Part shown: in pieces, positions 1-64,000 of the stretch
Layout of the letters: the number at the start of each line of letters is the position of its first letter
Position numbering within the stretch: position 1 is the stretch's first letter
Assembly: GCA_003169895.1 (NCBI GenBank)
Contig: PNAE01000008.1
Coordinates: 89,751-153,750, forward strand
Source: Gemmatimonadota bacterium
GTDB taxonomy: Bacteria > Gemmatimonadota > Gemmatimonadetes > Gemmatimonadales > GWC2-71-9
Length of the DNA stretch: 64,000 nucleotides
Direction: 5' to 3'
The notes under the pieces: generated by a model
The model's input: only the letters and a program-made list of their open reading frames with translations
Databases searched by the model: none
Told to the model about the DNA's origin: nothing
Program-made: the position numbers and the translations under genes

Positions 1-484
1 CGTCGGCGCCGATGATCCCCTTGACCGACGCGATGACGCCGGCGACGACGTCGTCGGCCCAGTATTCGTCCGGCCGCTGCGCGGCCGGCACGTCGAGCGA
101 CTTCTTCTGCAGGAACTCGATAGCGGTTTGCACCCATTCGCTCTGTGCGGTGGCAACGAGCGACCAGGAGCCGGTCGCTCGCAGCTCCATTTCCGCGAGC
201 GCATCGAGATGCTCCTTCAGCTCGCGGGCAATCGGGCCGGTTCGCAACCGGTCGGCGACCTCGGTGAGCATGGCCTTGCGCTCCGACTCCTGTGGCTCCG
301 GCAGCGGCGCGAGATAGTGCCGCTGGTCCGCGACCATCTCGGCGAGACGTACGCACACCGCACGAATCGCTGGCGTCAACTGCGGTGGCGCCTCGGCGGC
401 CCACGATACCGCCGCTCGCAGAATCGCCGCGATCTTGTCATCAGCACCCGCGGAAACACGGGCTGGATCAGCCGGCTCAACCAT
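1..484 (-). CDS. hypothetical protein, truncated by window edge (MVEPADPARVSAGADDKIAAILRAAV...)
   Basis: Open minus-strand frame from ATG at 484 to the window edge; start overlaps the lipB stop; absent from the ORF track because no stop lies in the window. Confidence 0.6.
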   Translation of the reverse strand, partial: MVEPADPARVSAGADDKIAAILRAAVSWAAEAPPQLTPAIRAVCVRLAEMVADQRHYLAPLPEPQESERKAMLTEVADRLRTGPIARELKEHLDALAEMELRATGSWSLVATAQSEWVQTAIEFLQKKSLDVPAAQRPDEYWADDVVAGVIASVKGIIGAD

Positions 485-1187
485 GGTGTGAAGGATACAA
501 CGGCAGTTCCGCCACGGCGAGCAGCCGGCGCGGCTGGCGGGCGAACGCCCGACCAAACGCTTCAGTCACCGTTGCAAGCGTTCGGTGCCAGAGGGCGGCA
601 TCCGTTTCGCGAGAATCGAGTTCGCGTCGGATGGAAGTCATTTCGACCCCGTGAATGCCGCACGGGACGATCAGGTCGAACCACGAGAGATCGGGTTGCA
701 CGTTGAGCGCAAATCCGTGCAACGTGACCCATTGCTTCACGTGAACGCCGATGCTCGCGACCTTGCGCCCGTTCGTCCACACCCCGGTCTTGCCGGCGTT
801 GCGTCCGGCCATGATGTCGAGGCCGGCGAGGCCGTCGATGAGCGCCTGCTCCAGCGTGCGCAGGTACCAGTGCAGGTCCTCGCGAAGATGGGAGAGGTGC
901 AGGATGGGATATCCGACCAGCTGCCCTGGGCCGTGCCAGGTGACGTCGCCGCCGCGCTCGATCTCGACTACGTCGGCGCCGCGCGCTCGCAACTGCTCCG
1001 CGGGCATCGGCAGCGACGCCTGGTGGGTGCCGCGACCGAGGGTGAAGACCGGCTCGTGCTCGACCAGGAGCAGGAGATCGTTGGGAACCGTGCCGTCGAG
1101 CCGGCCGAGGCGGAGGGCCCGCTGGAGCTCGAGCACTTCGCGATACGGCCGGCACCCGAGATCCACGACGTCGAGTGGGCGCGTCAT
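477..1187 (-). CDS. lipB: lipoyl(octanoyl) transferase LipB
   Basis: RGGDVTWHGPGQLVGYPI, GVWTNGRKVASIGVHVKQWVTLHGFALNV, PCGI motifs; start trimmed to MTRPLDVVDLG. Confidence 0.95.
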   Translation of the reverse strand: MTRPLDVVDLGCRPYREVLELQRALRLGRLDGTVPNDLLLLVEHEPVFTLGRGTHQASLPMPAEQLRARGADVVEIERGGDVTWHGPGQLVGYPILHLSHLREDLHWYLRTLEQALIDGLAGLDIMAGRNAGKTGVWTNGRKVASIGVHVKQWVTLHGFALNVQPDLSWFDLIVPCGIHGVEMTSIRRELDSRETDAALWHRTLATVTEAFGRAFARQPRRLLAVAELPLYPSHHG

Positions 1188-1651
1188 CGAGAACTCAGGA
1201 TGGCGCGGCGGCCGAGCCAGAGCGCTATGGTAACGGATACTATACCAAGCGCGATCAGCGCCGGCCGGCCCGTGAACTGGTAGAGCACCAGCGTGGCAAC
1301 CATCGCCAGGGAGGTCCCCGCGAGCGCGGCGACCATGGCGAGTGCGCCACGCCGATAGGTCGAAGGGATGGCCGCCATGAGCAGCCACGCGCTCACGCCG
1401 GTAAAGCCGAGGCCGAGCACGGTGCCGTAGACCATGAAGTTGACGTCGGGTGAATTCGGATTGATCTGGGTGATGGTTCGGGCGGTCGACCCCACCACCA
1501 GACGGGTCTGGATCAGCGTCAACCCGGAAAACCAGGCGACCGCGGCGGCGGCGGCGGAGCCCATCGCGAGGAATGCGGTACCGATGCGGTCTTCCTTGGG
1601 CGCGTCGGGCGGTAGCAGCGAGAAGTCTGGACGGTCCTCCGGAGCTGTCAT
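1184..1651 (-). CDS. small multi-pass membrane protein
   Basis: Several hydrophobic segments; 4-nt overlap with lipB start; lies inside the lip/pdh gene string. Confidence 0.7.
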   Translation of the reverse strand: MTAPEDRPDFSLLPPDAPKEDRIGTAFLAMGSAAAAAVAWFSGLTLIQTRLVVGSTARTITQINPNSPDVNFMVYGTVLGLGFTGVSAWLLMAAIPSTYRRGALAMVAALAGTSLAMVATLVLYQFTGRPALIALGIVSVTIALWLGRRAILSSR

Positions 1652-1700
1652 GACCCGTCGCTTGTGCGCCTACATCGGTGCCGCTCACGCTCGCGACGCG

Positions 1701-3101
1701 TCATATGTGAATCACCCGCCCCATCGAATCCAGCGCGGCCTCGCCGATCGCCTCCGACAGCGTCGGGTGCGCATGGATCGCCAGATCCACTTCCTCGACG
1801 GTGTACTCATTGGTTCGCGCCATCACCAGCTCGCCGATCAACTCCGAGGCATGGCCGCTGACGATGTGCGCGCCAATGATCTCGCCGTACTTCGTGCCGC
1901 GGAGGATCTTGACAAACCCGTCGGTTTCGCCGGTGGCACGCGCACGGCCGTTGGCGGAGAACGGGAACCGTCCCACCTGGTACTCGATGCCCTTCCGCTT
2001 GGCCTCCTCTTCGGTGAGGCCGACGCTCGCCACCTCGGGGTGGCAGTAGGTCACGTTCGGCACGTTGGTGTAGTCGATGGCTTTCACCGTGTGACCGGCA
2101 ATCACTTCGGCTGCATGGGTGCCCTCACGGGTGCCCTTGTGCGCCAGCATCGGCGGTCCGGCAACATCGCCGATCGCATACACGCCCTTGATCGACGTCT
2201 GCAGTGTGGTCGGGTCGACCTGGATGAAGCCGCGATCGGTGACCTTCACACCCACTGCCTCGAGCCCGATGTTCTCGGTGTTTACCGCCCGCCCCGCAGC
2301 CATCAGCACCTTCTCGGCCGTGACGCTTTGCGGCTTGCCGTCCACCTCCATCTGCAGCGTCACCTCGGCGTCCTTGACATCGGCCTTGGTCACCTTCACG
2401 CCGGCCAGCACGGTAATGCCGCGCTTCCTGAACACCTTCGCGATGACGTCCGACGATTCGGCGTCCTCGAGCGGCAGGATGCGCGGCAACGCTTCGATCA
2501 GCGTCACCTGGCTGCCGAACGAGCTGAAGATGTCGGCGAATTCCGATCCGACCGCGCCGGCGCCGACCACCGCCAGCGTCTTCGGCGCCCGCTCCAGGAA
2601 CAGTGCCTCGTCCGACGTGATGACGGATGTCTTGTTCACCGTGAGGCCAACCGCCGGGATCCCCTTGGTGCGCGAGCCGGTGGCGAGCACGATCGCCCGC
2701 TTCGCCGTCAACACTTCGCCGCCGACCCTCACGGTCGTGGCGGACGCCAGCACGCCGGTGCCGCTTACCACGGTGATCTTGTGCTTCTTCATCAGGAACT
2801 CGACGCCTTTCGAGTTCTGGTCCGCGACCCGCCGCGACCGTTTCATCGCCACGCCGTAGTCGACCTTCACCTCGCCGGTCTCGATGCCGAGCTCCTTGGC
2901 TTCCTTGCGGATGATGTTCGCCATGGACGAGCTGTAGAGCAGCGCCTTGGTCGGGATGCACCCGATGTTGACGCACACCCCGCCGAGCTTTGACTGCTCG
3001 ACCACCGCGGCGGTCAAGCCAAGCTGTGCGGCCCGGATTGCGCAGGGATAACCGGCTGGGCCGCCGCCGATGATGATGACGTCGAAGGACTGGTTAGCCA
3101 C
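1701..3101 (-). CDS. lpdA: dihydrolipoamide dehydrogenase (E3)
   Basis: GGGPAGYPCAIRAAQLG, GGVCVNIGCIPTKALL, GAGAVGSEFADIF, C-terminal HAHPTLSEAIGEAALD; GTG start at 3101 preferred because upstream residues translate an intergenic palindrome. Confidence 0.95.
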   Translation of the reverse strand: MANQSFDVIIIGGGPAGYPCAIRAAQLGLTAAVVEQSKLGGVCVNIGCIPTKALLYSSSMANIIRKEAKELGIETGEVKVDYGVAMKRSRRVADQNSKGVEFLMKKHKITVVSGTGVLASATTVRVGGEVLTAKRAIVLATGSRTKGIPAVGLTVNKTSVITSDEALFLERAPKTLAVVGAGAVGSEFADIFSSFGSQVTLIEALPRILPLEDAESSDVIAKVFRKRGITVLAGVKVTKADVKDAEVTLQMEVDGKPQSVTAEKVLMAAGRAVNTENIGLEAVGVKVTDRGFIQVDPTTLQTSIKGVYAIGDVAGPPMLAHKGTREGTHAAEVIAGHTVKAIDYTNVPNVTYCHPEVASVGLTEEEAKRKGIEYQVGRFPFSANGRARATGETDGFVKILRGTKYGEIIGAHIVSGHASELIGELVMARTNEYTVEEVDLAIHAHPTLSEAIGEAALDSMGRVIHI

Positions 3102-3123
3102 GAAAAGAGACTCCGAGTTCAAT

Positions 3124-3188
3124 GTCATCCCGAGCGAGGCGAGGGATCGCCTTGTCACGGGCCGATCCCTCGCGTTGCTCGGGATGAC
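3124..3188. repeat. REP-like palindrome (two 26-nt arms, 13-nt loop)
   Basis: gtcatcccgagcgaggcgagggatcg (3124-3149) versus cgatccctcgcgttgctcgggatgac (3163-3188): inverted with 2 mismatches. Confidence 0.85.
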
Positions 3189-3209
3189 CGGGCGGCAGTG
3201 GCCGCACGG

Positions 3210-4490
3210 TCACCACACCAACGCCAGCGGATACTCCAGCATCTCGACCAGCGTCTTCAGGAACGCCGCACCGGTCGCACCATCGACCACGCGGTGGTCA
3301 CAACTCATGGTGATGCGCATCCGCCGGCGCACTCGCACCTCGCCATCGACCACGACCGGCTTCGGCTCGATGCGACCGATGGCCAGTATCGCGGCCTCCG
3401 GCGGGTTGATCACGGCCGTGAACTCGTCGATGCCGAACATGCCGAGGTTGGATATCGAGAACGTCGCGCCGGTGTACTCCTCCGGCTTGAGCTTCCTTTC
3501 GCGTGCGCGCCCGGCGAGTTCGCGCACCTCGGCGGCGATTTCGCGCAGCGACTTCTGGTCGGCGTTGCGGATCACGGGTGTGATCAGGCCCTCATCGACC
3601 GCGACCGCGACGCCAATGTGCACCTCGTGCCACTGGCGCACCTTGTCCTCCATCCACCACGCGTTGACCCAGGGATGCTGGTGCAGCGCCGTCGCGGCCG
3701 CAAGGATGATGAAGTCGTTGAAGGAGAACTTGCCGGATTCGTCCCGTGCCACGAGTGCTTCGCGCGCGTCGCTGGCGCGCTCCATGTCGGCTTCGGCGGT
3801 GAGATAGAACGTCGGGATGGGCCCGATCGACTGGACCAGGCGCTTCGCGATCGTCTTCCGCATCGGCGTGAGGGTGACGTCGGCGTACGCGGCGCCGCCC
3901 TCTGCTCGCTGCCTCGGAGCTCGCTCGGGCGGACGCGGCTCGCCCGGGCCGACGGTCGCGAGCTGGTCGAGATCGCGCTTGATGATGCGACCTTCAGGAC
4001 CGGATCCCGAAACACCACCGAGGTCGATGCCCGTCTCGGCGGCGATGCGGCGGGCGAGCGGGGACGCCTTGATGCGGCCAGCGGGCGCGGACGGTGGGAC
4101 CGCCGGCAGTTCGACGGCGGCCGGCGCAGGTTGTTGCGGTGTCGGCGGCGTGGCGGCGGCGGGCGCTGGTGGCGCAGCAGGCTGCGCCGCTGCGGCGTCG
4201 ACCCCCGCGGCCGGTCCGCCCGCCGCCGTGCCGCCGCCCGGCACCGCTTCGCCCGCGCTCCCGATCCACGCCACCGTGGCGGCCACGGGTACGGTCGATC
4301 CTGCCGCGACGGACTGCTTGATCAGCGTCCCGGCGGCGCGAGCGACAAGCTCCATAACCGCCTTGTCGGTCTCGACCTCGGCGAGCACGTCGCCGACGGC
4401 GACGGCGTCGCCTTCGTTCTTCTTCCACTCGACGAGGCGACCCTCTTCCATCGTCGGTGAGAGCGCCTCCATCACAACCTTGGTCGCCAT
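3210..4490 (-). CDS. pdhC: pyruvate dehydrogenase E2, dihydrolipoamide acetyltransferase
   Basis: N-terminal lipoyl domain (ETDKAVMEL), Ala/Pro linkers, E3-binding domain (ASPLARRIAAETGIDL), catalytic DHRVVDGATGAAFL. Confidence 0.95.
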   Translation of the reverse strand: MATKVVMEALSPTMEEGRLVEWKKNEGDAVAVGDVLAEVETDKAVMELVARAAGTLIKQSVAAGSTVPVAATVAWIGSAGEAVPGGGTAAGGPAAGVDAAAAQPAAPPAPAAATPPTPQQPAPAAVELPAVPPSAPAGRIKASPLARRIAAETGIDLGGVSGSGPEGRIIKRDLDQLATVGPGEPRPPERAPRQRAEGGAAYADVTLTPMRKTIAKRLVQSIGPIPTFYLTAEADMERASDAREALVARDESGKFSFNDFIILAAATALHQHPWVNAWWMEDKVRQWHEVHIGVAVAVDEGLITPVIRNADQKSLREIAAEVRELAGRARERKLKPEEYTGATFSISNLGMFGIDEFTAVINPPEAAILAIGRIEPKPVVVDGEVRVRRRMRITMSCDHRVVDGATGAAFLKTLVEMLEYPLALVW

Positions 4491-4494
4491 GATG

Positions 4495-5475
4495 TCAGCC
4501 CCGGTAGCACGCCTGGTGGACGGCCGCGACGATCTTCGCTGCGTCCGCCTTGGCGGCCTTTTCAAGGTGCTTGTTGTACGGCATCGGTACGTCGGCCTGG
4601 TGCACACGGATCACCGGTGAATCGAGATCGTCGAACGCCTCACGCTGGATGAGGTCGACGACCTGCGCGCCCACGCCGGCGAAGCCCCAACCCTCCTCGG
4701 CCACGACGACGCGATGGGTTTTCGCGACCGACGCCAGGATGGCATCCTGATCGAGGGGCCGTATGGTCCGCAGGTCGACCACCTCGGCGTCGACGCCTTC
4801 ATCCGCCAGTGACTTGGCGGCGTTCATCGCCGGCGCAACCGTCTTGGAATGGCAGATGATGGTCACGTCGTTGCCCGGCCGTTTGATGTCGGCGCGGCCG
4901 AGGGGGATGAGATGCTCGCCATCAGGGACCTCGCCCTTCTGGTTATAGAGCATCTCGCCTTCGATGAAGATCACCGGGTTGTCATCGCGGATCGCCGACT
5001 TCAGCAATCCCTTGGCGTCGGCTGGCGTGGCGGGCATCACGACCTTGAGGCCGGGAATGTTCGCATACCAGCTCTCGAACGCCTGGCTGTGCTGGGCGCC
5101 GAGCTGCAGCGCCGCGCCGCCGGGCCCGCGGATCACGAGCGGGCAGCCGATCTGGCCGCCGCTCATATAGCGGACCTTTGCCGCGGTGTTGACGATCTGG
5201 TCGATCGCCAGCAGCGCGAAGTTCATCGTCATCATCTCGATCACCGGGCGCAGGCCGACCATGGCGGCGCCGACGCCGATGCCGGTGAATCCCAGCTCCG
5301 CGATCGGGGTATCGACCACGCGCCGCGCGCCGAATTCCTTCAACAAGCCGCGACTCACCTTGTACGCGCCGTCGTACTCCGCGACTTCCTCGCCCATCAG
5401 GAAGACGTTGTCGTCGCGCTGCATCTCCTCGCGCAAGGCGGCGTTGAGCGCGTCTCGATAGGTGAGGACCGCCAT
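4495..5475 (-). CDS. pdhB: pyruvate dehydrogenase E1 beta subunit
   Basis: MAVLTYRDALNAALREEM...FLMGEEVAEYDGAYKVSRGL; transketolase pyrimidine-binding and C-terminal domains. Confidence 0.95.
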   Translation of the reverse strand: MAVLTYRDALNAALREEMQRDDNVFLMGEEVAEYDGAYKVSRGLLKEFGARRVVDTPIAELGFTGIGVGAAMVGLRPVIEMMTMNFALLAIDQIVNTAAKVRYMSGGQIGCPLVIRGPGGAALQLGAQHSQAFESWYANIPGLKVVMPATPADAKGLLKSAIRDDNPVIFIEGEMLYNQKGEVPDGEHLIPLGRADIKRPGNDVTIICHSKTVAPAMNAAKSLADEGVDAEVVDLRTIRPLDQDAILASVAKTHRVVVAEEGWGFAGVGAQVVDLIQREAFDDLDSPVIRVHQADVPMPYNKHLEKAAKADAAKIVAAVHQACYRG

Positions 5476-5511
5476 CAACGCGTCGCCATGATCATTGTCA
5501 CATCGGCCGTC

Positions 5512-5545
5512 GTCATCCCGAGGGAGCGAAGCGATCGAAAGATCT
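5512..5545. repeat. REP-like half element
   Basis: gtcatcccgagggagcgaagcgatcgaaagatct, same family as 3124-3149, in the pdhA-pdhB gap. Confidence 0.6.
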
Positions 5546-5548
5546 CCA

Positions 5549-6571
5549 TCAGCGAGCCTCCGGCGCATACACGTCTGTCCACAGCTGATCCGGCGCCGGT
5601 TCCGGCGATTCCTCCGCAAATTTGACCGCATCGGCGACTTCCGCTGCAACGTCCGCTTCGATTGCACCGAGCCCCGTGTCGTCGAGCATCCCGAGCTCGC
5701 GCATCCGCGTCTCGAGCAGCACGATGGGATCGCGCTGGCGCGATGACTCGAGTTCCTCCTTGCTGCGGTAGGTGCCGCTCGCGGCATCCGACATCGAGTG
5801 GCCCATGTATCGGAACGTCCTGATCTCGAGCAGTGACGGGCCCTCGCCCCGGCGGGCGCGCCCGACCGCGTCGTCGGTGGCCTGCTTGACGGCGACCACG
5901 TCCTGACCATCGACCTCGACGCCGGGCATGGCATAGCTGGCTGCCCGCTGATACAGCTCGGTGATCGCGGCGGCGCGCTTCACCGCCGTGCCCATGCCGT
6001 AGCCGTTGTTTTCGATGACGTACACCACGGGCAGCTTCCAGAGCCCGGCGATGTTGAGCGATTCATGGAACGCGCCGATGTTGGCCGCCGCTTCACCCAT
6101 GTAGGTGAGCGACACCTGGTCGGTGCCGCGATACCTGGCTGCGAACGCGAACCCGGTTCCGAGCGGAATCTGGCTGCCGACGATGGCGTGGCCACCCATG
6201 AAGTGCAGCGACGCGTCGAACAGGTGCATCGAGCCGCCCTTGCCGTGGGAGCAGCCGGTCGCCTTGCCGTACAGCTCGGCCATGACCGCCCGCGACGCTA
6301 TCCCACGCGCCAGCGCCTGTCCATGCTCGCGGTACGCGCTGACGACGTAGTCGTCCGGCCGGATCGCGGCCAGGGTGCCCACCGCCACGGCCTCCTGCCC
6401 GATGTAGAGGTGACAGAATCCGCCGACCTGCCCGAGCGCGTACGCCTCACCGGCCTTTTCTTCAAAGCGCCGAATCAGGATCATGCCGCGCAGCCAAGCG
6501 CGGTACTGGTCCGCGAACGGTGCGTCGGGGCCACGCCGCCTGGCACGCGGTGGGGACTCGGTCACTCCCAT
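5549..6571 (-). CDS. pdhA: pyruvate dehydrogenase E1 alpha subunit
   Basis: GGFCHLYIGQEAVAVG, GGSMHLFD, TPP motif GEAAANIGAFHESLNIAGLWKLPVVYVIENNGYGMGT. Confidence 0.95.
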   Translation of the reverse strand: MGVTESPPRARRRGPDAPFADQYRAWLRGMILIRRFEEKAGEAYALGQVGGFCHLYIGQEAVAVGTLAAIRPDDYVVSAYREHGQALARGIASRAVMAELYGKATGCSHGKGGSMHLFDASLHFMGGHAIVGSQIPLGTGFAFAARYRGTDQVSLTYMGEAAANIGAFHESLNIAGLWKLPVVYVIENNGYGMGTAVKRAAAITELYQRAASYAMPGVEVDGQDVVAVKQATDDAVGRARRGEGPSLLEIRTFRYMGHSMSDAASGTYRSKEELESSRQRDPIVLLETRMRELGMLDDTGLGAIEADVAAEVADAVKFAEESPEPAPDQLWTDVYAPEAR

Positions 6572-7536
6572 TACGCTGCCCTCGGTCTGGTGTCGCTGCT
6601 CGCCGCCTGCTTCTGCTCCCACGCATGATACGACGAACGGGTCAGCGGCGAGGCCTGGATATGCGTGAATCCCATGCGCATCCCGATCGCCGCAAGTTCG
6701 TCGAACTCCGCGGGGGTGTAGTAGCGCACCACGGGCAGGTGCGCATCGGACGGCCGCAGGTACTGTCCCAGCGTCACGATGTTCACGTCACTGCGGCGCA
6801 GGTCGCTGAGGCAGGTGACGATCTCATCCCACTCCTCACCCATGCCGAGGATGATCCCCGACTTGGTGAGTGCGCTGGCGTCCATTGCGCGCGCCGTGGC
6901 AAGCAGCCGCAGCGCGCGCTCATACCGGCCGCCCGGGCGCGCCAGACGATACAGGCGCTCGGCCGTCTCGAGATTGTGGTTCAGGATGTCGGGCTTGGCG
7001 TCCATCACGATCCTGAGCGCCGTGTCGGAGCCCTTGAAGTCGGGGATCAGTACCTCGACGGATGTCGCCGGGAGTCGCTTCCGGATTTCGATGATGCAGC
7101 CAGCGAACGCTTCGGCGCCGCCGTTGTCGAGATCGTCCCGATCGACCGACGTGATCACCACGTGCTCCAGTCCCATCTGTGCCACGGCGTCGGCCAACCG
7201 CACCGGCTCGGCGGGGTCGAACGCCTTGGGTGTACCGTGCGAAACGGCGCAGTAGGCGCAGTTGCGGGTGCACACGTCGCCAAGGATCATGAACGTGGCG
7301 GCCTTGTGCTCCCAGCATTCACCGATATTGGGACAGCGCGCCTCCTCACACACCGTGTGAAGGTCCAGCTCCCGCATCATCCGCTTGATATGGAGGTAGC
7401 TCGAGCCGCCCGGCGCCTTGACCTTGAGCCACGACGGCTTACGGGGCGGCCGGAACGACGGCACCACTGCAGCCGGCGGTGCCGCGGACTCGGGGGCGGA
7501 GACCTGCCGGGTCAGTTGGACGAACGGTGCGGCCAC
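6571..7536 (-). CDS. lipA: lipoyl synthase
   Basis: CEEARCPNIGECW and radical-SAM CTRNCAYCAV; stop overlaps the pdhA start. Confidence 0.96.
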   Translation of the reverse strand: MAAPFVQLTRQVSAPESAAPPAAVVPSFRPPRKPSWLKVKAPGGSSYLHIKRMMRELDLHTVCEEARCPNIGECWEHKAATFMILGDVCTRNCAYCAVSHGTPKAFDPAEPVRLADAVAQMGLEHVVITSVDRDDLDNGGAEAFAGCIIEIRKRLPATSVEVLIPDFKGSDTALRIVMDAKPDILNHNLETAERLYRLARPGGRYERALRLLATARAMDASALTKSGIILGMGEEWDEIVTCLSDLRRSDVNIVTLGQYLRPSDAHLPVVRYYTPAEFDELAAIGMRMGFTHIQASPLTRSSYHAWEQKQAASSDTRPRAA

Positions 7537-7666
7537 CCGAACTCCTTGTCCTGCACAGGGTTGACGGGCCGGTGCGACCCGGCGCGAGCCCAATAAGATA
7601 GCCCGCCTCCAAAGGGGGGCGCCACGCGTATTTGACCTGGTTCGGGGAATTCCGCCGCCGCGCGAC

Positions 7667-8416
7667 CTAGGGAATGCGGGTCGCGGTCATCTCGACGGTC
7701 ATTTTCATTGGCACCGCGTTACCGGCGATGCTCATGTTGGCCTGCCCGGCCACCTTTGATGTCGCCGTTGTCGCCAGCTCGCCGGCGGGAGCGACCGTGT
7801 GGCTGGTGCCATTGAGCTGAATGTCCATCTGCATCTGGGCGCCTCCAACGCTCGTGGTGCCCGCGGTGACGCCGTCGATCTGCTTGACGCCGCCATCGGC
7901 GGCCGTGACCGTCCACACCGTGATGCTCCGGCCGGACGTGTTCGCGGTGACGCCCGCGCGCGAAACGGTGGAGTCCGCGCTGGTGGTGTCGGCCCACGAG
8001 TCGCCCGCCTTTGCCGCGCGAAAGCCGGGGAGCAGCAGCGCCAGCGCCGGCGCAAGTTGCGCCGCCTGAACGACGGCCGGTGTAGGCGTCAACACGCCCT
8101 GGGCTTTTCCATTGACGACATAGATGTGATAGAACGCGCCCTTGGGATCGGCGAGCATTTCGGGTGGGAGCATCGCGGCGGCCGAACCACCATCGAACGT
8201 GCTCGAATCGATCACGACATGTACCAGGTATCCTTGGCCGCTGTCCGACACCGTGACCGTGACATACGCCGAGAGTGTGATGACGAAGCTCTGGACGCCC
8301 GAACCCATTGCGGACATGTCGACGTCGGTGACGGTCTTGGTCGTGAGGTGATACTGCACCGGTACTACTGGTTTGGGCGGCAGTCCGGCGGCGAGGGCGA
8401 GCAGCATGGTCAACAT
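7667..8416 (-). CDS. secreted hypothetical protein
   Basis: Signal-peptide-like MLTMLLALAAG; full frame to 7667. Confidence 0.65.
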   Translation of the reverse strand: MLTMLLALAAGLPPKPVVPVQYHLTTKTVTDVDMSAMGSGVQSFVITLSAYVTVTVSDSGQGYLVHVVIDSSTFDGGSAAAMLPPEMLADPKGAFYHIYVVNGKAQGVLTPTPAVVQAAQLAPALALLLPGFRAAKAGDSWADTTSADSTVSRAGVTANTSGRSITVWTVTAADGGVKQIDGVTAGTTSVGGAQMQMDIQLNGTSHTVAPAGELATTATSKVAGQANMSIAGNAVPMKMTVEMTATRIP

Positions 8417-8549
8417 CAGCGTTACTCCGGTGCGTGTTTGCCGACGAAGAGGATCGGCATGATCCGGCCTGAAGGTAACCGAGGGCACCGGCGGTACGCC
8501 TTGATCGCCGTCCTTCGACTTCGCGTGAGACGAGGGTAAGCTTCGCGCG

Positions 8550-9278
8550 ATGCCCTCCGACACGGCGATTCTGGTCGTCAACGGCCTGAGCGTTCGCTAC
8601 CCGTCCTTCACCCTCGGCCCGTTGTCGTTCGCCGTGCATGGCAGCGAGACCGTCGCACTCCTCGGCGCCAACGCTGCCGGCAAGACCACGCTCCTGCGCG
8701 CCATTACCGGCCGGCTCCGCATCCGTGACGGCGAAATCCTCGTGTCCGGTCGTGAGCCACGCGAGGCGCCGCCGGCGTGGCGCGCGAGGATCGGGTTTGC
8801 GGCCGAAAAGCCTCAAGCCGACGGCGCCTTGCGGGTGCGCGAATGGTTTGCGTTCCTGGCCGATTGCTATCCGACCTGGGATACGGCGTACCAGCGCGAC
8901 CTGACGACGCGCATGGCGCTCGACGCCGGCGAGCGGATCGGTGCGCTCTCGCGGGGCACGGCGGTCAAGGCGGCGTATATCGCGGCCGAAGCCTACCGGC
9001 CCGACCTCCTGGTGCTGGACGAGCCGACCAATGGGCTCGATCCGGTTGTCCGACTCGACTTCCTCGGATTGCTCGGCGAATGCTTCGCGAACGCGCCGGG
9101 CCGGGCACTGATTTTCTCGTCGCACCTGCTGGAAGACGTGGAAGCGCTGTGCGATCGTGCGCTGTTGCTCCGCGCCGGACAACTCGTCGGCGAAATCCCC
9201 GGAGAACGACTGAGCGAGGCTCGCGCCTCGGGACGGCTGACCGAGCTGGTGGCCGACGTGCTGCGAGTGGTCCCGTGA
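8550..9278 (+). CDS. ABC transporter ATP-binding protein
   Basis: Walker A GANAAGKTT, Walker B LLVLDEPTNGLDP, H-loop SSHLLEDVEALCDRALLL. Confidence 0.93.
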   Translation: MPSDTAILVVNGLSVRYPSFTLGPLSFAVHGSETVALLGANAAGKTTLLRAITGRLRIRDGEILVSGREPREAPPAWRARIGFAAEKPQADGALRVREWFAFLADCYPTWDTAYQRDLTTRMALDAGERIGALSRGTAVKAAYIAAEAYRPDLLVLDEPTNGLDPVVRLDFLGLLGECFANAPGRALIFSSHLLEDVEALCDRALLLRAGQLVGEIPGERLSEARASGRLTELVADVLRVVP

Positions 9279-10720
9279 ACTGGCGGGCGTTCGGCGCCCT
9301 GGTCCGGCGAGAGATCCGCCGTGGCCGGCGCAGCATCGTCAGCTTCACTCTTGTCGCGGCGGTTGCGATCTCCCTTGCCGCGCTCACGACGCCCGAGATC
9401 GCGGTGCTGCCCGGCACATTGAGCATCCTCGCCGCCATGCTCGTGATTTTCTCCCCGCTCGGCGACCTGCGCAACGACAAGACGCTGGGGCACCTGGAAT
9501 TCGACCGGGTGCTTCCCCTGTCGCATCGAACAATCGGCGCCGCGCGGCTCCTTGGTGCCGCAGTGCGGACGCTGCCGATCGTGCTTCTCGTGCCGCCACT
9601 GCTCATTGCCCTCAATCGTGGTCATGCGGTCGGCCTCGTGACGTTGATGCTGCTGACAGCGACACCGGTCGCGGCGTGGATGCTGCTCACTGCGGCCATG
9701 TGGGCGCTGATGGCCGTGAACATCCGCTGGAACTTCCGGGGACTCTGGTGGCTGCCATTGACGCTCGTCTTTGGTCCGCGGATCCTGATCTCGATGCTGC
9801 CGCCGGCGGCGAAGGATGCGCTATCGGACGTCGCGGCGCGCATCGGGGGCGCGATCATCTCCTTCGCATCCACCGCCGGCGGCAGCGCCGTCGCCGTGGC
9901 AGTGGTGCTTGCGATCCCGGTCGCCGGCTTCTTCACGGCGGTCTCGTTGTACGCCTCCGGACTCGAACGGTACCGGTACGACGATTCTGCCGCCGTGCCG
10001 ATGCGGACGCCGCCGCCCAGGCGCGAGCTTGGCGCCATCGGGCGCGGGCCGCTGCTCGCCGTCACGCGATACTGCATCCGGCTCGCGACCGAACAATCGC
10101 GACGACGTCTGGTCCTGCTGGTGGTCTTCGTTGCAGTGCTGCTCTTCGGATCGCCGGTGCTCAAGGACTACGCGCGGCTATATGTGCGCGCGCTCGCCGC
10201 GCTGATCCCCGGCGGCATCGCGTTGCAATTGGGCTCCGCCCGCGCCCGTGGCTATCTCGAGGGCATGCAGCAGCTGCCCCATCCCGCGATGACCATCGCA
10301 GGCGGATACCTCTTCGCCATCGCGATTCTCGCCGTTCCGGGCACGTCGGTGTGGGTGCTGGCACGGGCGGTCACCGGTGAGCCACCCACGGTCGCCAACG
10401 TGCTGTCGCTGTTCGCCTGGCTGGTGATGTGGTCATGGCTCGCCAGCGTCGCAACGGTGTGGCTCACGTCACGCCGTACGTGGATGATCGCGTCGGTGTC
10501 CGCCCTCGGGCTCGGCGGATGGGCGCTGTACGCCCGGCTGGATCGGTTTGTCCACGGCATCGCGACCGCGGCAACAAGCTTCAACACATTCCGCTTGCAC
10601 GCCGGCGCCGCGTTCCCGATCATCCTGTGCCTGGCGCTGCTGGCCGGGGCACTGCCGCTCTTTGCACGGGCATTGAGCGAGTACGAGTTTCGCGGCGGAG
10701 CGAAAGGAAGCGGGTACTAG
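9275..10720 (+). CDS. ABC transporter permease
   Basis: GTG start overlaps the ATPase stop; multiple TM segments; start trimmed from the 8777 ORF. Confidence 0.85.
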   Translation: MNWRAFGALVRREIRRGRRSIVSFTLVAAVAISLAALTTPEIAVLPGTLSILAAMLVIFSPLGDLRNDKTLGHLEFDRVLPLSHRTIGAARLLGAAVRTLPIVLLVPPLLIALNRGHAVGLVTLMLLTATPVAAWMLLTAAMWALMAVNIRWNFRGLWWLPLTLVFGPRILISMLPPAAKDALSDVAARIGGAIISFASTAGGSAVAVAVVLAIPVAGFFTAVSLYASGLERYRYDDSAAVPMRTPPPRRELGAIGRGPLLAVTRYCIRLATEQSRRRLVLLVVFVAVLLFGSPVLKDYARLYVRALAALIPGGIALQLGSARARGYLEGMQQLPHPAMTIAGGYLFAIAILAVPGTSVWVLARAVTGEPPTVANVLSLFAWLVMWSWLASVATVWLTSRRTWMIASVSALGLGGWALYARLDRFVHGIATAATSFNTFRLHAGAAFPIILCLALLAGALPLFARALSEYEFRGGAKGSGY

Positions 10721-10722
10721 GA

Positions 10723-10736
10723 GAGACGAGAGACGA
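10723..10736 (+). repeat. heptad array, forward arm (GAGACGA x2)
   Basis: gagacga gagacga immediately after the permease stop. Confidence 0.7.
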
Positions 10737-10789
10737 GAGAACCAACCCGTCGTCCCGGTCGTAGCGAGGCTCTTCACGACAACGGCTGT

Positions 10790-10817
10790 TCGCCTCTCGT
10801 CTCTCTTCTCTCGTCTC
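10790..10817 (-). repeat. heptad array, inverted arm (TCGTCTC-type x4)
   Basis: tcgcctc tcgtctc tcttctc tcgtctc, period 7, inverse of the 10723 arm. Confidence 0.7.
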
Positions 10818-10822
10818 TTATG

Positions 10823-11929
10823 TTACCAATTCCAGAAGCGCTCCGGCCTGAACGGTGACAGTTCTTCCCGCAACGATTCGCCCCGGACGCCTCGTGCCAC
10901 GAGGTCGCCGGTGATCCCCGCGAGCAGGATGCCCCTGCGGCCGTGGCCGGTCGCATACCAGAGTCCGGGAAGGCGTGGTTCCTCACCGATGATCGGCAGG
11001 CCGTCCGGCGTCCAGGGTCGCAGTCCCGCCCAGCTGCGCAACGGTTGCATGGCGGTGAGTTCGGGGTAGACGGCGCTTGCGCTGCGGTGCAGCTGGGCGA
11101 GCCCCGGCGCGGTGACTCGCGCGTCGAAACCGGCATGCTCGACGGTGGCGCCGACGAGCATTTCCTCGCCGCGCCGCAGCAGGTAGCATCCCTCGCCGTA
11201 CACGATCGCTGCTGGCGTCGCCGCCGGCCACGGAAACGCCAGCATTTGTCCGCGCACCGGCTCCACCGAGAGGGGTCGGGGCAGGTCGGCGAGCCGGCCG
11301 GACCACGCCCCCGCGGCGACCACCACCGTTGCGGCCGGATACCTTCGTGCATCCCCGACCACGCCGAGCAGCCGATTGCCGTTACGATCGAGGCCCAGGG
11401 CGGTGTCGGTTACGACGCGCGCTCCCAACCGCACCGCATCGGCTCGGAATGCGGCGACCAATCGCTCCGGATCGACAGCGCCGTCTTCGGGTGACCAGAA
11501 GCCGCCGAGGCAGCGACTTAACCACGGCCAGCTATCCGCCACGTCGTCGACGCTGAGCCAGTCCGCGCGGTGCGCCTGCTGGCGCTGCCAGGCCACCTGC
11601 TCCTTGATCGTTTCGACTTCGGCCTCGGTGCGGACCAACCGCAGGATGCCGCATTCCATCAGTCCGACGTCGATCCCGGTCGTCTGCAGCAGCAACTCGG
11701 CGTTGCGCCGCAGGAACGCCCGGCCCGCTACGGCAAGGTCGAGGCCCAGATTGTCCATTCCAGCTTCGACCTGCGCGGCGAGCATCCCGGCCGACGCGCG
11801 CCATGCTTCACCCGTCGGCGACGGGCGTTCCAGCAGCGTGACGCGGGCGCCCGCCAGAGCCAAGGCCCGGGCGCAAGCGGCGCCGATCGCGCCGGCTCCG
11901 ACGACCAGGACATCAGGGATGGATGACAT
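10823..11929 (-). CDS. FAD-dependent oxidoreductase, glycine oxidase ThiO-like (DAO family)
   Basis: VLVVGAGAIGAACARALALAGARVTLLER; C-terminal GLRPWTPDGLPIIGEEPRLPGLWYATGHGRRGILLA. Confidence 0.85.
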   Translation of the reverse strand: MSSIPDVLVVGAGAIGAACARALALAGARVTLLERPSPTGEAWRASAGMLAAQVEAGMDNLGLDLAVAGRAFLRRNAELLLQTTGIDVGLMECGILRLVRTEAEVETIKEQVAWQRQQAHRADWLSVDDVADSWPWLSRCLGGFWSPEDGAVDPERLVAAFRADAVRLGARVVTDTALGLDRNGNRLLGVVGDARRYPAATVVVAAGAWSGRLADLPRPLSVEPVRGQMLAFPWPAATPAAIVYGEGCYLLRRGEEMLVGATVEHAGFDARVTAPGLAQLHRSASAVYPELTAMQPLRSWAGLRPWTPDGLPIIGEEPRLPGLWYATGHGRRGILLAGITGDLVARGVRGESLREELSPFRPERFWNW

Positions 11930-12021
11930 TACGGTGCGAGTTGAAACCTCGATCGCGGTGCGAACGTATTCTTCCTGCGAGGGCACGCAGTGGGTCATTC
12001 CCAGTTTCCGCGGAGTCTAAC

Positions 12022-12240
12022 ATGGTCAGGACCGTTGGTGGATTTGCAGTGCTCGCCGTCGTGGCGATGCTGGGGTTCAAGCTGCTCATGGGCCTCTTCG
12101 GCACGCTCCTCGGGCTGCTGGTGACGTTGCTCTGGTGGGCGTTCCTGGGCTTTGTGGTCTACACGCTGCTGAAGATCTTCGCCCCGGGACTGGCGCAGCG
12201 GATTCGGGACACGATCCGCGGGCCATCGACCACGAGCTGA
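12022..12240 (+). CDS. small hydrophobic protein (72 aa)
   Basis: MVRTVGGFAVLAVVAMLGFKLLMGLFGTLLGLLVTLLWW; two TM-like segments. Confidence 0.55.
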   Translation: MVRTVGGFAVLAVVAMLGFKLLMGLFGTLLGLLVTLLWWAFLGFVVYTLLKIFAPGLAQRIRDTIRGPSTTS

Positions 12241-12255
12241 GAGCCGGGAGCTGGC

Positions 12256-12283
12256 GGCTATTGGCTATTGGCTATTGGCTATT
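12256..12283 (+). repeat. perfect tandem heptad (GGCTATT)x4
   Basis: Direct reading of ggctattggctattggctattggctatt. Confidence 0.95.
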
Positions 12284-12344
12284 GGGAAGTGCTGCGAGCT
12301 GATGATTTTCGGGTCGGTTTTCGCAAGAACGCTCGCCCCGCTAC

Positions 12345-12386
12345 CGTCGCCAACAGCCAATAGCGAACCGCCAATCGCCAACAGCC
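12345..12386 (-). repeat. degenerate inverted heptad array (AAYNGCC-type x6)
   Basis: cgtcgcc aacagcc aatagcg aaccgcc aatcgcc aacagcc; reverse complement is GGCTATT-like with period 7. Confidence 0.8.
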
Positions 12387-12391
12387 ACGAA

Positions 12392-12835
12392 CTACTCCGG
12401 CGCTGTTGACGAATGGGCGTGCGCGATGCGCCAGCCGCCCTCCTTGGTGCGGACGAGCACGAACGTCGCCCAGCCATCCACCATGCGCTTGCCGACGGAT
12501 CCCGGCACCCAACGATACTGGATTGTCCCCCAGACGTAGTTGCCGGTGACCGCGAACCGGCTGGAACCAAGCTGCACAACGCCGCCCGCCGCGACCCCGG
12601 CGAAGCGCGGAGCGTCAGCGCGTGGCACACCGTTGACGATGATTTCAGCGTCGGGAATGTAGAGCGAGTCGGGGTTGGCGAGTTGCACGTCGGCGTCGAA
12701 GGCCCGTTGCACCAGAGCGTGCGCAATCGAGTCGGCTTCCAGCACCTGGACCGTGAACGGAACCGCCGGCGTTGCGTTGGTTGAGGGCCGGCCGCCACAG
12801 CCGGCGAGGACAAGGAGCAGCGCGGCGTATCGCAC
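12392..12835 (-). CDS. lipoprotein with SnoaL/DUF4440-like domain
   Basis: MRYAALLLVLAGCGG lipobox; WATFVLVRTKEGGWRIAHAHSS. Confidence 0.75.
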   Translation of the reverse strand: MRYAALLLVLAGCGGRPSTNATPAVPFTVQVLEADSIAHALVQRAFDADVQLANPDSLYIPDAEIIVNGVPRADAPRFAGVAAGGVVQLGSSRFAVTGNYVWGTIQYRWVPGSVGKRMVDGWATFVLVRTKEGGWRIAHAHSSTAPE

Positions 12836-12842
12836 TGGCGGG

Positions 12843-13577
12843 TCAGTGTGGCCTGGTGAGCTTGCGCAGCTTCAGTGTCACCGCACCAAACCCGATGTCG
12901 GACCGGATCTGAACCGGAATCCGCAGCCCATCATCGGTCAACCAGAGCCTCGCATCCGCCTTTTTCGAAAACAGCCCGTTGGGTTCGTCGACGACCGGGT
13001 GCAGCACCCAGCAGAAGCACCGGCTTCCGTCGGGCATCTCGATGCTGTCGTGGCCGATGACGGTCACCTCGACCGGGTTGTGATCTTCGCGGAAATAGCG
13101 CGGCACCAGATACCTGCCACCGGTCTTCAGCTCCATGGTGCGGATGTAATAGACGAACGCCAGGTCGTCGAGGGGCCGGGGCGGTGTCGGCCTGGTGGCC
13201 GATTCCTCGTGATTGCGGAAGAATCCCGAATCGCCGAAGATGTGGAAGTCGTCGTTGGTGAGCTGCTTCCCGTTCTCGTTGATCACGTGCACGAACCGGC
13301 GCGACACGAAATCGTTCACGCCGGTCCAGGATTCGAGATCGCTGCGATTCTTGTACAGCGGGACGGTGACGTGCATCGTCAGCTGGAAGTGCCAGCTCGG
13401 CACGCCGCGGACCGTGTCGATCCCGACGACGGTCATGGTGGCACCGCCCGGCGAAAAGAACAGGTAGTGGCCGTCATACTCGAACGATTCACCAACACCG
13501 AACGGCACCGTCGTCGGAACTGGCGTGGCCGGGACGGCCTGCAACAACAGCAGCGCACCGGCGACAAATGGAATCAT
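12843..13577 (-). CDS. DUF3108-like secreted protein
   Basis: GVGESFEYDGHYLFFSPG...ARLWLTDDGLRIPVQIRSDIGFGAVTLKL. Confidence 0.7.
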   Translation of the reverse strand: MIPFVAGALLLLQAVPATPVPTTVPFGVGESFEYDGHYLFFSPGGATMTVVGIDTVRGVPSWHFQLTMHVTVPLYKNRSDLESWTGVNDFVSRRFVHVINENGKQLTNDDFHIFGDSGFFRNHEESATRPTPPRPLDDLAFVYYIRTMELKTGGRYLVPRYFREDHNPVEVTVIGHDSIEMPDGSRCFCWVLHPVVDEPNGLFSKKADARLWLTDDGLRIPVQIRSDIGFGAVTLKLRKLTRPH

Positions 13578-14359
13578 GCGGCTTCCTTCTCCTTCGGCGT
13601 CGATCTCGGCGCACGTTCAGCGTTCGCCTCGACGGGAGGTAGTGTCAGGTGGCGCCGCGCTGCCCATAGCGCCCGTGCCTGTTCGAGCGGAGTATGGCGG
13701 CGGCCGCGCGCATGACGCTCGGCGTGTTCGACCACCGGCACCGTTTCCACGCGGCGCGCGCCCGCGGCTGCCCAGGCGAGCAACTGGGCGTTCGCGGCCC
13801 AGCCATCGGTCGTGAACCACGGCCCGGTACTGGCGCGGAACGCATTGCGCAGCGCGACCAGCCGGAAGGCGGCGAAACCGGACACCACATCCCGCACGCC
13901 GGCTACCCGCGCCCGCCGGCCGAGCAGCCGGGGTGCGAAGCGTCGTACCCGGCGCTGCCACTTGTCGGGCTCGCCTTCGAGTGCCGCCTCGCCGACGACA
14001 ACGTCGGCGCCGCTGTCCATGCGCCGGAGAAACTCCGGCAGCGTCGCCGGATCGGCTGCGAAGTCGGCTGGCAACAGGATGGCGACGTCGCGCTTGTGCC
14101 GGTCGGAACGCTTGAGCGCTTCCTTGAGCAGCAGTTCCACCGTTGCGGCGTAGCCCTGCCGCGTCGGCGATCGGAGCACCGTCAGTGGCAGCACCTTGCT
14201 GTACGGTGCCAGCACCTCGGCGGTAGCGTCGGTTGACGCGTCGTCGCCGACCAGCAGCTGGTACTCCCGTGCCGACTCTTCCAGGACACGACGAATCTTC
14301 CATAGCACGAGGCCGATCGTCGCTGCTTCGTCATGCGCTGGAACACAGAAATAGATCAT
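13574..14359 (-). CDS. family 2 glycosyltransferase
   Basis: MIYFCVPAHDEAATIGLVLWKIRRVL...VGDDASTDATAEV. Confidence 0.85.
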   Translation of the reverse strand: MIYFCVPAHDEAATIGLVLWKIRRVLEESAREYQLLVGDDASTDATAEVLAPYSKVLPLTVLRSPTRQGYAATVELLLKEALKRSDRHKRDVAILLPADFAADPATLPEFLRRMDSGADVVVGEAALEGEPDKWQRRVRRFAPRLLGRRARVAGVRDVVSGFAAFRLVALRNAFRASTGPWFTTDGWAANAQLLAWAAAGARRVETVPVVEHAERHARGRRHTPLEQARALWAARRHLTLPPVEANAERAPRSTPKEKEAA

Positions 14360-15423
14360 CAGCTGTCCCGGAAATGTGCGATCGAACGATACACGTCAAC
14401 CGTCCTCTCCACCAATTTTTCCAGGCTGAAGTATCCGGCGGCAACACGCCCATCGGCACCCAGTCTCTCCCGCTCGGAGCGATCCGATAACAGACGCTGG
14501 ACCGCACGGGCGAGTTCCACCGGCGACTCGGCGGGCACCAGCAGGCCGCCGCCGTGGCCGATCGCGTCGGGCAGGCCCCCAGCATCGGTGGCGATCACCG
14601 GAATCCCGAGCGCGAGGGCCTGCAGCACAGCGGACCCGAGCCCTTCGCTGCGAGATGGCTGGACGGCGATGGTGGCATCGCGGAACGCCGTGGCAGCGGA
14701 GGCCCCGGCGCCGGACAGCTCGACAACGGCCTCGAGTCCGAGCCGATGTCGCTGCGCTTCCAACGTGCCGCGCTCGGGTCCCTCGCCGATCACCTGCCAG
14801 CGGACGCGGGGGTTCGCGGCGCGGACCAGCGCCGCGGAGTCGAGCAATATGTCGATCCCCTTTTCCCGGGTCAGCGCCGCGACGCAAACGATGAGTGGCA
14901 GGTCCGCCGACCTCGGCGCGGAGGTACCGCCGGTATCGTTTGAGGAGACGTCGTCCGGATCGATCGCGTCGGGTATGACGTGAATCCGGCCAGGATCGAC
15001 GCCGGCGTCCAGCAACCGCTGCCGCACTGCCCTGGAAATCGCGATCAGCGCATCGGCGCGCCGGTATCGGCGCCGACGGCGGACTCGCACCGCGACCCGG
15101 CGCGAGACGACCAGTGACGCAGGTCGCAGTCGGGTGACAAGATCCGCCAACGCATGCGAATGACTGTCGTGGGCGTGTACGATCGTATCGCGCGACAGCA
15201 GTCCGGCGAGCCGGATGGCGACGCGAGGATCGAGGCCAACGGTCCAATCCACTGCTTCGACGGCCGCTCCCGCCGCTTGCAGGCGACCAGCCAGCGCGGT
15301 GCCCGCGCCGGTGACCACCGTCGTATCGATTCCATGCCGGTGCAATCCGCGCGCGAGCAGCAGCACCTGGTGCTGCCCACCGCGCCATTCGCGGCCGCTG
15401 GCGACATGAATGATGCGACTCAC
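14359..15423 (-). CDS. glycosyltransferase, GT4-like
   Basis: GREWRGGQHQVLLLARGL; PSRSEGLGSAVLQALALGIPVIATDAGGLPDAI; GTG start. Confidence 0.88.
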   Translation of the reverse strand: MSRIIHVASGREWRGGQHQVLLLARGLHRHGIDTTVVTGAGTALAGRLQAAGAAVEAVDWTVGLDPRVAIRLAGLLSRDTIVHAHDSHSHALADLVTRLRPASLVVSRRVAVRVRRRRRYRRADALIAISRAVRQRLLDAGVDPGRIHVIPDAIDPDDVSSNDTGGTSAPRSADLPLIVCVAALTREKGIDILLDSAALVRAANPRVRWQVIGEGPERGTLEAQRHRLGLEAVVELSGAGASAATAFRDATIAVQPSRSEGLGSAVLQALALGIPVIATDAGGLPDAIGHGGGLLVPAESPVELARAVQRLLSDRSERERLGADGRVAAGYFSLEKLVERTVDVYRSIAHFRDS

Positions 15424-15452
15424 GCGGCGGGGATCGTCAGGCCTCTCCCGGC

Positions 15453-16175
15453 TCAACTCCGTCGTGCCGCCGTGATCAGCGCGGCGAACAGTTTCAGGTC
15501 CGCCGACTCGGGTTGCAGTGCCAATTCTTCGGGATGCCACTGCACCGCAACAATCCATTCATGGGGATCGGCGCTTTCGAGTCCCTCGATCACTTCGTCG
15601 GGCGCGACGGCGGTCGCCACCAGTCCGGCCCCGACGCGATCGACCGCCTGATGGTGGAACGAGTTCGCATGGAACGACGTGACACCGAGGATTTCGGCAA
15701 GCCGGCTCGCCTCGGTGAGCGTGACAGGATGACTCCGCACGTCTCGCGACGAGGGCGAGTCATGACTCACGTCCGACGGACGTTCGGAGGCGAGATCCTG
15801 AACAAGGGTCCCCCCGAACGCAACGTTGCAGAGCTGAATTCCGCGGCAGATGCCGAGAATCGGCAGGTCGCGCGCCCGGGCCTCCGCGACAAGCGCCAGC
15901 TCGTTCACGTCACGTCGCGGGTCGACCATGCCCAGCTTTGGATGGGGCGTGGCGCCGTAGTGGCACGGGTCGACATCTTCGCCACCAGTGAGCAGGAGGC
16001 CGTCGCATTCGCCGAACAGCTCGATCGTCTGTTCGCAAGAGAGCTCGGGAACAAAGATGATCGGCAGCCCACCGGCCGCGAGCACGGCGCGGACGTAGTT
16101 CGCGTTGACGCCGACGCGGGGCTGCCCATCCCACTCACGCGTGACGCCGGTGATGGCGATGCGAGGACGACTCAT
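15453..16175 (-). CDS. gamma-glutamyl-gamma-aminobutyrate hydrolase-like (peptidase C26)
   Basis: LLTGGEDVDPCHYG, nucleophile motif PILGICRGIQLCNVAFGG, VQWHPEE. Confidence 0.9.
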   Translation of the reverse strand: MSRPRIAITGVTREWDGQPRVGVNANYVRAVLAAGGLPIIFVPELSCEQTIELFGECDGLLLTGGEDVDPCHYGATPHPKLGMVDPRRDVNELALVAEARARDLPILGICRGIQLCNVAFGGTLVQDLASERPSDVSHDSPSSRDVRSHPVTLTEASRLAEILGVTSFHANSFHHQAVDRVGAGLVATAVAPDEVIEGLESADPHEWIVAVQWHPEELALQPESADLKLFAALITAARRS

Positions 16176-16660
16176 CGTAGCGAATCCGGGAAAACGGGAC
16201 ACCGGGGATCCTGCACGGTCTGCGGGTCGATGCGTACCCCCAGCAACGGCACCACGGTATCGCCGATGGCGAGCGTTCCGAGATCGGGTGCGCCAGCGAT
16301 GGCATGACCATCGAACGCGAGCACGCCGAGCGGCAGATCATGGTAATCAACGACCAGAACACCATAGCCCACGTGGGCACCCTTCGATACCACCCCATGT
16401 GTGGTGACCCGCCAACCGGTGCGGTCTCTGACAACGGAGCCGCGCCATGCGGGTCCGGCAACCAGCCGAACGGCGAGCGTGGCGGGGGTGGCATCGGGAA
16501 GCACGGTGAGCACGTTGCCTTCGGCAAACGACTGCTTGACGGCCAGCGGGCGTGTCAGCGCGGCGATGCCGCAGGTTGGCGAACTGGCGCTCCTGGCGCA
16601 GGCAGCCAGTGCCGGCACGACGATCAGCCGGAGAGCGACGCGCCAGAATCGCGAGGTCAT
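16172..16660 (-). CDS. putative exported hypothetical protein
   Basis: LRLIVVPALAACARS lipobox-like; overlaps the C26 start. Confidence 0.55.
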   Translation of the reverse strand: MTSRFWRVALRLIVVPALAACARSASSPTCGIAALTRPLAVKQSFAEGNVLTVLPDATPATLAVRLVAGPAWRGSVVRDRTGWRVTTHGVVSKGAHVGYGVLVVDYHDLPLGVLAFDGHAIAGAPDLGTLAIGDTVVPLLGVRIDPQTVQDPRCPVFPDSLR

Positions 16661-16784
16661 CGTCGCAATCTACCCAAGGTCGGCGCGCCCGTGCGGCCGC
16701 CCGAGCCGGCCTCCCACAGTCCGCTTGCTTGACCGTTGCGCCGTTCGGCGGGTAGCATTCCCGCGTTCCCCTCACGAAACCCGA

Positions 16785-17321
16785 ATGGATCTCGACGACA
16801 TCAAGGCGCAACTCGATCGCATCTTCGCGGCCGGGCCCCGGACTGCTTCGCGCGAGCAGGCAGCGGGGCTCCGCGCTGCGCTGATCGATTTCAAGATCGG
16901 CATCAGCCAGATGCGTGATGCCCTGACGCGCTCCGAACGCGAACTGGAGGCAGCACGCCGGGAGGTCGCGGACTACGCGCGCCGGCGCGAGCTCGCCAGT
17001 GGCATTGACGACCGCGAGACGGTGCGGATCGCCGATGAGTTCACGGCCAAGGCCCGCGAGCGCGTCGATCTGCTGGAGCGCAAGGTCCTTGTGCAGCGTG
17101 ACGAGCTGGCGATCGCCGAGCGCGAGTACGAAGCGACCAGGCAGCGGTTCCAGGCCGCGTCGCGCGGGCTGCCGCTCGATGCGGCGCTGCCGGCTGAGGG
17201 CGCCGTGGGGGCAGAGGGCCTGTCGTCCGTCGACCAGGCCGTGATGGACCGTCGTGCGAAGGAAGCTGCCGTCGAAGCACAGCTCGCCCATCTCAAGAAG
17301 AAACTGGGAGACACCAAGTGA
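16785..17321 (+). CDS. coiled-coil-rich hypothetical protein
   Basis: Charged heptad-rich MDLDDIKAQLDRIFAAG...KKKLGDTK; 4-nt overlap with the next gene. Confidence 0.65.
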   Translation: MDLDDIKAQLDRIFAAGPRTASREQAAGLRAALIDFKIGISQMRDALTRSERELEAARREVADYARRRELASGIDDRETVRIADEFTAKARERVDLLERKVLVQRDELAIAEREYEATRQRFQAASRGLPLDAALPAEGAVGAEGLSSVDQAVMDRRAKEAAVEAQLAHLKKKLGDTK

Positions 17322-18835
17322 ATCAGCCGCGCCAGACGGGATTCTTCGGGCAGCCGGCAGGGCTGCGGACGCTGTTCTTCGCCGAGATGTGGGAACGCTT
17401 TTCCTACTACGGCATGCGCGCGATCCTGGTGCTATTCATGACCGCACCGATCGCCGCCGGAGGACTGGGCTGGACGTCGGCCAAGGCGGGACCGATCTAC
17501 GGCGTGTACACGGCGGCAGTGTACCTGATGTCGTTGCCGGGCGGCTGGATCGCCGATCGCGTTCTCGGCCAGCGCAAGTCCGTGTTCTGGGGCGGCGTGA
17601 TCATCATGTTCGGCCATATCGCGCTCGCAGTTCCCTCGGTCAACACGTTCTACCTGGGGCTCACGCTGGTCGTGCTCGGCGTCGGCCTGCTCAAGCCGAA
17701 CATCTCCACGATGGTCGGCCAGTTATACGCTCCGGATGACGAGCGCCGCGACGCCGGCTTTTCCATCTTCTACATGGGCATCAATCTCGGTGCACTGCTC
17801 GCGCCGCTCGTGGTGGGATATCTCGCGCAGGCGCCGGGCTGGCAAGCCAGACTGGCGGGTTGGGGCATTCGCCCCGAGACGTCGTGGCACTGGGGCTTTG
17901 GTGCGACCGCGATCGGAATGTTCCTCGGTCTGGTCTGGTACGTGGTCGATCGCAAGGCGCTGGGTGATGCGGGCCTCCGGCCGGCGGTATCGTCGCCGGA
18001 GGATGCTGCCGGCGCGCGCACCAAGTTGTGGCGCGCGCTCGGCCTGGCGAGCCTCGCCATCGTGGTGATCGCGGTACTCCAGGGCCTCGGCCTGATCGCG
18101 ATCACGACGGAGTCGGTCGCGAACGTATTCGGTGTGTTGCTGCTGCTCACCGTCGTGGTGTTCTTCGCGTGGTTGCTGTTGAGTCGCGGCTGGACGACCG
18201 AAGAGCGCCGGCGACTGCTGGTGATTCTCGTGCTCTTCCTCGGTGCATCGGTTTTCTGGTCGGTGTTCGAGCAGGCCGGATCGACGCTGACACTCTTCGC
18301 CCGCGACAGCACCCGCAACGAGTTGTTTGGTCACGCGTACCCCTCCAGCTGGTGGCAGTCGGTCAACTCGGGGTGGATCATCATTCTGGCGCCGGTGTTC
18401 GCCTGGCTGTGGGTCTGGCTAGGACGCAGGAATCCCTCAAGTCCTGCGAAGTTCGCCGTCGGCTTGCTGCTGGTCGCATTGTCGTTCGCGATCATGGTGC
18501 CCGCCGCGTCGGCCGCCACACACGGTAACCGGGTCGGTTGGTGGTGGCTGCTGAGCAGCTACTTCCTCGCCACCGCCGGCGAGCTGTCGCTGAGTCCGGT
18601 CGGACTCTCCGCGATGACCCGGCTCGCACCGGCGCGCGTCGCCTCCTTGATGATGGGCGTCTGGTTCCTGGCGGCGTCGGTGGGCAACTTCATCGGCGGA
18701 CAGGTCGCCGGGGTCTACGGCAAGTTCTCGCCACCGGCCGTGTTCGGCGGCGTGGCGCTCTACGCACTGTTCTTCGCCGGGGTGCTGGCGCTGCTGGTGA
18801 AGCCGATCAAACGAATGCTCGAGCGTCCTGCCTGA
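17318..18835 (+). CDS. POT-family proton-coupled peptide transporter
   Basis: GLRTLFFAEMWERFSYYGMRAILVLFM; GGWIADRVLGQRKSVFWGG; GFSIFYMGINLGALLAPLV. Confidence 0.95.
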   Translation: MNQPRQTGFFGQPAGLRTLFFAEMWERFSYYGMRAILVLFMTAPIAAGGLGWTSAKAGPIYGVYTAAVYLMSLPGGWIADRVLGQRKSVFWGGVIIMFGHIALAVPSVNTFYLGLTLVVLGVGLLKPNISTMVGQLYAPDDERRDAGFSIFYMGINLGALLAPLVVGYLAQAPGWQARLAGWGIRPETSWHWGFGATAIGMFLGLVWYVVDRKALGDAGLRPAVSSPEDAAGARTKLWRALGLASLAIVVIAVLQGLGLIAITTESVANVFGVLLLLTVVVFFAWLLLSRGWTTEERRRLLVILVLFLGASVFWSVFEQAGSTLTLFARDSTRNELFGHAYPSSWWQSVNSGWIIILAPVFAWLWVWLGRRNPSSPAKFAVGLLLVALSFAIMVPAASAATHGNRVGWWWLLSSYFLATAGELSLSPVGLSAMTRLAPARVASLMMGVWFLAASVGNFIGGQVAGVYGKFSPPAVFGGVALYALFFAGVLALLVKPIKRMLERPA

Positions 18836-18850
18836 CCTGACCGTCGCGGT

Positions 18851-19684
18851 TCAGGGTCGGTTCGGCGATCCGGCGGGATCCCGCTTGCCGGCGAGGGTGG
18901 AATAAGGCACGTCGGGCGGTGCGTCGCCGCGGGGCCAGTCGTGCTCCTTGCCGACGAAGTCCGGTCTGGGCCGCGACGTCACGTATGCTGCGACGTCGAG
19001 CGCTTCCGCGTCGGTCAGCGTGCCGGCGCTGTCGCGCGGCATATTCCGCCGGATGAAGGCGGTCGCAGTGCGGATCCGCGCCATGCCAGCGCCGATCGAA
19101 AAGCTGCGAGGGCCCCACAGCGGCGGTGCCACCGTACTGCCGCCGCCATCCACCCCGTGACAGCGCGCGCACCGGACCTGGAACACGTGCGCGCCCGCGA
19201 TGGTGTCGCCGTGCAGCGCGGTGCCGACCTGGAGTCCTTCGCCGGCGACGTGCCCGCCCACCGGGACACCCAGCGAGACAAACGCCAAATACGCGACGAT
19301 GTCCCGCATCGCGGGGTCGTCGAACGCCAACGCCGTGCCGCTCAGCGAGCGTTGAAAGCATTCGTTGATCCGGTCTTCCAGGCGCTGAACCGTCGCGGAC
19401 CGCGATCGATACTGGGGGAAACGGGCGTAGACGCCGGTGAGCGGCAACGCGTCGCGCTGCCGTCCGTCGCCGAGGTGGCACGACAGGCAACGCAACGCGC
19501 TGCCGACATGCTGCGGCAGCGAATCGTGGGTGGCGGCAAGGATGGCATGGCCGCGCCGGATGCTCTGACCGAGGATCCCGTTGGGGACGGGCGACCCGTC
19601 CGGCGCTCGCAGCGCGGTGTCGGGTGGCGAGGCTCGGTTGCACGCGGCAAGCATCGCCACTAGTAGCAGATATCGCACCGCCAT
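18851..19684 (-). CDS. dihaem c-type cytochrome, TsdA (thiosulfate dehydrogenase)-like
   Basis: Two CxxCH motifs (CLSCH, CARCH); RINECFQRSLSGTAL; lipobox MLAACNR. Confidence 0.75.
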   Translation of the reverse strand: MAVRYLLLVAMLAACNRASPPDTALRAPDGSPVPNGILGQSIRRGHAILAATHDSLPQHVGSALRCLSCHLGDGRQRDALPLTGVYARFPQYRSRSATVQRLEDRINECFQRSLSGTALAFDDPAMRDIVAYLAFVSLGVPVGGHVAGEGLQVGTALHGDTIAGAHVFQVRCARCHGVDGGGSTVAPPLWGPRSFSIGAGMARIRTATAFIRRNMPRDSAGTLTDAEALDVAAYVTSRPRPDFVGKEHDWPRGDAPPDVPYSTLAGKRDPAGSPNRP

Positions 19685-19685
19685 G

Positions 19686-20045
19686 TCAGGCCGCTTTGAG
19701 CCACATCCGGACGGCCATCACAACCATGAGCACCGCGAACGCCCGTTGCAGCGTTGCCTGCGAGACGCTCTGGGCATAATGCGCGCTGATGCCGGCGCCA
19801 ACGGTCAGGCCGAGAGCGAGCAGCAGCGCGGCTCGCACGTCGACGTTGCCTGCCGCCCAGTATTCGCGCGCCGCGAGGATGCCGACTGGCAGCAGCAGTG
19901 CCGCGAGCGACGTCCCGAGCGCCCGCTTGTATCCCATACCCGCGCCAAGCGCCAGAGCTGGCACGATGACGATCCCGCCACCAATGCCGAACAGGCCAGC
20001 AAGCAGGCCGGCCGCGAGGCCGATCACCACGAAGAGAACGGACAT
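19686..20045 (-). CDS. half-size TSUP/TauE-SafE family permease (119 aa)
   Basis: GLLAGLFGIGGGIVIVPAL...ALGTSLAALL; about half the usual family length. Confidence 0.8.
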   Translation of the reverse strand: MSVLFVVIGLAAGLLAGLFGIGGGIVIVPALALGAGMGYKRALGTSLAALLLPVGILAAREYWAAGNVDVRAALLLALGLTVGAGISAHYAQSVSQATLQRAFAVLMVVMAVRMWLKAA

Positions 20046-20053
20046 CCGGCCTC

Positions 20054-22831
20054 CTAGAAGAGCAGTTCGATGCCGAAGCGCACCAGCCGCGGCGGACCAT
20101 AGATGAACAGCGGCCAGGTGAAGTCGGCAGCGGCGCGCATGTACAGCGGCAGCAACTCCCCCGGTCCCGAAATTACCCCATCGCCGTTGAGATCAGCCGA
20201 GCGGTGGTACCCGGGCGACTCGTACGGGATCGGATTCGGATTGGCCTGGTACGCCTGAGTTGCCAGCCGCGTGAGCGTCATGCTGTCGGGGAACGGTGTC
20301 CCCGTCTCGCGGCGGACGCTGATCTGGTTGCGCGTGTTAAGCAGGTTGCGTATGTCGAGATACAGGCCGCCGTTCAGTTTGCCGATGCGAATCGGGCGGC
20401 GGAACAACGCATCGATGCTGTACTGACCGGGCAGCCGGCTGCCGTTGACTGGCCCAACCAGGCTGTCACCGGCGGCATTCGTCAGGGTGTACGGCAGGCC
20501 GCTCGCATACCGTCCGACCGCCGACATCTGCAACCCGCCAAACGGCCGAATGCCCGCCACCTGCGGGCCGCCGTGCGCGCTGATTTCACCGGTGACCACG
20601 GCAATCAGCGCGAGCCGGCGGTCGTAGTCCAGGGGAAACTGGAAGCGCGAAGCCGGGATCGTATCGTGCGTGTTGGGATCGATGTGCGTCTGGTCATAGA
20701 TGGTGAACGCGTTGCTGACCGTGGCTTCGGCGCGCTGCACGACGCCGGACACCCGCGCTCCCCATCCGTCATGCAGCTCGCGCTCGACAATGACTTCAGC
20801 GCCGGTGATGGTGCCGATATCTGCATTGGTGAACACGGACGAGTCCGGATTCACGTTGATAGGCACCGAGGCGACCAATCCGTCCAGCCGCTTGTCATAG
20901 ATGTTGATCTTGAGCGAGGCCCCGCTGGGAAGCCGGATGCGGGCGCTCAGCTCGTACTGCATGGATGATTCGAATCCGAGGTTGGGATTGCCCTGCCGGA
21001 AGCGGCCCGTGCGCGTGGTGTCGTCGAACGCGGCGTCGACCAGGTACTGGAGATCCGGCGGCTGGGAGAACTTGCCGATGCTCGCGACGAAGGTTGCCCC
21101 GGACACGACCGTCGACACGGCGACCCGCGGACTGAGCGTGCTCCGCGCGTGCAGCGTCGTGTTGGCCAGAACGGCGCCTGGCGAGAAACCGTCATACCGC
21201 AGTCCGGCCGTGAACCCGAGATCGCCGGCGCGTGCCTGCGCCTCGACGTAGGCCCCCGAAAGCGTTGGCGAGAAATTGGAAGCGGTCGGCGGCGGGATGG
21301 TGCCGCCCACCGGCAGGTATGCCAGAATGCGCTCGAACGTCTTCACTCGTTGCGCCGCATACATCCCGCCGAAGTACAGGTCGACATGCGGCCCGAGCCC
21401 GAGAGTGGCGTCGAGCTGCGTGCGCAGCTCGGAGAACTCGTTCCACGCCAGCTCGCCGGACGCCGCACCCGTCATGAAGAACGCCGGCACGCCCCACGGC
21501 GAATTGCTTGACAGCTGTGGCGTACCGAAGTCGGGCAGTGCCGCGCGCGTCGAGATAGTATCCTGCCGTTTGGCGATGTCCTCGTCGAGGATGTGCAGCT
21601 GCTTCCCGGTGAATGCGCCAAAGGCATAGTCCGGTGCCGCGACGGTGCCACGCACGAATGCCTTGTCGGAATAACCGACACGCAAGTCGCCGAACAGTGG
21701 ACGCCGGCTCTCGGACGGCGGAAGCAGTTGCAGGTGTCCGGTGAACAGCTTGCCATCGGTCCGGGAGCCGGGGGCGAAGTTGGCGTCGTATTTGTATGCC
21801 GGGTCAAACAGATATGCCTGCTGCGTGGTCGCCAGGCCGAACAACCGGCCGACCACCCTGGTCGAGAATGGAACCGTGAATTTGGCACCTGCGGTGTACG
21901 TCTCGGTGCTGTTGTGGGGCAACGGATATGGTGCCGTCGATCGCGGGTCCATCGGGTCGGTCGGTGGCGGTGCGGAGGACGGGTCGCCGTCCAGCTGCCC
22001 GTTCAGGTCGAGGATGCCGACCGCCCGGATCTTGTCGCCGATCGGGCCGTCGGCCTGCAGCACGACGCGGTCGATGCCGTGGTCCCCGCCGCCGGAAAGC
22101 GGCCGGTCGGTTTCGTACGCCGCACGACCGCGCCAGGTGTCGCCGCCGTCGCGGGTCGTCACGTCCACCACGCCGGAAATCGCCTGCCCGTAGCGTGCGG
22201 AGAATCCATTGGTGATCAGCGACGCCCCGGTGATGAGGTCGGGTGGAATCTGGATTGCCGCACTCCCGTTGGTCGACGCGTCGAGCTGGTTCTTGATGCC
22301 GAACCCATCCAGCACGAACGCCTGCTCGCCCGGACGCCCACCCCGAAAACTCTCGCCAACGACACCCGCCTGCATCGCGATCGCATCCTGCAAGTTCGTC
22401 ACCGGGAGCCGACGCAGCTGATCCGCGGTGATGCGCTGCTCGGTCGCGGTGGCGAGCGGATCCAGCACCGGATCCTGCACGCCGACCGCCCGGAGGTCTG
22501 CCAGGTGCACGGCGAGCGGTGCCAGGCGCACGTCAGCCCGGGTGAATTCACCGGAGCGGACCTCGATCCCGTCGCGCCGCTCCGGGCGATACCCTGGCAG
22601 CGTGACATCGAGTCGATGTACTCCGACCGGAATGCCCCGGATCCGATAATCGCCCGCGCTGTCGGTGGTGGTGATGTAGCGGCCGGCGTCGAGGCGGATC
22701 TGCACGCCGCGCACCGAATGCTCGTTGGTGGCATCGACCACCCTGCCGATCAACCCACCGGTGCTCTGCGCGGTGAGTGGAAGAACCGCGAAGGCAACCA
22801 ACGCGAGGCCGAGTCGTATCGAGTGCGTCAT
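20054..22831 (-). CDS. TonB-dependent receptor with N-terminal carboxypeptidase-regulatory-like domain
   Basis: GGLIGRVVDATNEHSVRGVQIRL; plug VTNLQDAIAMQAGV; C-terminal PRLVRFGIELLF. Confidence 0.92.
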   Translation of the reverse strand: MTHSIRLGLALVAFAVLPLTAQSTGGLIGRVVDATNEHSVRGVQIRLDAGRYITTTDSAGDYRIRGIPVGVHRLDVTLPGYRPERRDGIEVRSGEFTRADVRLAPLAVHLADLRAVGVQDPVLDPLATATEQRITADQLRRLPVTNLQDAIAMQAGVVGESFRGGRPGEQAFVLDGFGIKNQLDASTNGSAAIQIPPDLITGASLITNGFSARYGQAISGVVDVTTRDGGDTWRGRAAYETDRPLSGGGDHGIDRVVLQADGPIGDKIRAVGILDLNGQLDGDPSSAPPPTDPMDPRSTAPYPLPHNSTETYTAGAKFTVPFSTRVVGRLFGLATTQQAYLFDPAYKYDANFAPGSRTDGKLFTGHLQLLPPSESRRPLFGDLRVGYSDKAFVRGTVAAPDYAFGAFTGKQLHILDEDIAKRQDTISTRAALPDFGTPQLSSNSPWGVPAFFMTGAASGELAWNEFSELRTQLDATLGLGPHVDLYFGGMYAAQRVKTFERILAYLPVGGTIPPPTASNFSPTLSGAYVEAQARAGDLGFTAGLRYDGFSPGAVLANTTLHARSTLSPRVAVSTVVSGATFVASIGKFSQPPDLQYLVDAAFDDTTRTGRFRQGNPNLGFESSMQYELSARIRLPSGASLKINIYDKRLDGLVASVPINVNPDSSVFTNADIGTITGAEVIVERELHDGWGARVSGVVQRAEATVSNAFTIYDQTHIDPNTHDTIPASRFQFPLDYDRRLALIAVVTGEISAHGGPQVAGIRPFGGLQMSAVGRYASGLPYTLTNAAGDSLVGPVNGSRLPGQYSIDALFRRPIRIGKLNGGLYLDIRNLLNTRNQISVRRETGTPFPDSMTLTRLATQAYQANPNPIPYESPGYHRSADLNGDGVISGPGELLPLYMRAAADFTWPLFIYGPPRLVRFGIELLF

Positions 22832-22887
22832 GGGCCCGATCCAGGAACGAGGAGCAGTGCCGACCATCGCGGAGCCTGCATCGCGAT

Positions 22888-24009
22888 TCAGGGAACCAGG
22901 TGCTGATAGAGGTGCAGGTCCGACCCGGACACCGAGAAGGTCTGCAAATGGCCGAATCCGCCGCCGACCTGGGCGACGACGTCGCCCGTAACCGGCGATA
23001 TCCTGGGAGTCGCGACAATCGGGATGGCGGCGCTGCTACCGAGTACGATCATGCTTTGCACGGTTCCGCTGCTCAAGGAAACCGAGCTGAGTTCCCTCGG
23101 GCCCAGCCCAATACTCCCGAAAATCACCGGCGGATCTCCGAGGGTCGCCGCGCTCAGCGTCACCGGGTCGTCAGCGACGACGCACGTCGATTCTTCGCAC
23201 GACACGCCAAGCAGCTGCTGGCTGAGTGTGGCCACCACGCTCTCGGCTCCGCCACCGGACGCCACCTTGTAGAGATTCAGGTCGTCGCGGCGCGTGAACA
23301 CGATCGATGCGCCGTTTTCCGCGAGTGAATAGCTGGTCGCGCCCGTGGTTCCCGTCACCGCTTCCAGGGTGGCACCGGCGGCGCCGATCGTTCCGCGCAC
23401 GACGGCTTCGCCGAAGAACAGCGAATCGTCGATAATGCAATTCTTGCAATGGCCGAACACGGTGAAGTCCTGCGCCAACGCGATGAAGGTGTTCGGACCC
23501 GTCCAGGCGATGTCTGCCAGCCACGATACCGGCGTGGTTCCGGCAAAGCCCGGTATCGTCAGCAAGGCCCGGCGATGGAATGGTGCTGCGGAGTCGGTGA
23601 GCCAGAGCGTTGTTTCCGCAGGCGCGGTGCCCTGGACTCCGCTCTGCGCCACCGCCTCGACATAGAGCAGGCGGCCGTCGGCGCCGAGCGCGTACGCGAT
23701 GAACCCGTTCGTGCTGTCGCGCTGGGTGGCTCGATCGTCGCAGAGCTGCCAGATGCGGCTGCCGCCGCCGGCCGGGAGCAGGCCGACACAACGGTGCTGC
23801 GGCACGGCTCCGGGGCGTACGAACGCGTAGAGAATCCCCGCACCGTCCTCGGTCCACGCTGGCCAGTAGTCCTGCTCGGTATTGAACGTGAGCTGCTCGT
23901 CCGCGCCGCTCGTGAGCGGCCCGAGCGGTGGATTGGGCGTGAGGAACGCATCGCTGTGGCCGCACGCGAGCAACAACAGCATCGCGACGGACCCCGTCCA
24001 CCCGCTCAT
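22888..24009 (-). CDS. lipoprotein, WD40/TolB-like beta-propeller candidate (paralog 1)
   Basis: LLLLACGHSD lipobox; QDYWPAWTEDGAGILYAF; ends SDLHLYQHLVP. Confidence 0.75.
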   Translation of the reverse strand: MSGWTGSVAMLLLLACGHSDAFLTPNPPLGPLTSGADEQLTFNTEQDYWPAWTEDGAGILYAFVRPGAVPQHRCVGLLPAGGGSRIWQLCDDRATQRDSTNGFIAYALGADGRLLYVEAVAQSGVQGTAPAETTLWLTDSAAPFHRRALLTIPGFAGTTPVSWLADIAWTGPNTFIALAQDFTVFGHCKNCIIDDSLFFGEAVVRGTIGAAGATLEAVTGTTGATSYSLAENGASIVFTRRDDLNLYKVASGGGAESVVATLSQQLLGVSCEESTCVVADDPVTLSAATLGDPPVIFGSIGLGPRELSSVSLSSGTVQSMIVLGSSAAIPIVATPRISPVTGDVVAQVGGGFGHLQTFSVSGSDLHLYQHLVP

Positions 24010-24078
24010 CACTGCGACCTCACGATGGGGACGCCGCGCGACGCACCGGTTCGCGGGCCGCCGCGCGCGCGGCCCGGG

Positions 24079-25248
24079 TCACGGCACCAGCCCCGGATAG
24101 AGATGCAGATCCGACGTGCCGCAACCGGTGCAGGTCGAGAGATGTCCCCATACCCCGCCGATTTGTACGACGACATCGCCGGACGTTGGCGAGATCTGCG
24201 GTGCCGCGATGACGGGCGTGGCTGGGCTCGTCCCGGCGCTGACCAGGACCTGAACCCCGCCGGTGTTGAGCGCCACCGCGCGCAATTCCTTGGGACCGAC
24301 CGTAACCATGGGATATGTCGGGGGGGCGGTGGCGTCTGAAAACAGCGTCACTGCGTCGGCAGCGACCAAGCACGTCGAGTCCTTGCACGACACACCGAGG
24401 AGTTGCTGGTCAGACGTGGTCACCGTCGCAACGACGACGGCAGTACCGCCTGTCGCCGGTACCTTGAACAGGCGGGTGTCGTCACGATGAATGAACACGA
24501 TCGACGTGCCACTCTCGGCGAGCGAGTATCCCGTGGCGCCTTCGGTCCCGCTCACCGCCTGCACCGTCGCGTGGCCAGAGACGATCGAACCCACCACGAC
24601 AATCCCAGACGCGGCTTGCACGCCACCAACCACGGTCGAGTCGGCGAACGTGGTATCCGCGGTAAAGCACGTCCCGCAATGCGGAACGCTGCCGAATATC
24701 TGACCGAGTGCGATGAAAGAGCTTGGCCCGGTCCACGCGATGTCGCTGAGCCAGGTCACCGCGGTACCCACCGTGACCGGCAACGTCAGCAGCGCGGTAC
24801 GGGTGAGCGGCGCGGCGGTGTCGGCGAGCCACAACGTGATCTGGCGCGGAAACGACGCGGAGTTGGCCGGCGCGACGGCCTCGACGTACAGCAGGCGGCC
24901 ATCGGACGCGAGCGCGTACGCGGTGAAGCTCGTCGCCGAGTCCGACTGCGTCTGGCGATTGTCGCACCATTCCCAGATCCGGCTGCCGCCGGCGGCAGGC
25001 AGCAGGCCCATGCAGCGATGCTGATCCGCCCGGATGCCCGGCCCAACCGGATTGACGAAAGCGTATAGAATGCCGCGCCCGTCCTGGGTCCAGGCCGGCC
25101 AGTAGTCCTGGTCAGGATTGAAGGTGAGCCGGACATCCGAGCCGGTGTTGAACGGCCCCATCCTGGGTTCGGCGACCTTGAATGTGTCGCTGTGTCCACA
25201 GCCGAGTAGCGCGAGGGCTGCGGCGATGCGGACCCAGCGGCTCTTCAA
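24079..25248 (-). CDS. lipoprotein, WD40/TolB-like beta-propeller candidate (paralog 2)
   Basis: LALLGCGHSD lipobox; QDYWPAWTQDGRGILYAF; ends SDLHLYPGLVP. Confidence 0.75.
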   Translation of the reverse strand: MKSRWVRIAAALALLGCGHSDTFKVAEPRMGPFNTGSDVRLTFNPDQDYWPAWTQDGRGILYAFVNPVGPGIRADQHRCMGLLPAAGGSRIWEWCDNRQTQSDSATSFTAYALASDGRLLYVEAVAPANSASFPRQITLWLADTAAPLTRTALLTLPVTVGTAVTWLSDIAWTGPSSFIALGQIFGSVPHCGTCFTADTTFADSTVVGGVQAASGIVVVGSIVSGHATVQAVSGTEGATGYSLAESGTSIVFIHRDDTRLFKVPATGGTAVVVATVTTSDQQLLGVSCKDSTCLVAADAVTLFSDATAPPTYPMVTVGPKELRAVALNTGGVQVLVSAGTSPATPVIAAPQISPTSGDVVVQIGGVWGHLSTCTGCGTSDLHLYPGLVP

Positions 25249-25383
25249 GCAGAGCTCATGATGATGGACTCCGAGATCGCGATACGGCGAATCCGGCCGG
25301 GTCTTGGTGGCCGATATGGCTATGTCTGGGTGACAGTCGAAGGTAACCCGCCCCGCCGCGCCCGCCAGTCGCTTCCGGCCAGC

Positions 25384-26640
25384 TCAGCCGAACATGCCGA
25401 CCGCGGCGGGCTGGTCGAACCCGGGGAATACTTGCGCCATGCTGGCCGGTCCGAGGTGACCCTGCAGCACCTCGCTGAAGACGGCGCGAAAGTCGGTGGT
25501 AATCGCAAGATCACGTCCTTCATACCGTTGTTCCGGCGCGAGGCCGGGCCAGCGTCCATAGACCTTCCCGCCTCGCACGTTGCCGCCCATGATCATCATC
25601 GCGGTGCCGTGACCGTGATCCGTCCCGCTGGTGCCGTTCTCCTTCACGGTTCGGCCGAACTCACTCATCGTGATCACCACGACATCGCGCATCCGCTCGC
25701 CGAGATCAGTGGTGAACGCCGCGAGGGCGCCGGCGAGCTCGTCGAGTCTCGTGGCGAGCTGCCCCTGGTCGGAGCCCTGATTGACATGGGTATCCCAGCC
25801 GCCCACGTCGACGAACGCGATCTCCACGCCGAGATCCGCCTTGATGAGTTGGGCAACCTGCTGCAGCGAGGTCGCCAACTTACCCTTGCCGTAGGTCGCA
25901 CCATTGCCAGGCGTGATCGCGGTCGGATTCGCTGTCTTCAGCATCTTGATCGCCTCGAACGTTTCGGCCGACGAGGACGCGACGAGGCCGGTCGCCGCGC
26001 CCTGGTACAGCTCCTCGAACGCGCGGGTCAGCTTCTGCTCGCCACTGGCCTGCGCCGCGCGCATGCCGAAGGTGCGCAGGTCGTCGATGGCAAGTGACGG
26101 TGCGCTACCGGCCAGCGTACGCGGGAGTTGCGGACCGAAGGCGACGGCCCGAAACGGTGTATTGGCGTGCTCCGCGGCGTGCGTGCAGTAGCGATTGGCC
26201 CAGCCGTCGGGCGTGTTCTTCACATCCGGTGTACCGGATTCCATGTAGTCCTGGGCGTCGAAGTGTGATCGCGAGGTCGACGGTGAGCCGACCGCATGGA
26301 CGATCGCCAGCGAGTGCCGATCCCAGAGCGGCTTGAGCGACGCCAGTCGCGGATGCAGCGCAAACATGCCGTCGAGCGGAACGAGCTGTTCCTTGGCCAA
26401 CGCAATCCGCTGGCGCTCCTGCCAATACCACGAGTCGCCGGCCGGGACGATCATGGACAGGCCGTCCACCGCGCCGCGCTGGAACAGGCAGACCAGCGTC
26501 TTCCCGCCACTGGCCGCTCCACCGGCGGACCGGAGCGCGTAGGCCGCGCGATCGAGGAACAGCGGGTCCGCGCCGAGCGAGACCAGCGCGAGGCCGCCAG
26601 CCTTCATGAATGCCCGGCGAGAAATCGGCATCAGCCTCAC
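25384..26640 (-). CDS. DUF1501 family protein
   Basis: SRRAFMKAGGLALVSLG; GGWDTHVNQG; VVITMSEFGRTVKENGTSGTDHGHGTAMMIMGGNVRGGKVYG. Confidence 0.93.
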   Translation of the reverse strand: MRLMPISRRAFMKAGGLALVSLGADPLFLDRAAYALRSAGGAASGGKTLVCLFQRGAVDGLSMIVPAGDSWYWQERQRIALAKEQLVPLDGMFALHPRLASLKPLWDRHSLAIVHAVGSPSTSRSHFDAQDYMESGTPDVKNTPDGWANRYCTHAAEHANTPFRAVAFGPQLPRTLAGSAPSLAIDDLRTFGMRAAQASGEQKLTRAFEELYQGAATGLVASSSAETFEAIKMLKTANPTAITPGNGATYGKGKLATSLQQVAQLIKADLGVEIAFVDVGGWDTHVNQGSDQGQLATRLDELAGALAAFTTDLGERMRDVVVITMSEFGRTVKENGTSGTDHGHGTAMMIMGGNVRGGKVYGRWPGLAPEQRYEGRDLAITTDFRAVFSEVLQGHLGPASMAQVFPGFDQPAAVGMFG

Positions 26641-28343
26641 TGTCGTTGAAACTCCGGCCCGCCAATCGCGAGGCCGATCGCGAGCGCCCGCGCGATGTGC
26701 GGGTCCGGAACATCCGCTAGTTCCTTCAGAATCGTCTGGCGCGTATTGCCGGTCATCGCGCCGCCGAGGACTGCATGGTCGATCGCGGCGACCAGTGCGG
26801 CGTGGTCGTCCGTCACTGGCACGACGCGGTCGAGATCGACCGTCACGCCGGGCATGCGCCCGCTGGCCAGTTGGACGGCAAAGTTCATCCGGGCGAGCAG
26901 CGCGCCGCTATTCACCCAGTCTTCCTGGCGCTCGCCGTAGCCGTCGGGCGTCTGGTGCTGGAACAGGGGTTCGCCCAGCTGCGCCACGCGCTGCGCCAGG
27001 CGAGGCGTCGAATCCGTCAGGGCGTTGACCGCGCGCACCGCGCTCACGACGAACTCGAGTGGAGTCTTCACCTTGCTCTGCACATTTGCCGGCGCCCAGA
27101 AGTCCGGCGAGCGGATGATGGCGCGCACGACCGCCCGGATTTCGCCGCCGCTCTTTAGCCACGCGCGCACGGCGTCGTCGATGCAGCCGTCCGGTGGCGC
27201 ATCGTTGACGAACCGGGCGCAGAGCTGGGCGCTGACATGGTGCATTGTCGCGGGGTTGTTCGCCAGCATCTTGAGCAGGCGCATCCCCTCGTCCTCGCCG
27301 TGGCCGGCAGCGAACTTCTCGCCCAGGACCACCTTCGGCAGCTTGTCGTGCACGGCGTCGCGGAAGGTGTAGGAGGCATCGCGGCGATCGATCCCCCAAC
27401 CCGTGAGGATCCGCGCAACGTTGATGACATCCGGTTGGGTGTAGCCACCATCGACGCCGAGCGTGTGCAGCTCCATCAACTCACGGGCATAGTTTTCATT
27501 GAGTCCGCGCGGCGCGCGCTGCTGTGCAGCCTGGCGCACGCGGGCCATGGCAACGGGATCGACACCACCGGGGTAGACCCCGCCGCGCGGATTCGGGAAG
27601 CGGCCCCGACGCCGACCGAATGCGGGCTGGCTACCGATGCCACCGCGCCCCCGTCCCCGCTGCAACGCCCGCTGGTCGCTGCCGTCCGCTACGCTCTCGG
27701 CGTTATCGAGATAAAACAGCATGGCCGGGCTCTTCGCCGTCGCGACCAGGAGGTCTTCGAACTTGCCGAGTGCGTGGCCCCGGATGGTGGTTTCGAGATA
27801 GTCGGCGAAGTAGGCGCGATCCTGGCCCTTGTTGATGAACACGTTGAAATGGTTCGTCCAGAAATCGACGAGCACCTCATCGAGCTGATGATCCGATTCG
27901 ACCGCGCGTACCGTCGTTACCGCCGGAAGTTGCGCGATCAGGCTTTGCAGGCTGCGGCGATTCCCGAGCTGGTCGGTGCGAAGTTCATCGAGCATGCGCT
28001 GACGCGCGGCCGAATCCCCCTGCGCCTGTGCTCGGGCGATCCTAGCTTGATTGTTCTGGAGCATCTGCTGCATGTCCAGCATGGAGACGCGCAGCACGTC
28101 GAAGTTCCGCTCGACGTCGGCGAGCGCCGGGTCATGCGGATCGCTGTACCCGAGCTGGCGGTCGATCCACTTGAGCACGCCGTCGTGAGCCACGCTCTCG
28201 ATCTCGCCCGGGGTCGCACCGTAGGCCAGCCGATTGAGTACGTGCCGCGCGGAGTCGATCGACGTCATGGGGGTTTGCGCGGGGAGCGGTGCGCCGGCCA
28301 GCACGGCCATTCCCAGGACCGCGATCAGTTGGTTCATGGTCAT
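26637..28343 (-). CDS. DUF1800 family protein
   Basis: HVLNRLAYGATPGEIESV; FWTNHFNVFINK; NENYARELMELHTLGVDGGYTQPDV. Confidence 0.93.
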   Translation of the reverse strand: MTMNQLIAVLGMAVLAGAPLPAQTPMTSIDSARHVLNRLAYGATPGEIESVAHDGVLKWIDRQLGYSDPHDPALADVERNFDVLRVSMLDMQQMLQNNQARIARAQAQGDSAARQRMLDELRTDQLGNRRSLQSLIAQLPAVTTVRAVESDHQLDEVLVDFWTNHFNVFINKGQDRAYFADYLETTIRGHALGKFEDLLVATAKSPAMLFYLDNAESVADGSDQRALQRGRGRGGIGSQPAFGRRRGRFPNPRGGVYPGGVDPVAMARVRQAAQQRAPRGLNENYARELMELHTLGVDGGYTQPDVINVARILTGWGIDRRDASYTFRDAVHDKLPKVVLGEKFAAGHGEDEGMRLLKMLANNPATMHHVSAQLCARFVNDAPPDGCIDDAVRAWLKSGGEIRAVVRAIIRSPDFWAPANVQSKVKTPLEFVVSAVRAVNALTDSTPRLAQRVAQLGEPLFQHQTPDGYGERQEDWVNSGALLARMNFAVQLASGRMPGVTVDLDRVVPVTDDHAALVAAIDHAVLGGAMTGNTRQTILKELADVPDPHIARALAIGLAIGGPEFQRQ

Positions 28344-28485
28344 GTCCCTATGACGCGGTTGGGGGTGCGGGGTTAAGGTCTCGGCCACGCAATACCCTGG
28401 CTACGAGGGTATCCTTGGTTGCGCCGTAAGTGCTGGCGGCACAGGAGCATGCCAGCCTGCTGAGGCTCCCCACCTTCGGGAGGCT

Positions 28486-29283
28486 ATGGGTTTGGACGTA
28501 CGCTTGCAACCATATCGACGGGTGCTCTGGCCAGCACTTTCGCTTCTCGCGGGGCTCACGGCGTGCGTGCCGCTCGGAATGTCATTGCCGTCCGACGATC
28601 CGCCCCCGGAGCCGAACGGAAGTCGCATCAAGGCGAACGTGGGGTGGCTGTCCGCGCAACGCGGCGAGTCCACCACCGGGACACCGGATGGATCGATCGC
28701 GATCGAGGTGGTGCACATCGGCGGCCATGCGCTGCTGCAACAGGTCCGGCACTTCACGATCGGCGACGCAATGTATGGTGACTCGGTCTTGCTCGATCGC
28801 AGCACACTCCGCCCGGTCACGACCTGGCGCTGGACCCCTCGCGGTACCTATGTCGCGAACTACAACCATCGGGTGATCGAACGTGTGTTCCGGCCGTTGC
28901 GCGGTGCCCCACGCCGATCGATCGAGACCCTTGACGTCGAGCCGTACTCGGCGCTTGGCATGGAACTCGTCGTCTCGTCGCTGCCGCTCAGCGACGGATA
29001 CCACGGGCTCCTTCCCGTGGCCGTCGATACGGCCGTGCGAGGTTGGAGCTGGTTGCGCTTTGAGGTCCAGCGTGAATTGTCGCTACAGGAGCGGCCGGAC
29101 CAGGAGCCGAAGGACATGCGGATTGTGGACTGCGACATCGGTTCCGACCGGGCGCGCCTATGGATCGACATGAACGGGCGTTCCGTCCGCCGGATCGAGC
29201 GGCTGGGTCCGGACAATGAAGTGCTGAGCACGATCCGCCGGATGTTGCTGAGTGTGCCGCAGCCGACGAAGCACGCGGGGTAG
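28486..29283 (+). CDS. hypothetical exported protein
   Basis: Hydrophobic N-terminus with LTACVPLGM; isolated plus-strand gene. Confidence 0.6.
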   Translation: MGLDVRLQPYRRVLWPALSLLAGLTACVPLGMSLPSDDPPPEPNGSRIKANVGWLSAQRGESTTGTPDGSIAIEVVHIGGHALLQQVRHFTIGDAMYGDSVLLDRSTLRPVTTWRWTPRGTYVANYNHRVIERVFRPLRGAPRRSIETLDVEPYSALGMELVVSSLPLSDGYHGLLPVAVDTAVRGWSWLRFEVQRELSLQERPDQEPKDMRIVDCDIGSDRARLWIDMNGRSVRRIERLGPDNEVLSTIRRMLLSVPQPTKHAG

Positions 29284-29288
29284 GGGCC

Positions 29289-30083
29289 TTAGACCCTTAG
29301 CGTCCCGGTGAGCGTTGTGACGGCTCGGCCGGTAAGCTGGACCCGGTCGCCGACGATCGCGCAGCGTATCGTCCCGCCTCGCGCCGAGGCCTGATAGCCC
29401 ACCAGTTCGTCGCGCCCGAGCACCCGGCGCCAATACACCGCGAGTGCGCAGTGCGCCGAGCCGGTCACCGGATCCTCCGGAACGCCCAAGGCGGGAAAGA
29501 AGCAGCGGGAGACGAAGTCCACGCCGGCGACATCACCGCGTGCAGTCACCAGCACCCCACGCACGTCCCAGCGTGCCATCGCGGCGAGATCGGGCGTGAG
29601 ACGTCGGACCGTGGCAGCATCGTGCAAGACACACAACAGATCGAAATTGCCGCGGAGCACGGCATCCGGCTGAACGCCGAGAGCCGCGTCGAGATCGACC
29701 GGTGCGGGCGCTGGGCGTGACGTGATGGCCGGAAAATCGAGGACGATCCGGCCGTCGCCGTCGCGGTGCGCGCTGAGCCAGCCGCTGCGGGTGTGAAATC
29801 GGGCGACGGCGTCCGGTGCGATGTGCCGTTCTTCCCAGAGATAATGCGCGCTCGCAAGTGTGGCATGGCCGCAGAGATCCACCTCGTTCTTCGGCGTGAA
29901 CCACCGCAGCGAAAACCCGTCGTCCTGGCGCAGCAGGAAGGCGGTTTCCGCCTGGTTCATTTCCATCGCGACCCGCTGCATCCATGCGTCCGGCCGCGGG
30001 CTGTCCAGCAGCGTGACGGCGGCCGGGTTCCCGGTGAACGGGCCGTCCGCGAATGCATCGATCAAATGCAGCTTGAGCGTCAC
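29289..30083 (-). CDS. PhzF-family isomerase
   Basis: LIDAFADGPFTGNPAAV; MNQAETAFLL; RWFTPKNEVDLCGHATLASAH; EDPVTGSAHCAL. Confidence 0.93.
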   Translation of the reverse strand: MTLKLHLIDAFADGPFTGNPAAVTLLDSPRPDAWMQRVAMEMNQAETAFLLRQDDGFSLRWFTPKNEVDLCGHATLASAHYLWEERHIAPDAVARFHTRSGWLSAHRDGDGRIVLDFPAITSRPAPAPVDLDAALGVQPDAVLRGNFDLLCVLHDAATVRRLTPDLAAMARWDVRGVLVTARGDVAGVDFVSRCFFPALGVPEDPVTGSAHCALAVYWRRVLGRDELVGYQASARGGTIRCAIVGDRVQLTGRAVTTLTGTLRV

Positions 30084-31981
30084 TTGGCCTGCGATGCCAA
30101 CCACTTGTTGCGGAAGGCCAACTGCTCCGTCGTGGGCGTCCTCCCGGCGTCCTCGAACGCGACCGCTTGCAGGTTGGGATTTTCGGCGACGGTGATGGTT
30201 GTGGAACGCGTCCCCCCGAGCCCGGTACAGGTGACAGCGAGACGATCGCCAGGCTGGTGCGCGGCGACGGCGGCGGCGAACTCCGCGGCGGTCGCGATCG
30301 GCTTGCCGTCCACGGAGTTGATCACGTCCCCTGCGTCGAGGCCGGCGGCGTAGAGCGGTGTGCCAGCCGGGGCACTCGCGACCCGCGCCGGAATGTCGGG
30401 CGTCGTCGTGGCCCCGCCGGGCAGGCCGCCGCGACCGCCGCGTCCACCGCCGGTCGCCGCGCCGAGGAACCCGCCAACCCAGGGCTGCCCGGCATTCGAC
30501 TTCTGCAGCAGGATGCCGGCGCGCTCGAGCAGCGGCGCGTAATCAGGCAGTTCATGCCCCTCGACGTAGCGGGTCCAGAAGTCGACGGCCCACGCCGAAT
30601 CGCCCGACGTGGTGATCAACGCATGCCGCGCGTCGCGCATCGAGTAGGGGATTTCGGGCTTGCCATGGTTGAGCCACATGGTGCGCATGAAGTCATCCAG
30701 TGACTTGCCTTTCGCACGCAGGGAGAAGTCGAGCGCGATCGCGATGGCGGCGCCGTAGGTGTAGTACGAGATGAACGTGTTGGGGCTCACCGGATCGCTG
30801 GCGGCGGCGCCGTCGCGAAAGGGGGCCTGCTGGCTCATGCCGATCGGCCCGAAAAAGCGGCGCCCCGGCGAGTTCGCGACGTTGTCGATGATGCCGCCGA
30901 GGCTGCGTATCAGGTTGGCCGACGAAGTCACGCCGGCGCGCACCTCGAGCAGCGGACCGTAGTATTGCGTGAAGCCTTCGGCGATCCACAAACCATCCGT
31001 CATGTTGGCGCGATCATAGTCGAACGGCTCGAGTCCCTTCGGCCGGATCCGCTTGACGTTCCATGAGTGGAAGTACTCATGCGACAGCGTGCCCAGACCG
31101 GCTGCGCCATTGCCATTCATGCTCCCGCCGCTGACGCTGGTCGAGTTGCGGTGCTCCATGCCGTCGCCCTGGCAGTCGGAGCGATAGCACGCGACGAAGG
31201 TATAGGTGCCGTAGTCGAACGCGGGGAACTCGCCATACACGGCACCGGCTTCGTGGACGATTTTCCTGGCACCCTCGGTGTACGCGTCGATGGCCTGTGC
31301 CGCCGTCGGATCGTCGAGCGCCACACGCCAGGTCTGCTTGCGACCGTCGTGCGTCTCCGTCCACTCGCGCCACTGGATGTTGCCAACGTGGGTGGGTGAG
31401 TCGAAGAAATACTGCATTCCGGGCGCGGTGAACGTTTCGGGATCGCTTGTCGGCACCAGCTGGGTGGCGATGGTCCACGACGGATCGAGGCGATGGAACG
31501 TGACCCGGATCGGCCGCGCTTCGAGGCCCTTGATGTAAACGAAGCTTGCCTGGGGCTGGATGTGCTGCTGCGTCAGGTTGTAGCCGGAGAACGTCCCGCT
31601 GCCGACATTCGCATAGTCGGTATAGGTGAACGTGACGGTGCCATCGTGCCCAGTCACGGTCCAGCTATAGGGATCCGGATGCGTGACGGCGAGCGGCTTT
31701 CCCTTGCCGTCCACCGCCTTCACCGCGTAGACATTTTTCGCATATTCGGTGAGCGCGTATCGGCCGGTTGAGGACCGAGCCATGCGAAGGTTGACCGGTC
31801 CCGTCGGAAGCGTGGTGAAGGTCGCCGTGACCTCCGCCTCGTGATGGGCGGCGTTGGGAAAGGCAATGTCGTAGACGATCGCCGGGCCCTTGTTGCAGCA
31901 GGTGACGGGACGCAGCTGGGCGTGAAGCGCGCATGGTGCCGTCATGATGGTGAGCAGGAAAGCGAACGATCTCGTATGCAT
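30080..31981 (-). CDS. M61 family metallopeptidase with C-terminal PDZ domain
   Basis: HEYFHSWNVKRIRPKGLEPFDYDRANMTDGLWIAEGFTQYYG; PDZ-like AAGLDAGDVINSVDGKPI. Confidence 0.93.
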   Translation of the reverse strand: MHTRSFAFLLTIMTAPCALHAQLRPVTCCNKGPAIVYDIAFPNAAHHEAEVTATFTTLPTGPVNLRMARSSTGRYALTEYAKNVYAVKAVDGKGKPLAVTHPDPYSWTVTGHDGTVTFTYTDYANVGSGTFSGYNLTQQHIQPQASFVYIKGLEARPIRVTFHRLDPSWTIATQLVPTSDPETFTAPGMQYFFDSPTHVGNIQWREWTETHDGRKQTWRVALDDPTAAQAIDAYTEGARKIVHEAGAVYGEFPAFDYGTYTFVACYRSDCQGDGMEHRNSTSVSGGSMNGNGAAGLGTLSHEYFHSWNVKRIRPKGLEPFDYDRANMTDGLWIAEGFTQYYGPLLEVRAGVTSSANLIRSLGGIIDNVANSPGRRFFGPIGMSQQAPFRDGAAASDPVSPNTFISYYTYGAAIAIALDFSLRAKGKSLDDFMRTMWLNHGKPEIPYSMRDARHALITTSGDSAWAVDFWTRYVEGHELPDYAPLLERAGILLQKSNAGQPWVGGFLGAATGGGRGGRGGLPGGATTTPDIPARVASAPAGTPLYAAGLDAGDVINSVDGKPIATAAEFAAAVAAHQPGDRLAVTCTGLGGTRSTTITVAENPNLQAVAFEDAGRTPTTEQLAFRNKWLASQAK

Positions 31982-32051
31982 TGGAGTTGCCGATTCGGGG
32001 ATGGAGCAAACGTAAGACGGAGGGTGGGAGACGGGAAAGGCGTTCATGAGG

Positions 32052-33041
32052 TCAGCGGCCCCCTACGGCGTTCACCTCCGCGTAGTGACATGCGACGTCT
32101 CGCCCATCGAGCGGGCGCAGCCGGGGCCGCTCCGCCACGCAGCGCTCGTCCTTCATCGGATGGAAGCAGCGCGTTACGAAGGGACAGCCGGGCGGTGGCG
32201 CCGCCGGCGAGGGCGGATCACCTACCAGGACGATGCGCGCCGTGGCCTTGGCGGGATCCGGTTCCGGCACGGCCGACACCAGCGCCTGGGTGTACGGGTG
32301 CCGCGGCGAATCGATCACGGTGCGCGCCGTCCCGATCTCCACAATGGTGCCGAGATACATGACGGCCACGCGGTGGGCGATCTGGCGAACCAGTGCGAGG
32401 TCATGCGCGATGAAGAGGTATGCCAGCCCGCGGTGGTCGCGAAGGTCGAGCAGCAGGTTGAGCACCTGGGCCTGGACGGATACGTCGAGCGCGGACACCG
32501 GCTCATCGCATACGATGAACCGTGGCTCGACGGCGAGTGCCCGGGCGATGCCGATGCGCTGCCGCTGGCCGCCGGAAAACTCGTGCGGATACTTGCTCGC
32601 GTACGATCCGTCGAGACCGACCTCTTCCAGCAGGTTGGCCACTCGTTGGGGAATCTCGCGCTTCGGCGCCAGCCGATGGATTTCGATGCCTTCGGCGACC
32701 GACGCACCGACGGTGCGCCGCGGGTTCAGTGATGCGAACGGGTCCTGGAAGACGATCTGCATCCGGCGGCGCAGCGCTCGCAGCTCACCGGGCGCGAGCG
32801 ACGCGAGGTCGGTGCCTTCGAACCGTACGACGCCGTCCGTGGGCAATTCGAGCCGCAACACCGTTCGCCCGACCGTCGTCTTCCCACTGCCTGATTCACC
32901 GACCAGTCCGAGTGTTTCGCCCGGGGCGACGGTGAATGACACGCCGTCGACTGCCTTGACCACCGCGCCGGTCCGGGCCAGCAGTCCGCCGGTGCGGTAA
33001 TGCTTGACGAGGCCTGCCACCTCGAGCAGGGGGGTCGTCAG
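32052..33041 (-). CDS. dipeptide/oligopeptide ABC transporter ATPase (DppF/OppF-like)
   Basis: GESGSGKTT, SGGQRQRIGIARALA, VCDEPVSALDVSVQ; start ambiguous (CTG at 33041 in a 4-nt overlap, or an upstream GTG). Confidence 0.9.
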   Translation of the reverse strand: MTTPLLEVAGLVKHYRTGGLLARTGAVVKAVDGVSFTVAPGETLGLVGESGSGKTTVGRTVLRLELPTDGVVRFEGTDLASLAPGELRALRRRMQIVFQDPFASLNPRRTVGASVAEGIEIHRLAPKREIPQRVANLLEEVGLDGSYASKYPHEFSGGQRQRIGIARALAVEPRFIVCDEPVSALDVSVQAQVLNLLLDLRDHRGLAYLFIAHDLALVRQIAHRVAVMYLGTIVEIGTARTVIDSPRHPYTQALVSAVPEPDPAKATARIVLVGDPPSPAAPPPGCPFVTRCFHPMKDERCVAERPRLRPLDGRDVACHYAEVNAVGGR

Positions 33042-34015
33042 GTGGCCGCTCCCTGTGCCACCCAGCACGCCGCGCGTTGGTCGGGCGCGACCAATTCGAG
33101 CGGCGGCCGCTGGGTCAGGCACCGCGAGACCGCCACCGGGCAGCGAGGATGGAAGCGGCAGCCGTCCGGCCACTGATCCGGGCGAGGCACCGTGCCCCGA
33201 ATGGGCGTGAGGCGGGTCGTGGTTGCGTCGAGGCGCGGGATCGACGCGAACAACCCGCGGGTGTACGGATGCGCCGGATGGGCGAACAGCTGCGCAGTTG
33301 CCGCCGATTCCACAATCCGCCCCGCGTACATCACGAGGACCCGGTCGGCTCGGCCCGCCACGATCCCCAGGTCGTGGGAGATGAGCAGTACCGCCATGCC
33401 ACGCGCCGCTCGCAACCGGTCGAGCAGCTCGAGGATCTGCGCCTGCACCGTCACGTCCAGCGCGGTGGTCGGTTCGTCGGCGATCAGCAGGTCGGGTTGG
33501 CCCGCGAGCGCCATGGCGATCAGGACGCGCTGCCGCATGCCGCCGCTCAACTGGTGGGGATAGGCATTGATGCGTGCTGGCGGATCGGCAATGCCGACTT
33601 CTGCGAGCAGCGCGAGAACGCGCTCGCGGGCGTCCCGGCTCGACACCTTGCGGTGGGCGTGAATCGCTTCGGCGATCTGCGTGCCGATGCGCATCACCGG
33701 ATTGAGCGACGTCATCGGATCCTGGAACACCATGGCGATGCGTCGTCCGCGGTAGGACCGCAGTTCGCGCTCACTCAACCGAGTCAGGTCGGTGCCGTCG
33801 AAGCGCACCGCGCTCCGGGGCCCCAGCACCGCGCCACGCGGCAGCAGGCGGGGCAAGGCGAGGCCGGTCAGAGTCTTGCCGCAGCCCGATTCGCCAACCA
33901 GTGCGACCAGCTCGCCTGGCGACACCATGAAGCTGACGTCGTCCACCGGAACGAGCGGCGCGCCATCCCGCGGAAAACTGATGTTGAGGTCGGACACCTC
34001 GAGCAGCGGCGTCAT
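33038..34015 (-). CDS. dipeptide/oligopeptide ABC transporter ATPase (DppD/OppD-like)
   Basis: [76 protein letters not shown]. Confidence 0.93.
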
Positions 34016-34818
34016 CGGGTTTCGGGTTGCAGGGATCGTCGGAGTGCGTCTCCGAGCAATGTGGCTGCGGAAGTGGCCGCGACCAAGGCCAGGCACGGAA
34101 TGAACACCAGCCACGGCGCGCTGCCGATATAGTCGCGAGCTTCGTAGAGCATGCCGCCCCACGATGCCTCCGGCGGCCTGATGCCGACGCCGATGAACGA
34201 GAGGCCCGCTTCGAGCAGTATCGCATCGGCCAGGCCAAGGGTCGATGCGACGAGGACCGCGGGCAGCGTACCGGGGAAGATCTCGTACCAGAGCACCCGG
34301 GCGGGCGGCGCCCCCAGCGCCCGTGCGGCGGCGACATACTGTGCGTGTCGCAATCGCAAGGTCTCGCCACGCACCAGGCGGGCGACGGCGGGCCAACCGG
34401 TCGCGCCGAGCACGACGCCGAGCAGGACATAATGCATCCGTCCCAGGGCGGCCAGGACGACCAGCAGCACGATGATTCGCGGGAGCGCGAGTCCGAGGTC
34501 GATCAGGCGCTGCAGCAGCCGCCCGGCCAATCCCGGCGCGGCGCCCGCCGCGAGGCCGAGCGCACTGCCGAACACGGCGGCGACGCTGACCGCGATGGCC
34601 GCGACCGCAAGCGAAATGCGCGCGCCGGATGCGAGGCGCGCGAAGATGTCGCGCGACAGTTGATCGGTGCCCAGCCAATGCGCGGGTGACGGCAGCAGCA
34701 GACTGCCGTTGACCGGATCGGGTTGCGCGTTGGGATCGCCGGCGATCCATGGGCCCACGATCGCGAACGCGGCCAACAGGGTCAGGATCGCCAGCCCGAC
34801 CCGTGCGAGGCGCGTCAT
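34012..34818 (-). CDS. dipeptide ABC transporter permease (DppC-like)
   Basis: HWLGTDQLSRDIFARLASGARISL; BPD_transp_1-type TM pattern. Confidence 0.92.
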   Translation of the reverse strand: MTRLARVGLAILTLLAAFAIVGPWIAGDPNAQPDPVNGSLLLPSPAHWLGTDQLSRDIFARLASGARISLAVAAIAVSVAAVFGSALGLAAGAAPGLAGRLLQRLIDLGLALPRIIVLLVVLAALGRMHYVLLGVVLGATGWPAVARLVRGETLRLRHAQYVAAARALGAPPARVLWYEIFPGTLPAVLVASTLGLADAILLEAGLSFIGVGIRPPEASWGGMLYEARDYIGSAPWLVFIPCLALVAATSAATLLGDALRRSLQPETR

Positions 34819-35786
34819 GCCTGTCGCTGCGCCGGGTCGACCACGTGATACATCACATCCGCGAGGAGCGAGCCGAGCTGCACGGTGACGATCAGCAACA
34901 GGCCGGCGCCCATCACCAGCGGGATATCCCGGTCCTGCGTGGCGCGCGCCAGCAGCAGGCCGATGCCCGGCCACTGGAAGACGACCTCGACGAACACCGC
35001 GCCGGCGACAAGCATCGGCAGCCAGAGCCCCAGCAGGGTCACGATCGGGGTGAGCGCTGGGCGCCAGCAGTGGCGCCACGCGACCAGCGCCGGGGAGATC
35101 CCGCGAGCCCGTGCCGCGAGTACCCACGGTTGCGCCGCGGTGACGAGCGCCGCGGCGCGCTGCTGGCGGAGCGGTACGGCAAGGGTGGCGATGACCATCG
35201 CGGCGAGCGGGAGCACGAGATGCTTCAGGTGGTCGAGCAGCGTCGTCATCACCGACGCGTCCGGCCGCAGCAGCACGTTACTGAGGCCGGCCGCGGGGAA
35301 CCAGCGCAGCTTCACTGCGAACATCCAGACCAGCAGCATGCCGACCACGAACGACGGCAAGGCATAGCCGACGATGGTGATGGCGCCGATGAGCCGGGCC
35401 CGGATCGCGTCGGGGTGCAGCGCCGACCAGACTCCGAGCGCGAGCCCCGCGGTGAAGTCGATCAGCAGCGTCAATGCGCCGAGCAGGAACGTGGGCCCCA
35501 GGCGTTCACCCAGGATGGCGAGGACCGGGCGCTGCTCGACGATCGAGACGCCCAGGTCACCATGCGCGAGACCGGCGAACACCGCGCCGATCGACTGCAC
35601 AACGCTCCGATCGGTCCCCCATTGACGGCGCAACGCGGCTTCGACGGCGGGCGGCACCGGATGGTCACCCAGTACCGCGGCGAGCGGGTCGCCGGGCAGC
35701 AGGTGCAGCAGGATGATGAGCACCACGCTGGCGACCAGCGCGGTTGCGACGGCGTCGCCCGTTCGGCGCAGCAACCAGCGACTCAC
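34815..35786 (-). CDS. dipeptide ABC transporter permease (DppB-like)
   Basis: LLPGDPLAAVLGD; EVVFQWPGIGLLLARATQDRDIPLVMG. Confidence 0.92.
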   Translation of the reverse strand: MSRWLLRRTGDAVATALVASVVLIILLHLLPGDPLAAVLGDHPVPPAVEAALRRQWGTDRSVVQSIGAVFAGLAHGDLGVSIVEQRPVLAILGERLGPTFLLGALTLLIDFTAGLALGVWSALHPDAIRARLIGAITIVGYALPSFVVGMLLVWMFAVKLRWFPAAGLSNVLLRPDASVMTTLLDHLKHLVLPLAAMVIATLAVPLRQQRAAALVTAAQPWVLAARARGISPALVAWRHCWRPALTPIVTLLGLWLPMLVAGAVFVEVVFQWPGIGLLLARATQDRDIPLVMGAGLLLIVTVQLGSLLADVMYHVVDPAQRQA

Positions 35787-35787
35787 G

Positions 35788-37419
35788 TCACCGATCGCGG
35801 GGAAGGGCGGCTTCCGGCCGCACGCGCCATTGCCACAGCGACAGCCACGCGCGCGACGGCCAGATGATCACGTTGTCGTAGCGTCGATGCACCGCGACCA
35901 GGTTGCTCGGTGCCGCGATGAAGACCGCCGGATGTTGCGAGGCCATCCGGGCCAGCACGCCTCGCCACGCGGCCGGCTGGTTCCTGGCGACGGTGGCGCC
36001 GGCGACGAGGCGGTCGAACGTCGAGTCGCACCAATGCGCATAGTTGGTCGACCCCAGCTGACGTGCGGACCCGCACGACCAGCTCTGCACCAGGGAGCTC
36101 GGCGTGGGGTCCTGTCCGACACCATTGATCCAGATGTCGAACTGGCCCGAAAAGACCCGGCCGCGCATCACGCTGCCTTCAATCCGGTCGAGGTCGGCCT
36201 GCACACCGACAGCGCGCCACATCTGCTGCACCTGCAAGGCGATCGTGTTCCGCGCTGCACTCGACGCCGCGTACATGATGCCGAAGCGCAGTGGCGTCCC
36301 GTTCCGGTCGAGCACCCCGTCGCCATCGGTGTCGCGCCAGCCGGCGGCAGTCAGCAGCATTCGGGCGCGGGCAGCATCGGGCGGTCCGGGCTTGATGCCG
36401 CCGGGCGTAATCCAGCTCCAGATCTGCGATTGCGCCGCATCGGGCACCGATGTGCCGGCGCCGTAGGTGGTCTGCGCGATGATCGCCCGGTCGAGCGCCA
36501 GCGTCAGCGCCGTGCGGACCCGCGGGTCGCTGAACACGGGATGCGGCCGGGTCGAGTCGGCGCGCGAGCGCGTGTTGAAGAGGAGATAGACGAGGTCGCT
36601 TGCGGGCGCGTCGACCAGGCGCGACTCGGCGTGTTCGCGAATCTGGGGCAGCGCCGGCCCAGGAATATGATCGAGCACGTCCGTTTCGCCGGTGAGGAAC
36701 AGGTTCTGCCGCGCATTGGGATCGGCGACGAAGCGGAAGATCAGGCGGTCGATGGTGGGGCGGCCGAGGAAGAAGCCGGGATCGGCGTGAAGTTCGACCA
36801 GCTGTCCCGCGACACGATGATCGAAACGAAACGGGCCGTCGCCGATCGGCCGCCGCGCAAAGTCGGACGTCGCGATCGCCTCGGGCGCCAGCCGCTCGAG
36901 CAGGTGCGACGGCAATGGTTGCATCAGGAACGCAAAGTTGTAGACCTGCTCGGCGAATGGTCGCTTGAAGTGCACCCGGACGGTCCATTGGTCCACGGCT
37001 TCGACGCCGGCGATTGGCTCGAGGCGGCTCTGGTCGGTCGCCACCTTGTTCGCCAGCTGCCACGTGAACACCACATCGTGCGCGCTGACGGGCGTGCCAT
37101 CCTGCCAGCGCGCGCGGTGGTCAAGATCGAACACCACCGTGAGCGGATCGACGCGGCGCCAGCTCCTGGCCAGCGCCGGTGCGAGAGCGTTGTCACCGGT
37201 GACCAGTGCGCCAGGCTTGAATACCGCGAGGTGCAGGAAGAGCTGGTCGGCCAGGTCCTCGTTTTCGACGAGACTGGACGTGAACAATGGAATCGGCGTC
37301 GTCGGTTCACGCCCGACCGCGTAGACCACGGTGGCGTGAGGCGCACTGCGCTGTGCGGCGGCGGGCGCCACGCATGCGCCGACGAGCAGTGCGGCGACCA
37401 GCGCTCGCGGACCACTCAT
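35788..37419 (-). CDS. ABC transporter substrate-binding protein, family 5
   Basis: Signal peptide; LARSWRRVDPLTVVFDLDHRARWQDGTPVSAHDVVFTWQLA; downstream permeases. Confidence 0.93.
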   Translation of the reverse strand: MSGPRALVAALLVGACVAPAAAQRSAPHATVVYAVGREPTTPIPLFTSSLVENEDLADQLFLHLAVFKPGALVTGDNALAPALARSWRRVDPLTVVFDLDHRARWQDGTPVSAHDVVFTWQLANKVATDQSRLEPIAGVEAVDQWTVRVHFKRPFAEQVYNFAFLMQPLPSHLLERLAPEAIATSDFARRPIGDGPFRFDHRVAGQLVELHADPGFFLGRPTIDRLIFRFVADPNARQNLFLTGETDVLDHIPGPALPQIREHAESRLVDAPASDLVYLLFNTRSRADSTRPHPVFSDPRVRTALTLALDRAIIAQTTYGAGTSVPDAAQSQIWSWITPGGIKPGPPDAARARMLLTAAGWRDTDGDGVLDRNGTPLRFGIMYAASSAARNTIALQVQQMWRAVGVQADLDRIEGSVMRGRVFSGQFDIWINGVGQDPTPSSLVQSWSCGSARQLGSTNYAHWCDSTFDRLVAGATVARNQPAAWRGVLARMASQHPAVFIAAPSNLVAVHRRYDNVIIWPSRAWLSLWQWRVRPEAALPRDR

Positions 37420-37450
37420 GGAGACCTCGACAGGGTTTGACCGTCAACTC

Positions 37451-38209
37451 TCATCGGCGCCACGTCCAGGACGGATCCTGGTAGCGCACCCCGTGCACGG
37501 AACTTTCGTGTTCCGCCCAGCCGATGACCTCCGCTGGCAGCGGAACGGCACCGTCAGCCTGCCACGTGGCCAGGATCGCTGCAGCCAGCTGGTCGGCGCC
37601 GGGGAGTTCCGCGTCGGGAATCGCCGACGCCTGGGCGAACGCTGCCAGCCGGAATCGTGCCAGCGAGTGGCTCCGATCGGCCCGTGCGATGGCACCGTGC
37701 TGCAGCATGCTCGAGCCGAAGAGGGCCTGCGCGCTACCGATGGTCTTCCGGGCCGCCACCAGCACTTCACCGCCGACGGCCAGGTCGAAGCAGGCGCCCG
37801 GGTCCAGGGTCACCGGCCGCCTCCCCGCCGGGGCCACGACGGCGTCGAGACCGAGTTGCCGCAGGGCGTGGGCGAGTCGTTCATGAATCAGGCGATATGC
37901 GAGACGCAGGTCGCCGAATGCCGCCAGCGGCGCGGTGGCGGCATAGGTGAGATCCGCGGCGTCGTGCCAGACGCCGCGGCCACCAGTTGGCCGCCGGACA
38001 CAGGGGAGTTTCGCCCGTTCGAGCCGTCCGCGGTCCCAGGTGCGCCGGGCCGCTTCGTTGGCGCCGAACGACAGCGTATCGCCCGCCCAGCGATACAAGC
38101 GGTAGACGATCGTACGGTGCGCGGACGCGTGATCTACCAACGCCCGATCGATGGCCATCTGCTGCCATGCCGGGCGCGCCGCCGCATCATGCCACCAGAA
38201 CGCGGTCAG
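37451..38209 (-). CDS. LplA/LipM-like lipoate ligase/octanoyltransferase
   Basis: RRPTGGRGVWHDAADLTYA; PGACFD...ARKTIGSAQALFGSSMLQHGAI; conserved N-terminus (FWWHDAAARPAWQQMAIDRAL) lies upstream of the ORF-track ATG at 38158. Confidence 0.82.
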   Translation of the reverse strand: MTAFWWHDAAARPAWQQMAIDRALVDHASAHRTIVYRLYRWAGDTLSFGANEAARRTWDRGRLERAKLPCVRRPTGGRGVWHDAADLTYAATAPLAAFGDLRLAYRLIHERLAHALRQLGLDAVVAPAGRRPVTLDPGACFDLAVGGEVLVAARKTIGSAQALFGSSMLQHGAIARADRSHSLARFRLAAFAQASAIPDAELPGADQLAAAILATWQADGAVPLPAEVIGWAEHESSVHGVRYQDPSWTWRR

Positions 38210-38799
38210 CGTTGCAGTGCCTCCAACACCTGGCGCGCTTTCAACACCAGCGCCTCGCGATCGCCGTCGTTGTCGATGATCCAGGTGGCGCGCGCGCGCT
38301 TGTCACTCGACGGCAACTGTGCTGCGATCAATTGCTCGGCCTCACTCGCCTCGAAGCCGCGATTGTCCATCAGGCGCCGCCGTCGTTCCGCGAGCGGCGC
38401 ATCGACGACGATGATGCCATCATATGCGGCGGGATCCCCGGCTTCAAACAGCAGCGGAATGTCGGCGATCACGATCCAATCGCCGCGCGCGCGCGCGGCC
38501 GCGACCAATTCGCGGAGACGGACATCAAGCGCCGGGTGCACGATCGCTTCGAGTCGGTGCCTGGCATCAAGATCGGTCAGGATGCGACCGCGCAACTGTC
38601 CCCGGTCCAGCTCGCCATGTGCGTCGACGATGCCCGGCCCGAACGCCGCGACGATCGCAGCGAACACCGGCTCACCGCGCCGTTGCATCTCGCGCACCAG
38701 CACGTCGGCGTCGATGACGGTGGCGCCCCATTCGCGGAAAAGCGCGCCAACAGTGGTTTTGCCGGCAGCGACCGATCCGGTGAGGCCGATGACTTGCAT
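38206..38799 (-). CDS. coaE: dephospho-CoA kinase
   Basis: MQVIGLTGSVAAGKTTVGALFREWGATVIDADVLVREM. Confidence 0.95.
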   Translation of the reverse strand: MQVIGLTGSVAAGKTTVGALFREWGATVIDADVLVREMQRRGEPVFAAIVAAFGPGIVDAHGELDRGQLRGRILTDLDARHRLEAIVHPALDVRLRELVAAARARGDWIVIADIPLLFEAGDPAAYDGIIVVDAPLAERRRRLMDNRGFEASEAEQLIAAQLPSSDKRARATWIIDNDGDREALVLKARQVLEALQR

Positions 38800-39410
38800 C
38801 ACAGCAGCGCGACCTGGTCTTCGTCGTGGCGCGGAATGCGGAAACAACGCCGGCACCGCGCCTCGTAAGTTTCGCTGCCGCCAACCATCACCACGGGCAT
38901 GTCCCACTTCGCCGGCCGGCCGTCCACGAGGCGTTGATTGCGGCAGGCAAGATCGCCGCAGATGACACAGATTGCTTGCAGCTTGGTGACATCCTCGGCG
39001 ATGGCCATCAGGTGTCCCATCATGCCGAACGGTTCACCGCGGAAGTCGGTGTCCGTGCCGGCGAGGATCACGCGCACTCCACGTTCGGAGAGGTGGGTCG
39101 CGACCTCGACGATACCCACGTCGAGGAACTGCGTCTCGTCGACCGCTACCACGTCCATGCCCTCGGGGTCGCCAACGGCACGCAGGATTTCCTCCGCGCG
39201 ATCGATCGGTTCGGCATCCACTGACACGCCCGTGTGACTCGACACGCGGTAGACACCGTCGTAACGCTCGTCGAGGTGCGACTTGAAGACGCGTACGCGA
39301 TGCTTCGCGATCAGTGAGCGGCGCACGCGACGGATCAGCTCCTCGCTCTTGCCGCTGAACATCACGCCGGCGACGATTTCGATGCGTCCGAAACGGGTGT
39401 GAAGGGTCAT
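38799..39410 (-). CDS. tdk: thymidine kinase
   Basis: GRIEIVAGVMFSGKSEELIRRVRR; VAVDEAQ-type VAVDETQF; CVICGDLACRNQRLVDG and YEARCRRCF zinc ligands. Confidence 0.95.
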   Translation of the reverse strand: MTLHTRFGRIEIVAGVMFSGKSEELIRRVRRSLIAKHRVRVFKSHLDERYDGVYRVSSHTGVSVDAEPIDRAEEILRAVGDPEGMDVVAVDETQFLDVGIVEVATHLSERGVRVILAGTDTDFRGEPFGMMGHLMAIAEDVTKLQAICVICGDLACRNQRLVDGRPAKWDMPVVMVGGSETYEARCRRCFRIPRHDEDQVALL

Positions 39411-39583
39411 GGGCGGTTCGTCAAGGGGTGGCAGCCGGGAATCCGCCCGGGGTGCGGCGTGCAGCGGCGCGCCTCTGGGAAAGCCAAGGATCTTGCGGAG
39501 TTGCGCGCCAATGTCCCATATTGTCGCCAGTCGGGGCCGTCCGGCCCGCGATTGATCCAACAGCTAAACCCAAGGAGTCGCTC

Positions 39584-39874
39584 ATGAACAAGATGGAGCT
39601 CATCGAGGCCGTCGCGAAGTCCCGCGAAACCTCGAAGGCGGACGCCGGCGATATCGTCGACCTGTTCTTCTCGACCGAGGGTCTGCTCGCCAGGGAACTG
39701 AAGAAGGGTGGCGCGATCGCCATCACCGGCTTCGGCAACTTCGAAGTCCGCAAGCGTGCCGCCCGGGACGGCCGCAACCCGCAGACCGGCGCCACCATCA
39801 AGATCAAGGCGTCCAAGGTCCCAGCTTTCCGCCCTGGCAAGGGCCTGAAGGACCTGGTCAACCGGGGCAAGTAA
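39584..39874 (+). CDS. HU-family DNA-binding protein
   Basis: MNKMELIEAVA...ITGFGNFEVRKRAARDGRNPQTGATIKIKASKVPAFRPGK; RBS aaggag. Confidence 0.95.
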   Translation: MNKMELIEAVAKSRETSKADAGDIVDLFFSTEGLLARELKKGGAIAITGFGNFEVRKRAARDGRNPQTGATIKIKASKVPAFRPGKGLKDLVNRGK

Positions 39875-39900
39875 GCAGTCGCCAGTCCGAGGCAGGACTT

Positions 39901-39926
39901 ACGGGCCGCCCCGCTGGGCGGCCCGT
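39901..39926. terminator. GC-rich hairpin between convergent genes
   Basis: acgggccgccc (39901-39911) and gggcggcccgt (39916-39926): perfect 11-bp stem, 4-nt loop; no clear T-tract. Confidence 0.65.
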
Positions 39927-39944
39927 CGGCGTTCAGGCCCGGCG

Positions 39945-41552
39945 TCACCGCCCCGGCCCATTCCGGCCCGGCGCCTTGCTGCCTCCCGGACCACCCCGGC
40001 CCCGATCGACGCGCGCCGACAGCTTCCGCTTGCGGATCGTCAGCCCCACCAGGCGCTGGGCGATGCCTTCGGCATCCTCGGCCGGCACTTCAACCAGAGC
40101 AAAAGTATCGCGCAATTCGATCCGGCCAATCCGGGACCGGTCCATCCCGGCCTCCTTGATCAGCACAGCCACAAAGTCGCCAACCGTGGCCTCGTCCTTC
40201 TTTCCCGCGCCGATCCAGAGCTTGGCCGTGCCCGCGCTGGGCCCCGACATCGCCGGCGTGCCGGCCGGAAGGCCCGACCCGGGAAGGGCATGGTGGCCGC
40301 GTCCCACGCGGTCCGTCACCGATGCGTCTTCCGCCGGCCGCCCGGCCGCTGTGGCGCGCCAGAGTCCGAAGGTCGCCGCCGCGACGAGCTGCGGATCGAA
40401 CCGCTCGAACAGTGGTGCGAGTGCGTACAGCGCTCCCGCGCGATCGCCCGCTTCGATCGCCGCGGCGATCTCCCGCCGCAGTGCGGCGTCGCGGTCGAGC
40501 ACGGCGTTCGCCGGCGACTCGAGGTGCATCGGCCGCCGCGTCGGCGCGATTCGCTCGACATGCTGCTCGCATCCCGGGGGCACCAGCAGCACCACCTCTC
40601 CCGCGGCGGTCAGCCGCGCCAGCTGCTCTGCTGACGGCGGGTCATAGCAGATGACCAGACCCGTTTCCGGGACCCCCCGGGTCGTGAGCGTAACCCCGTC
40701 ACGCAACGATCCGAGGGCGCGCTGAATCAACTGGTGGTCGCGCCGATCGGCGGTCCAGATCGTGACCGTCGGCCGGTCGATCGCTTCGAGCACGGCGGCG
40801 ACCGCCGAGGCGCGACCGGTCCATGAGGTAGCGACGGTGCGCACGCTGGTGTCTCGCGGTGCCGCCGCCGGTGTAGCGGCCGCCGGCATTCCCGTGACGA
40901 TCAGCGCCTTGCGGGCGTAGCGCTCCACGACTCCGTCGGTACCGTCGATGCGTTCGGGATGGGCGGTGAGCACGATGCGTTGGGTGTCGCGGGGACAATC
41001 CTGCAACACGGCGGCGACCGCCTCGTCCCCGTGCCACTCGTCCGGCCACGCGAACACCACGGCGCGAAACCGGTCGGGGTGCAGGTCGGAATTGGCGTGA
41101 CGGTCGAGTGCGGTCGCTGGCGAGGCGATCAGTATGTCGCTCGTGCGATGGCCGCTGCTCGCCGCGGCGCCCCGGAGTGTTCTTGCGACATCGATCTGCA
41201 GCGGTGCGGACTCCGTCAACGCCCCGATGGCAATGGCCCATTCACTCACCAGCGCCGGCGCGGCGAGCACGAGCACCGCTCCGGCGGCGGCTGGTTGCCG
41301 GCCGAGGAGTCCGGCCATGACCGGGCTGGCCCAGGCCGGTGCCGGCGGGAGTACTGCCACGACGTTGCCCCCGCGCAGGACGGCGGGCACCACCTCGCGG
41401 ACGGCGGGCTCGTCGGCCTGCCACCCCAATCGCTCCAGGCCGGCTGCCATCGCCGGCGCCATCCGCCAGTCCGCGAACCCGACCACAGGTGCCTCGATTG
41501 TCAAATGCTGCGTGGAAGAACGAAGGTAATGAAGGCCTGAGGCCTGAGCCAT
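39945..41552 (-). CDS. DEAD-box-helicase-like protein with degenerate catalytic motifs plus DbpA-type RNA-binding domain
   Basis: C-terminal VGDFVAVLIKEAGMDRSRIGRIELRDTFALVEVPAEDAEGIAQRLVGLTIRKRKLSARVDRG; helicase motifs I, II and III not conserved; exact start uncertain. Confidence 0.75.
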   Translation of the reverse strand: MAQASGLHYLRSSTQHLTIEAPVVGFADWRMAPAMAAGLERLGWQADEPAVREVVPAVLRGGNVVAVLPPAPAWASPVMAGLLGRQPAAAGAVLVLAAPALVSEWAIAIGALTESAPLQIDVARTLRGAAASSGHRTSDILIASPATALDRHANSDLHPDRFRAVVFAWPDEWHGDEAVAAVLQDCPRDTQRIVLTAHPERIDGTDGVVERYARKALIVTGMPAAATPAAAPRDTSVRTVATSWTGRASAVAAVLEAIDRPTVTIWTADRRDHQLIQRALGSLRDGVTLTTRGVPETGLVICYDPPSAEQLARLTAAGEVVLLVPPGCEQHVERIAPTRRPMHLESPANAVLDRDAALRREIAAAIEAGDRAGALYALAPLFERFDPQLVAAATFGLWRATAAGRPAEDASVTDRVGRGHHALPGSGLPAGTPAMSGPSAGTAKLWIGAGKKDEATVGDFVAVLIKEAGMDRSRIGRIELRDTFALVEVPAEDAEGIAQRLVGLTIRKRKLSARVDRGRGGPGGSKAPGRNGPGR

Positions 41553-41599
41553 GAGAACCGGGGCTCATGGCTGATGGCGCGGGGCTGTACTTTTCCCCC

Positions 41600-42814
41600 A
41601 TGCCATTCCACCCGTCCCCCAATCTCGTGCACCTCAAGTCATCCGAGACCGTCGCGATCAGCACGGAAGCCAAGCGTCGTCGTGCCGCCGGCGAGAACGT
41701 GCTCGACCTCGGCGCGGGCGAGCCCGACTTCGATACCCCCGCGCTTGCGGCCGAGGCGGGGATCGCTGCAATTCGCGCGGGGAAGACGCGGTACGCGCCC
41801 AACGTCGGGACCGTGGAACTACGCTCGGCGATCGCCGGCGCGCTCTCGCGCATGAGCGGTGGCCGCGCCGTCGATCCGGAGCGCGTGATCGTCAGCAATG
41901 GCTCGAAGCAGGCGCTGTTCAACACCTGTTTTTCGCTGTTCGGGCCGGGAGATGCCGTGCTGATTCCGTCCCCCGCGTGGGTGTCCTATCCACAGATCGT
42001 GCATCTCGCCCGCGCGACGCCGGTGATGGTGCCCGGCGATCCGGAATGGGGGCTCAAGGTCAACGTTGCCGACCTGGAGCGCTTCCGCGACGCGCATACC
42101 CGCGGGTTGATCCTCTGTTCGCCCTGCAATCCCACCGGTGCGGTATATACGGCCGCTGAATTGCGCGCGATTGCCGACTGGGCGGCGCAACACGGCATCT
42201 GGCTGTTGGGCGACGAGATCTATCGGCGCATTCACTACGGCCCGGGGCCGGCGCCGTCGCTTTTCGACCTCGACGATGCCGTGCTCGACCGCAGCGTCGT
42301 GTTCTACGGCGCATCGAAGGCCTACGCGATGACGGGGTGGCGGATCGGCGCGTCGTATGCGCCGATCGAGCTCACCCGGGCGATGGCTGCGCTGCAGAGT
42401 CACACTACCACCGGCGCCAATCATCCGGCGATGTGGGCCGCCACGACCGCATTCAGCGATCCGGAAATCGACGTCCAGGTCGATGCCATGGTGGCGGCGT
42501 TTCGCCGCCGGCGGGATTATCTGGTGGCGCGGTTCCAGGACCAGCTCCCGGGTGTGGAATTCGTCGAGCCGCACGGGGCGTTCTACTTCTTTTTCCGGGT
42601 GGATGCGCTGGCGCCCGATGGCGCCCTTGGCGGGGCCAGCTTCTGCGAGCAGCTGATGCGGCAGGAAGGGGTTGCGATGGTGCCAGGTGCCGCGTTCGGG
42701 GACGATCGCTGGGTGCGCCTGTCGTTCGCGGTATCCGAGGCCGAGCTGGAAGCGGCGTGCGATCGATTGATTCGCTTCATCGCGCGCCTGGGCGGCGGGC
42801 CGGCGGCAGGCTGA
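41600..42814 (+). CDS. pyridoxal-phosphate aminotransferase class I/II (aspartate aminotransferase-like)
   Basis: LDLGAGEPDFDTP; SNGSKQALFNTCF; SPCNPTGAVY; PLP-lysine FYGASKAYAMTGWRIG. Confidence 0.94.
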   Translation: MPFHPSPNLVHLKSSETVAISTEAKRRRAAGENVLDLGAGEPDFDTPALAAEAGIAAIRAGKTRYAPNVGTVELRSAIAGALSRMSGGRAVDPERVIVSNGSKQALFNTCFSLFGPGDAVLIPSPAWVSYPQIVHLARATPVMVPGDPEWGLKVNVADLERFRDAHTRGLILCSPCNPTGAVYTAAELRAIADWAAQHGIWLLGDEIYRRIHYGPGPAPSLFDLDDAVLDRSVVFYGASKAYAMTGWRIGASYAPIELTRAMAALQSHTTTGANHPAMWAATTAFSDPEIDVQVDAMVAAFRRRRDYLVARFQDQLPGVEFVEPHGAFYFFFRVDALAPDGALGGASFCEQLMRQEGVAMVPGAAFGDDRWVRLSFAVSEAELEAACDRLIRFIARLGGGPAAG

Positions 42815-43324
42815 ATGGCGCTCGAGATTCACGTCGTTGCGCGACCCGAGCCGCTGCCGACGCTGCACTGGCAGTGGGACGCCGAAACGGACATCCTCAC
42901 CGGCGGCATCAAGGTCGATTCGCGCGGCGGCGGGTACACCGGGACGGTCGAGCTCAACGACGAGGAAGGGTCGATTGCGATGCTCGATATCAGTGGTGGC
43001 GTGCTCTGCGGCATCGATATCGTCGTGTGGCCGGAGATCACGACGCTGGTCGGCCTCGCGGCGCCGGTCGAGGCGCGGCACGGCCAGGTAGTGGTGCCGT
43101 CACGCACCGCCAAGCGCGGTGTGGCGTCGATCGAATTTGACACGACGCTGTCCGTATCAGCCGATCCCATGGAACGGACCTTCCACCTGCGCATCGGCAC
43201 TCGCCGCCCGGTCGAGCCGATCCGCATTGCCGATCGTTTCGTGGTTGAAGTGGACGGTGCGCAACGGCTGGCGGGATTCTGGCTCGAAGACGTGCCGCCG
43301 CCGCCGGGGCCATTGGGCGCGTGA
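42815..43324 (+). CDS. hypothetical protein preceding HerA
   Basis: 169 aa ORF with 1-bp and 4-nt junctions to its neighbours; WQWDAETDILTGGIKVDSRGGG. Confidence 0.7.
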   Translation: MALEIHVVARPEPLPTLHWQWDAETDILTGGIKVDSRGGGYTGTVELNDEEGSIAMLDISGGVLCGIDIVVWPEITTLVGLAAPVEARHGQVVVPSRTAKRGVASIEFDTTLSVSADPMERTFHLRIGTRRPVEPIRIADRFVVEVDGAQRLAGFWLEDVPPPPGPLGA

Positions 43325-45261
43325 CCGCCGCGATCCTCGGTCGCGTCGTTGCCACGGAGCTCAAGCCCAGCACGCCGCATCAATTCCATTTCTGGACGAC
43401 GCCGGTGGCATCCTGCGGGATCGGAACGATCGTGCGGGTGGACGACGCCAGGCGCACGGTGTTCGGCGTGGTGACGGAGGGCTTTGCCTATGCCGATCTG
43501 GCCCGACCGATTGATGCGGTGATCGCCGCTCACGGCGATCCAGCGCGCGTTCCGGACGAGCCGTCGCTGCGGTCCGATGTCCGGCTGTGGAGCGTGGCCG
43601 TGCTGCGCCAGATCCCCGAGGAACCGCTGCAACCGGTCCCGTTCGGTGCGGTGACACTCGCCACGGATGCGGATGTACGCATCGCCCTTCGCATGGACAC
43701 GTACGTCAACGAGGCCGGATCGACCGGCGTGCCCATCGGCCTGTACTCTGCCGGTGGCCTCGCCGCTCCCGTGCTGCTCGACGCGGACTTCCTGCTGGGC
43801 CCGGAGGCGGCGCACCTCAATATCAGCGGCGTTTCGGGACTCGCTACCAAGACCAGCGCGGTGACGTTCCTGCTCTCGAGCATCTTCCAGGCATTGCCGG
43901 CCTCGAAGGGCTCGGTCGCGGCGGTCTGCTTCAACGTCAAAGGCCCCGATCTCTGCTTCCTCGACCAGCCGACGGTCCTGGGCGAGGACGACCTTGCGAT
44001 GTGGCGACGGCTTGGACTGCACGCCGCACCGTTCACCGACGTGACGGTGTACGCGCCGTTCAAGCCGGACGGCGTCAATCTCAACACCCTCCGCAGCAAC
44101 CCGGCGATCATCGATCGCGTCGAGCCGCTGGTGTGGGGCCTGCGTGAGGTCCTCGACTACGCCGAGGTGGTGCTCAATCGCGACGACGTCGACGCCAAGG
44201 CTGGCGCACTGATCGACTTTCTCGCCGACCGCGTCGTGGCCAAGCACTACGCTGCGCCCGAACTGCGCGACCGGCCGTTCGAGGTGGCAAGTTTTGCCGA
44301 CCTGGATGAGTTCTTCCGCGCGATCTTCGACTTCCTGGAAACCCAGCGCGGGGGCGACGTCTGGCGCACGCACCATATCGCGACGATTCGCAAGGTGCGC
44401 AACCGGCTGGGGAACATCGCGATCCGGTCGAAAGGCCTGGTGACCGACGACGCGGTGACCAATGACTTGCCGTGGGGCACGTTTCGCGATCGATCGATGA
44501 CCGTGATCGATGTGGCGGGCGTGGACCCGCTGGCGCAGGACCTGGTCTTCGCCCGGGTGATTTCGAAGCTGCGCGAGCACCTGGAGCGCCGCGATCTTGG
44601 CGTCGATCACATGATCGTGTTCGTCGACGAACTCAACAAGTACGCGCCCGGCGACGGGCCCGAGACGTATGTGCAGCGGATGCTGCTCGACCTCTCGGAG
44701 CGCGGGCGCTACCTCGGCCTCGTGCTGTTCTCGGCGCAGCAATTCCGCTCGCAGGTGCTGCGGCGCGTCACCGGCAATGCGGGTACGTCGGTGTACGGCA
44801 GGATGGACAGCGACGAGCTGGCGCTGCCCGGCTATGCGACGCTGTCGCCCGCCATCAAGGCTAAACTCGCGACCCTGCCCAAGGGCGAGGTGATGCTGCG
44901 CCACCCGCATTTCACCCAGCCGGTGTTCGTGCGGTTTCCCCGCCCGGCGTCCTTGTCGGGCCGGGAAGGCGTTGAGCGCTTCCCTCCGGCACCCGACCTG
45001 CCGTTCGCTGACGCGGTGATCCAGCGGCTCAAGACCCTCGATCCCTCCATCAGTGCCGACGACATCCGGTCCGTGATCGACGGCCGACCCGAGCCGGAGG
45101 TGCGGCGCGCGTTGTCGGCGACGACGCAGCGACGCCCGGACGGCGTGTTCGCCTTCTTCCGCGGCTGCCTCAAGCGCACGATCGCGACGGCAAAGACCGA
45201 ACCGCGACGCGGCATTGCACCGCTGACGCGCGACGATGCCGACCCGTTCGCACCATATTAG
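43321..45261 (+). CDS. HerA/FtsK-type ATPase (HerA-like, HAS-barrel N-terminus)
   Basis: N-terminal ILGRVVATELKP...GIGTIVRVDD; P-loop GVSGLATKTSAV; MIVFVDELNKYAP; GLVLFSAQQFRSQV. Confidence 0.85.
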   Translation: MTAAILGRVVATELKPSTPHQFHFWTTPVASCGIGTIVRVDDARRTVFGVVTEGFAYADLARPIDAVIAAHGDPARVPDEPSLRSDVRLWSVAVLRQIPEEPLQPVPFGAVTLATDADVRIALRMDTYVNEAGSTGVPIGLYSAGGLAAPVLLDADFLLGPEAAHLNISGVSGLATKTSAVTFLLSSIFQALPASKGSVAAVCFNVKGPDLCFLDQPTVLGEDDLAMWRRLGLHAAPFTDVTVYAPFKPDGVNLNTLRSNPAIIDRVEPLVWGLREVLDYAEVVLNRDDVDAKAGALIDFLADRVVAKHYAAPELRDRPFEVASFADLDEFFRAIFDFLETQRGGDVWRTHHIATIRKVRNRLGNIAIRSKGLVTDDAVTNDLPWGTFRDRSMTVIDVAGVDPLAQDLVFARVISKLREHLERRDLGVDHMIVFVDELNKYAPGDGPETYVQRMLLDLSERGRYLGLVLFSAQQFRSQVLRRVTGNAGTSVYGRMDSDELALPGYATLSPAIKAKLATLPKGEVMLRHPHFTQPVFVRFPRPASLSGREGVERFPPAPDLPFADAVIQRLKTLDPSISADDIRSVIDGRPEPEVRRALSATTQRRPDGVFAFFRGCLKRTIATAKTEPRRGIAPLTRDDADPFAPY

Positions 45262-45264
45262 AGG

Positions 45265-46449
45265 ATGCGTCTGGCGCATCTGGCTGACCTGCACCTCGGA
45301 TTCCGGCAGTTCCACCGCCTCACGGAGCGCGGCCGGAACCAGCGCGAGGTCGATGTCGCGACCGCGTTCAGCCGCGCCATCGACGGCGTCATCGCCGAAC
45401 GGCCGGACATCATGGTCGTGGCCGGCGACCTGTTTCACGCCGTGCGGCCCACCAATTCCGCCATACTGCACGCGGTGCGCGAGTTCGGCCGACTCCGCCG
45501 CGCGCTGCCCGCCGCACCGGTGGTCGTGATCGCGGGCAATCACGACACCCCGCGGTCCAGCGACACCATCTCGATTTTCGGCTTGCTGCACGAGATCGGG
45601 CTGCACGTGGCGGACACGGCGCCTCGCCGGTTGACCTTTCCGGAACTGGATCTCGCGCTGCTCGCGGTACCGCATCAGGCGCTCTTCGAAGAGCCACGCC
45701 TGGGTATCGAGCCGTCCGGTCGCGAACAACATCAGGTGCTGCTGATCCATGGTGAGACGCCGGAACTCTTCGGCGTCGATCGCAGCATGGCGGAACCGGG
45801 TGGTGCGATGCTCACCGCGGCGGAACTGCACGGGCCGTGGAGTTATGTGGCGCTGGGTCACTATCACGTGCAATGTGAAGTGGGGGAGCATCAGTGGTAC
45901 GCCGGCGCGCTCGACTATTGCTCGCCCAACCCGTGGGGCGAGCTGCGCGCCGAGCGGACGTCGAAGCTCGTTGGCAAGGGATGGCTGATATTCGACTTCG
46001 ACACCCGCCGGGCGACGCGTCATGCGATCGAAGCTCCGCGCCGTGTTCTCGACCTCCCCTGGCTCGACGCCAACGAGATGACCGGGCCGGAAGTCGACCG
46101 CCTGATCGCCGATGCGGTGGCGAACGTGAGTGACGGGATCGCGGGAGCCGTGGTGCGCCTGGTCGTGCGCAACGTAGCGCGTCCGGTTGCGCGCGAACTG
46201 GATCACGCGCGGATCCGGGCCTGGAAGGCAGAGGCGCTGCATTTCCAGCTGGACTTGCGCCGTCCGGAAACGCCGGGGCGCCAAAGCGCGAGCGGAGCGC
46301 CGGGGAAGCCGGAAACTTTGCCGGAGACACTCGAGAGCTACCTGCGCGAGCGTACGCTGCCACCGGGAATCGACCATGGCCGCTTTGTGATGCGCGGCGT
46401 GGAGATGCTCGCGGCGGTGGAGCACGATGCCCTCGAATCGGGGGGCTGA
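45265..46449 (+). CDS. Mre11/SbcD-type exonuclease
   Basis: MRLAHLADLHLGFRQFH; VVAGDLFHAVRPTN; VVIAGNHDTPRSS; ALGHYHVQ. Confidence 0.95.
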   Translation: MRLAHLADLHLGFRQFHRLTERGRNQREVDVATAFSRAIDGVIAERPDIMVVAGDLFHAVRPTNSAILHAVREFGRLRRALPAAPVVVIAGNHDTPRSSDTISIFGLLHEIGLHVADTAPRRLTFPELDLALLAVPHQALFEEPRLGIEPSGREQHQVLLIHGETPELFGVDRSMAEPGGAMLTAAELHGPWSYVALGHYHVQCEVGEHQWYAGALDYCSPNPWGELRAERTSKLVGKGWLIFDFDTRRATRHAIEAPRRVLDLPWLDANEMTGPEVDRLIADAVANVSDGIAGAVVRLVVRNVARPVARELDHARIRAWKAEALHFQLDLRRPETPGRQSASGAPGKPETLPETLESYLRERTLPPGIDHGRFVMRGVEMLAAVEHDALESGG

Positions 46450-48863
46450 TGCAGCTGCTCCGATTGAAGTTGCAGAATTTCCGGCAGCACGAACTGACCG
46501 ACATCCATTTCGATCGCGGGCTTACGGGGATCGTCGGACCGAATGGCGCCGGCAAGACCACGCTGCTCGAGGCGATCGCCTATGCGCTGTACGGCGTCCC
46601 GGGGACCCGCGGCGTCAAGGAAACATTGCGGCGGCGCAAGGCACCGCCGCGTTCCCGCTTCGAGGTGTTGCTGGAGTTCGCGCTTGGCTCGCATCGCTAC
46701 TCGCTCGTGCGCACGGCCAACAACGCCGAGCTGAAGCAGGACGACCAGGTGATCGCGAACAGCACCGGCGCCGTGACCGAACGGATCACGGCGCTGCTCG
46801 GCATGCGCCGGGACGAGTTCTTCAACACCTATTTCACCGGGCAGAAGGAACTCGCGGTCATGGCCGCGATGGGCCGCACGGAACGCGCCCAGTTTCTCTC
46901 GCGGGTGATGGGGTATGATCGCCTGCGCGACGCACAGGACCGGTTGCGCCAGGAGCGCTCGGCGTTGAAGTCCCAACTCACCGGCATCGAGCAGGGCCTG
47001 GCCGACCCGCAGGCGCTGGAGGTCGCGTTGACGGCGGCAGTGAGCGCGCTGGACGCCGCGCGAGGCGAGCGCCTGGCGGCGCTGGGGCGCGAACGCGAGG
47101 CGAGCGCGCGGATGGCGGGGTTGACACCCGGGTGGACCGCGGCGCGGGAACGTCGCACTGCCTGGGAAGCGCTCGATGGCGAGCGACGGCTGATCGAGAA
47201 GCGGGTGGCCGTGGCCCGGGCGCAGTTCCAGGCACTCGACCAGCAGCTGGCCGCGGCACTGAAGGCCCAGACGCGGCTGGGCGAACTGGGAACGGTGATC
47301 GCCGATTGGACCACGCTGGCCGCGGAACGCGTGCTGCTCGAAGCGGCCGCCGTCGCCTACACGGCGCGGAGCCGGACCGTGGCGCGTCGCGACCAGGCGC
47401 GGCAGCGTCTCACCGAACTCGATGCCCAGCTGCTGCTGCTACCCGACGCGGCCCGGGCGCAGGAACTGGCGACGGGCCGCGTCACGGCGGTTGCCGCTCG
47501 GGAAGCGACCGAGCAGGAGGCGGCGGAACGGCGCAAGCGCTGGACCGAAGACGTCCAGGAGGCGCGGACAAAACTGGCGGCGTTCCGTGAGCGGTACCGC
47601 GAACTCAAGGATCAGCGCGACCTGATCGCGAGCCAGGGCGCTGAAGGGATCTGTCCGACCTGCGGTCGCCCGCTTGGCGATTCCTTCACCGGCATGCTGG
47701 CGCTCCTCACGCGCCAACTCGAAGAAGTACAGACCGACGGCACCTACTTCGGCCAGCGCGTGACCCAGTTGACCGAATTGCCGCAGGAACTCAAGGACCT
47801 GGACGCGGAACGGCAGCGACTGGAGCAGGAACTGCGGCGCGCAACCGAGGCGCTCGGCCAGGCGCAGGCGCAGGTGCGCCAGCGGCAGGAAATCGAAAGC
47901 GAACGCGTCCGGCTCACGGAGGAAGGCGCCCGGCTCGACATCGAGCTGGCAGGACCGGCGGGCACCTACGACGCCGCGCGCCACGAACAAGTACGGACTC
48001 GGCTCGCCGAGCTGGAAGTGTCGCGACGCGAGCATGATCAGCTCACCGGCGTTGCCACGCGGGCTGAAGGGCTGGTGGGCGAAGCCGCGGTGGCGGAGCA
48101 GCTGGCATCGACGGCGGAGGCGGAACTGGCGGCGCTGGACCAGCGGCTGGCAGCACTCGGTTGGGATGCCGCCATGTTTACCGCGCTGGAAGCCGCCGTG
48201 CGCGAAGCGGAGCTGGCGCTGCAGTCGGCGCAGTTTGCGGTTTCCGGCGCCGCGGTGGCACTCGAGCGGGCCGAGGAGTTGCGCGAGGCGGCGTTGGCGC
48301 GACAGGCGGATCGAGCGACCAAGGCTGAGCTGGCGCGGGCGCTGGGTGACGAGATCAACCTGCTGGAGGAGCTCGATCGGGCGTTCAGCGACCTCCGCAC
48401 CGAACTCAACCTGCAGTTGCGTCCTGACCTTCAGGAAAGTGCATCCCAGTTGCTCCACGAACTCACCGCCGGGCGGTACGATGACCTGGAGCTTGACGAG
48501 AGCTACATGCCGACGATCGTCGAAGATGGCGAGGCGAAGCCGGTCATCTCCGGCGGCGAGGAAGACGTCGTGAATCTCGCCATGCGACTCGCGATTTCGC
48601 AGATGATCGCTGAGCGTGCCGGGAAGCCGCTATCCCTCCTGGTGCTCGACGAGATCTTCGGCTCGCTGGACGAGGAGCACCGGGCCGCCGTGCTGGCGCT
48701 GTTGCGCGCATTGTCGGATCGCTTCCCCCAGGTGATCCTCATCACCCATGTTGAAGGCATGCACGACGCGTTCGACCGGGTGATGCGGATGTCCTACGAT
48801 GTCGAGACCGGTGTCACCACGGTGCGTGAGGATACACCCGAGCCGCTTGATGTGGCGGTCTGA
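46449..48863 (+). CDS. Rad50/SbcC-type SMC ATPase
   Basis: FDRGLTGIVGPNGAGKTTLLEAIAYALYG; zinc hook CPTCGRPL; SLLVLDEIFGSLDEEHRAAVLALLRAL. Confidence 0.95.
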   Translation: MQLLRLKLQNFRQHELTDIHFDRGLTGIVGPNGAGKTTLLEAIAYALYGVPGTRGVKETLRRRKAPPRSRFEVLLEFALGSHRYSLVRTANNAELKQDDQVIANSTGAVTERITALLGMRRDEFFNTYFTGQKELAVMAAMGRTERAQFLSRVMGYDRLRDAQDRLRQERSALKSQLTGIEQGLADPQALEVALTAAVSALDAARGERLAALGREREASARMAGLTPGWTAARERRTAWEALDGERRLIEKRVAVARAQFQALDQQLAAALKAQTRLGELGTVIADWTTLAAERVLLEAAAVAYTARSRTVARRDQARQRLTELDAQLLLLPDAARAQELATGRVTAVAAREATEQEAAERRKRWTEDVQEARTKLAAFRERYRELKDQRDLIASQGAEGICPTCGRPLGDSFTGMLALLTRQLEEVQTDGTYFGQRVTQLTELPQELKDLDAERQRLEQELRRATEALGQAQAQVRQRQEIESERVRLTEEGARLDIELAGPAGTYDAARHEQVRTRLAELEVSRREHDQLTGVATRAEGLVGEAAVAEQLASTAEAELAALDQRLAALGWDAAMFTALEAAVREAELALQSAQFAVSGAAVALERAEELREAALARQADRATKAELARALGDEINLLEELDRAFSDLRTELNLQLRPDLQESASQLLHELTAGRYDDLELDESYMPTIVEDGEAKPVISGGEEDVVNLAMRLAISQMIAERAGKPLSLLVLDEIFGSLDEEHRAAVLALLRALSDRFPQVILITHVEGMHDAFDRVMRMSYDVETGVTTVREDTPEPLDVAV

Positions 48864-49812
48864 CGCCACGCTGGCCGGCCCGTCCCGGGCGGCCATCGCC
48901 GATATCGACGCCCTGAACCGGGTGTTTTCCGAGGCGTTCACGGAACGCTACCGCCGCGACGGTCTGTCCGGTGTCCGGGTTCCCTTCCTCAATCCGGCCG
49001 TGTGGCAATTCGCCATCGCGGACGCCGGCGACGGCGCGATGATCTGGCGGGATGGCCGCGGCGAACTCGTGGCGTTCAACATGGTGCACCGGTCTGGGAC
49101 TGAAGGGTGGATGGGACCGCTGGCGGTGCGCACCGACCGCCAGGCGCGCGGCCACGGGCGACGCATCGTGCGGGAGGGGATCGCCTGGCTCGAGGGCCAG
49201 GGCGTGCGTACCATCGGCCTGGAGACCATGCCGCGCACGGTCGACAACATCGGGTTCTATTCGCAACTCGGCTTCATACCGGATCGCCTCACCGTCACGT
49301 TGCAGCGCGAGCGGTTGCGCAGCTCAGGGGCGCCGGGCGCCCGCATGAGTCCGTTGGGCGCCCCGGCCCGTGCGGCGGTGATCGCCGAGTGTCGTTCGCT
49401 GTCGTGCTCGGTGGCGGATGGCGTGGATTTCACCCGTGAAATCGAGTTGACCCTCGAACACCAGCTCGGCGACGTGTCGCTCATGCGTGGTGACGGCGGA
49501 GCCCTGCGCGGTTTCGCCTTGTGGCACGCGGCGCCCCTGGCGCAGGGCCGGATGCGGGACGAGCTGCGGATCCTCAAGCTCGCAGCGCATGACACCGCGG
49601 CCGCCGTATCGGTGGTGAAGGCCGTCGAGCACGAGGCGGCCGCGATGTCGCTGGGGCGGATCGCGCTGCGGTGCCAGACCCGCCACGCGGAGTTGTACGC
49701 CGCGCTGATCGACGATGGCTTCCGGGTGCAGTGGACAGACCTGAGGATGACGCTGATCGGCAAGGGCGAGGTCGAACGGCACGGCGTGCTGCTGTCGAAC
49801 TGGGAGATCTAG
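48850..49812 (+). CDS. GNAT family N-acetyltransferase
   Basis: LAVRTDRQARGHGRRIVREGIAWLEGQGVRTIGLETMPRTVDNIGFYSQLGF. Confidence 0.85.
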   Translation: MWRSDATLAGPSRAAIADIDALNRVFSEAFTERYRRDGLSGVRVPFLNPAVWQFAIADAGDGAMIWRDGRGELVAFNMVHRSGTEGWMGPLAVRTDRQARGHGRRIVREGIAWLEGQGVRTIGLETMPRTVDNIGFYSQLGFIPDRLTVTLQRERLRSSGAPGARMSPLGAPARAAVIAECRSLSCSVADGVDFTREIELTLEHQLGDVSLMRGDGGALRGFALWHAAPLAQGRMRDELRILKLAAHDTAAAVSVVKAVEHEAAAMSLGRIALRCQTRHAELYAALIDDGFRVQWTDLRMTLIGKGEVERHGVLLSNWEI

Positions 49813-49859
49813 AACGAGAGACGAGCGACGAACAACGAGAGACGAGAGACGAGAGACGA
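49811..49859 (+). repeat. seven tandem heptads (GAGACGA consensus)
   Basis: agaacga gagacga gcgacga acaacga gagacga gagacga gagacga. Confidence 0.9.
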
Positions 49860-49869
49860 GAAAGGCGTT

Positions 49870-49902
49870 GTCATCCTGAGCGGAGCGCCCAAAGTCCTGG
49901 AC
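49870..49902. repeat. REP-like half element
   Basis: gtcatcctgagcggagcgcccaaagtcctggac, same family as 3124 and 5512. Confidence 0.5.
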
Positions 49903-50650
49903 AAAACGTCCGAATAGAGCCACTCGAGAGAAAAATGAAGCAGGCGAATGTGGAAAGTGTCGAGCCGAAAGAATCCTGAAGCTTGTGATTGCGGAATGGA
50001 GGTCGTGAACGGCCGGAGGTTGCTCGCGAACGAACGCAAGAAGGAGGCGATCGAGGCCGGGGAGGGGTCGATCGCTCACTTGAAGGTCGTGAATTCCGGA
50101 CTGATTCAAGCAGCACGCCCCGAAGAGGTTGCTGATTTCATGCGTGAGCCGCTGAATTTCCTCCGGAGGAGGTGAATTCCTGCCGGGTGGCTGGTGACGG
50201 CGACTTGAAGATCCTGATGCGCCGTTGTTCGATGTGATTTCAGATTGATGGAGTCGAACGGCGACCGGAAGGAGGTGACGTCGCGCGGGAAGGTGGTGAT
50301 CGGCGAACGGTTTCCTGCGGACGACGAGCAGACGGAGGCGAACTGAGCACTTGTGGGCAGTGATTGCCAGAAAAGGGAGGTGAACGGGGCGAGGTTGGTT
50401 ATGAATCGGTGCCGGAAGGTGGTGCGCGAGGTAAAGTTGGACAGTGCGGCGGTGCTGAAGGACGCGAAAAGATTTGTATCCACATGATTTGGGATCGTAA
50501 GCGGGTGGACGTTGTCATCTCGTTCCGTCGGAAGTGGCAACCGCGCTCGAGGCCGCTTTACGATGCCACCAAAGGGATGTAGGATTGGTTGTTACGCTGA
50601 TTAAGTGACCACCGAATTCGGGCTCCACGGCCATTGCCGCGAGGTGTGCG

Positions 50651-51208
50651 ATGCGATCCACAATTGCCACGGTGCTGTTGTCGACCTGCGCCTTCCTTGC
50701 AACGGGATGCGACAACGACGTTCCGCAGATCGTGACGGCCTCTCCCGATGGCCCCGAGTTCACGGGCCCGGCTCCAACATTGACAACCGACCAATCGGCG
50801 TACGTTGCGGTGGGTGACTCCGGGATCGTCTACGACCGGCTGTGGCACTTCACGGTGATTGCCACACTGCGCAACAACTCGGATCAGCGGCTTTACATCG
50901 ATGGGTGTGGTGGACCTCGACCAGTTTATGGGTTCGACTCTTACAGCGCCGGCTCGGCCTACGCTCCCGTGTATGGGTGCTCTGGCGGTGGGGTCGGGAT
51001 TGCGGTGCTTCCGCACGCGACGCGCATCGACACGCTTCAAATCGTCGGGCCGAATACTTTCGATGGCCACACTGGGGTGGGGTTCGGTTCCCTCAGCGGC
51101 GTGCTCGCGTTGAGCTATGCGCTTGCGACATGTACTGATGTCGGGGCCTGTCACGCTGGGACGATTGCGGCGATCAGTGCTCCGTTCATCGTGAGCGCAC
51201 TGCCGTAG
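50651..51208 (+). CDS. putative lipoprotein
   Basis: MRSTIATVLLSTCAFLATGCDND lipobox. Confidence 0.7.
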   Translation: MRSTIATVLLSTCAFLATGCDNDVPQIVTASPDGPEFTGPAPTLTTDQSAYVAVGDSGIVYDRLWHFTVIATLRNNSDQRLYIDGCGGPRPVYGFDSYSAGSAYAPVYGCSGGGVGIAVLPHATRIDTLQIVGPNTFDGHTGVGFGSLSGVLALSYALATCTDVGACHAGTIAAISAPFIVSALP

Positions 51209-51370
51209 TCCTGTCATTACCTCAGTACCGTATGGCCCTGCCTACGCGTCGAAGGAACCGAACGAGACCGCTTCGTGGAGAAGGTTCCTTGCGGCTTCCG
51301 CTCGGTTAGCATCATGAGGGGTTAGTAGACAGTGCAGACCATTCTGCCCTCCCCCCCCCCCTCGGCGGCA

Positions 51371-51420
51371 GTCGGGTCACTTGCGCTTGCGGCAACGGCA
51401 AATCGGTCGCGAGCCTAGGT
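51371..51420 (+). repeat. dispersed repeat A copy 1
   Basis: gtcgggtcacttgcgcttgcggcaacggcaaatcggtcg, near-identical to 62706. Confidence 0.85.
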
Positions 51421-51552
51421 TCGGAGGGGGGTGGTTACGCTTGGGGCAACGATTATCCATCGGCGCCCAGTGTCGGGAATCGAACACGGCTTTGGGAAAG
51501 TGCGCGCTCAGCTTTGCGCGAATCCGCGTCGAGACGTAATCTTGGCGAACCC

Positions 51553-51587
51553 GTGCGCGGCCGCGGCAGAAGCGCAGGGCGTTGGGC
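51553..51587 (+). other. attC-like right half, repeat B copy 1
   Basis: gtgcgcggccgcggcagaagcgcagggcGTTGGGC; ends in GTTRRRY. Confidence 0.5.
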
Positions 51588-51605
51588 GAATTTGGGGGAT
51601 TGGTA

Positions 51606-52145
51606 ATGTTTCGTCTTGCGCTCTCCATCGACACCCTTCAACGGACCCCCTCAGTGCTCCAGGCCTTCCTCTCGGATCTCGATGAAGGTTGGGCCCGCGG
51701 CACCGAGGGCCCCGACACGTTCAGCCCCTTCGATGTTGTCGGTCACCTAATCGATGGAGAAGAGACAGACTGGATTCCTCGCGCCAAGATCATCTTGGGC
51801 AATGGCCCCAGCCCACGGTTTGAATCCTACGACCGGTTCCGCCATCGCGGTCGCAATGCGGATCGCTCTCTGGCGTCGCTCTTGGCGGAATTCGCCCAGC
51901 TCCGAGCGGCCAACATCGCGGTTTTGCAGGGTTGGCACCTGACGGCCCGGGAGCTTGTTCTATCCGGTGAGCACCCGACCTTGGGGCGGGTGACCCTCCT
52001 ACAGCTCTTGGCGGCGTGGGTAGTGCATGATCTTGGACACATCGCCCAACTCGCACGGGTCATGGCGAAGCAATACGGGGAAGACGTCGGCCCGTGGGTA
52101 CCGTTCCTGCCGGTGCTCACGGATCACCCAACGCCCCGATCCTAG
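51606..52145 (+). CDS. DinB-superfamily protein
   Basis: DVVGHLIDGEETDWIPRAKII; VHDLGHIAQLARVMAKQY. Confidence 0.8.
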   Translation: MFRLALSIDTLQRTPSVLQAFLSDLDEGWARGTEGPDTFSPFDVVGHLIDGEETDWIPRAKIILGNGPSPRFESYDRFRHRGRNADRSLASLLAEFAQLRAANIAVLQGWHLTARELVLSGEHPTLGRVTLLQLLAAWVVHDLGHIAQLARVMAKQYGEDVGPWVPFLPVLTDHPTPRS

Positions 52146-52220
52146 CCGACGCGTCACATAACCCGTCTCTCTTCCCGCGCGGCGCTGCCCGGCGGCCGCG
52201 TTGGCATTTATTGGAGTACT

Positions 52221-52270
52221 GTTCGCGACCGCCCGCACGCTTCGTAGCAGAAGCACAGAATTGCAAGGCG
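52221..52270 (+). other. attC-like right half, repeat B copy 4 (diverged)
   Basis: gttcgcgaccgcccgcacgcttcgtagcagaagcacagaattgcaaggc between two cassette-like genes. Confidence 0.35.
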
Positions 52271-52305
52271 GACGATACGATGGGTTTTGTTTCTGGAGGT
52301 GACCT

Positions 52306-52647
52306 ATGTCACGTGCTCTCATTCTTGGTTGGTTGACACTAATCGCTGGAGGGTGCCAGCCGACCGCGGATCCGCTCAACGGGTGCGTTGAGGTACAAGG
52401 CACCTTCAATCCAGCAACTCCTGGATTCATCGTGTTCTATCATAGCGGCGTCGATCCGGTTGCCGAAACATCGCGATTGGAGACGAAGTACAAATTTTCG
52501 GCGGGTTACATATACAAGTCTTTACTAGGATTCTCGGCGGAGTTGAGCGCCGTGGCGGTCACTGGGATCCGGTGCGAATCGACGGTATCCATGATTTCAC
52601 GCGACGGCCTCGTTGCGACTAACCTCCGCGGCGACTCAGCACGCTAA
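52306..52647 (+). CDS. small putative lipoprotein
   Basis: MSRALILGWLTLIAGGCQP lipobox; RBS ggaggt. Confidence 0.65.
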   Translation: MSRALILGWLTLIAGGCQPTADPLNGCVEVQGTFNPATPGFIVFYHSGVDPVAETSRLETKYKFSAGYIYKSLLGFSAELSAVAVTGIRCESTVSMISRDGLVATNLRGDSAR

Positions 52648-52746
52648 CCCGACTATACGACCGCGCGGCGCGGCCGGGCGGTTCGCTCCAGTGGGATTGC
52701 TCTGCGGTTGCGCGGCCGCGGACCCGCCAATCATTTTACCAACTCA

Positions 52747-52813
52747 GCCTAACCACCGAGCGTTAGGCGGGCGTCACACGGCCGTGCCCGTCCGCTGCAG
52801 GCGCTGGTTAGAC
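52747..52813. other. integron attC-like recombination site (67 bp)
   Basis: Plus strand GCCTAAC ... GTTAGAC; minus strand GTCTAAC ... GTTAGGC; imperfect inner complementarity around CACGGCCGTG. Confidence 0.6.
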
Positions 52814-52820
52814 GGCGGCG

Positions 52821-53324
52821 CTAGGGACTTGTCTGCGGTAACAGCTCCCCACACATGCCGCCGATGATCAGCCATGTGCCGCCAGACCGACGCCAGGTGT
52901 GTGTGAACTTGAAGACGCGATCACGGTCCACAACCCTGCCGTCCGGATACTGATAGACCATGGGCGTCTGGTAGTAGGCCACCACGATATCACCGAAGTC
53001 CGCAGCGCCCTCACGCGTCAGTCCGTAGGTGAACCTCACTTTCTGGTCGCGGATGTCGCGTACCCAGTCGGTGATGGTCGCCTTGGTGGCGGGGTGTTGG
53101 GCCTTGCACGGCCAACCTCGAAAGCTGTCGTCCCAGAGTGCGCGGTAGTTGTCGACATCGCCGGACTGCACAAAGCGCCAGTACTGCTGTTCACGCGCCC
53201 ATACGGCTTCGACGCCCGCGCTCGTGCCCGACGCCGGTGGCAGTTGTGCCTGGCTCACGCCAGTCACCAATATTATCAGTGGGACGCCGACTGCCACATG
53301 ATTCAACCACTGTCGAGTAGTCAC
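52821..53324 (-). CDS. SnoaL/DUF4440-like secreted protein (cassette gene)
   Basis: GTG start behind aggagg; signal-like VGVPLIILVTGVSQAQ; WAREQQYWRFVQSGDVDNYRALWDDSFRGWP; TWRRSGGTWLIIGGMCGE. Confidence 0.75.
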   Translation of the reverse strand: MTTRQWLNHVAVGVPLIILVTGVSQAQLPPASGTSAGVEAVWAREQQYWRFVQSGDVDNYRALWDDSFRGWPCKAQHPATKATITDWVRDIRDQKVRFTYGLTREGAADFGDIVVAYYQTPMVYQYPDGRVVDRDRVFKFTHTWRRSGGTWLIIGGMCGELLPQTSP

Positions 53325-53356
53325 ATGCCCCTCCTGGTGAGTCAACATCAGCCGCT

Positions 53357-53363
53357 GCCTAAC
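53357..53363 (-). other. attC-type core site GTTAGGC upstream of the minus-strand cassette gene
   Basis: gcctaac on plus strand, 33 bp before the GTG start at 53324. Confidence 0.4.
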
Positions 53364-53642
53364 TCCCAATTATACAGCATGGCGCGACCCCGACCGCCAC
53401 GTCTCGCAGCCGAATCCGGGAATACTGCAACCGATCACGTCCCACCCCGGTCACGCGGCTCCCTACACCATGCCGCAACCGTAACTGACCCGCCGGGGGG
53501 AGCTACCAAAGAGCAACGCCAGATCAATCGACGTCGACGTGAAGACCCCGCCGCCAACCTTGGAGAGTGTGATCGATCCTGCTACGCAGTCTTCGTAGAT
53601 CGCCGCGCTACCGGGCTAGTTAGGGGAGTTATCCACGACGCA

Positions 53643-53784
53643 GGACTACCCCAATATCCGGATCAACCTCGCGCTGGAGCTGGGACTCTTCCAGCCGATT
53701 CCGTATCACCTGCCACGGTGGATCGGACCGGGCGAGGCCCCGTTCGGCGTGCTGCCGAACAATCCGCTGGCGGGCAGGGACTGA
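53643..53784 (+). pseudogene. possible C-terminal gene fragment without start
   Basis: Frame ELSTTQDYPNIRINLALELGLFQPIPYHLPRWIGPGEAPFGVLPNNPLAGRD* follows an in-frame TAG; reads protein-like. Confidence 0.35.
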
Positions 53785-53796
53785 CCATCGAGCGCC

Positions 53797-54465
53797 CTAC
53801 GGCCTGCTCATTGTGAACGTCCCTGAGCCGAGGAAGGAACCGGTCCCGTCCTGGAACTCGCAAGAGCCGTTGAAACTGGTAGGGCCGTTCGACGGGACGA
53901 CTCGCCCGGTGAACTCACTGCCGTCGGTCGCAACATTGTTGGTGTTGCAGATGCGAATTTGCCCGATCGGCGTGGTGAGGGCGTAGTCCATCTGGAAGTA
54001 GTAGAACCAAGAAGAGGACACGGGCAGGTTGGTGCTTAATCCGCCGACTGAAGGCGCCGAAACGAACGACTCGCCCCGGCCACCACTGCAGGCGATCGAC
54101 CCACCCGCGAAGCCGACAGCGAAGTTCCAGCTGTAGACGTGGTAGACCGTACTGTCATTGGAATTGAAATAGTTCTTCGTATACGCTGCGGTGGAGTCCA
54201 GTTCGGGAGGCGAGAGCGTCAACATGGCTCCCGAGAGATCACACTTGAGCGTGTCGGGAGAACCCGCCACATACAGCGGGACGGCGAACGAGGCGTCGTA
54301 CCGCCAGCTTCCTGCCATCGCGCTCACGCTCGCGGGCGGAGCACTCGGCGGAGGGGCCGGAGGTGGCAGTGACATGGCCTGGTCGCTGGAGCAGCTGGCT
54401 GCGAGCGTTACGAACACGAAGGCAAGAGCGGTCAGCCAACGGCGGCGATTCCACGCAATGAACAT
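53797..54465 (-). CDS. exported lipoprotein, family A (WRYDASF)
   Basis: FVFVTLAASCSSDQ lipobox; GSWRYDASFAVPLYVAGSPDTLKCDLSGAMLTLS. Confidence 0.7.
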   Translation of the reverse strand: MFIAWNRRRWLTALAFVFVTLAASCSSDQAMSLPPPAPPPSAPPASVSAMAGSWRYDASFAVPLYVAGSPDTLKCDLSGAMLTLSPPELDSTAAYTKNYFNSNDSTVYHVYSWNFAVGFAGGSIACSGGRGESFVSAPSVGGLSTNLPVSSSWFYYFQMDYALTTPIGQIRICNTNNVATDGSEFTGRVVPSNGPTSFNGSCEFQDGTGSFLGSGTFTMSRP

Positions 54466-54510
54466 GGCGCTCCTCCGGCCAAGAGTATGCAGGAACAAAA
54501 TGACTGCCCA

Positions 54511-54527
54511 GTCAAGCACGGATCAAG
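54511..54527 (-). promoter_or_regulatory. candidate SARP-type operator S5
   Basis: gtcaag (54511) and atcaag (54522), 11-bp spacing, 46 bp from ATG 54465. Confidence 0.5.
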
Positions 54528-54584
54528 AAGTTCGGTCCGCGCTCCCCGGCCCCATCGCCGAAGAGACGTCGTGTTCCGCTCAGG

Positions 54585-55133
54585 TTAGCACTGAGATGCA
54601 ATCCTCGTGGTTCGCGTAGCAGCCCACGCCCCACATCCTAGGTCGCCGGAGAAATGCGGTCCAACCTGCCGCGCCAGCTTGCTGGCTGCTGCCCGGTGCG
54701 CACGCTCTGTCGCGGCCGCCGATGTTGACGGCGAGAGCGGGCCGCCCGAGAAGCCGCCGCGACAATTGGGATGACTTTGGCAAACAACGAACTGAATGAG
54801 GAAGCCCAACGCAGCTACGGTGAACACCGTCGCCACGCTACCAAACGACTGGCGCTCGACGCGGGTAACCTGCGTCACCGGAAAGCCCATGAGAACCGGG
54901 GTGAGCGATCCTCGCACCAACCGCCCGACAGCCACGCCTACCAGTGAATCATGCTGAACATGCAGGTTGGTAAGCTGGACGACCCGCCCGGTCGTGAGCG
55001 TAATCCGGTAGCGATCGGTGGGCTTGCCGCGATCGAGCTTCGGGACGGGGCTGCTGTCCTGATGCCAGGCGTAGCAGCCGGTTGATTCCACGGCGAACAG
55101 TGCGAGCAGTGACAGAGCGATAATGCGGCGCAT
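54585..55133 (-). CDS. exported lipoprotein, family B copy 1
   Basis: MRRIIALSLLALFAVESTGCYAWHQD; RITLTTGRVVQLTNLHVQHDSLVG. Confidence 0.75.
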   Translation of the reverse strand: MRRIIALSLLALFAVESTGCYAWHQDSSPVPKLDRGKPTDRYRITLTTGRVVQLTNLHVQHDSLVGVAVGRLVRGSLTPVLMGFPVTQVTRVERQSFGSVATVFTVAALGFLIQFVVCQSHPNCRGGFSGGPLSPSTSAAATERAHRAAASKLARQVGPHFSGDLGCGAWAATRTTRIASQC

Positions 55134-55177
55134 ATGCCTTCCTCACGTTCGAGACGCCGGAAGTGTCGCCATCTGCC

Positions 55178-55194
55178 GTCAAGCGGGAGTCGAG
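55178..55194 (-). promoter_or_regulatory. candidate SARP-type operator S4
   Basis: gtcaag (55178) and gtcgag (55189), 11-bp spacing, 45 bp from ATG 55133. Confidence 0.55.
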
Positions 55195-55264
55195 CGCGCG
55201 GTGACCTCAGGGCACCGGCTGCCACAAGGCTCACGCCCTCTGTCGCGCCCGCCGATGTTGGCGG

Positions 55265-55645
55265 CTAGTACTCGTAGCAATGAGGGGAACAAGAGGATGA
55301 CGCAATTACCCAGGCAACGACGAGGCCCAGCAGCGCCACGGCCCCCACCGTGACGCCTGTGGCTCCGGCGTTGAGCGAGCGGCGCGCGACACGGGTCACC
55401 TGCGTCACCGGAAAGCCAGTTGGCGCCATCCCATATTCGACGGCCGCGCCAAGCAGTGAGTCATGTTGAACATGTAGGCTGGTGAGTTCGACGACCCGCC
55501 CGGTCGTGAGCGTGATCCGGTAATCGTCCGTGGACTTGGCGCTCTGGAGCGTCGGAACGGGCCTAGTGTCCTGGTGCCAGGCGTAGCAGCCGGTTGATTC
55601 CATCGAGAACAGCATCAGCAGCGACAGAGCGATGATGCGGCGCAT
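55265..55645 (-). CDS. exported lipoprotein, family B copy 2
   Basis: MRRIIALSLLMLFSMESTGCYAWHQD; RITLTTGRVVELTSLHVQHDSLLG; upstream DNA also matches copy 1. Confidence 0.78.
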   Translation of the reverse strand: MRRIIALSLLMLFSMESTGCYAWHQDTRPVPTLQSAKSTDDYRITLTTGRVVELTSLHVQHDSLLGAAVEYGMAPTGFPVTQVTRVARRSLNAGATGVTVGAVALLGLVVAWVIASSSCSPHCYEY

Positions 55646-55689
55646 ATGCCTTCCTCACGTTCGAGACGCCGGAAGTGTCAAAACCTGCC

Positions 55690-55706
55690 GTCAAGCGGGA
55701 GTCAAG
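55690..55706 (-). promoter_or_regulatory. candidate SARP-type operator S3
   Basis: gtcaag (55690) and gtcaag (55701), 11-bp spacing, 45 bp from ATG 55645. Confidence 0.6.
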
Positions 55707-55761
55707 TCGTCATCAGACTGGTGGAGCACGACGACTTCCGCCGCCGGGCAGTTCCGCGCGA

Positions 55762-55860
55762 TCATTTCGGCGGATCATGTGGTCGACCGCATACTGTTTG
55801 CCTGCAGACGCGGACCACCGCGGCCATCAGAGGCATCCCCGCAATCTTCGGTATGCGCAC
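55762..55860 (-). pseudogene. remnant of a family-A gene 5' end
   Basis: VRIPKIAGMPLMAAVVRVCRQT...*; DNA matches the start of the gene at 61733 (caatcttcg-n-gcgcacgat-agcctcc). Confidence 0.5.
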
Positions 55861-55915
55861 GATCAGCCTCCGATTCCATAGGTGATCAGCGGCTTTCGCA
55901 TCGACCCGATACCCG

Positions 55916-56575
55916 TCAAAAGGTGATGTGCAGTCCCACCACCGCTCCGTTCCTCCACGTCACCAGCGGTACCACGGTGGTCGACAGACCGGCCGGTAGT
56001 TGGTTCACCAGGTGCCACTGCGACCCGCGTGGCACCACGCTGCCGATGATGGCGCCGATCGCACCGAACGCCACCGCGGCGCCCACCCCGTATGCGGCCC
56101 GAACGGCGGAGCGCAACCCGGTAGCGTCGCCCACCACAGAGCATCCAGGCTCCGGTTGACAGTGAACTGGGATCAGCATGCCGAATGCGACCCCGGTTCC
56201 AGCCCCGATGATCGCGCCCGTGAGCACGTGGGGCCGGCGCGACGCGTGCTCGCCGCGGACCTCAAGGCTGTGAGTCGAGGCCGGCGCGATGTGGTACACC
56301 CGGCCGGGCGCCAGGGCGTCCGACACGGCGATGGTATCAGCCGCAATCGACGTGATCCGTCCCATGAGCCGAACGTCGGATTTGTTCTTTGACCACCGCA
56401 CCACCGCACCCGGAACCAGCAGATTCGCCTGCTGCGCCCTCAACGACGTGGCCGCGGCGACCAAGTACAGCCCGGCAACCAGCATCCTCTTTGTGTCCGG
56501 CCGCGCACGAGACATGGTCAGACTCCTCCGTAGGACGGTCATCAGGATCGTCGAAAGAGCGGTGATTCGGCGCAT
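55916..56575 (-). CDS. exported protein, family C copy 1 (glycine-zipper-like)
   Basis: VPGAVVRWSKNKSDVRLMGRITSIAADTIAVS; LTGAIIGAGTGVAFGM; alternative internal start MSRARPD with its own RBS. Confidence 0.7.
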   Translation of the reverse strand: MRRITALSTILMTVLRRSLTMSRARPDTKRMLVAGLYLVAAATSLRAQQANLLVPGAVVRWSKNKSDVRLMGRITSIAADTIAVSDALAPGRVYHIAPASTHSLEVRGEHASRRPHVLTGAIIGAGTGVAFGMLIPVHCQPEPGCSVVGDATGLRSAVRAAYGVGAAVAFGAIGAIIGSVVPRGSQWHLVNQLPAGLSTTVVPLVTWRNGAVVGLHITF

Positions 56576-56619
56576 ACGCTCTCCTCGGGTTCAGGACGCC
56601 GGAAGGATCGCGGGCGGAA

Positions 56620-56636
56620 GTCAAGCCGGAGTCAAG
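56620..56636 (-). promoter_or_regulatory. candidate SARP-type operator S2
   Basis: gtcaag (56620) and gtcaag (56631), 11-bp spacing, 45 bp from ATG 56575; in the divergent gap facing the kinase gene. Confidence 0.6.
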
Positions 56637-56695
56637 CGGACCGCGCTGGCTGGCCGTATACTATTCCCCGTAGTCTCCCTCTATTCAGGTCGTTG

Positions 56696-59518
56696 ATGCC
56701 CGACCTTCGGGACCGGCTGGCAGCCGCCTTGGCGCCGCGCTACATCGTGGACCGCGAGCTGGCCGCGGGCGGCATGGGTATGGTGTATCTCGGCCACGAC
56801 CCGACCCTCGGCCGCGAAGTCGCCATCAAGGTGCTGCCTCCGGAGCGCGCGACTGCGGTCGCGGTTGAACGGTTTCTTCGTGAAGCCCGGCTGCTCGCGC
56901 AGCTCGCCCACCCACACATCGTCACGATCCTCGAGGCACAGCGGTCGGGTGACCTCCTCTGGTTCGTGATGCCGCGCGTCGACGGTGACACACTGGCGAG
57001 CCGGATGGCGGCGGGGCCGATGCCGGCGAACGAGGTTCGCCGCCTCGGCATGGATCTGCTGAGTGCGCTCGAGCACGCGCACGCTCACGGTGTCATCCAC
57101 CGCGACATCAAGCCAGCCAATATCTTTCTGCACAGTGGTCGCGCCTTGCTGGCGGACTTCGGCGTGGCATTGCTTGATTCGTCGCAAGGCGAGGCGCTCA
57201 CGGCGACCGATCAGCGGGTGGGTACCATGCGGTACATGGCGCCGGAACAGTTCACCACTGGCGAGGTGACCGAACGTAGTGATCTGTACGCGCTCGGCGT
57301 GACCTTGTATGAGGCCGCGAGCGGTCACCGTTGGAAGTTGGTGGAGGCCGGCGATTCCCGCACCTGGCGAGCAGTGCCAAAGCGCCTCAGTCACGCCTTG
57401 CGCGGCGCGCTGCATGCTGACCCCGTCGGACGCTGGCCGACGGCCGAGGCGTTTCGGCATGAACTCGCGGCCGGCAGACGCCCCGGTGTGTCCGGGACCG
57501 TCCTCGCCGCCACCATGTGCGCATTGGTAATCCTCGCGTTCATTGCGGGACGCCGGGCCATAACGTCCCGGAATTCGGGCGGCCTCAATCCCGGACTGCT
57601 GAAGGCCGCGCTGGTGGTGCTGCCGTTCAGCGGCGGTGCGGACAGCCTGGGGTCACGGCTGGCCAGGTACACATATGATCAACTCGAAAACGCGCCGATC
57701 CCCTCCGGTGTGTTGCCATGGATCCGCGTCAACGGGCTTGATGTCAGCGCGGCGTTGCGCATCGCACAGAATGTTGTCGCCGGCAGGATCATCGTTCACG
57801 GCGGCCAGGCCGATGCCTTGGAGCTACAGCTATATGACAGCGCCGGCCGGGGGACCGATCTGACCGTGGCGAGCAACGGAGGCGACGCCGCGGTCTGGGG
57901 GCGCGCGGTCGCAGACTCAATTGTCAGCCGTTCATTCCCGCTGGAATTGACCGAGTTTCGCCAGGTCGGGGCCTCTCCGAACGTCAAGGCGGAAGATGCG
58001 TATCGGGCGGGACAAGATCTGTTCCAACGCGGAGCGTGGCACGACGCCGAACGCAAGTTCAGTGACGCCGTACAATTTGACAGTTTGTTGTTCCGGGCGT
58101 CGTGGGGCAAACTCCTCGCTCGCCAATGGCAGCGATTGCCGTTTCAAGCGGACATGGCCCGACTCGCTGGACGCTTCCCTCCGCCGCTCGACGAATTGGC
58201 GCGGATACAGTTGGAGCCGGATATCGAGCGCCGAATCGCCAGATATGATTCGCTCGCTCAACAGTATCCCAATTACCCGACATTGCGCGAGATGCAGGCC
58301 AACGAGTTGTTCAGCCGCGGTCCGTTGGTTGGTCGGCCGCTGCGCGAAGGCATCGACTCATTTCGCAGCCTGGCGGAACACTTCCCCGTCCTCGACGAAC
58401 CGACCACCTATACCCAGACGGTGTGGGGTTCGGTGCGGCTCGGCGCCCGAGACCTGGCCACGGAGCAGTTCTCGCGGCGCAAGGCAAAGGCCCTCCCCGG
58501 AGATCCATGGACCGACATGCTCTGGCTGGCGATCAAGGGTCGTTTCCAGCGATGGCTGGCGGCGCCGGCGCGCGATTACATGCTCTGGAGGGCCGATACA
58601 TCAGTCATCGCAACGCTCCAGCAGGCGGTCCGACTCGGGCTCGAGGTCGATGACCCGCTGGATCAGGTGGCAATCGCTTCTGCGCTGGAGCGACGCCCGG
58701 GAACCACGGACTCGCTGAAAGCCAGCGCGCTCGCTGCCCAGGCAACGGCGTTGCTGCTGCTCGGGCAGCCGCTGGCTGCGCTGGCGCGGCTCGACAGCGG
58801 CGCCGCGCGAGTACGCGGCAATCGCGGTTACCAACTCCAGACCGCCGAGTGGCGGGTGCTGCTGCCATTATTGCCCGGCGCACCAATCGCGCTCGCGCCG
58901 GGCGAGAGCGACGCTGGACGGCGGACATTGCGCAAGGTTGCAGCGACCGACTCACTCTGGCCCCGCGCCGCATGGGCGCTGGTCGTCGACGCAGTCGAGC
59001 GACACCATGATCGCGAACGCGACAGTCTCTTGTCGCTGCTGCGCGCCCGGTCAGGCGCGCCCGGTGTCACCGATCTCTTGGCGTTTGCGGAGGCGATCGC
59101 ACTTGGCGAGGCTGGGAACCCCGACAGCGCGCTGGCGCTGTCGCGTCGAATCCATCGCATCCCGAATGAGGCCGAGGCGAGCGTGCGCGGCCCGTTCGTG
59201 CGCGCCCTGGTGTATCTCAATCGCGGCGCATGGCAGGTGAAGCGCGGCAACCGGAATGGCGCCGACTCGGAATGGGTCTGGCACGAGAATAACGATGTGC
59301 AGGGCTGGCCAAGCCGCGAGCCCGAGGAAGGGGAGCTGGATGCAGCGGTCTCGGCCATCGCCCGGCTGCTTCGCGCCGAAAACCTGCTCCAGCTCGACCG
59401 CGCGAAGGACGCGTGCGATTTCTTGCAGCGCGTGCGCACCCTCTGGACTGCCGCCGAACCATCGTTCAAACCACTGCAGACACGCGTCGCGGAAGGCTTG
59501 GAGCGATGCCGCGCCTGA
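56696..59518 (+). CDS. membrane-anchored Ser/Thr protein kinase with extracytoplasmic C-terminal repeat domain
   Basis: ELAAGGMGMVYLGHDPTLGREVAIKVL; HRDIKPANIFLH; DFGVAL; MAPEQ; single TM VLAATMCALVILAFIAG; TPR/TolB-like C-terminal region. Confidence 0.92.
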   Translation: MPDLRDRLAAALAPRYIVDRELAAGGMGMVYLGHDPTLGREVAIKVLPPERATAVAVERFLREARLLAQLAHPHIVTILEAQRSGDLLWFVMPRVDGDTLASRMAAGPMPANEVRRLGMDLLSALEHAHAHGVIHRDIKPANIFLHSGRALLADFGVALLDSSQGEALTATDQRVGTMRYMAPEQFTTGEVTERSDLYALGVTLYEAASGHRWKLVEAGDSRTWRAVPKRLSHALRGALHADPVGRWPTAEAFRHELAAGRRPGVSGTVLAATMCALVILAFIAGRRAITSRNSGGLNPGLLKAALVVLPFSGGADSLGSRLARYTYDQLENAPIPSGVLPWIRVNGLDVSAALRIAQNVVAGRIIVHGGQADALELQLYDSAGRGTDLTVASNGGDAAVWGRAVADSIVSRSFPLELTEFRQVGASPNVKAEDAYRAGQDLFQRGAWHDAERKFSDAVQFDSLLFRASWGKLLARQWQRLPFQADMARLAGRFPPPLDELARIQLEPDIERRIARYDSLAQQYPNYPTLREMQANELFSRGPLVGRPLREGIDSFRSLAEHFPVLDEPTTYTQTVWGSVRLGARDLATEQFSRRKAKALPGDPWTDMLWLAIKGRFQRWLAAPARDYMLWRADTSVIATLQQAVRLGLEVDDPLDQVAIASALERRPGTTDSLKASALAAQATALLLLGQPLAALARLDSGAARVRGNRGYQLQTAEWRVLLPLLPGAPIALAPGESDAGRRTLRKVAATDSLWPRAAWALVVDAVERHHDRERDSLLSLLRARSGAPGVTDLLAFAEAIALGEAGNPDSALALSRRIHRIPNEAEASVRGPFVRALVYLNRGAWQVKRGNRNGADSEWVWHENNDVQGWPSREPEEGELDAAVSAIARLLRAENLLQLDRAKDACDFLQRVRTLWTAAEPSFKPLQTRVAEGLERCRA

Positions 59519-61401
59519 TCGTGGCTCGCCTTCTCGGACCACCCGAGCTGACGATCGACGGGGCGCCGGCCGCGCCGGAATTGCTCTGGCGCAAGCACGT
59601 GGGACTCTGCCTGGTGCTGTGGTGCGCGCCGGAGCGACGCCGAACCCGTGACCAGTTGATCGGGCTGCTGTGGGGCGACAAGGATGACAAGGCCGCCCGG
59701 CACTCGCTCAATGAGGCGTTGCGTGTTGTGCGGCGTGCAGCAGGTGACGATGTGCTCGACACCAGTGGGGAGAGCGTTTGCTGGGCTGGGAAGCCGGATC
59801 TAGACACTGACCGCTTTGCGGCGCTCGAATCGGCAGATCCCGACGCCGCATGCGCGTTGATCGCCGGCCCGTTTTGCGACGGTTTCAGCATTCCTGAGAC
59901 ACCGGAGTTCGATCAGTGGCTTGAAGGCGAACGCGGTCGCTGGCGGCATCGCATGGTGACATTGCTTGTGCGAACGGCCTCATCGGCTGAGGATCGCGGC
60001 GACGCCGATCGAGCGGTGCACCTCGCTGAACGCTCGCTCGCGCTGGATCCTTACGCGGAACTCGCCGTGCAGGGCGCCCTGCGAGCCTACTCGCTCGTCG
60101 GTGACCGCGCGGCGGCGTTGGCGACTGGCGAGGCGTACAAGGCCCTTCTCGAGCGGGACCTCGGGATGTCGATCGATGAGCGGACGGCGGCGTTGATCGC
60201 GCGGATCGCGCGGGGACGCGGCCCGGTTCGCCCGCAGGGAATCGCCATGCCAGCGCAGCGGGTGCCGTTGATTGCTCGTGAGTCGGCATTGCGACACCTG
60301 CATGACACCTGGCGCAACGCGGCAGGCGCGAACCAGCCGGCGCTTCTGATCATCAACGGCCCCGGCGGCAGCGGTCGCTCGCGGCTGATCGAGGAATTCG
60401 CCGCTCGCGCCGTCCTCGGCGGCGCCACGACGATCACGGTCCGCGTGGTCGACGCGGACGGCAGCGATGAGAACGCCGTGTTGATGGGCCTCGCCAGATC
60501 TGGCTTGCAGCTGGCCGCTGGCGTCGCCGGAGCGCCGACTGAGGCGCTGGCGGCGTTCACCACGCGTTTTTCAGAATGGGCCGAACGGTTTCGCGTCCCG
60601 TCGGTGAGCGAAGTCATGCCACCGCGGGACGCCTTCATCGCCGTGGTGCGGGCGACGGCTGACGAACAACCGGTTGTCTTGGTGATCGACGACGCCGATC
60701 GCGCCCACCCCGAGGAACTGCGCTGGTTCGCCGCGCTTCTTCGCGCCATGTCCGGCCTGCCGATGACGATCGCACTGGCGATCAACGCCCAGACTGCCAA
60801 CATTGCCGTTGACGAACTGCGGCGAAGGGCGGGACGAGATATCGCTGGCGCGTCGTTGCTGCTCGAGCCGTTCCAGCTTCCGGAAATGGAGCAGCTCGTC
60901 GGCACAGCGCTGAGCAACTGGTCGGCCGAGGCCCGCGCCAGGTTGGCGCGCCGGCTTCAGGCAGAATCGGCCGGCATGCCAGCAGTCGCAGTCGACCTTC
61001 TGCACGCTGTGATGAAGGGCGTGGCGCTGAGCGGTGCGGCGCAATGGCCAGCCCCGGATCGGACGCTCGACGCAACGCTCCCGGTCCCGGTGCCCGATAC
61101 CCTTGCAGCCGCAATCCGGATCGCGTTTCGGCGGCTGACGGTAGAGGGGCAAGCGATGTTGCTCTCCGCGGCCCTGCTGGACGAGCCGTTCTCGGCCGAG
61201 CGTCTTGGGCGCGTGCTCGGCATCGCAGATCCGGTTCGCCGCGACGCCATGCTCGACGCGCTCGAATGGGAGCGGTGGATCGTCGCCGACGGTCGCGGCT
61301 ACTCGTTTCCGGCCCGGGTCAAGCGCCGCCTGATCGCGAGGGATATGATGACCCCGGGCCAGCGGCGGCGGCTGGAAAGCAGTATCGCCGCCTGTCCCTG
61401 A
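59506..61401 (+). CDS. SARP/AfsR-like regulator: N-terminal wHTH + BTAD + AAA/NTPase
   Basis: RLLGPPELTIDGAPAAPELLWRKHVGLCLVL...RDQLIGLLWGDKDDKAARHSLNEALRVVRR; BTAD LALDPYAELAVQGALRAYSLVGDRAAALATGEAYKALLERDLG; P-loop INGPGGSGRSRL; Walker B VVLVIDDADRAHPEEL; 13-nt overlap with the kinase gene. Confidence 0.85.
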   Translation: MPRLIVARLLGPPELTIDGAPAAPELLWRKHVGLCLVLWCAPERRRTRDQLIGLLWGDKDDKAARHSLNEALRVVRRAAGDDVLDTSGESVCWAGKPDLDTDRFAALESADPDAACALIAGPFCDGFSIPETPEFDQWLEGERGRWRHRMVTLLVRTASSAEDRGDADRAVHLAERSLALDPYAELAVQGALRAYSLVGDRAAALATGEAYKALLERDLGMSIDERTAALIARIARGRGPVRPQGIAMPAQRVPLIARESALRHLHDTWRNAAGANQPALLIINGPGGSGRSRLIEEFAARAVLGGATTITVRVVDADGSDENAVLMGLARSGLQLAAGVAGAPTEALAAFTTRFSEWAERFRVPSVSEVMPPRDAFIAVVRATADEQPVVLVIDDADRAHPEELRWFAALLRAMSGLPMTIALAINAQTANIAVDELRRRAGRDIAGASLLLEPFQLPEMEQLVGTALSNWSAEARARLARRLQAESAGMPAVAVDLLHAVMKGVALSGAAQWPAPDRTLDATLPVPVPDTLAAAIRIAFRRLTVEGQAMLLSAALLDEPFSAERLGRVLGIADPVRRDAMLDALEWERWIVADGRGYSFPARVKRRLIARDMMTPGQRRRLESSIAACP

Positions 61402-61407
61402 AACCGG

Positions 61408-61797
61408 TCACGTTTGTTTTCCCGCGCGGCAAGGTGCTCGAAGCGCAGTACGCTGCACCGTGCCACTGCTTAGGGTGCCAAGGAATATGAGGGCCAATCC
61501 CGAATTTTCCTTACTGATGTGCCCCGATAGCGTCAGGATACTGCCAACGATGCTGCATACGAGATTGTCCGGTGTGGCTCGGTAGCGCGGCACCGGGAAA
61601 GACGCATCGTATCGCCACCTGCCGAAGAGAGGGCTCTCCCCGAGGGGTGGGGACACGGGGTCGCTGCTACCGCAACGTGCGCTCGCCAGCGCGGCCGCCA
61701 TGGTGATGCCTGCAATCTTCGCGGTGCGCACGATTAGCCTCCTTGATATGACGCTTATGAGGATCGTCGACGGTCTCGCGCGAATAATGTGTCGCAT
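61408..61797 (-). pseudogene. truncated family-A lipoprotein paralog (functional start may be GTG 61733)
   Basis: RWRYDASFPVPRYRATPDNLVCSIVGSILTLSG matches the 53797-54465 product, then the similarity ends. Confidence 0.55.
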
Positions 61798-61841
61798 ACG
61801 CCCTCCTCCGGGTCAAGACGCCGCCGCGATCGCGGCTGGTC

Positions 61842-61858
61842 GTTCAGCGGCAGAGCGC
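61842..61858 (-). promoter_or_regulatory. decayed SARP-type operator S6
   Basis: gttcag...gagcgc at the equivalent 45-bp offset upstream of the truncated paralog. Confidence 0.3.
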
Positions 61859-61870
61859 GATCCACTACCA

Positions 61871-62419
61871 TCAAAATCTGACGCTGACTCCGAGCGCGGG
61901 CCCGTGACTCCACATCATCATCGGCCGTATCTGCACCGCACCAATGACCTGGCCCGGACGCAACGGTTTCCAGTTGTAGCCGGGGGTGACACACGCTCCG
62001 ATCACTGCTCCGACGACGCCGAACAGCCCGCCGAAGACCCCCGCTGCCTTACCGCGCGAGACCACGCAGAACTGGTCCGGCGAGCAGCCGCCGGCTAGCA
62101 CCCCCAGACCAACCCCGAACGCCGCGCCCGCGCCAAGGCCGATCAGCGCCCCCCGCCCACGGTCCCCCCGGGCGCCGCGCACCTCCAGCTCGGGATGCGC
62201 GGCGAGCGCCATCGTCACCGCGCTGGCACCCATGCTCACGCGGAGCGAGTCGCTCCGGATCCAGATGATCGTCCCCTCGTTGCTGTAGGAGTCGGAGCGG
62301 TCACGCGAGCGCACGATTGCACCCGGCCCGACCGGTGCAGTCACTTGCGCCCGCAATGGCGACACGTTTCCGAGCAGTGACAGGACCGCGAGCACCCACG
62401 GGCCACGATGGCGAGACAT
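61871..62419 (-). CDS. exported protein, family C copy 2 (glycine-zipper-like)
   Basis: VGPGAIVRSRDRSDSYSNEGTIIWIRSDSLRVS; GALIGLGAGAAFGVGLGVLAGG; parallels the 55916-56575 product. Confidence 0.72.
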   Translation of the reverse strand: MSRHRGPWVLAVLSLLGNVSPLRAQVTAPVGPGAIVRSRDRSDSYSNEGTIIWIRSDSLRVSMGASAVTMALAAHPELEVRGARGDRGRGALIGLGAGAAFGVGLGVLAGGCSPDQFCVVSRGKAAGVFGGLFGVVGAVIGACVTPGYNWKPLRPGQVIGAVQIRPMMMWSHGPALGVSVRF

Positions 62420-62462
62420 GACGCCTCCCAGTAAGAATTTCCACGAACGATGGCGGGCGGGA

Positions 62463-62479
62463 GTCAAGGGGGAGTCAAG
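62463..62479 (-). promoter_or_regulatory. candidate SARP-type operator S1
   Basis: gtcaag (62463) and gtcaag (62474); perfect ggagtcaag repeat at 11-bp spacing, 44 bp from ATG 62419. Confidence 0.6.
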
Positions 62480-62522
62480 CGCCACAAAAACGATCGGCCC
62501 GAGTACAGTAACCCGCCAGCGT

Positions 62523-62577
62523 CACCACCTCGACCCGAGCCCACCGCCCGACGGATTTGCCGTTGCCGCAAGCGTAC
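62523..62577 (-). repeat. dispersed repeat A copy 2 (inverted)
   Basis: cgacccgagcccaccgcccgacggatttgccgttgccgcaagcg, reverse complement of the 62706 copy. Confidence 0.8.
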
Positions 62578-62705
62578 GCATCCAGGCCCGAGCCAAGAGT
62601 CCGCCGCCGAAACACAAATCCAGCTCGCTCGACCGCCCCGGCTGAAATCGGGCCACGAATAACGGCGCTTGACATTGCTGCAATCGCAACCACCGCGAGG
62701 GGGGA

Positions 62706-62839
62706 GTCGGGTCACTTGCGCTTGCGGCAACGGTAAATCCGTCGGCCGCCTGGGCTCGGGTCGAGGTGGGGTGGGGACGGGACAACCGAGTACCTTTTAT
62801 GCTGTGCGCGGCCGCCGCAGAAGCGCGGAGTCGTTGCTG
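62706..62839 (+). other. attC-like element: repeat A copy 3 plus repeat B copy 2
   Basis: CACTTGCGCTTGCGGC (left) can pair with GCCGCAGAAGCGCGGAGTC (right); sits just upstream of a small lipoprotein gene; terminal GTTGCTG is not canonical. Confidence 0.4.
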
Positions 62840-62880
62840 GCATGTCGGCCGGTCCCGTTCCTGGCTTAGTAGAGGTCGAT

Positions 62881-63351
62881 ATGCGCGTCCCGCTCTTCGC
62901 TGCGCTCCTCATCGCTGGCTTCCTCGGAGCGTGCCAATCGAACGACACAGCTGGTACATCCACGACGCCGACGTTACTAGTCACGAATGCAACCTGCCTG
63001 TCGGGCCACTGTGATTCGCTCGAAATTCTCGCGTTTCCGAGCAATCAACCGCTCACGCCCGGCGGGCTTTGGTCCATAGACCTTGGACTCATGACCGGGC
63101 CGCAGGCCTGTGTCACGCTGCCACCCTCGGCAACCTTCCGTGTCACCGGTCCGGACTCAACCGGCGTCGTGCATACCGTGATCTATACTTGGACACCCGC
63201 GGTCTCCCTTTCCTTGGGCGCTATCGCACCAGAAGGTGGTCGTCTCCAAGCCAGCCCCACGACAGCGGCGTTCGTGCCCGCAAGCGCTGCTGGGTGGCGG
63301 GTCACGTTGCCCGGATCGCAACTCCTTTCCGACTCAGGCTGCGTACGTTGA
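62881..63351 (+). CDS. putative lipoprotein
   Basis: MRVPLFAALLIAGFLGACQS lipobox. Confidence 0.7.
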   Translation: MRVPLFAALLIAGFLGACQSNDTAGTSTTPTLLVTNATCLSGHCDSLEILAFPSNQPLTPGGLWSIDLGLMTGPQACVTLPPSATFRVTGPDSTGVVHTVIYTWTPAVSLSLGAIAPEGGRLQASPTTAAFVPASAAGWRVTLPGSQLLSDSGCVR

Positions 63352-63443
63352 GGCGGGCAGGGGTAACTGAGGAAGCGATACGCCGCGCATTGTAATCGGC
63401 ACGCCGTCCGGAGACAGAGCAGCAATGCAGTTGCTTGGCTACC

Positions 63444-63479
63444 GTGCGCGGCCGCCGCAGAAGCGCAGAGTCATTAGGC
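63444..63479 (+). other. attC-like right half, repeat B copy 3
   Basis: gtgcgcggccgccgcagaagcgcagagtcATTAGGC, near-identical to 51553 and 62804. Confidence 0.45.
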
Positions 63480-63538
63480 GGCGCCGCCCACTGTCGCTTG
63501 TACACATAGAGCACCTCTTATTCAACGCGAGGTAGTAC

Positions 63539-63949
63539 ATGACCGTGTCGAAGGTGGTTGAGCACCAACGCATCTGGGTGGAAGGCCTGAATCGAGGGGA
63601 CGTTTCCGCTGCGAATGGGGTCTTTGCAACCGATTGTACCGTGCACATCACTGGAGTCGCGCAGCCCATTCATGGCGTCGCGGCGTGGAAGGAGTTCATG
63701 GCCGGCCTTCTGACGGCGTTCCCTGACCTGCACCTCACCGTCGAAGACCAGCTAACAGATGGCCCTCGTGTGGCGATTCGTTGGCGTGCGACGGGTACCC
63801 AGCGCGGACCTCTGGGGCCGGTGCCTCCCACCGGTCGTTCGGTCACGGTAGATGGGCTGATTATCGATCATCTTGAAGGTGGGATGGTGACCGAGCGTTG
63901 GGAACAGTGGGACCAATCAGGCATGCTGCAGCAGCTTGGGCTAGCCTGA
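63539..63949 (+). CDS. SnoaL-like polyketide cyclase/ester cyclase family
   Basis: GLNRGDVSAANGVFATDCTVHITG; AFPDLHLTVEDQLTDGPRVAIRWRATGTQRGPL; GMVTERWEQWDQSGMLQQLG. Confidence 0.85.
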   Translation: MTVSKVVEHQRIWVEGLNRGDVSAANGVFATDCTVHITGVAQPIHGVAAWKEFMAGLLTAFPDLHLTVEDQLTDGPRVAIRWRATGTQRGPLGPVPPTGRSVTVDGLIIDHLEGGMVTERWEQWDQSGMLQQLGLA

Positions 63950-64000
63950 GCGTTCCTCCCGCGTGTACTGATTGGGACCCTGAGCGGCCGGAGAGATAGG

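Follow-up and report, generated by a model that had tools for sequence, protein, structure and literature searches.

A single gene cassette headed by an attI site without an integrase gene, probably a fixed integron remnant, in a Gemmatimonadota genome

The DNA analysed here is a 64,000-nucleotide stretch of the genome of a soil-type Gemmatimonadota bacterium (hereafter the window), in which a preliminary description had recognized an integron gene cassette on the minus strand. The minus-strand features that it named were all recovered at 52747-53363, and their coordinates are collected in Table 1. A Shine-Dalgarno sequence, AGGAGG, lies about 5 nt 5' of the GTG start at 53324 (minus strand). 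The distances between the cassette ends and the gene had been described as short and proved to be so, with about 32 nt from the core to the start codon and 7 nt from the stop codon to R''. The cassette starts with GTTAGGCAGC, an extended 5' core that is the same as at many other cassette starts, and its single gene ends close 5' of the attC site. Short motifs by themselves were of little use in this genome. The heptamer GTTAGGC occurs three times in the window against 2.6 expected, and the R''...R' consensus occurs 16 times per strand of the genome against 57 for a control pattern, making it rarer than the control. The signal from plain searches with GTTAGGC or RYYYAAC...GTTRRRY is inseparable from chance.

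Table 1. Features of the cassette and its surroundings, in window coordinates.
Feature	Position	Strand	Details
attI, ~75 bp	53354..53430	-	GCAGTATTCCCGGATTCGGCTGCGAG...GTATAATTGGGAGTTAGGC; initial ~25 nt equivalent to the final intI codons in relatives
TATAAT just 5' of the crossover	53368..53373	-	From alignment; common to several attI sites of the genus
Upstream block	53431..53510	-	Common to solo attI sites at C12 of the same genome and at G001:C70
5' core GTTAGGC, attI/cassette junction	53357-53363	-	Crossover between G 53363 and T 53362
Gene cassette, circular form, 610 bp	52753..53362	-	Ends inferred from two G^TTAGGC cores
Cassette gene, 167 aa, GTG start	52821..53324	-	Signal-like N-terminal segment and DUF4440/SnoaL-like domain
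attC, 67 nt	52747..52813	-	R'' GTCTAAC 52807-52813, R' GTTAGGC 52747-52753
attC arms		-	From the fold: L'' AGCGG-A-CGGGC, loop, L' GCCCG-CC-[TAAC]-GCT

The attC site had been called textbook-like, which is true of only part of it. The consensus R'' RYYYAAC and R' GTTRRRY does enclose an imperfect hairpin, as had been proposed, and the outer core and the 5' arm are canonical. The usual bulged A is present in the stem, and in the 5' arm GTCTAACCAGCGCCTGCAGCGGACGGGC closely resembles ACCTAACCCGCGCTTGCTGCGGACGGGG from an attC of a congener. The 3' arm, however, carries a 4-nt insertion, the bases TAAC within L', and the site scored only 19.7 bits. A third GTTAGGC (plus strand, 52762-52768) lies inside this arm, which also contains an extra inverted core, GCCTAAC...GTTAGGC, at 52747-52768. 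Scores were taken from a covariance model (R1) of 23 attC sites, with the window element excluded and long loops omitted; five of them belong to class 1 cassettes at plasmid loci, and the other eighteen to relatives or to the integron on contig C8 of the same genome. The model comprises 22 pairs with strong covariation, and 93.8% of its cells were paired compared with 76% in shuffles. On the covariance-model score, which the preliminary description had offered as a check of its reading, the attC was the top match within the window (E = 0.027) but borderline alone genome-wide (E = 1.4). Strong attC sites listed in the family and order reach about 29-70 bits. The chance of an equally good R1 match within 1 kb and on the right strand was ~2e-4 (1.44 per 6.84 Mb strand). 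The fold z-score of the attC was only −0.9, and an Rfam search of the window gave no matches. The score is borderline because the TAAC insertion disturbs the 3' arm, and the site is plausibly a damaged attC.

The strongest evidence for a cassette lies just upstream of it and had been overlooked. When the 6-kb locus was compared with nine congeners, almost the sole recurrence was a stretch of ~70-140 bp that abuts the cassette on its upstream side. This DNA recurs at C12:90521 of the same genome and at G001:C70 and G001:C58. The G001:C58 counterpart lies 3' of a C-terminal integron integrase remnant, and in G002 related sequence lies 3' of an intact intI, so we identify the DNA upstream of the cassette as an attI site. 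The local alignment with the G001:C58 attI scored 51, whereas 2000 shuffles reached at most 26. An nhmmer profile of intI-adjacent attI sites from several genera matched the site at E = 1.2e-7, and a second model (R2), two of whose four sequences had been found through the window, matched at E = 7.4e-13 within the window. A third model (R3), made from eight attI sequences of relatives, mostly beside intI genes, gave 41.0 bits and E = 6.8e-10 per genome, which was the best attI of the genome (next best 0.003); among 20 simulated controls, none matched below 1e-3. The site is homologous to intI-adjacent attI sites of relatives and ends in the crossover core, and the cassette start coincides exactly with the crossover GTT. 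With an attI directly 5' of the first GTTAGGC, the evidence goes far beyond chance. A second attI-like stretch downstream of the cassette (52649-52675) was dropped as a chance match at 3.9 bits.

The TATAAT next to the crossover is possibly a −10 element or the left half of the recombinase core site; a full sigma-70 promoter pair was looked for and none was found. The attI region may help to express the cassette gene. The flanks of the locus were sought in nine congeners and were absent from all of them, so neither an empty site nor an alternative occupancy was seen. Tandem genes with similar N termini, MRRI(I/T)ALS, lie at 54585-56575 (minus strand), and none of them matches Pfam. A short repeat is shared, at 85% over 61 bp, between 51364-51424 of the window and C2:152449-152509 of the same contig.

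As previously reported, the window contains no intI, and the whole of contig C2 was likewise without an intI match. A tblastn search with six integrases found no intI within 1.5 kb upstream of the attI, and the locus thus lacks the intI beside attI that marks a complete integron. Elsewhere in the genome, where it had been suggested that intI be sought, there is one integron-type integrase match, on contig C8, and it is broken. This intI is split by a frameshift and lacks its C-terminal quarter or more; same-strand cassettes and attC sites follow it. At C8:314404-315083 (L012 8355-9147, minus strand), the C-terminal part of the gene is replaced by a SnoaL-like gene and an attC. The frameshifted intI has a tRNA-Gln gene immediately 5' of it. 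Among relatives of this genome, 77 of 150 carry intI, and the arrays examined were all co-oriented, with the array 3' of intI. The window element is oriented as in these reverse-orientation integrons, and the place of intI is vacant.

The R3 model was used to survey attI sites in 102 family genomes, with upstream intI judged by tblastn with the six integrases. Thirty sites were found in 18 of the 102 genomes. A full intI lay upstream of eight (L040 counted), a fragment upstream of five, and none detectable upstream of 17, the window site included. A cassette that has a complete attC follows at least three other integrase-less attI sites, and attC sites of 46-53 bits follow those at G043:C1, G026:C80, and G006:C57. 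At G002:C288, an integrase-less attI is followed by the 5' arm of an attC, where the contig ends. Cassettes likewise follow the attI sites of G026:C14 and G007:C7, which have intI fragments upstream. Many solo attI sites have no attC, and the genes flanking solo sites are mostly unrelated. Several attI sites can occur in a genome beside a single full intI, with three in G065 and four in G026, two of the latter with intI fragments. In G067 (L131 and L147, on C12 and C31), an intI-adjacent and a solo attI show ~7 differences ahead of the crossover but share the next ~35 bp without a mismatch up to the point where both contigs end, which hints that the same cassette entered both.

Other attC-bearing loci were noted in the window genome. 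Arrays or single attC sites without a nearby intI (CALINs) lie at C9:35366-40165, C9:15442-15532, and C11:7427-7515. At C10:1174-1226 (L104, minus strand), a weak attI precedes the gene of a secreted protein and then an attC-like R'', GCCTAAC, that an IS110-family-like element appears to interrupt; upstream is a tRNA-like 3' end. Some IS elements target attC, and this case resembles them.

The cassette gene had been described as SnoaL/DUF4440-like. Its product matched DUF4440 (PF14534) in Pfam at 31.9 bits against a gathering score of 25.2 (E = 2e-7), while the match to SnoaL_3 fell just below. From its sequence, the product is probably an exported SnoaL/NTF2-like protein. The gene is patchy in distribution: among 288 further genomes from the order, one has a relative (59%), and a second relative (61%) is in a Blastocatellia MAG. 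No attC was found near these relatives (Blastocatellia MAG; G240), and the gene looks like a chromosomal gene captured as a cassette. A PDB search with the protein returned chance matches only. Both non-cassette relatives, one of them in another phylum, directly precede a PknB-type kinase gene (L106 2895-3423, L108 1485-1843).

The reading of 52747-53363 as an integron gene cassette is thus supported, most strongly by the attI, and recombination by IntI is predicted. Because the attI is directly upstream of the cassette, the element has the order attI-cassette-attC, and we consider it very probable that this is a fixed integron remnant, in which the attI and one cassette (the DUF4440 gene with its attC) remain and the integrase gene has been lost. 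IntI would have inserted a circular cassette at the G^TTAGGC of the attI, with the attC of the cassette taking part as a folded bottom strand. The integrase gene, which is directly upstream and co-directional in relatives, would then have been deleted or eroded until only its last ~25 nt were left, and the cassette would have stayed. The direct observations behind this reading are the upstream homology to intI-adjacent attI sites, the cores at both ends, the attC-like 3' site, the absence of intI at the locus, and the broken intI elsewhere in the genome; from these, it would follow that IntI made the insertion and that intI once stood at this locus, and the element is most likely now immobile. 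Loss of intI is favored by the graded series of attI sites (full intI at 8, partial at 5, none at 17). The remnant reading also draws on the like anatomy elsewhere in the family, on how common intI is in the lineage, and on the patchy distribution of the cassette gene. At this locus we infer the loss, as no similarity to intI is detectable in the 80 bp that lie 5' of the attI; the block at 53431..53510, which recurs at C12 and C70, was considered as an eroded intI and found no support. Against the remnant reading stand the degenerate attC, which alone falls below a genome-wide threshold (E = 1.4), and the lack of an observed empty site.

An alternative is a dispersed attI platform. Under it, attI sites that lack an intI of their own would have become scattered across these genomes, and the one active IntI in each cell would fill them in trans; the window locus would be such a site, stranded since the resident IntI broke. 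We regard this as rather unlikely. It is consistent with the survey of 102 genomes, in which 17 attI sites showed no detectable intI, several of them sharing a genome with one full intI and most standing among unrelated flanking genes, and with the G067 pair, identical after the crossover as if one cassette had entered both. That identity, however, extends over only about 35 bp, graded intI remnants also occur, and many solo attI sites have no attC. We know of no mechanism that copies attI alone. For the solo attI at this locus, loss of intI is favored over dispersal of attI sites served in trans; solo attI sites in general may be either decay products or dispersed sites. The broader proposal that integrons of this family are distributed, with one IntI serving stand-alone chromosomal attI sites that each hold one or a few cassettes, is similarly doubtful; if it were true, captured genes would enter varied genomic neighborhoods rather than a single array. 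Off-target insertion, in which an IntI acting elsewhere placed the cassette at a chance G^TT and so made a single-attC CALIN, is a route proposed for CALINs (PMC8618304) and would fit the other intI-less attC clusters on C9 and C11, but the target here is a recognizable attI and not a random site, which makes it very improbable. Least credible is chance, an ordinary gene and a G+C-rich imperfect palindrome beside a promoter-like repeat that resembles attI: the attC E-value per genome, its fold z-score, and the lack of heptamer enrichment would allow it, but attI models from other genera match at 1e-7 to 1e-10 while simulated controls are clean below 1e-3, the junction register holds at both ends, and attI sites of the same type elsewhere head cassettes with strong attC sites.

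Compared with class 1 cassettes (aadA1, aadB; L094-L096), the window element has the same kind of R''/R' cores, the bulged A in L'', and a gene close to its attC, whereas its attC is 7 nt longer with the 4-nt insertion in L'; the attI sites were compared at the core only. Like a CALIN, it is a cassette with an attC and without a nearby intI, and CALINs are thought to arise through loss of intI or off-target insertion. IntegronFinder 2 sets a default limit of two attC sites for a CALIN (PMC9024848), and the window element, with one, falls outside it. The element also keeps its own attI, a part outside the CALIN definition. Standard searches look for an intI or for two or more attC sites, and attI-headed single-cassette units without intI are invisible to them. 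In the open-access literature, we found Gemmatimonadota named as integron carriers without further description and found no reports of stand-alone attI sites. If such units are as common as 17 of 30 suggests, cassette capture would have given these genomes more genes than current counts include, and the functional unit of an integron may be a group of attI sites at scattered positions.

In Xanthomonas, integrons at ilvD have had their intI inactivated or deleted (PMC12444791), and as in the window element, the cassettes became fixed after integrase loss. The window element differs in having one cassette and no recognizable intI beyond its last codons, and in relatives a single genome can have several of these sites, each in an unrelated place. 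Treponema integrons have the reverse orientation, with intI transcribed toward attI and the cassettes (PMC3607928). This is the orientation seen in relatives of the present genome, and intI-less remnants likewise exist there, in a different phylum. The T. phagedenis remnant was reported as attC sites and cassettes (PMC3607928), whereas the window element has an identified attI.

Follow-up and report, generated by a model that had tools for sequence, protein, structure and literature searches.

A SARP-type activation system of Gemmatimonadota is very probably encoded in the 64-kb stretch of DNA analyzed here (the window), with a regulator acting at CTTGAC repeats to drive genes for exported proteins and lipoproteins and a coupled transmembrane kinase that most likely sets the activity of the regulator. 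Computation showed what family and fold the proteins have, how the promoters are built, that these co-occur with the regulator, which classes of genes lie downstream, and that the two genes are coupled in an operon; that the regulator binds DNA, that it activates and does not repress, that it is phosphorylated, and that there is a signal are inferences. The interpretation offered in a preliminary description of this DNA is supported as largely right, including its placement of the locus in a non-actinobacterial genome, the organism belonging to Gemmatimonadota and not to Actinomycetota.

The regulator and its companion kinase

The regulator has the fold of the SARP family, i.e., an OmpR-type winged helix followed by an all-helical BTA domain, with a BTAD match over the cut-off. 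Its earlier assignment to the SARP type was borne out by profile searches of the PDB, which matched EmbR (2fez, 1e-12, positions 6-252) and AfsR (8k60/8jke, positions 6-307), and by the AF2 model (pLDDT 90.6), whose best Foldseek matches include AfsR in the transcription initiation complex and EmbR (8k60, 8hvr, 2fez). As in the AfsR subfamily (SARP-NOD-TPR), a NOD follows the BTA domain; the AAA_16 match covers aa 255-416 (Pfam), and the model shows NTPase, helical, and winged segments. The C-terminal TPR of this subfamily is missing, since Pfam returned no TPR match, the C terminus of the AF2 model carries no TPR array, and the sequence stops at residue 631, after the NOD. An Arg replaces the Lys of the Walker A motif (GGSGRSR), so that NTPase control may have been lost in the window SARP. 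Among 31 relatives, no 15-residue stretch of the protein is more conserved than the core of the predicted recognition helix, AARHSLNEALRVVRR (aa 63-77), with a mean identity of 0.84 vs 0.59 overall. By their titles, 79 of the 80 best relatives come from Gemmatimonadota-type, candidate-lineage, or metagenome bacteria and none is actinobacterial. SARPs have been described as confined to actinobacteria and linked to antibiotic clusters (PMC10972967), a statement of distribution and not of mechanism, to which this regulator and its best 80 relatives do not conform. The contig of the closest orthologue (54% identity) is 6.8 kb long and carries no site.

The kinase gene overlaps the regulator gene by 13 nt on the plus strand, exactly as previously described. 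Its catalytic residues are intact on motif inspection, and the AF2 model (pLDDT 85.5) was matched by Foldseek to PknB, PknA, and PknG. C-terminal to the transmembrane helix lies an extracytoplasmic region of ~650 aa composed of a small alpha/beta domain and an alpha-solenoid/TPR-like part, and both the helix and the ectodomain are conserved across the phylum. The likeness to AfsK proposed earlier holds for the catalytic domain but ends there: the NCBIfam AfsK model (NF053615) aligned to that domain only and scored 87.5 bits against a cut-off of 1300, and membership in the AfsK family was rejected for want of the full-length architecture. In 41 of 71 related SARP loci, the kinase gene is directly upstream of and coupled to the SARP gene, most commonly with a 4-nt overlap, and in 6 it is divergent; no kinase adjoining the SARP was found in the other 24. 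The gene pair is thus conserved in relatives as a co-transcribed unit, though not universally, the kinase being missing beside about a third of the SARPs. This operon coupling suggests that the kinase controls the SARP, perhaps by phosphorylating it, and the "envelope-sensing" role attributed to it is likewise putative.

Table 1. Features of the kinase-SARP locus (window positions)
Feature	Position	Strand	Basis and remarks
Transmembrane Ser/Thr kinase	56696..59518	+	Pfam PF00069 3e-41; TM and motifs; 30-orthologue alignment A3; AF2 model
PknB-like catalytic domain of kinase	aa 17-213, about 56744-57334	+	HRDIKPAN and DFG intact
Single TM helix of kinase	aa 265-283, about 57488-57544	+	
SARP-type activator, 631 aa	59506..61401	+	Pfam BTAD 7e-10, AAA_16 2e-14; profile, AF2, Foldseek
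Regulator domains	wHTH DNA-binding aa 1-80; BTAD aa 113-234; NOD/STAND NTPase aa ~255-629		
Predicted recognition helix, aa 61-79	59686..59742	+	AF2 model and conservation
S1, CTTGACTCCCCCTTGACT	62462..62479	-	0 mismatches to CTTGACTNNNNCTTGACT; -10-like CATCGT 62447-62452; before 61871-62419
S2, CTTGACTCCGGCTTGACT	56619..56636	-	0 mismatches; -10-like GATCCT 56604-56609; before 55916-56575
S3, CTTGACTCCCGCTTGACG	55689..55706	-	1 mismatch; -10-like GACACT 55674-55679; before 55265-55645
S4, CTCGACTCCCGCTTGACG	55177..55194	-	2 mismatches, one in core; -10-like GACACT 55162-55167; before 54585-55133
S5, CTTGATCCGTGCTTGACT	54510..54527	-	2 mismatches, degenerate first half; -10-like TTTTGT 54495-54500; before 53797-54465
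S1 target	61871..62419	-	Signal peptide, small beta domain, glycine-zipper-like segments
S2 target, exported protein	55916..56575	-	Make-up as S1 target; sequence and regulon survey
S3 target, lipoprotein-like	55265..55645	-	In cluster of 8
S4 target, paralogue of S3 target	54585..55133	-	Sequence, 269-nt duplication
S5 target, lipoprotein	53797..54465	-	Lipobox LAASC; sequence; ATG 44 nt from S5

Repeats, promoters, and target genes

Minus-strand genes for exported proteins are preceded by five direct repeats of the CTTGACT type, whose half-sites are spaced by exactly 11 bp, as reported in the preliminary description, whose sites are real but whose coordinates were about one base off (Table 1). 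The constant spacing to the start codon also stood, its 44-46 bp becoming 42, 43, 43, 43, and 44 nt for S1, S2, S3, S4, and S5 when counted from the end of the 18-mer to the ATG. The weaker sites are S4 (CTCGACT) and S5 (CTTGATC half-site, TTTTGT as -10). S3 and S4 lie inside a 269-nt duplication (84% identical), S4 being the duplicated copy of S3, and S2 has its gene head in common with both. Hence, the five sites do not represent five independent events, and the window alone is weak evidence; with three mismatches allowed, its 64 kb hold 5 matches vs 1.67 +/- 1.44 expected by chance, a modest excess. Besides preceding its own target, S2 falls within the divergent region ahead of the kinase-SARP operon and could possibly take part in the autoregulation of this operon. 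No Rfam RNA family was found in the window.

Genome-wide pattern searches used the reversed pattern as a control. With two mismatches allowed, the repeat has 8 matches in 3.42 Mb, 5 of them within the 8-kb stretch of the locus. The sixth (C8:749590) is a perfect site upstream of a related lipoprotein gene elsewhere in the genome; C8:511909 and C8:1066080, inside a transaldolase-like gene and a ferredoxin-GGDEF gene, were judged to be due to chance. The repeat combined with the -10 gave 11 matches with one mismatch allowed vs 0 for the reversed pattern, and three one-mismatch matches (L306-L308) were rejected as lying inside open frames. A second BTAD protein of the genome has a near-perfect site before its own gene. 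The notion of a self-contained island was therefore too narrow, promoter-like sites occurring elsewhere in this genome and many sites of relatives lying away from the SARP locus.

The register of the -10 was assessed on 59 repeats picked without regard to it. Outside the repeat, only two columns are strongly conserved, the A and the T of NANNNT, 9 nt after the second heptamer, with A at +28 in 86% and T at +32 in 93% of the sites (91% and 98% of the 53 with a start codon downstream). An 11-bp repeat followed at this distance by a conserved NANNNT is the signature of a SARP promoter, and the SARP-type operator geometry proposed from the window thus holds. The whole pattern has 354 matches in 102 family genomes vs 5 for its reversed form, and the controls fall to background, with 5 matches for a 10-bp period, 19 for a 12-bp period, and 15 when the -10 is moved by 2 nt. 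A 22-bp period gave 6 matches, one of them a triple 11-bp array, and was rejected as a variant in use. In the known SARP rule, the direct repeats are spaced by 11 or 22 bp and 8 bp separate the 3' repeat from the -10 (PMC10936776); the operators of small SARPs consist of directly repeated heptamers that have an 11-bp period and overlap the -35 (PMC10972967). The present sites, with repeats 11 bp apart in place of a -35 and close to this distance from the -10, follow the rule, and they precede unrelated genes in dozens of genera.

The repeat is tied to the regulator across the phylum and is not equally frequent in genomes without it. Outside the family, a site is present in 10/10 genomes with a close SARP vs 20/223 without (Fisher 3e-10); inside the family, the figures are 43/44 vs 9/21 (8e-7). 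Moreover, sites stand at the 3' end of the SARP gene in 17/71 loci vs 0.35 expected. They come in two flavors, CTTGACN and CTTGARA. Some assemblies carry sites but no close SARP, such as those of two fragmented MAGs with the CTTGARATCCG variant (8 in G048, which has no SARP match at 1e-10, and 7 in G040) and that of G086 (2 sites, 99% complete); G050 has a SARP and no exact site.

Genes downstream of sites encode exported products in 19/28 cases vs 157/697 neighbors (p=8e-7) and lipoproteins in 12/28 vs 17/697 (p=3e-11), in agreement with the small regulon of exported lipoproteins proposed earlier. In the regulon survey, the make-up of the S1 target recurs among site-bearing genes of relatives, one of which (L066) has a YMGG glycine-zipper match below the curated cut-off. 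The target at C8:749590 falls into one cluster with the S3 target, together with site-bearing genes from other genomes.

Proposed mechanism and alternative readings

We propose that the regulator binds pairs of CTTGAC half-sites with an 11-bp period, presumably as a dimer whose subunits lie side by side along one face of the DNA; the co-occurrence of site and regulator supports such binding indirectly. The repeats stand where a -35 would be, just ahead of a weak -10 (NANNNT), and the regulator would thus give the housekeeping RNA polymerase the -35 contact that these promoters lack, in the manner of AfsR. Most of the genes turned on in this way would encode exported proteins and lipoproteins, some next to the regulator gene (S1 to S5) and others elsewhere, as at C8:749590. 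The transmembrane kinase, which is translationally coupled to the regulator, most likely responds to an extracytoplasmic cue and would phosphorylate the regulator or otherwise set its activity.

That the window repeats are mere copies of one duplicated gene head, devoid of regulatory meaning, is what the shared head of S2 to S4 and the number of loose matches expected by chance would suggest, but S1, S5, and C8:749590 lie outside the duplication, and the same repeat and -10 register recur before unrelated genes in dozens of genera with period and -10 controls at background. The comparative data refute this reading, unless the family-wide enrichment is an artifact, and we give it almost no credence. 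Hardly more plausible is an alternative-sigma-factor promoter with TTGAC as its -35, not an activator operator: TTGAC does resemble the sigma70 -35 hexamer, but the distances to the -10, 20 nt from the end of the first TTGACT and 9 nt from the end of the second, do not match sigma70 spacing, and the pattern requires a pair of half-sites with a strict 11-bp period. TTGAC was rejected as a sigma70 -35 on this spacing.

The promoters could also be real and bound by another regulator, either a different BTAD paralogue or a member of another family, with the neighboring SARP as a bystander or one of several readers. The genomes with sites and no close SARP (G048, G040, and G086), the two site flavors, and the site before the second BTAD gene speak for this, yet we consider it improbable given the co-occurrence in distant families, the sites directly at the SARP 3' end, the geometry known from SARPs, and the strongly conserved recognition helix; most of the exceptions are fragmented MAGs, and a paralogous SARP would in any case belong to a system of the same kind. 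More weight is due to an autonomous SARP, with the kinase acting on another target or the two genes being co-transcribed merely through a common envelope-stress response. Phosphorylation of AfsR by AfsK raised its activity only slightly, and several kinases act on AfsR (PMC10936776); the 24 SARP loci lacking an adjoining kinase point the same way. The tight coupling in 41 loci and the phylum-wide conservation of the TM and ectodomain nevertheless make this autonomy rather unlikely, and we retain control of the SARP by the kinase as the likelier reading.

A bolder extension, which might well hold but which we advance tentatively, is a phylum-wide one-plus-one signaling device in which a NOD-SARP is under the direct control of a transmembrane Ser/Thr kinase whose external sensor is TPR-like, and sigma adaptation at CTTGAC-N5-CTTGAC promoters remodels the surface in exported proteins and lipoproteins; duplicated SARPs of slightly different half-site preference would run parallel regulons. 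If true, a eukaryote-like kinase and a SARP would together form a functional counterpart of two-component systems.

Relation to known SARP systems

No SARP or BTAD regulon in Gemmatimonadota was found in the literature searched (open-licence full text). The SARP protein design and promoter grammar on an exported/lipoprotein regulon in another phylum suggest that this activation mechanism is ancient or was transferred and that its role is wider. The promoter pattern yields hundreds of promoter predictions that can be tested, in a phylum whose regulation is little known, and a natural protein resembling AfsR delta-TPR with a ready-made kinase partner should be useful for studying the effect of kinases on SARPs.

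EmbR of Mycobacterium tuberculosis, which joins a SARP domain to an FHA and is regulated by PknH, has the same wHTH-BTA fold (2fez) and works with a transmembrane kinase on envelope genes. Unlike EmbR, the window regulator has a NOD in place of the FHA, with no phospho-reading FHA domain seen, and the targets differ. AfsK shares with the window kinase its catalytic domain and a gene adjoining a large SARP, whereas the window kinase has a single TM and its ~650-aa alpha/beta plus TPR-like ectodomain. ActII-ORF4, DnrI, and RedD likewise use 11-bp heptamer direct repeats overlapping the -35 (PMC10972967) but are cluster-situated antibiotic regulators without a NOD or a kinase partner. AfsR of Streptomyces coelicolor, a large SARP (wHTH-BTA-NOD-TPR), has the same domain order through the NOD and is likewise encoded beside a Ser/Thr kinase. 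It uses similar direct repeats 11 bp apart, the 3' repeat being 8-9 nt from a weak CACTGT-type -10 (PMC10936776), CACTGT being the -10 of afsS (PMC10936776). In contrast to AfsR, the Gemmatimonadota regulator lacks the TPR, its length being close to that of the AfsR delta-TPR construct (1-618), has an Arg for the Walker A Lys in the window copy, and pairs with a CTTGAC half-site instead of the CGTT(T/C)ATCG-type afs box; AfsR targets afsS and antibiotic control in Actinomycetota, whereas the predicted targets here are exported proteins and lipoproteins.

Sites of the source genome

As the preliminary description had it, five direct repeats with an 11-bp period (S1 to S5) precede exported-protein genes in the window. 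The repeats have 0 to 2 mismatches and each lies 42 to 44 nt from an ATG; the gene products carry signal peptides or lipoboxes. Taken alone, these sites are weak evidence, because 1.67 matches are expected by chance in a loose repeat search within the window, S3 and S4 lie inside a 269-nt duplication (84% identical), and the gene head of the S2 target is common with S3/S4. Genome-wide, the loose search gave 8 matches, 5 of them S1 to S5; the sixth, a perfect site, stands before another exported lipoprotein gene, whose product clusters with the S3 target in sequence comparison. With 1 mismatch allowed, the promoter pattern gave 11 matches in the source genome versus 0 for the reversed pattern. 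The 11 are S1 to S5, the three further sites of the table, and three in open frames.

Features of the window and of the source genome (C8, contig coordinates)
Feature	Position	Strand	Description
S1	62462	minus	CTTGACT-N4-CTTGACT type, 0 mismatches
S2	56619	minus	same type, 0 mismatches
S3	55689	minus	same type, 1 mismatch
S4	55177	minus	same type, 2 mismatches
S5	54510	minus	same type, 2 mismatches
Kinase ORF	56696-59518		overlaps regulator ORF by 13 nt
Regulator ORF	59506-61401		overlaps kinase ORF by 13 nt
Paralogue of S5 lipoprotein	61408-61797	minus	shortened
Spacer ACTTGCGCTTGCGGCAACGG...	51355-51434 / 62690-62769		repeated
Spacer GTGCGCGGCCGCCGCAGAAGCGC...	51538-51584 / 62789-62835 / 63429-63475		repeated
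Perfect site	C8:749590		before exported lipoprotein gene
Promoter-pattern match	C8:667630		before another candidate gene start
One-mismatch site (L305, L204)	C8:1073287-1073319		CTTGACAATGCGTTGACG, -10 TACCGT
Second BTAD regulator	C8:1069938-1073304	minus	open frame

Since S2 lies between its divergent target and the kinase-SARP operon, it could also mediate autoregulation. The one-mismatch site ~50 nt upstream of the second BTAD regulator may reflect a cascade or autoregulation. The shortened paralogue has the same gene head as S2 to S4, but its repeat, CGCTCTGCCGCTGAACG, has decayed and the site seems to have been lost. On both island flanks, the repeated spacers separate small single genes; from their appearance they may be the recombination sites of a cassette array.

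Promoter architecture and specificity

A set of 59 exact CTTGA-N6-CTTGA sites was gathered with no -10 required, partly from the kinase-SARP loci of related genomes and partly by searching for the repeat alone. Outside the repeats, strong conservation was confined to two columns, +28 (A in 86%) and +32 (T in 93%), which hold the two key bases of a -10 box lying 9 nt past the second heptamer; in the 53/59 sites with a ribosome-binding site and start codon downstream, they reached 91% and 98%. In published SARP promoters, the direct repeats are spaced by 11 or 22 bp and 8 bp separate the 3' repeat from the -10, which in afsS is CACTGT (PMC10936776). Across 102 same-family genomes, CTTGA-N6-CTTGA-N12-ANNNT gave 354 matches versus 5 for the reversed pattern; periods of 10, 12 and 22 bp gave 5, 19 and 6, and a -10 shifted by 2 nt gave 15. 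In two loci, the SARP gene is immediately followed by a triple half-site array (three CTTGACG copies with an 11-bp period at L088:10114-10142; the other in L092), as known in some Streptomyces SARP operators.

Co-occurrence with the regulator and regulon content

In 298 genomes of the phylum, the promoter pattern tracks a close homologue (best E below 1e-50) of the window regulator. Beyond the home family, sites occurred in 10/10 genomes with a close SARP (42 sites) and in 20/223 without (24 sites versus 14 for the reversed pattern); inside it, in 43/44 versus 9/21. The promoter pattern is not equally frequent in genomes lacking the regulator. As the genomes are interrelated, there are fewer independent events than the Fisher values imply, and repetition in the separate families f1, f3, f7 and f9 is the stronger point. 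Moreover, 17/71 loci have a full promoter-type site within a 200-bp segment at the 3' end of the SARP gene (0.35 expected). Exceptions are G048 (8 sites), G040 (7) and G086 (2), with no close SARP in the assembly, and G050, with a SARP and no exact site; the contig of the nearest SARP orthologue (54%) is short and has no site. A variant, CTTGARATCCG-CTTGA, dominates one genus (G040, G042, G043-G048; e.g., L180, L181, L187, L190), including G048, where the assembly search found no SARP; RCC1-repeat or Kelch-like lipoproteins account for many targets of this variant.

By a simple home-made heuristic, 81/127 sampled site-bearing genes passed the signal-peptide/lipobox test. Within the same loci, exported products made up 19/28 site-bearing genes versus 157/697 others (p=8e-7), and lipoproteins 12/28 versus 17/697 (p=3e-11). 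Recurrent products are small exported beta-domain/glycine-zipper proteins (as the S1 and S2 targets), the lipoprotein family common to the S3 target and C8:749590, Exo_endo_phos and RCC1-repeat lipoproteins, YdjM-type membrane proteins, epimerases and alpha/beta hydrolases. The SARP regulon is real and conserved, lies outside Actinobacteria, and has cell-surface targets and a partner kinase. It is also larger than the self-contained island first described, as the perfect site at C8:749590 illustrates.

Kinase, regulator and likeness to AfsR

The catalytic motifs of the kinase are intact, and the protein has one transmembrane helix (residues 265-283) and a long external region with an alpha/beta domain and an alpha-solenoid (motif/TM check, alignment, structure model). 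The gene overlap was present as described; the proposed AfsK likeness was not upheld beyond the catalytic domain, and by the curated AfsK model the protein is not AfsK. A kinase gene lies directly upstream of the SARP and is coupled to it in 41/71 loci; in 6/71 it is divergent. The kinase is likely the input to the SARP system, and would sense a signal and phosphorylate the regulator.

The regulator contains BTAD and AAA_16 domains. Starting at residue 6, a profile of 20 relatives matched EmbR (1e-12) and AfsR (4e-9), and the best solved neighbours of its AlphaFold model (pLDDT 90.6) include EmbR and AfsR in a transcription initiation complex. Its best conserved stretch is the predicted recognition helix, AARHSLNEALRVVRR. 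Titles of the best 80 SARP relatives in 85,000 species genomes were Gemmatimonadota or candidate/metagenome lineages, with no actinobacterium among them. The Walker A Lys is Arg (GGSGRSR; residues 285-295) here and in the nearest relative (L072), whereas most relatives retain GxGKT/S, which suggests altered NTP control in this lineage.

The regulator would bind and activate these promoters, most likely by dimerising side by side on the repeats, replacing the -35 contact and recruiting the housekeeping polymerase to a weak -10. The same mode is known for AfsR (PMC10936776), which has a TPR domain, whereas the window regulator stops after the NOD.
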